A stretch of 17,972 nucleotides of DNA from a bacterium (GTDB lineage: Bacteria; JAMCPX01): positions 1-17,972 of the forward strand of contig JAJYJX010000027.1 of assembly GCA_021789095.1 (NCBI GenBank), read 5' to 3'. The position numbers and the translations under genes are program-made. Shown piece by piece: positions 1 to 17,972 of the stretch. The notes under the pieces are model-generated. The model made no database searches and was not told the origin of the DNA. It saw nothing but the letters and a program-made list of their open reading frames with translations. Numbering within the stretch: the stretch's first letter is position 1; the number at the start of each line of letters is the position of its first letter.

Positions 1-85
1 TCCCTATACCTTGCAGAGGTTTTGGTGTACCTGCATAAGCATTAACTGAGATTAAAATAAATATTAAAACCGTTAGTTTTCTCAT
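1..85 (-). CDS. Small exported protein, N-terminal part only
   Basis: The left window edge cuts this gene, leaving 28 codons. The start is an ATG (83-85, minus strand) with a strong GGGAGG ribosome binding site about 5 bases upstream. The visible N-terminus is MRKLTVLIFILISVNAYAG: two basic residues, a hydrophobic core and an AYA site, which is a classical Sec signal peptide with likely cleavage after residue 18. Nothing of the mature domain is visible beyond GTPKPLQGIG, so no function can be given. Only about 20 nt separate it from the stop of the upstream lipoprotein gene on the same strand, so the two are probably co-transcribed. The start is well supported; the identity is unknown. Confidence 0.7.
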   Translation of the reverse strand, partial: MRKLTVLIFILISVNAYAGTPKPLQGIG

Positions 86-105
86 TTTGCCTCCCTTTAA
101 ATAAT

Positions 106-2301
106 TTACATACATGGATGTCCTCCACAGCCGCCTCCTCCTCCTCCACTTGAAGCATAGAACTCGGGTGGATACTCACAATGTATGGTTGCCTCTGGCT
201 CAAGGTGACCATATCCATACTCCTGACATAACCGAGAAATAACTCCTTTATCTACCTGTAGCCAGTGTCCATCCAATGTTTCTGCATGACTATCTATATC
301 CACACTTCTCCCGAGTCTGTGTAATGAATGCGGAATATTCCAGTCAGCAGAAATATCAAACAGCCCGCCATAAACAAGGCTCATGTCATTGATACCAAGG
401 GTTGCATTATTGTGATCACGATAAAAAGAACTCGACATCTGCTGGATATATCCAATTACATCCTCCATTGCCCAGTGATTGTCGGGATGGGCAGGCCTTT
501 GTCCTTTAAGCCTGTAATAGGAGCTTGGAACAAGGCTGGTTAATCCCTCCACGCCAACCATAAACCTCTGTGTATTCGCCACATCAGGCTCTCCATCCAC
601 ATACACCTTAAGCTCATATAAGCCTGAAGCCTCTGGGGGATGCCATATAACATCGCATGAGCCGCTGCTATCTGTTGTACAGGTGTTATTATCAAAAAAT
701 CCTATAGCCGTTGAAACGGTGGCATCATCATGGGAATGCCCGCCGTTCTCATATTCGTTTGAGGAATCTACTCGTTTTATGTCAAATACAAGGGTTTTGT
801 TTGATACATCCTCATTTTCACATACAGGTTTCAGTTGAACGGGTATATCTATATCGGATACTTTTGGCTCAATATCAGGCGGTATAAAATAGCCATACGT
901 CAGGTCACCATAGATGTTTATTATGTATTTTTGCTCACATTTGTACGTTACTGATGCCCAAGGAAGTCCTCCTGATATATAATCTAACTGATAACTGTAG
1001 TCACCCTGCTGCAAAGTATCATTGATTAGATTTCCATTACATTCATAAGTACCAGTATATTTATAGCTACCTTCATCATAAGTAGGAAGGCCTCCACCAG
1101 AACCTTTCAATTCTAATTGAAATGTTCCACCCATTGTTGGCGCAAGTGAACTTACATCCCATGTAAGATATGCTGTGCAAGGGTTATGTTGAACGTCATT
1201 ATAAGAATCACATCCAGAAATATAGCATCCATTTCCCCAATCTACACTACCACAACTATTCCATGCCTCTTTTGACGGTTCAGGACACTGTGTGTCGCCT
1301 ATAATGGTTGGTATTTGCCCACCAAGTGTATACGTAGTGCCATCTTGCATTACACTATACTGTATAGGCAGAGTTACTACTGATTTTATTATTTCGTATT
1401 GTTGCGTAGAAGGTAATTGATAAGTAATTGTTGATTTGATAGTATTTGATTCTGAATGTCCAGATGTGGCATCAGTATAAGACGAATTAGAATTAGAACT
1501 TTTATATAGCCCATCATAATCAGAGTTAGATTGTCGCCAATTTAACTCAATGTCAGAAGAACTACAAAACCACCATCCACTAACAGTTGTATTTGCGACG
1601 TTATCTGTGTGGGTAGAGATTACGAGACATGGGCCACCAACTGTAGAAATACCAGTCCACCTATGATCTGTAGTATCATCTAAAGTTCTTCCATTATCTA
1701 TATCTTGCTGGCTACTTTCAACTTCTATGGAAAAGGCTGCTGGTGCTATCTCTATGGTCCTTTCCCCTTGTGTATCTGTTAACTGAAGTTGCTGAGGTAA
1801 CGCGGTATATATCTGTGAATCTTGCTTGCCATAAAATTGAAATGGACCATTTATAATCTCTTTGCCTCCTATTTCAGCTACTATTTCAAGATAATACAAA
1901 CCATCACTATCTATATTGATCTTATCTTTATACAATGAAAGTGTAGCAAAATATCGTTTACCTGTATGTTCCAGATTGTTACGTTCTTTCCCCCATTTAA
2001 TGTACGTTTCATCTATAAGCTCAGATGTATTCACTATCCAAGCAATGGTACTGCCACTGCGATAAGTAATTCCCGGAGAAAAATTTAATGGATGTATGGC
2101 TGGATTTGATTTTGCTAAGGAATCCTTTGTCTGGAGCGGGTTGAGATTAGCTGGATTATTTATTTGTTGATTACTATTACTAGATGATAAATTTGAATTT
2201 CCGCACGAGCTAAAAAAAATGCTCATTGCAGATATAAGTATACCGGCAATTAAACAAGCATACCTCTGGTGTGTGTGTGTGTGTGTGTGTGTGGCACACA
2301 C
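106..2301 (-). CDS. Large secreted lipoprotein with C-terminal Hedgehog/DD-peptidase-like zinc domain; start region phase-variable
   Basis: The 731-residue frame opens with a GTG that lacks a ribosome binding site. The N-terminus holds an HTHTHTH run from a CA repeat, then a hydrophobic segment (about 16-30) ending FFSSC (Cys33), a lipobox-like signal; I expect a lipid-anchored protein. Residues 34-60 are a Ser/Asn/Gln-rich linker. The middle (about 75-600) is beta-rich, with Trp, Cys and Ser/Gly stretches. I do not recognise it, though parts resemble Ig-like domains. The C-terminal 110 residues contain HRLGRSVDID (His661, Asp668) and, 39 residues on, HCEYP (His707) preceded by Glu701 and Glu703. 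This H-x2-G-x3-D plus late Glu/His layout is that of M15/M74 DD-peptidases and Hedgehog-fold zinc enzymes, suggesting peptidoglycan cleavage, but family and activity are inference. The last residues are SGGGGGG followed by CGGHPCM. The well-placed ATG at 2317 is in another frame (see CA repeat), so as read here the gene may be switched off. Confidence 0.75.
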   Translation of the reverse strand: MCATHTHTHTHQRYACLIAGILISAMSIFFSSCGNSNLSSSNSNQQINNPANLNPLQTKDSLAKSNPAIHPLNFSPGITYRSGSTIAWIVNTSELIDETYIKWGKERNNLEHTGKRYFATLSLYKDKINIDSDGLYYLEIVAEIGGKEIINGPFQFYGKQDSQIYTALPQQLQLTDTQGERTIEIAPAAFSIEVESSQQDIDNGRTLDDTTDHRWTGISTVGGPCLVISTHTDNVANTTVSGWWFCSSSDIELNWRQSNSDYDGLYKSSNSNSSYTDATSGHSESNTIKSTITYQLPSTQQYEIIKSVVTLPIQYSVMQDGTTYTLGGQIPTIIGDTQCPEPSKEAWNSCGSVDWGNGCYISGCDSYNDVQHNPCTAYLTWDVSSLAPTMGGTFQLELKGSGGGLPTYDEGSYKYTGTYECNGNLINDTLQQGDYSYQLDYISGGLPWASVTYKCEQKYIINIYGDLTYGYFIPPDIEPKVSDIDIPVQLKPVCENEDVSNKTLVFDIKRVDSSNEYENGGHSHDDATVSTAIGFFDNNTCTTDSSGSCDVIWHPPEASGLYELKVYVDGEPDVANTQRFMVGVEGLTSLVPSSYYRLKGQRPAHPDNHWAMEDVIGYIQQMSSSFYRDHNNATLGINDMSLVYGGLFDISADWNIPHSLHRLGRSVDIDSHAETLDGHWLQVDKGVISRLCQEYGYGHLEPEATIHCEYPPEFYASSGGGGGGCGGHPCM
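2269..2293 (-). repeat. (CA)12 microsatellite just after the start codon: candidate phase-variation tract
   Basis: Read on the minus strand, twelve CA units plus one C follow ATG AAA AGC TTA ACA GGT GTG TGC. With 12 units the frame from the ATG at 2317 ends at a TAG (2210-2212) after 35 codons. Adding one unit (13, or 10, or 16) puts that ATG in frame with the signal peptide and body of the lipoprotein gene. Slipped-strand mispairing in such tracts is a known switch of surface proteins in bacteria; that it happens here is inferred. Confidence 0.75.
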
Positions 2302-2314
2302 CTGTTAAGCTTTT

Positions 2315-2327
2315 CATAAGTCCTCCT
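2315..2327 (-). promoter_or_regulatory. Strong ribosome binding site and ATG ahead of the CA tract
   Basis: On the minus strand AGGAGG (2322-2327) lies four bases before an ATG (2315-2317). This is the only good initiation signal near the 5' end of the lipoprotein gene. The GTG at 2299-2301 that opens the long frame has no such site, being about 20 bases further down. The true start is therefore most likely the ATG at 2317, in frame only when the CA tract has another length. Confidence 0.7.
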
Positions 2328-2536
2328 CTTTAATTGTTTATATCTTAAAACCTTAATTGGGTTTTTAAAAATCTAAACCAATCTGCTTTCGGAGGTGAAT
2401 GAGGATACTTTCACATTCGTATTGATTATATATCAACTAAAAATATCAAGTATTGTCAAGAGTTATTTTTCGTAATGTGAGAATTGATATACGAATAAAA
2501 GTTCACAGTGGTTCCGCATTGAGGTTCTAATACCTT
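2328..2536. other. AT-rich intergenic region with interleaved inverted repeats
   Basis: No gene is seen here. Two perfect inverted pairs are interleaved: TCACATT (2411-2417) with AATGTGA (2474-2480), and ATTCGTAT (2415-2422) with ATACGAAT (2489-2496). Between them a minus-strand TTGACA (2454-2459) and TATAAT (2425-2430) occur, but 23 bases apart, too far for an ordinary sigma-70 promoter. The region must hold the promoter of the lipoprotein gene unless transcription comes through from panE. The inverted repeats could bind a regulator, but I cannot assign one. Confidence 0.35.
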
Positions 2537-2896
2537 TTATCCCAACAGCTGTTTCAATGCCAGCGCGTTTTTGACGGCATAGCCCGATATATCGTTGTTG
2601 TAGTATACAAAGACATCCTTTCCTTTCATGTTCGTCTGTATCATCTTTGCATCGGATTCGATGTCCTTCCCGGTGTATGACCCTGCGTATTCCGGTGCGC
2701 CCTTTGGCCCGTGCCTGCGTAGGTAATAAAAAGAGAACCCGGGCATGTATTCGGTTTCAAGGCCTTTCCAATCGGACATGCAGATCGTTGCGCCGGAATC
2801 CATATGGTGCCACTCATTCTGCCGGATGTCTTCGGGATAGAATACGCCTATCCAGTCATTGTAGCTGAACCCGCTTGTGCCTATGTAAATGGTCAT
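2537..2896 (-). pseudogene. DUF72 (YecE-like) gene with a large in-frame internal deletion
   Basis: The 119-residue frame begins with the DUF72 N-terminus (MTIYIGTSGFSYNDWIGVFY, then PEDIRQNEW) and jumps near residue 33 straight to the family's C-terminal third: GATICMSDWKGLE, FSFYYLRRHGPKG, YAGSYTG, and VFVYYNNDISGYAVKNALAL. DUF72 proteins form a TIM-barrel-like fold of roughly 230-280 residues. Here the middle, including the conserved part around the usual VE-NNTFY and HP-W motifs, is missing, about 110-140 residues. No frameshift or stop is seen, so the deletion was in frame, but a barrel lacking half its strands is unlikely to fold. A GGGGAAA about 11 bases before the ATG could act as ribosome binding site. 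I treat it as a decayed gene; an assembly collapse is the alternative. The function of DUF72 itself is unknown to me. Confidence 0.75.
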
Positions 2897-2944
2897 GCCT
2901 TTTTAATTTCCCCGGTACATTTAATAAAATTTGACCGTTTTCCC

Positions 2945-3115
2945 CGCGCTGTGTCCACATGTATTTCACGAAACACTAAATTCGAATATCTAAATTCTAA
3001 ACAAGCGCTCCAATCTGATCCACAATAAATGTTCTCAACTGTTTTGAGTTTAGATTTTTTGTCATTTGATATTGTTTGGAAATTAGGATTTTGGATTTAG
3101 AGTTTGATTTCATAA
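2945..3115. repeat. AT-rich, imperfectly palindromic intergenic sequence, possible dispersed repeat
   Basis: The spacer between panE and the DUF72 remnant has no coding signal. Its left half contains CTAAATTCGAATATC and TAAATTCTAAAC; its right half contains imperfect reverse complements such as GAGTTTAGATTTTTT and GGATTTAGAGTTTG. Low-complexity TTTAGA/AAATTC palindromes of this kind occur as dispersed intergenic elements in some uncultured anaerobes. That link is from memory and only one copy lies in this window. Confidence 0.3.
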
Positions 3116-3175
3116 TTGTATGCAGGTTTTCGTTCACCACACAAACTTTCTTATTCCATTATTGTATTTTTCACG

Positions 3176-4126
3176 TTATTGTTTTTCTATTGCCTTTATG
3201 AGCCGTACCAGTGTCTTGTTGACTTCAACCGGTATGCCGAGCTGTTCACCGTACTTTACAACAGCACCGTTCAGCGCGTCTATCTCGGTCCTTTTTCCCC
3301 GTTCGATATCCTGGAGCATGGAAGCCCTGTGACCCGCTGTCGAAGGCACAAGAACGTCATAGAAAACCTGCATAAAATCCATGTAATTGTCGAACGGCAG
3401 GTTTACGCTGATGCCTTTTGCCGCTGCAAATGCCTCTTTTACCACGTCATTCATGATCGCCTTTATCTCTTCATGCTTTATCAGCTCGCCATACGGCAGC
3501 CTCAATATTGCTCCAAGCGGGTTCAGGGGGCAGTTGTAAAACATCTTTGCCCAGAGATGAGGATAAACATCGTCCATATAATAAGCCGGTATACCTGTTT
3601 TATCTATGATACGTGCTAATTCCACGAGCCGTTCCTTGTTTCCGAACTTTTCAAGTTTGTAAGGGCCGACAACAATCTGATCTGCATAAACAGTGACATT
3701 TACATACCCGGGCTTTACTATCTCGGAACCGAATATTACCCTTGCACCTCCCGTCCTTTGATCACCAACAACCTGTGCAATGGCTTCCATATTGCCCAAG
3801 CCATTCTGAAAAGAGACACATATACCGTCTTTTTTCATAAGGCCCTTGTATGCCTTTATTGCATCGCCGGTGTCGTATGATTTTACGCACATCAGGATCG
3901 CATCGAATTGATCATGCAGATCAGGCTTTAAAGCTTCCGCTGGTTCCACGGCCCTGATGTCTTTAAGATTATATTCGGCCCATATGCCTGTTATGTGCAG
4001 GCCTTGTGATTTTATGGTTCTTATGTGCTCTCCGCGTCCTGCAAGGGTAACATCGCCACCTGATTTATGCAGAAAACCGCCGAGCACTGAACCAATTGCT
4101 CCTGATCCGACAATAAGTATTTTCAT
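3176..4126 (-). CDS. panE: 2-dehydropantoate 2-reductase (ketopantoate reductase)
   Basis: This 316-residue protein should reduce 2-dehydropantoate to pantoate with NADPH, the second step of pantothenate and coenzyme A synthesis, in the cytoplasm. The N-terminus MKILIVGSGAIGSVLGG is the nucleotide-binding Rossmann loop. ILMCVKSYDT (77-86) and SFQNGLGNMEAI (105-116) are family motifs. LWAKMFYNC-P-LNPLGAI carries the expected catalytic Lys194 and substrate-contact Asn residues, and SMLQDIERGKRTEID (269-283) is the typical C-terminal helix. Length and order match the ApbA/PanE family. I chose the ATG at 4126 because it has AAAGGA about 7 bases upstream; a longer frame upstream would read through the tRNA gene and is not real. 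It lies 29 nt after the tRNA-Gly on the same strand with no clear terminator between, so the two may share a transcript. Ketopantoate-reductase-like paralogues of other specificity exist, so the substrate is probable, not proven. Confidence 0.88.
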   Translation of the reverse strand: MKILIVGSGAIGSVLGGFLHKSGGDVTLAGRGEHIRTIKSQGLHITGIWAEYNLKDIRAVEPAEALKPDLHDQFDAILMCVKSYDTGDAIKAYKGLMKKDGICVSFQNGLGNMEAIAQVVGDQRTGGARVIFGSEIVKPGYVNVTVYADQIVVGPYKLEKFGNKERLVELARIIDKTGIPAYYMDDVYPHLWAKMFYNCPLNPLGAILRLPYGELIKHEEIKAIMNDVVKEAFAAAKGISVNLPFDNYMDFMQVFYDVLVPSTAGHRASMLQDIERGKRTEIDALNGAVVKYGEQLGIPVEVNKTLVRLIKAIEKQ

Positions 4127-4155
4127 AAAAGTTTCCTTTGGGTTTTGACAAAAAA

Positions 4156-4227
4156 AGCGGGCGACCGGGGTCGAACCGGCGACGTCAAGCTTGGGAAGCT
4201 TGCATTCTACCACTGAATTACGCCCGC
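4156..4227 (-). tRNA. tRNA-Gly(CCC)
   Basis: The minus strand folds as a complete cloverleaf: acceptor GCGGGCG/CGCCCGC, D stem ATTC/GAAT, anticodon stem CAAGC/GCTTG with loop TTCCCAA (anticodon CCC, reading GGG), and T stem GCCGG/CCGGT (closed by one G-T pair) with TTCGACC loop. It is 72 nt with discriminator T. CCA is not encoded; a T6 run follows directly. Confidence 0.95.
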
Positions 4228-4236
4228 ACTAAAAAT

Positions 4237-4265
4237 AATTTATCAAGATCGAACAGGGAAGTCAA
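4237..4265 (-). promoter_or_regulatory. Promoter of tRNA-Gly (and probably panE)
   Basis: On the minus strand TTGACT (4260-4265) and TAAATT (4237-4242) are 17 bases apart. The predicted transcription start falls about 3 bases before the tRNA 5' end, as expected for a tRNA promoter. Confidence 0.55.
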
Positions 4266-4301
4266 TTATAAACGCAAACAGAACACTCTGTAAAGATCAC
4301 C

Positions 4302-4330
4302 TTGACAAATATTTACAAATGAATGATTAT
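4302..4330 (+). promoter_or_regulatory. Promoter of the fadR-etfBA unit
   Basis: A perfect -35 box TTGACA (4302-4307) is followed after 17 bases by GATTAT (4325-4330, 4 of 6 consensus positions). The -10 box lies within the palindromic operator, so bound repressor would exclude RNA polymerase. The leader to the fadR start would be only about 14 nt. Confidence 0.6.
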
Positions 4331-4337
4331 TCATTCA
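4320..4337. promoter_or_regulatory. FadR-type operator TGAATGATTATTCATTCA
   Basis: Seven-base arms TGAATGA and TCATTCA are separated by TTAT. This fits, at every position, the operator consensus I recall for Bacillus FadR (TGAATGA-n-TA-n-TCATTCA). It sits directly before a FadR-like gene and over its -10 box. Autorepression relieved by long-chain acyl-CoA is the expected mode. Confidence 0.75.
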
Positions 4338-4350
4338 ATATCGGGCCGGC

Positions 4351-5007
4351 ATGAAAAAAATCGTTAACAATGAGAAAAATGACAAACACGAGCAGATAAT
4401 ACGTGCAGCCATTAAGACCTTTGCCAGAAAAGGGTTTTACAACACGCGCATATCGGACATTGCAAAAGAGGCAAATATAGCTGACGGAACCATATATCTC
4501 TATTTCAAGAACAAGGACACGCTCCTTGTTTCATTGTTTGAAGAAAGCATGGATCAGATAATACAGATGGTAAAAGGAAGGCTGGCCAATATTGATGATC
4601 CCATTGAACAATTGCGCGAGTTCATCAAATTCCATTTCGAAATGGTAAGGTATGACAAGTTTCTTGCAGAGGTTATAACCGTCGAGTTAAGGCAGAGTAA
4701 TAAATTTATAAAACAATACAAGAACATAAAATTCAGGGAGTATCTCAATATAATATCAGGCATTATACGGGAAGCGCAGGCAAAAGGATTGATTGCAAAG
4801 CACCTCGTGCCCGGCATATTAAAAAGGATAATCTTCGGTGCACTGGACGAACTTACACTGATTTGGGTCCTCGCGGGCGATACAAAGTACACGCTTGAAA
4901 AACTCAGCTCTGATGCAACAGAGGCAATAATTAACGGTATAGCTATAAAAAATAAACATATAGGAGGTAACAGTGAAGATCCTGGTAACAGTAAAAAGGG
5001 TGAGTGA
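4351..5007 (+). CDS. fadR: TetR-family fatty acid metabolism repressor, Bacillus FadR type
   Basis: The 218-residue protein has a TetR helix-turn-helix at about 16-55 (IRAAIKTFARKGFYNTRIS, then IAKEANIADGTIYLYF). The following segment (KNKDTLLVSLFEESM), VELRQSN at 111-117 and IIFGALDELTLIWVL at 160-174 closely resemble Bacillus subtilis FadR. That protein represses beta-oxidation genes, including etfBA, and lets go when long-chain acyl-CoA binds. Here it precedes etfB, and its last 35 bases overlap the etfB start in another frame, so repressor and targets are coupled. The operator and promoter lie directly upstream. The ATG has no clear ribosome binding site and a very short predicted leader, which may keep repressor synthesis low. 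The last 15 or so residues are translated from bases that also form the etfB start region, and look unstructured. The family call is firm; the acyl-CoA ligand is inferred from the family. Confidence 0.87.
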   Translation: MKKIVNNEKNDKHEQIIRAAIKTFARKGFYNTRISDIAKEANIADGTIYLYFKNKDTLLVSLFEESMDQIIQMVKGRLANIDDPIEQLREFIKFHFEMVRYDKFLAEVITVELRQSNKFIKQYKNIKFREYLNIISGIIREAQAKGLIAKHLVPGILKRIIFGALDELTLIWVLAGDTKYTLEKLSSDATEAIINGIAIKNKHIGGNSEDPGNSKKGE

Positions 5008-5725
5008 TCCCGAGGCAAAGCTCAAGATTAAGCCTGACGGATTATGGATACAAACCGAAGGTGTTAAGTTTGTTGTGAATCCGTTTGACGAGATTGCTGT
5101 TGAAGAAGCATTGAGGATAAAAGAGAAACAAACAGGCGAAGTTGTTGTAGTTTCCGTAGGGGACAAGGTAGTTACAGAGCAGATCAGGGCCGCGCTTGCC
5201 ATGGGTGCGGACAGGGGCATATTTGTTAATTATGCAGGCAGCTATGATTCTTACGATATTGCAAATATCCTTGCAAAGATTGTTGAGCAGGAAAAGCCGG
5301 ACATTATTATTCTTGGCAAACAAGCTGTTGATGACGATATGGGACAGGCAGGCTTCATGCTCGCAGAACTGCTCGGATATCCGCAGGCCGCCTTTGCATC
5401 GAAAGTCGAGATAACAGACGACAAGAAAAAGGCAAAGGTAACAAGGGAGATAGACGGAGGTCTTGAAGTTAAAGAGGTTGAACTTCCATGCATTATAACT
5501 GCGGATCTGAGACTGAATACGCCCAGGTATGCTTCATTGCCGAACATCATGAAGGCGAAACAAAAGCCGGTAAAGGAGCTAACGGTCGAGAGCCTGGGGG
5601 TCGCTGTAAAGCCGCGTGTTACAGTTAAGAAACTGTCGGAACCGCCTAAGAGAAAAGGCGGCGTAAAGGTTGAGTCTGTTCAGGACCTGGTAAGTAAGTT
5701 AAAGACCGAAGCAAAGGTCATATAA
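4973..5725 (+). CDS. etfB: Electron transfer flavoprotein, beta subunit
   Basis: This is the small subunit of the heterodimeric ETF, which accepts electrons from acyl-CoA dehydrogenases. The 250 residues match the family length. Visible motifs are MKILVTVKRVSDPEAKL, FVVNPFDEIAVEEALRIKE (33-51), LGKQAVDDDMGQAG (114-127, nucleotide loop), and the ETF-beta signature region LNTPRYASLPNIMKAKQKP (181-199). It starts at GTG, fixed by AGGAGG (4962-4967) five bases upstream, inside the end of fadR. etfA follows after 11 bases, so the subunits are made together. The context (FadR repressor, downstream membrane FeS oxidoreductase) points to a role in fatty acid oxidation. I see no evidence for an electron-bifurcating type, and motif reading alone cannot exclude it. 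Confidence 0.93.
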   Translation: MKILVTVKRVSDPEAKLKIKPDGLWIQTEGVKFVVNPFDEIAVEEALRIKEKQTGEVVVVSVGDKVVTEQIRAALAMGADRGIFVNYAGSYDSYDIANILAKIVEQEKPDIIILGKQAVDDDMGQAGFMLAELLGYPQAAFASKVEITDDKKKAKVTREIDGGLEVKEVELPCIITADLRLNTPRYASLPNIMKAKQKPVKELTVESLGVAVKPRVTVKKLSEPPKRKGGVKVESVQDLVSKLKTEAKVI

Positions 5726-5736
5726 AGGAGGCAAAA

Positions 5737-6714
5737 GTGGGTAATGTAATAATATTATGTGAACACAAGAACGGCGAGCTTATAAAACAGAGCCTTTCTG
5801 CGGCAAAAGCAGGTATTGATGCAGCAAAAGCAATGGGTGGAAAATCTTATTTGCTTTTAATAGGTTCAGGAATGGACAGGGTAAAAGAATCTGCGTCCCA
5901 TTTTGGTACCGATGGTGTGCTGGTTGTTGATGACCCTGCGCTTGCAGGATACACGGCAGAAGCATATGCGATTGCAGCGTATGAGACGATCAAATCGCAG
6001 TCAGCAAGCCTTGTCCTTTCGACGACATCGGCATTTGCAAAAGAGCTCCTGCCAAGAATTGCCGTGAAACTCAAGGCCGGTATGGTATCCGACATACTTT
6101 CAATAAACACGGAAGGTGGCAAGGTTTCAGGATTTACAAGAGCAATGTGGGCGGGCAGCATAGTAGCCGATGTCGCAGTTGACGGCGATATTATTATTGC
6201 AACTGTAAGAGGGACTGCATTTGAACATGCTCCAAAGTTGGACAAGGCATCAGAGGTTAAAGCACTCAGCGTGAAGATCGATCAACAGACCCTGAAGGCA
6301 AAGTATATTGAAACCATAGAACATAAATCAACAAGACCTCAGTTGACGGATGCAAGTGTCGTTATATCGGGAGGCAGGGGGCTCAAGGGGCCCGAAGGAT
6401 TCAAGACCATAGGACAACTTGCAGACCTGCTCGGCGCTGCAATAGGTGCTTCAAGGGCCGCAGTTGATGCAGGATGGGTCGAGAACGACCTCCAGGTCGG
6501 ACAGACAGGAAAGATAGTGGCTCCAAACCTTTATATTGCAGTCGGCATCTCAGGCGCTATTCAGCACCTTGCAGGCATGAAGGATTCCAAGACAATCGTT
6601 GCCATAAACAAGGACCCGGATGCGCCGATCTTCCAGATAGCCGATTATGGTCTTGTTGCCGATTTTGCGAAGGCCGTACCCGAATTGGTTGAAGAGATCA
6701 AGAAGGTAAAGTAG
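5737..6714 (+). CDS. etfA: Electron transfer flavoprotein, alpha subunit
   Basis: The large ETF subunit carries the FAD that passes electrons to the quinone-reducing partner. It is 325 residues, normal for the family. The N-terminal domain (1-195) is the ETF fold shared with EtfB. The C-terminal FAD domain shows GGRGLKGPEGF (212-222), IGASRAAVDAGWV (236-248), QVGQTGKIV (253-261), YIAVGISGAIQHLAGM (266-281) and NKDPDAPIFQIADYG (291-305), all standard FAD-contact motifs. It begins with GTG, nine bases after AAAGGAGG. Downstream, 124 bases separate it from the membrane oxidoreductase gene, an unusually long gap for this operon, and most of the gap is an inverted-repeat element. Confidence 0.94.
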   Translation: MGNVIILCEHKNGELIKQSLSAAKAGIDAAKAMGGKSYLLLIGSGMDRVKESASHFGTDGVLVVDDPALAGYTAEAYAIAAYETIKSQSASLVLSTTSAFAKELLPRIAVKLKAGMVSDILSINTEGGKVSGFTRAMWAGSIVADVAVDGDIIIATVRGTAFEHAPKLDKASEVKALSVKIDQQTLKAKYIETIEHKSTRPQLTDASVVISGGRGLKGPEGFKTIGQLADLLGAAIGASRAAVDAGWVENDLQVGQTGKIVAPNLYIAVGISGAIQHLAGMKDSKTIVAINKDPDAPIFQIADYGLVADFAKAVPELVEEIKKVK

Positions 6715-6732
6715 ATAATATCACACTAAGGC

Positions 6733-6823
6733 AGGGACAGCGCCCTATTTTCTTTTTAGTGGCAACCGCCCTATTATTTGGATCATCCTGGACCATCCAT
6801 CGTGAAAATAGGGCGCTGTCCCT
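6733..6823. repeat. Inverted-repeat element (20-bp arms) between etfA and the FeS oxidoreductase gene
   Basis: The left arm (6733-6752, starting AGGGACAGCGCCC) and right arm (6804-6823, ending GCGCTGTCCCT) are perfect reverse complements, with about 51 bases between. The loop carries a third partial copy (CCGCCCTATTATTTG, 6767-6781). The right arm is followed by TTTTT and can itself form AGGG/CCCT, so it could act as a weak terminator. TAAGG occurs on both sides (6727-6731 and 6827-6831). It ends 15 bases before the next start codon. The layout fits a REP/MITE-like mobile palindrome, such as those moved by RAYT transposases. None is encoded in this window, so the origin is inferred. Confidence 0.7.
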
Positions 6824-6838
6824 TTTTAAGGAGGTAAC

Positions 6839-8905
6839 ATGAACACAATACTTGTAGCTTTGGCTATTGTTATAGCATTCGGTTATTTCTTTTATAAAGT
6901 CGTCACCCTGGCAAGGTTTGTCCTGCTCGGCAAGCCTGAGAACAGGTTTGATCAGATCGGCACAAGGGCATGGAGGATGATAAGGAATGCAATCTTCCAG
7001 CTTGCCAATTTCAAGCGCCCAAAAGGCGACATACTCTATGCCGGCATCATGCATTTCATGATCTTCTGGGGGTTCATGATCCTGCTCCTCGGAGAAATAG
7101 AGATCCTTATCGGCGGTCTGGTCCCGGGCTTCAGTTTTCATTTTTTAGGGTACCCGCTCTATAACCTGTTCTTGTTTTCTCAGGATCTTATGGCAACAGC
7201 GGTTATTGCAGCCATGATAATGTCGCTTGCAAGAAGGTTCATAGAGCACCCGGCAAAGCTTAACTATCACTTCGGCTCTTATTTGATACTCGGGCTTATA
7301 ACAGGCCTTATGCTTACCCTGTTTGCCATGAATGTAAGCAATGGGGTAAACCCTGAAGAGCCTGTATACAATGCAGCGAACTGGATGCTGTTTGCAGGTT
7401 CCTATATAAAGCTTTTCCATGTTACACAACCCATACCGCATGTTGCGTATCAAGTGATCTGGTGGGTGCACGTTCTTATGCTTTTGTTCTTCCTTGATTT
7501 TATTCCGAATTCAAAACACCTGCATATACTCGGCGCAATCCCCAATAACTTCTTTGTGAACCTTACCGGCAAATCAATGCAACTCCAGCCCATAAACTTT
7601 GAGGCAGAGGGTGTTGAAACATTCGGTGTTTCGAAGTTTGAGGAACTGACATGGAAACAACTGCTTGACGGCCCGGCATGCACGGAATGCGGCAGATGCA
7701 CGGATGACTGTCCCGCTGCAAATACAGGTAAGATCCTTTCACCGAGGGAAATCATCCTGAATATCAAAGAGAACATGAAGGCAAACGGCCCAAAGTTTCT
7801 GAAGTTAAAAGAGGGCGAAAAGCTGCCGGACGATCAAAGGGTCCAGCTTTTAGCGGATGAAGCAGAAAGCGAGAAGCGCATGGCCGCGAGGAAAGAACAC
7901 CCTGAAGAGCATAATACCGCAACGTCCATATCCCCGCAGGAATTGTGGGCATGCACGACATGCGGTGCGTGCCAGCAGATCTGTCCTGTTTACAATGAAC
8001 ACATCAGAGATATTATAGATATGAGAAGATATCTTGTCATGACAGAAAGCAAAATGCCCCAGGAGCTTTCTGCAACATTCAGAAACAATGATACAAACGG
8101 CAATCCATGGGGGCTTGGCTCCGATGCAAGGCTTGATTGGGCAGAAGGACTCGGCATCAAGACGATCACCGAGCAGCCGGATACAGATGTCCTTTACTGG
8201 GTAGGATGCGCAGGCGCATACGATGACAGAAACAAGAAGATCGCAACCGCATTTGTAAAGATCATGCAGGCTGCCAAAGTTAAGTTCGCAGTCCTCGGTA
8301 CAGAAGAAACATGCTGTGGAGACTGGGTAAGAAGGGCAGGGAACGAATATGCATTCCAGGCGCTTGCAAAGCAGAACATAGAGACGTTCAAAAAGTACAA
8401 TATCAAAAAGATCGTAACAGCGTGCCCGCACGGCTATTATACGATCAAGCACGATTATCCCGAGTTTGGAGGCAACTACGAAGTCATTCATCATTCACAG
8501 CTTATCATGCAGCTTCTCAATGAGGGCAGGATTAAACTGACAAAGCCCCTCGAAAAATTGGTCACATATCATGATTCATGCTACCTTGGCAGGCACAACA
8601 ATATATACGCAGAGCCAAGAGAGGTCGTGGCAGCAGTACCGCAGGTCAGGATGGCGGAGATGAAACGCAGTTATGACAACAGCTTCTGCTGCGGCGCAGG
8701 GGGCGCAAGGATGTGGCTTGAAGAAAAAGAAGGAGACCGTATCAACAGGGTAAGGACAGCAGAGGCCCTGTCTCTGAACCCGGATGTTATCGCGACCGCA
8801 TGCCCGTTCTGCATGACCATGATCGACGACGGGGTCAAGGACAAGGGGGTCGAAGACAACGTCAAGGTGCTCGACATAGCCGAGATCGTACAGAGAGCTA
8901 TGTAG
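6839..8905 (+). CDS. Membrane FeS oxidoreductase, EtfAB:menaquinone oxidoreductase type (DUF224/CCG)
   Basis: This 688-residue protein joins a NarI-like membrane part (1-220) with a cytoplasmic FeS part. About six hydrophobic segments lie near 3-25, 66-92, 100-130, 146-166, 180-196 and 203-223. Histidines at 72, 194, 201 and 211 are candidate heme b ligands. Two ferredoxin-type clusters follow: CTECGRCTDDCP (281-292) and CTTCGACQQICP (372-383). Two CCG domains come next, with C457, C492/C493, C529 and C581, C617/C618, C655, C658, as in heterodisulfide reductase HdrD. Proteins of this layout next to etfBA were shown to pass electrons from reduced ETF to menaquinone in syntrophic fatty-acid oxidisers (EMO), and FadR-etfBA upstream fits that role. 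The ATG has AAGGAGG close upstream. The upstream palindrome could partly uncouple its expression from etfBA. The main alternative is another HdrD-like quinone reductase with a different donor. Confidence 0.87.
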   Translation: MNTILVALAIVIAFGYFFYKVVTLARFVLLGKPENRFDQIGTRAWRMIRNAIFQLANFKRPKGDILYAGIMHFMIFWGFMILLLGEIEILIGGLVPGFSFHFLGYPLYNLFLFSQDLMATAVIAAMIMSLARRFIEHPAKLNYHFGSYLILGLITGLMLTLFAMNVSNGVNPEEPVYNAANWMLFAGSYIKLFHVTQPIPHVAYQVIWWVHVLMLLFFLDFIPNSKHLHILGAIPNNFFVNLTGKSMQLQPINFEAEGVETFGVSKFEELTWKQLLDGPACTECGRCTDDCPAANTGKILSPREIILNIKENMKANGPKFLKLKEGEKLPDDQRVQLLADEAESEKRMAARKEHPEEHNTATSISPQELWACTTCGACQQICPVYNEHIRDIIDMRRYLVMTESKMPQELSATFRNNDTNGNPWGLGSDARLDWAEGLGIKTITEQPDTDVLYWVGCAGAYDDRNKKIATAFVKIMQAAKVKFAVLGTEETCCGDWVRRAGNEYAFQALAKQNIETFKKYNIKKIVTACPHGYYTIKHDYPEFGGNYEVIHHSQLIMQLLNEGRIKLTKPLEKLVTYHDSCYLGRHNNIYAEPREVVAAVPQVRMAEMKRSYDNSFCCGAGGARMWLEEKEGDRINRVRTAEALSLNPDVIATACPFCMTMIDDGVKDKGVEDNVKVLDIAEIVQRAM

Positions 8906-8947
8906 GATAATCCAGCAAAGATCCGAATTTTAATCTTAAACATGTAG

Positions 8948-8973
8948 GGGCTGGTTTAAAACCTGCCCTTTTT
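8948..8973 (+). terminator. Intrinsic terminator after the FeS oxidoreductase gene
   Basis: The stem is GGGC-T-GGTT, the loop TAA, and the return strand AACC-T-GCCC, with one T-T mismatch. TTTTTCTTCTTT follows. It lies 42 bases past the stop codon and ends the fadR-etfBA unit. Confidence 0.75.
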
Positions 8974-9022
8974 CTTCTTTGTTTCCATAGCAAAATCCAT
9001 CGTAATCTGATATGTCATTCTT

Positions 9023-9412
9023 ATGAATGACCAACTCCCCCAACAAGTATCAGAACTCATAGAACGATTTGAAAGAAACCAGCAGTCCTATACCTCCAGC
9101 TAATACAACGAAGCCCAGCTCAGACAAGAATTTATCAACCCGTTCTTTGAAGCTCTGGGCTGGGACGTTCGAAATATTCAGGGTAATGCGGAGGCATACA
9201 AGGACGTCATACACGAAGATGCAATTAAGATCGGTGGCGCTGTCAAAGCGCCTGATTATTGTTTCAGGATAGGCGGGACAAGAAAGTTCTTTGTCGAAGC
9301 AAAAAAGCCCTTTGTCAAGATTGATGACAATGAAGATGCGGCTTTTCAATTAAATGAACCATGGAATGACCCCATTGCCGTCCTTGCCCCTAGTCCTCGC
9401 CCCTTGCTGTAA
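9023..9412 (+). pseudogene. Remnant of a type IIG (Eco57I-like) restriction-modification gene
   Basis: From ATG 9023 the frame reads MNDQLPQQVSELIERFERNQ, is stopped by TAA at 9101-9103, and continues in the same frame with YNEAQLRQEFINPFFEALGW, AYKDVIHEDAIKIGG, APDYCFRIGG and RKFFVEAKKP. This is the N-terminal nuclease region typical of fused type IIG restriction-methylation enzymes. The PD-(D/E)xK pattern is visible as Asp78 and Glu92-Ala-Lys94. A single base change (CAA or AAA to TAA) explains the stop. Family-like sequence ends near 9352 after AAFQL, where a normal protein continues for about 800 or more residues with methylase and target-recognition domains. The rest (NEPWNDPIAVL to the stop at 9412) looks unrelated. 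With both an internal stop and loss of most of the gene, it is dead. A reinitiated fragment of about 100 residues cannot be excluded, but I see no ribosome binding site for it. Confidence 0.8.
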
Positions 9413-9457
9413 CCGGTAACGGACACTCCGGGAGCAACCTATGCCTCTGCGATTTTG

Positions 9458-9485
9458 TTGTATTTTGACTTGGAAATGCTATAGC
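9458..9485 (+). promoter_or_regulatory. Possible enolase promoter
   Basis: TTGTAT (9458-9463) and TATAGC (9480-9485) are 16 bases apart, each matching consensus at 4 of 6 positions. Transcription would start near 9491, right at the first arm of the inverted-repeat leader. The boxes are weak, so this is only a candidate. Confidence 0.3.
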
Positions 9486-9491
9486 TTTTAA

Positions 9492-9576
9492 ACCCCGTTA
9501 GAAAGGACAGGCTGCACATCGAAGTGCATGTGTATTACAGTATCCCTGCCATGAACGGCGGGCTTTCTAACGGGGT
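9492..9576 (+). repeat. Inverted-repeat leader upstream of enolase
   Basis: ACCCCGTTAGAAAG (9492-9505) and CTTTCTAACGGGGT (9563-9576) are perfect 14-bp complements. Inside lies a small hairpin, TGCAC (9513-9517) with GTGCA (9524-9528). Eight bases after the second arm, CTTTAACGG (9581-9589) partly repeats it and runs into the enolase ribosome binding site, so the first arm could pair with either copy. It may be a cis-acting RNA structure or another REP/MITE-like palindrome that landed here. Confidence 0.65.
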
Positions 9577-9597
9577 AAATCTTTAACGGAGGTTTCT

Positions 9598-10881
9598 ATG
9601 GCAAAGATAGAAGATTTATTGGCACTTGAGATACTGGATTCCCGCGGTAATCCTACAGCAGAGGTAACGGTAAAGCTTGATAACGGAGTTTTTGCAACGG
9701 CAAAGGTTCCGTCCGGTGCTTCGACAGGGGAAAGGGAAGCACTGGAGCTGAGGGACGGGGACAAAAAGCGCTATCAGGGCAAGGGCATTTTAAAGGTCGT
9801 CGATAACGTTCTTAACACAATAAAGCCGGCAATAAAAGGCATGGAGCCTTTTGACCAGAGAGCAATAGATAAAAGACTTATAGAGCTTGACGGCACTGAA
9901 ACAAAGTCAGGGCTTGGAGCGAATGCGATACTCGCTGTTTCACTCGCTGTGGTGCATGTTGCGGCGAGGGCATTGAACATGCCGCTTTACAAATACATCG
10001 GGGGTGTTGATACACCAACGATTCCTGTGCCCATGCTGAATGTGCTGAACGGCGGGAAGCATGCCGATACAAATGTGGATTTCCAGGAATACATGATAGT
10101 GCCTGCCGGTTTGCCGTCATTTAAAGAGGCGTTAAGGGCATCTACAGAGGTATATCATACGCTGAAATCCATTCTCAAAGAAAGATCCCTTACGACCTCG
10201 GTTGGCGATGAAGGCGGTTTTGCGCCAAGCCTTAAAAACAATGAAGAGCCTTTACAGCTCCTTTTTAAAGCGATTGAGAAAGCCGGCTATAAGCCCGGTA
10301 AAGATATCTATCTTGCACTCGATCCGGCTTCAAGCGAATTCTACAGCGATGGCAAATATCATCTAAAGGACGAAGGCAGAACGCTGACATCGGAACAGAT
10401 GATCGATCTGTACGAGGGGCTTGCAAGGGTATATCCGCTTATAAGCATAGAAGACGGCCTTGCTGAAAATGACTGGGACGGATGGGTAAAGTTGACCAAA
10501 AGGCTTGGCTCAAAGGTGCAGCTCGTAGCGGATGATCTCACTGTTACAAACACAAAATATATCAAAAAGCTTATAGAACTTGATGGAGCAAATTCTGTTC
10601 TGATCAAATTGAATCAAATAGGCACACTAACTGAAACCATGGAAGCGATAAGAATGGTAAAATCAAATGGCTGGACAGCCGTTGTATCGCACCGCTCCGG
10701 CGAAACAGATGATACGACCATATCCGATCTTGCGGTTGCGGCAAATACGGGCTTTATAAAAACAGGAGCACCGGCAAGAGGCGAGCGTGTTTCAAAGTAC
10801 AACAGGCTGCTTGAAATTGAGTATGAACTTGCAGGCAGGGCTGTATATCCGGGCATGCAGGCATTTGTCAGCATTAAATGA
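9598..10881 (+). CDS. eno: Enolase (phosphopyruvate hydratase)
   Basis: Enolase interconverts 2-phosphoglycerate and phosphoenolpyruvate in glycolysis and gluconeogenesis and works as a cytoplasmic Mg-dependent oligomer. The 427 residues have the normal length and all key sites: LDSRGNPT (13-20), PSGASTGE (38-45), [15 protein letters not shown] (152-166, His155, Glu164), GDEGGFAP (203-210, catalytic Glu205), metal ligands Asp242, Glu285 and Asp312, LIKLNQIGT (335-343, catalytic Lys337), SHRSGETDD (364-372) and Lys388 in IKTGAP. Small departures from the commonest motifs ([24 protein letters not shown]) look like lineage variants, not damage. The ATG has CGGAGG five bases upstream. It stands alone between a dead restriction gene and a repeat protein, preceded by an inverted-repeat leader that may affect translation. 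Confidence 0.97.
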
Positions 10882-10928
10882 TTTTCTTGCCGCATGTAGA
10901 TCTAATCGTATACCAGCTATATAAGAAC

Positions 10929-10956
10929 TTGACAAACCATTTATAGTATACATAAA
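10929..10956 (+). promoter_or_regulatory. Candidate promoter upstream of the Pro-rich repeat protein
   Basis: TTGACA (10929-10934) is a perfect -35 box. The best -10 at normal distance is CATAAA (10951-10956, 16-base spacer). The remaining 168-base gap between enolase and the next gene shows nothing else clear. Confidence 0.35.
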
Positions 10957-11049
10957 ACTGCTGTAAGGATCAATAGATTATCGGGATATGCATTTTCAGC
11001 CTGATTAACAGACTATAAGCTATATTTAAAACATAAAGAGAGGGTTAAC

Positions 11050-11862
11050 ATGGGTGACATAAGATTATCGTATTTAATGGCAATCGGTCTAATGTTAAGC
11101 ATTATCATTGGCTATCATCCAGCCGTTGCAGTGGCATTGAATGAAAATTTACCAGTGATAGTTATTCCTGCATATGAAATTATTCCACTGCCTGGGTATG
11201 TTGAGGTACAGATGTCAAAAGATGTGGCAAAAACACAACCTGCTGCAGAAAAAAGTAAAGAAAATGAAGTTGCAAGTCCGCAGGCCGTATCGCGGCCTAT
11301 TCAGAAGCCGGTAGTTGCGGCCGAGGCACCCAAGCCAGCGGAAGAACCCAAGCCGGTAGTTACAGCCGAGGCACCCAAGCCAGCGGAAGAACCCAAGCCG
11401 GTAGTTACAGCCGAGGCACCCAAACCAGCGGAAGAACCCAAACCAGCGGAAGAACCCAAGCCGGTAGTTGCGGCCGAGGCACCCAAACCAGCGGAAGAAC
11501 CCAAGCCGGTAGTTGCGGCCGAGGCACCCAAACCAGTTAAACACAAGGCAGCTGAACCTCACCGTAAGGTGGTAAAAAGAATAAAACATGAGCACATAGC
11601 TGCCGTGGATTCAAGCGCTCCAGGTGTAGAAAAGCAGAAACCGTCTGAACCTACTCAAGCTGTTGAAGAGCCTTCGCCATCTGTAGCTGCACAACCAGTT
11701 TCTCCTTCAGCAGGCATAGAAGAGACACCAACAATCCCTGCCGCTACTGCGGAAGGGAGCAGAATAAGTACGTCAGGCATACTGATTATAATTACAATTA
11801 TAGTTATTGTTATCCTTATTATCCTTGCTTTCGTCACAGGGAAAAAGGGAAAAGAACAATAG
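11050..11862 (+). CDS. Pro/Ala/Glu/Lys-repeat protein anchored at both ends
   Basis: I do not recognise this 270-residue protein. It starts with a hydrophobic signal or anchor segment (about 7-29, with possible cleavage near AVA). A short beta-like stretch with IPAYEIIPLPGYVEV follows, then a long Pro/Ala/Glu/Lys region (about 75-230) built on a 15-residue repeat of the form KPVV-A/T-AEAPKPAEEP. It ends with a strongly hydrophobic helix (about 242-263) and a basic tail, KKGKEQ. The C-terminal helix with its positive tail should anchor it in the inner membrane with the repeats in the periplasm. KP/EP-rich spacers of this kind occur in TonB-like proteins and other envelope linkers as stiff rods, but no TonB C-terminal domain is present. 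GAGAGGG five bases upstream supports the ATG. Its job is unknown; a periplasm-spanning structural or tethering role is a guess. Confidence 0.75.
   Translation: MGDIRLSYLMAIGLMLSIIIGYHPAVAVALNENLPVIVIPAYEIIPLPGYVEVQMSKDVAKTQPAAEKSKENEVASPQAVSRPIQKPVVAAEAPKPAEEPKPVVTAEAPKPAEEPKPVVTAEAPKPAEEPKPAEEPKPVVAAEAPKPAEEPKPVVAAEAPKPVKHKAAEPHRKVVKRIKHEHIAAVDSSAPGVEKQKPSEPTQAVEEPSPSVAAQPVSPSAGIEETPTIPAATAEGSRISTSGILIIITIIVIVILIILAFVTGKKGKEQ
11305..11538 (+). repeat. 45-bp tandem repeats within the Pro-rich protein gene
   Basis: Units start at 11305, 11350, 11395, 11458 and 11503 (the last partial). They are nearly identical at the base level, differing mainly at GCG/ACA codons and AAG/AAA. An extra 18-bp copy of the unit's end (11440-11457) sits between units 3 and 4. 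The near identity points to recent expansion, and all changes keep the reading frame. Confidence 0.85.
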
Positions 11863-12004
11863 AGTGATACCTGCTTCATAACAACGCAGTACGTGTATGT
11901 CCTGCTGTGCGGATATATATATCAGGCTATACCGTTTCCGGCTGCTTTATTTTTTTGTTTTATTGTGGTTGTATACAAAAGCTTGTGATTTGGAGGTTTG
12001 AATA

Positions 12005-12778
12005 ATGGAGAAGGCAATGGAGAAGTTCAGACTCGATGGGAAGGTAGCAATGATTACAGGAGCAAGCAGAGGGATCGGAGAGTCTATTGCAAACGGATTT
12101 GCACAGGCCGGTGCAAAATTGGTTTTATCAAGCAGGAAACAGGCCGATCTTGATCAGGTAGCAAACGTAATCAAGGCATCAGGGGGCAGCGCATATGTCG
12201 TTCCGGCACATGGAGGAAAAATAAGCGATCTTAAGGTCCTTGTGCAAAAGACCATGGAACACTACGGACGAATAGACATTCTGGTAAACAATGCAGGGAC
12301 AAACCCTGTGTTCGGACCTATTATAAATGTTGATGAAGGTGTATGGGACAAGATCTTCGAGGTAAATCTCAGGGGTTTCTTCTTCCTCAGTAAAGAGGTT
12401 GCCTCGATTATGGCAGATAACGGCGGAGGCAATATTATAAATATGGCTTCTATCGCAGGGATCAAACCTGAGACAGGACTTGGGGCATACAGTGTAAGCA
12501 AGGCAGGGGTGATAATGTTAACAAGAGTGCTTGCCCATGAATGGGCGAGTATGAACATCCGGGTTAATGCCATTGCACCCGGGGTGATCAAAACAAAATT
12601 TTCACAGGCACTTTACAGTTCCCCGGATCTTGTTGATGAAATACTGAGCAGGATTTCAATAAAGAGGCTTGGAGAGTCAGATGACATAGTTGGCACAGCA
12701 TTATTCCTCGCATCGGATGCATCTTCATACATTACAGGACAGACTATCGTCGTTGACGGCGGCGGTATCATGCTGTAA
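12005..12778 (+). CDS. Short-chain dehydrogenase/reductase (FabG-like)
   Basis: This is a 257-residue classical SDR, a cytoplasmic NAD(P)-dependent oxidoreductase. It shows TGASRGIG (18-25, cofactor loop), NNAG (95-98), Asn121, Ser149 in NMASI, and the catalytic pair Tyr162/Lys166 in YSVSK. The C-terminal GESDDIVGTALFLASD and GQTIVVDGGG are typical of FabG-like and glucose-dehydrogenase-like members. Ser44 and Arg45 after the second strand suggest NADPH preference. The substrate cannot be read from sequence: 3-oxoacyl-ACP/CoA reduction is one option, other alcohols another. I chose ATG 12005 because GGAGG lies eight bases upstream; the second ATG (12020) lacks such spacing. It precedes the TPR lipoprotein gene by 43 bases with no obvious terminator, so they may share a transcript, though a functional link is not evident. 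Confidence 0.9.
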   Translation: MEKAMEKFRLDGKVAMITGASRGIGESIANGFAQAGAKLVLSSRKQADLDQVANVIKASGGSAYVVPAHGGKISDLKVLVQKTMEHYGRIDILVNNAGTNPVFGPIINVDEGVWDKIFEVNLRGFFFLSKEVASIMADNGGGNIINMASIAGIKPETGLGAYSVSKAGVIMLTRVLAHEWASMNIRVNAIAPGVIKTKFSQALYSSPDLVDEILSRISIKRLGESDDIVGTALFLASDASSYITGQTIVVDGGGIML

Positions 12779-12821
12779 TAAACCTATTGAAATATTTTCA
12801 ACCAGGCATTATCCTTCTTCT

Positions 12822-14534
12822 ATGAAAAAACTGCTTATTATCTTTGTTGTTTTGTCGTCAGCCGCGGGCTGCATCCATTATCCTTCAAAACCGGTCGCGG
12901 TATACAACCATGCCGAGCAGGCAGGACAGTGTGCCCAACCTTTACAATGCGCAGAGACATACTACATGATAGCTGCATCGAAACAGAACAGTGGTGACAT
13001 TGATGGTGCAATAGCAAATATAAAAAAATCCATTTCTTATGATCCCTCATCAGCTTATCTCCATTTGACGCTGGCAAAGATGTATGCACAGAAACAGCGC
13101 TCAAAAGAGGCACTGGAAGAGGTGGATCAGGCTTTAAAAATCAGCCCGGACGATGTGCCTGCGCTTTACATAAAAGCCGATATATACTCGGGTCAGGGTA
13201 AATCAGCACAGGCTGTGGAAATATTAAAACATATTGTGGAGCTTTCTCCTGATTCTGAAGACGCATATATAGCACTTGCACTTACCCAGTACCATGCCAA
13301 AGATGTGAAGGGTGCACAGGATACTTTGAAGGGCATGATCGTACGTGTGCCTGCATCGCCGTATTCATACTATTATCTTGCGAAGATAGCGGTCGATCTG
13401 AAACAGTACAAGAAAGCCATCGAATACTATGCCGAAGCAGTAAAGGTTTCTCCGGATTTTTACACAGCACTTTATGAACAGGCAGATGTATATGCGTATT
13501 TAAAGCAATATGACAGGGCTATAAACGTTTACCGGAGCATACTGACCAATGATCCCAATGAGTACAGCCTTTATGAAAAAATAGGGGATCTTTATGTTTC
13601 AGCAAAGAAATATAAAGATGCGCTCAAAAGCTACAAAATGGCTGAGGCATCCATCCCTTCCCTGCTCCTTCAGCTGAAGATCGGCATGGTTTACATCGAA
13701 CTTAAACAATATACATCAGCAGAAACCAGCTTCAAAAGCATAATAGAGTCAAACCCTTCATTTTACAGGGCTTACTATTATTACGGTATTTTACTTTCAG
13801 AGAACAAGAAATATGGCGAGGCTGTTGAGATCCTGGGGGAAATACCACCCGACGATGATGCCTATCAGGATGCGGTTGTGCAGATAGCCGTGATTTACAG
13901 CAACCAGAAGGACAATAAGAAGGCAGAAAGCGTTTTGCTGCCCCTTATGGAGAAGAATCCAACAGCGGACATATTCAATCTCTATGCATCCTTCCTTGCA
14001 CAGGATAAGGATTACAAACAGGCAATCGGAATATTAAACAAAGCATTGAACAAATTTACAGACAGCCAGTCGATCCTGTACCATCTCGGCGTTTTGTATG
14101 ATCAATCCGGGGATACAGAAAATGCCCTGAGCGTTATGAACCAGATCCTGAGTATAAATAAAGATAATGCCGATGCTTTAAACTACATAGGATATACCTA
14201 TGCAGAGAAGGGCATAAAGCTTGATACTGCTGAAAGGCTTATTAAAAAGGCTTTAAAGATAAAACCCGATGACGGATACATTACAGACAGTCTTGGATGG
14301 GTTTACTTCAAGAAGGGATTGATAAGTAAAGCCATTATTACCTTAAAAAAGGCGGTAAAGCTTTCGAAAGAAGACCCGCAGATACTAAGCCATCTCGGTG
14401 ACGCCTACCTTAAGGCGGGTAACAAAGTATCAGCAAAAGATAACTATACAAAAGCCTTAAACAGTAAACAGCTTAGCGACGAGAAGCTTAAAAAGGATTT
14501 GAAGGAGAAATTACAGAAACTTGGCGCAAAATAG
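12822..14534 (+). CDS. TPR-repeat lipoprotein
   Basis: The 570-residue protein starts with a lipoprotein signal, MKKLLIIFVVLSSAAGC (Cys17), so it should be lipidated and face the periplasm. From about residue 45 to the end it is built of about 14 tetratricopeptide-like helix pairs, for example DIDGAIANIKKSISYDPSSA, YKKAIEYYAEAVKVSPDF and YDRAINVYRSILTNDPNE, closing with ADALNYIGYTYAEKG and DSLGWVYFKKG near the C-terminus. TPR arrays bind other proteins, so a scaffold role at the envelope is likely, partner unknown. The ATG at 12822 is chosen because the signal peptide starts there; sequence upstream in the same frame overlaps the SDR gene and has no signal. No good ribosome binding site is visible. 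Its 3' end overlaps the next lipoprotein gene by 14 bases, suggesting translational coupling. Confidence 0.88.
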   Translation: MKKLLIIFVVLSSAAGCIHYPSKPVAVYNHAEQAGQCAQPLQCAETYYMIAASKQNSGDIDGAIANIKKSISYDPSSAYLHLTLAKMYAQKQRSKEALEEVDQALKISPDDVPALYIKADIYSGQGKSAQAVEILKHIVELSPDSEDAYIALALTQYHAKDVKGAQDTLKGMIVRVPASPYSYYYLAKIAVDLKQYKKAIEYYAEAVKVSPDFYTALYEQADVYAYLKQYDRAINVYRSILTNDPNEYSLYEKIGDLYVSAKKYKDALKSYKMAEASIPSLLLQLKIGMVYIELKQYTSAETSFKSIIESNPSFYRAYYYYGILLSENKKYGEAVEILGEIPPDDDAYQDAVVQIAVIYSNQKDNKKAESVLLPLMEKNPTADIFNLYASFLAQDKDYKQAIGILNKALNKFTDSQSILYHLGVLYDQSGDTENALSVMNQILSINKDNADALNYIGYTYAEKGIKLDTAERLIKKALKIKPDDGYITDSLGWVYFKKGLISKAIITLKKAVKLSKEDPQILSHLGDAYLKAGNKVSAKDNYTKALNSKQLSDEKLKKDLKEKLQKLGAK

Positions 14535-15255
14535 TTTATTGCCAATATCGTTATTAACACTGCTGGTATACCTTTTTATTTCAGGATGTGCGTACACGCT
14601 AAGGCCCGTCAGATACGATACTATGTCAGCTTTAATGACCGCCATGTCAGAGAAAAACCCTGATATAAACAGCATCAAGGCGCTTGCCACAGTCAGCGTC
14701 AAAATTGACGACAGGCATGCAAGTTTTCCGGAGGGAATGATCATAAGCGGCAATGCAATAAGGCTGGAAACGCTTAATATCTTTTACCAGCCGCTGCTTG
14801 TGCTGATCTACAACCGCACTGTATCAATACTGAATGTCGATACGGGTACATGCAGTGTATATTCATCCGCGGACAGTTTCAGGTATTTTACATATCTTGA
14901 TATTCCGCCGGAAGTCTTCAAAAGTCTGGTAACAGGCAGGCTGCCTGGTACCCCGTCTAAAATGACTGTAAGCAAGAACAAGTTTGTACTGTCAGGGGAG
15001 AGAGATAGCGCATCGTGGATTGCATCGGTTAACGATAAACTGCTACCGGAGAGTACGAACATTGAGATGGACAACGGCATTAAGACATTCTGTACATACG
15101 ACGATTACGCCGCAATAGATGGTGTAAGGATACCATTTTATGTGAGATGCAAGTGGAAGGATAACAGGATTACAATACATTATGACAAGGTTCATATTAA
15201 CGGGAAGGTCGATCCAGAGTTAATGGATGCAGATAAACTTTGCAATCATGGGTAG
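14521..15255 (+). CDS. Lipoprotein, DUF4292/LolB-like fold
   Basis: The 244-residue frame begins with TTG and a hydrophobic run ending FISGC (Cys23), a good lipobox. The mature part (SIKALATVSVKIDD, GMIISGNAIRLETLNIFYQP, VSILNVDTGTCSVYSS, IPPEVFKSLVTGRLPG and a late HYDKVHINGKVDPELMD) alternates beta strands in the way of the LolA/LolB and DUF4292 lipoproteins, which hold acyl chains in a half-open barrel. That family assignment is from pattern memory and moderate in strength. AAGGAG lies 13 bases before the TTG, and no ATG or GTG is available before the signal peptide. Being coupled to a TPR lipoprotein upstream and a solute-binding lipoprotein downstream by short overlaps, it probably works in the same envelope process. 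Lipid or lipoprotein handling is the best guess. Confidence 0.75.
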   Translation: MAQNSLLPISLLTLLVYLFISGCAYTLRPVRYDTMSALMTAMSEKNPDINSIKALATVSVKIDDRHASFPEGMIISGNAIRLETLNIFYQPLLVLIYNRTVSILNVDTGTCSVYSSADSFRYFTYLDIPPEVFKSLVTGRLPGTPSKMTVSKNKFVLSGERDSASWIASVNDKLLPESTNIEMDNGIKTFCTYDDYAAIDGVRIPFYVRCKWKDNRITIHYDKVHINGKVDPELMDADKLCNHG

Positions 15256-16933
15256 ACGGCAGGCAAAGATCCTTATACCGGCAGTGCTGTCTTTTGTTTT
15301 GTTTAGCGGCTGCAATTTCAGGAGGATGGAGAGCCTGCCTAAAAATATACTTGTTACCGCCGTTATATCGGATCCAAGGACATTCAACCCTATTCTTGCA
15401 AATGAGACAAGCTCTACGGACGTTCTTGACCCTATATTTGCAGGACTTACAAGGCTTAACCTTTTTACCTTTAAAGTGGAACCCGGGCTTGCAGAGTCAT
15501 GGACTGTAAGCAGTGACAGAAAGGTCATAACAATGAAGCTCAGGAAGCATGTCCATTTCAGCGATGGTGAGCCATTCTCTGCAGATGATGTGCTGTTTAC
15601 GTTTAAAGTGATCTACTCGCCTGATGTGCTTTCTTCATACCGCGACCTGTTTACGATAAACGGCAAGCAGGTAAAGGTAGAAAAACTTGATAACCATACA
15701 GTGAGGTTCATACTCCCGGTTCCGTTCTATCCATTCCTGGAATCATTAAGCATTCCCGTCCTGCCGGAACATGTTCTGCAGAGGCCGCTGCTTGGCAATG
15801 TATTTGAAAAAACATGGAACATAGTTACCGCGCCGGATCATATTGTAGGACTCGGTCCATATACCATGACAGACTATGTTCCAAGCCAGTACATTATCTT
15901 TAAGGCAAACCCTTATTATTATGAGAAAGATGGCGAAGGTGTCCAACTGCCGTACATAGAGAAACGTGCAATGCTCATAGTCCAGAATCAGGACGCCCAG
16001 TATGTAAAATTCATTTCCGGTGAGACCGATATCTATTCACCAAGGCCCCAGGAAGTATCCATGCTTGAATCAATGAGCAAAAAAAGGGGATTTATCGTTA
16101 AGAATATAGGGCTTGATACAGGTATCCTGTTTGTGTCCTTCAACAGAAATCCACGGCATTATATCAAGGACGGCAAAATAGACCCAAGGTACAAATGGTT
16201 TACCAATATAAATTTTTTAAAGGCTGTTGCGCACAGCATTGACAAGCAGGGGATCATCAATGATGTTTACAGGGGGTATGGTGAACCTGCAGTATCTTTT
16301 ATACCTCGCAGCGTACCTGTGTATCACCTGAATATGACCGACTATGCCTATAATCTTGACGAGGCGCGGGCACTGCTTAAAAAAGCCGGTTTTCACTGGA
16401 ACAATGGCATGCTGTATGACAGTTCCGGAAACAGGGTCGAATTTGATTTTTTTACAAACTCCGGGAATGAACAGAGGGAGCGTATAGCTGCTATAATAAC
16501 TTCCGACCTTGCCAAACTGGGTATGAAGGTAAACTATAAGCCGCTGGACTTTAATACAATTGTTGAAAAGCTTACAACAAATTTTAACTGGGACTGCATG
16601 CTTATAGCGCTTACAGGCGGGTATGAACCGCACAATGGGGCGAACGTACTGCTTTCAAACGGCATGCTCCACCTGTGGGACCCCAGAGAACATACGCCTG
16701 CAACAAAATGGGAGGCTGAAATAGACAGGCTTATGATGAGGGGGGCGGAAGAGTACAATAGAGAGAAAAGGGCACTCTATTATAAAAAGGTCCAGAAGAT
16801 ACTGCACGATGAACTTCCGCTCATACCTGTTGTAAGGCAGTATGATTTTGTTGCATACACAGACAAGCTCGAGAATTACAGGCCTACGGTGTTCGGCAAT
16901 TACAGGCCCGAGATGATGAGATTGAAGCAATGA
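15248..16933 (+). CDS. Family 5 extracellular solute-binding lipoprotein (OppA/DppA-like)
   Basis: The 561-residue protein starts with MGRRQAKILIPAVLSFVLFS and Gly-Cys (Cys22), a lipoprotein signal. The mature protein has the family-5 solute-binding order: ISDPRTFNPILANETSS, FAGLTRLNLFTFKVEPGLAE, SWTVSSDRKVITMKLRKHVH followed by FSDGEPFSADDVLFTFK, then LGPYTMTDYVPSQYI, NFLKAVAHSIDKQGIINDVY, and YNREKRALYYKKVQKILHDE near the end. Such proteins bind peptides, nickel or other solutes for ABC importers. No permease or ATPase genes are beside it, so it is an orphan or serves a remote transporter. ATG 15248 gives the cleanest signal peptide and overlaps the previous stop by 8 bases. An ATG at 15227 in the same frame would add seven residues and has a weak GAG upstream. 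The next gene overlaps its stop as ATGA. Confidence 0.87.
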   Translation: MGRRQAKILIPAVLSFVLFSGCNFRRMESLPKNILVTAVISDPRTFNPILANETSSTDVLDPIFAGLTRLNLFTFKVEPGLAESWTVSSDRKVITMKLRKHVHFSDGEPFSADDVLFTFKVIYSPDVLSSYRDLFTINGKQVKVEKLDNHTVRFILPVPFYPFLESLSIPVLPEHVLQRPLLGNVFEKTWNIVTAPDHIVGLGPYTMTDYVPSQYIIFKANPYYYEKDGEGVQLPYIEKRAMLIVQNQDAQYVKFISGETDIYSPRPQEVSMLESMSKKRGFIVKNIGLDTGILFVSFNRNPRHYIKDGKIDPRYKWFTNINFLKAVAHSIDKQGIINDVYRGYGEPAVSFIPRSVPVYHLNMTDYAYNLDEARALLKKAGFHWNNGMLYDSSGNRVEFDFFTNSGNEQRERIAAIITSDLAKLGMKVNYKPLDFNTIVEKLTTNFNWDCMLIALTGGYEPHNGANVLLSNGMLHLWDPREHTPATKWEAEIDRLMMRGAEEYNREKRALYYKKVQKILHDELPLIPVVRQYDFVAYTDKLENYRPTVFGNYRPEMMRLKQ

Positions 16934-17972
16934 TAAAACTGTATGATTCACATGCGCACATAAGCTTTCCCGAATATGATAATGACAGGGACGCGGTTAT
17001 TAAGCGTGCGGTTGAGGCCGGTTTTGAATTCATAATAAACATAGGCTCAGGGCTGGGGATGAAAGGCAACAGCGATGCTTTAAGGCTGGCACACCAGCAT
17101 GACTTCATCTATACGACTGTCGGGCTTCATCCGCATGAAGCATCGCTGTTCAGCGAACAGACGTTATCCGATATTGCCGTCATGTCGGACGATCCGAAGG
17201 TTGTTGCAATCGGAGAGGTCGGACTCGATTATCATTACATGCATTCACCGAAAGACGCTCAGATACAAGCCTTTGAATCGTTCATAAAGCTTGCAAGGGA
17301 TAAGCGTCTGCCGCTCGTGATCCACAGCAGGGATGCAAACAAAGAAGTCATGAGCATGCTGAAAAGACAGAGGGCAGGCGATGTCGGCGGTGTTATCCAC
17401 AGCTTCGGAGGTGACATGGAACAGGCAGGCAAGGCATTGGAACTGGGGTTTTATCTTTCCATAAACGGGATCATAACATTCAAGAATGCGAGTGCATTAA
17501 GAGATGCGGTTTCAAAACTGCCCGTTGACAGCCTGCTCATAGAAACAGACTGCCCGTTCCTTACGCCTGAACCGTACAGGGGCAAACGAAACGAACCCGC
17601 GTACACAGCCTATGTGCTCAAGGCCATTTCCGGGATTAAAGGCATGGATCAGGCTGAACTGTCGGAACTCCTCCTTGAAAATGCACGGCAGGCATTCGGC
17701 ATAGGCGTAAAACAAACAATAGCATACAGCTTCGAAAACAGGCTTTACCTCAATATAACAAACAGGTGTACAAACGCCTGTACATTCTGCCCGAAGTTCA
17801 GGAATGACTACTATGTAAAAGACTACCAGCTTAAGCTTATGAAAACAGAGCCCTCCCTTGAAGAAATCATAAAGGAGATCGGCGACCCTTCAGTATATGA
17901 AGAAGTGGTTTTTGTCGGATACGGCGAACCCACACAGAGGCTTGATATTGTTATAGCTGTAAGCAGGTGGCT
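16930..17972 (+). CDS. TatD-family metallohydrolase fused to TatD-linked radical SAM domain (3' end cut)
   Basis: The gene starts at ATG 16930, overlapping the previous stop (ATGA), and is open for 347 codons to the window edge. Residues 1-258 form a complete TatD barrel: DSHAH (6-10; His8, His10), GLHPHE (65-70), GEVGLDYH (95-102; Glu96), VIHSRDA (130-136; His132), HSFGG (157-161; His157) and ETDCPFLTPEPYRGK (205-219; Asp207). These are the usual two-metal ligands of TatD nucleases. After a short link, a second domain begins with LYLNITNRCTNACTFCPKF (C280, C284, C287: the Cx3Cx2C site for a 4Fe-4S cluster and S-adenosylmethionine) and VGYGEP (329-334). Radical SAM proteins linked to TatD are a recognised family, and fusions are known in deltaproteobacteria. 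What the radical SAM half makes is, as far as I know, not established. Its end is missing here. Confidence 0.88.
   Translation, partial: MIKLYDSHAHISFPEYDNDRDAVIKRAVEAGFEFIINIGSGLGMKGNSDALRLAHQHDFIYTTVGLHPHEASLFSEQTLSDIAVMSDDPKVVAIGEVGLDYHYMHSPKDAQIQAFESFIKLARDKRLPLVIHSRDANKEVMSMLKRQRAGDVGGVIHSFGGDMEQAGKALELGFYLSINGIITFKNASALRDAVSKLPVDSLLIETDCPFLTPEPYRGKRNEPAYTAYVLKAISGIKGMDQAELSELLLENARQAFGIGVKQTIAYSFENRLYLNITNRCTNACTFCPKFRNDYYVKDYQLKLMKTEPSLEEIIKEIGDPSVYEEVVFVGYGEPTQRLDIVIAVSRW

Follow-up and report, generated by a model that had tools for sequence, protein, structure and literature searches.

Repeat-driven contingency genes are known mainly from host-bound pathogens, where they are read as a means of immune evasion; in the opa genes of Neisseria, the switching repeat sits near the 5' end of the coding region. 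The opa genes are multi-copy surface genes that have a CTTCT repeat in common and vary independently of one another (PMC5953494). In Helicobacter pylori, oipA (hopH) is switched by a CT repeat within the signal-peptide coding region (PMC10564699), and it has relatives among the hop adhesin genes (PMC4081817). A dinucleotide repeat also controls surface structures in Haemophilus influenzae, as the TA tract of hifA/hifB (PMC2651432), but this tract acts by promoter spacing and not through the coding frame. From the environment, a hypervariable repeat gene has been described in an uncultivated Gracilibacterium, for which slipped-strand mispairing was considered (PMC6851277); its 9-mer repeats encode a protein motif, and the length and sequence of the protein are changed rather than an ON/OFF state. 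Slippage is established for other simple repeats, at rates typically 100-10,000 times basal (PMC11868660), and the evidence for dinucleotide phase variation is thin (PMC5953494).

The locus that we compared with these systems lies on the minus strand of the window, i.e. the whole stretch of 17,972 nucleotides that was analysed. A Shine-Dalgarno sequence, AGGAGG (2322-2327), which was read from the sequence and is conserved in the leader copies described below, precedes the ATG (2315-2317) of the switch reading frame; the ATGA is invariant in 13 copies. From ATG 2317 the strand reads GGTGTGTGC and then enters the C(AC)12 tract (2293-2269). This tract, CACACACACACACACACACACACAC, is an uninterrupted 25 nt consisting of (CA)12 and one C, and its first part is the 3' arm of a GTGTG-TGC-CACAC palindrome (2289-2301). 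The translation of the ATG frame, MKSLTGVCHTHTHTHTPEVCLFNCRYTYICNEHFF, is closed in this 12-unit state by a TAG (2210-2212) after 35 codons. In contrast, the frame of the signal peptide and lipoprotein body (QRYACLIAGILISAMSIFFSSCGNSN, continuing to 106) is +1 relative to ATG 2317, and it is restored by one additional unit (13) or by the loss of two (10). The ON lengths are hence 10, 13 or 16 units, and the tract is OFF in this assembly. The first start codon in the body frame is GTG 2301, which has no Shine-Dalgarno sequence. None of 200 dinucleotide shuffles of the window contained a comparable tract, and (CA)8 occurred at one place only in the 2.15-Mb assembly, namely the window tract.

The original prediction had drawn this same layout, and its start signal and (CA)12 tract, the stop after 35 codons, the arithmetic by which one extra unit joins the ATG to the signal peptide and body (with 10, 13 and 16 units as ON), and the opening of the body frame from a GTG without a ribosome binding site were all confirmed on the minus strand. 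Its gene size required correction: the long intact lipoprotein frame is present, but it comprises 720 codons without a start codon rather than about 730, and the listed ORF of 731 residues counts 11 residues read from the GTG through the tract. From the comparisons given below, we consider it probable that the CA tract serves as a contingency switch, turning translation ON or OFF. Beside this gene, positions 2537-2896 of the window hold a 119-residue ORF whose only match is to the C-terminal 86 positions of DUF72 and which may be what is left of a truncated gene.

The tract belongs to a recurrent 5' unit, which we define as leader, ribosome binding site, ATG, GTGTG-N3-6-CACAC palindrome, CA tract and signal peptide. 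Copies were found with an ATGAA...GTGTG...CACAC pattern, then by DNA and peptide searches, and then with a leader sequence profile (R1). The 5' unit heads differing exported-protein genes in four genera of one small phylum; approximately 27 leader copies were recovered in nine genomes of this phylum, all belonging to one family, and most of them precede ORFs with an export signal. The palindrome or a close variant was present at the same offset just inside the coding region in about 17 of the 27 leader copies, some of which have no expanded tract. In intact copies, the CA tract precedes the hydrophobic core of the signal peptide. The proteins encoded behind the tracts differ: a BNR/PQQ-type beta-propeller protein of 1053 codons follows the tract in G002:C23, and a protein of 938 codons with a C-terminal membrane anchor follows that in G002:C17, both ORFs being long and uninterrupted. 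A further protein of 1124 codons (G003:C32), whose 5' end is cut by the contig, has an Ig-like domain, a PepSY-like stretch and an HEYGH motif. No match to the 5' unit was obtained in 377 genomes outside the family, and nothing was found by a protein search of plasmids, by a pattern search of viral contigs, or in the literature for the peptide motif. The leader also occurs before genes having neither the palindrome nor the CA tract (L156, L158, L163 and L164 in G001, and L161 in G008), most of which are exported-protein genes. Judging from these sequences, the leader seems to be the mark of a larger group of exported proteins under common regulation.

Repeats were then compared by pattern search for CA and AG units over the nine genomes (about 20 Mb). 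The pattern CACACACACACAC, a CA tract of at least 6.5 units, was found at eight places (G000:C144; G002:C7, C9, C17 and C23; G005:C19, C48 and C112), and all eight are copies of the 5' unit. The control pattern AGAGAGAGAGAGA, an AG tract of the same length, was found at three places, each in frame and coding for Arg-Glu (RERE) stretches; the genes were read as RpoA, EF-G and a rubrerythrin-like protein, which are of housekeeping type. We therefore rejected the AG tracts as further switches. The confinement of the CA tracts of at least 6.5 units to the 5' unit indicates that long CA repeats are no general feature of these genomes and that the site is special. Elsewhere in the window, imperfect tandem repeats of 45, 63 and 108 bp (11305-11536) code for Pro/Ala/Glu/Lys-rich (AEEPKPVV) repeats in a 270-residue protein that has a signal at its N-terminus and a membrane segment at its C-terminus; this gene is another candidate for length variation.

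The body of the switch gene (106-2268, minus strand) encodes an exported lipoprotein of 720 codons with its stop at 106-108, and consists of the signal peptide QRYACLIAGILISAMSIFFSSC and a mature part. It is followed by the 5' end of a partner gene (MRKLTVLIFILISVNAYAGTPKPLQGIG, 1-85, minus strand), which is cut by the window end. The closest homologue, G005:C78, is from another genus and encodes a lipoprotein with 63% identity. Its contig is recorded as the MAG Deltaproteobacteria bacterium FK_Sedi_A_Bin.102, a name that appears to refer to a sediment metagenome assembly. The homologue is also followed by the partner gene, while its other neighbours differ and a clpB-like gene lies upstream. 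Its 5' end has the ribosome binding site, the ATG, GTGTG...CACAC and 5.5 CA units, and its body is likewise at +1. Comparison of the two genes over 714 aligned codons gave a dN of 0.27, a dS of 0.93 and a dN/dS of 0.29; in the last third, these values were 0.06, 0.57 and 0.11, respectively. By this measure, the lipoprotein body is under purifying selection, even though neither of the two known assembled copies is in frame. The last third of the gene (window 109-750 versus L007 4280-4937) is 87% identical at the DNA level between the two genera, against approximately 62% in the first two thirds. This difference, together with the differing gene neighbours, makes a recent transfer or recombination of the C-terminal part likely.

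The function of the lipoprotein had been proposed to be that of an exported wall-active enzyme, and this was not established. Searches of Pfam and NCBIfam returned no match, a PDB sequence search gave insignificant matches only, and an AlphaFold2 model built from two sequences was unusable (pLDDT 37). Distant homologues from a further organism (G036) likewise precede a gene for a secreted protein and have HR-x-G-x3-D in common with the lipoprotein. Within this motif, H661-x2-G664-x3-D668 is conserved in four homologues, whereas a third metal ligand is not clearly aligned. The motif hints at a zinc peptidase of the M15 kind, a class for which there was no significant profile match in Pfam or NCBIfam.

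The selection on the body bears on the best-surviving alternative, namely that microsatellites grew neutrally in dead or dispensable genes and that the out-of-frame copies are pseudogenes. Copies that are interrupted by an insertion sequence (IS) or decayed do exist (G005:C48, G001:C28 and G003:C56b), and several copies lie at contig ends, as this explanation would have it. However, the lipoprotein body is intact over 720 codons at a dN/dS of 0.29 with both copies out of frame, the bodies of 938 and 1053 codons behind other tracts are intact as well, and long CA tracts are confined to the 5' unit in the nine genomes. We hence regard neutral decay as improbable.

The frames of the copies were examined next to their tract lengths, all of which are assembly consensus values from fragmented assemblies with one assembly per species. 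Seven copies with long tracts (5.5-13 units) could be scored. Two were in frame (G002:C23 with 7 units and G005:C19 with 13), four were at +1 (the window with 12.5 units, G005:C78 with 5.5, G005:C112 with 7.5 and G002:C17 with 11.5), and one was at +2 (G002:C7 with 7.5); the offset of G005:C78 may stem from an indel after the tract rather than from the unit number. In contrast, the six copies that could be scored among those with a short or degenerate tract (G001:C18; G003:C15, C53, C73 and C56a; G005:C48b) were all in frame, and the association between frame and long or short tract gave p = 0.016 (one-sided Fisher test, hand calculation). Five copies were left unscored: G005:C48 has an IS in the tract, G002:C9 and C2 have the same sequence after the tract to the contig ends, and G001:C28 and G003:C56b are decayed. 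The threshold for dinucleotides in PhasomeIt is 8 units (PMC5953494). It is reached by the window, with 12 full units, and by three copies with 9, 11.5 and 13 units, whereas the other long-tract copies, with 5.5-7.5 units, are below it. Homologous copies thus range from 5.5 to 13 units, with two ON and five OFF. Relatives without the repeat had been expected to speak against a switch, and such relatives were found in part: the closest homologue has 5.5 units, and every relative whose tract is short or degenerate is in frame, as fits a switch that arose when the tract expanded.

If the CA tract or the palindrome were the site of programmed frameshifting, ribosomal or transcriptional, the ATG frame would be joined to the body at a fixed efficiency and the gene would always be expressed at some level. 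The window gene and its G005:C78 homologue do have an identical +1 offset, and the palindrome precedes the tract in most copies, but other copies are in frame (G002:C23, G005:C19 and the six with short tracts) or at +2 (G002:C7). Since the offset is not constant but takes the values 0, +1 and +2, the layout is not accounted for by a fixed programmed frameshift; we rejected a programmed frameshift gene and consider this explanation quite unlikely. Slightly less credible still is translation of the body from a start codon further in, be it GTG 2301 or one after it, with the ATG frame serving as a leader peptide only. GTG 2301 is in the body frame, and in the decayed copy G001:C28 the next gene has its own ribosome binding site while the ATG frame encodes a 33-codon peptide. 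The Shine-Dalgarno sequence, however, stands before ATG 2317 and not before GTG 2301, and the same ATG is continuous with the signal peptide in eight copies. An assembly or PCR error hiding a fixed, in-frame tract is the least credible explanation, for although all data are assembly consensus and errors are known to arise from dinucleotide stutter, tract length varies among several independent copies and genomes, the 25-nt tract is short relative to reads, and out-of-frame copies occur only where the tract is long. The reading of the tract as a phase switch, with which the original prediction began, is well supported by comparison, through the recurrence of leader and tract, the differing unit numbers and frames, the confinement of CA tracts and the purifying selection.

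The proposed switch would operate as follows. Through slipped-strand mispairing at replication, the CA tract in the n-region of the signal peptide would gain or lose 2-bp units, presumably in a reversible manner. With 12 units, a ribosome starting from ATG 2317 would stop after 35 codons; with 10, 13 or 16 units, it would read through the signal peptide into the lipoprotein. Length changes between ON states would vary only a His-Thr stretch, and additional pairs should be tolerated in the n-region of the signal peptide. Cells of one population could then display differing combinations of surface and secreted proteins. MutS, which would slow dinucleotide slippage, is encoded in all five genomes tested; hence, the switching rate may be modest. 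Counting against a switch, some copies of the 5' unit are decayed or interrupted.

Upstream of the ATG, the leader has several elements in common among copies (window coordinates, minus strand). The -35-like hexamer TTGACA (2454-2459) is conserved, with T-T-G-A invariant in 13 copies (alignment A1). Since a strict scan for sigma-70 promoters of standard spacing was negative at the leader, the hexamer is only suggestive of a promoter element. ACCTCC, which is complementary to the Shine-Dalgarno sequence, lies at -79 from the ATG (2391-2396), and most of the 27 leader copies have the motif or a close variant between about -70 and -90. A hairpin, H1 (AAAACC-CAATTAA-GGTTTT, 2347-2365), is likewise matched in most of the 27 copies by a hairpin in the same place, at approximately -50, formed by many different complementary arms. 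In a position-restricted hairpin search, the leader hairpin had a mean z of 1.8 against shuffles, which is moderate support. RNAalifold predicted no pairs on a MAFFT alignment of the leaders, a null result attributable to misalignment of the hairpin arms. A riboswitch or other known RNA family was rejected, since an Rfam search with E up to 1 returned nothing beyond a tRNA for the window and, for the contig of a relative, two matches below threshold. The simplest guess for the role of the leader is shared regulation of exported proteins.

The CA tract also coincides with junctions between copies. In G005, C112 and C19 are 98% identical after the tract and only 64% identical in the leader, whereas C112, C78 and C48 have 92-95% of the leader in common and differ after the tract. 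From these two sets of identities, leaders and bodies appear to have been swapped or converted independently of each other, and the point of change lies at the tract or close to it, a reading drawn from fragmented contigs. The near-identical pair within this one genome differs in tract length and state, C112 having 7.5 units (OFF) and C19 having 13 (ON).

Other rearrangements were observed at the same site. In G005:C48 (L022 2630-3960), the CA tract itself is the insertion site of an IS that encodes a DDE transposase (Pfam DDE_Tnp_1, DUF4372), and in G002, copies C9 and C2 have one identical sequence after the tract up to the contig ends. The tract is a possible hot spot for insertion. An additional palindrome, GGGGCGATTCACGAATCGCCCC, is present in the leaders of three copies from G005 (L007 2569-2602, L022 2500-2523 and L023 438-461), and short matches to it at other places in several of the family's genomes suggest that it is a REP-like element. 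A broader proposal is that the 5' unit is an exchangeable cassette, in which the CA tract is both a translational switch and the joint for leader and body swaps within a genome. With the shared leader, which is found before tractless exported genes as well, the cassette would give a free-living uncultured phylum a set of exported proteins that is co-regulated, modular and phase-variable, and that originated from the 3' arm of a conserved short palindrome. We put this forward tentatively, as somewhat short of an even chance.

In its mode of action, the proposed switch is of the oipA type and, as a multi-copy set, of the Neisseria opa type. As in oipA and the hop genes, a dinucleotide tract lies in the signal-peptide coding region of a surface protein and the number of units sets the ON or OFF frame, but the unit is CT there and CA here. 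The hop proteins are one homologous family of a host-bound pathogen, whereas here one 5' unit heads unrelated proteins. The products also fall outside the Hop outer-membrane family: the lipoprotein has no Pfam match, and the other bodies are beta-propeller, Ig-like/PepSY or unnamed. The opa genes differ in their pentanucleotide unit and their homologous Opa proteins, and no 5' unit is spread there over unrelated proteins. New features are the CA unit, combined with a 5' unit that unrelated proteins have in common, the presence of junctions at the tract, and the occurrence in an uncultured, apparently environmental phylum.

A contingency-type gene set would here front the exported proteins of uncultured, apparently environmental bacteria. 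If this is confirmed, the selective pressure would be something other than immune evasion, for example phage, predators, competitors or changing substrates. If true, one 5' unit with repeat junctions would provide a simple route to phase-variability for any exported gene.
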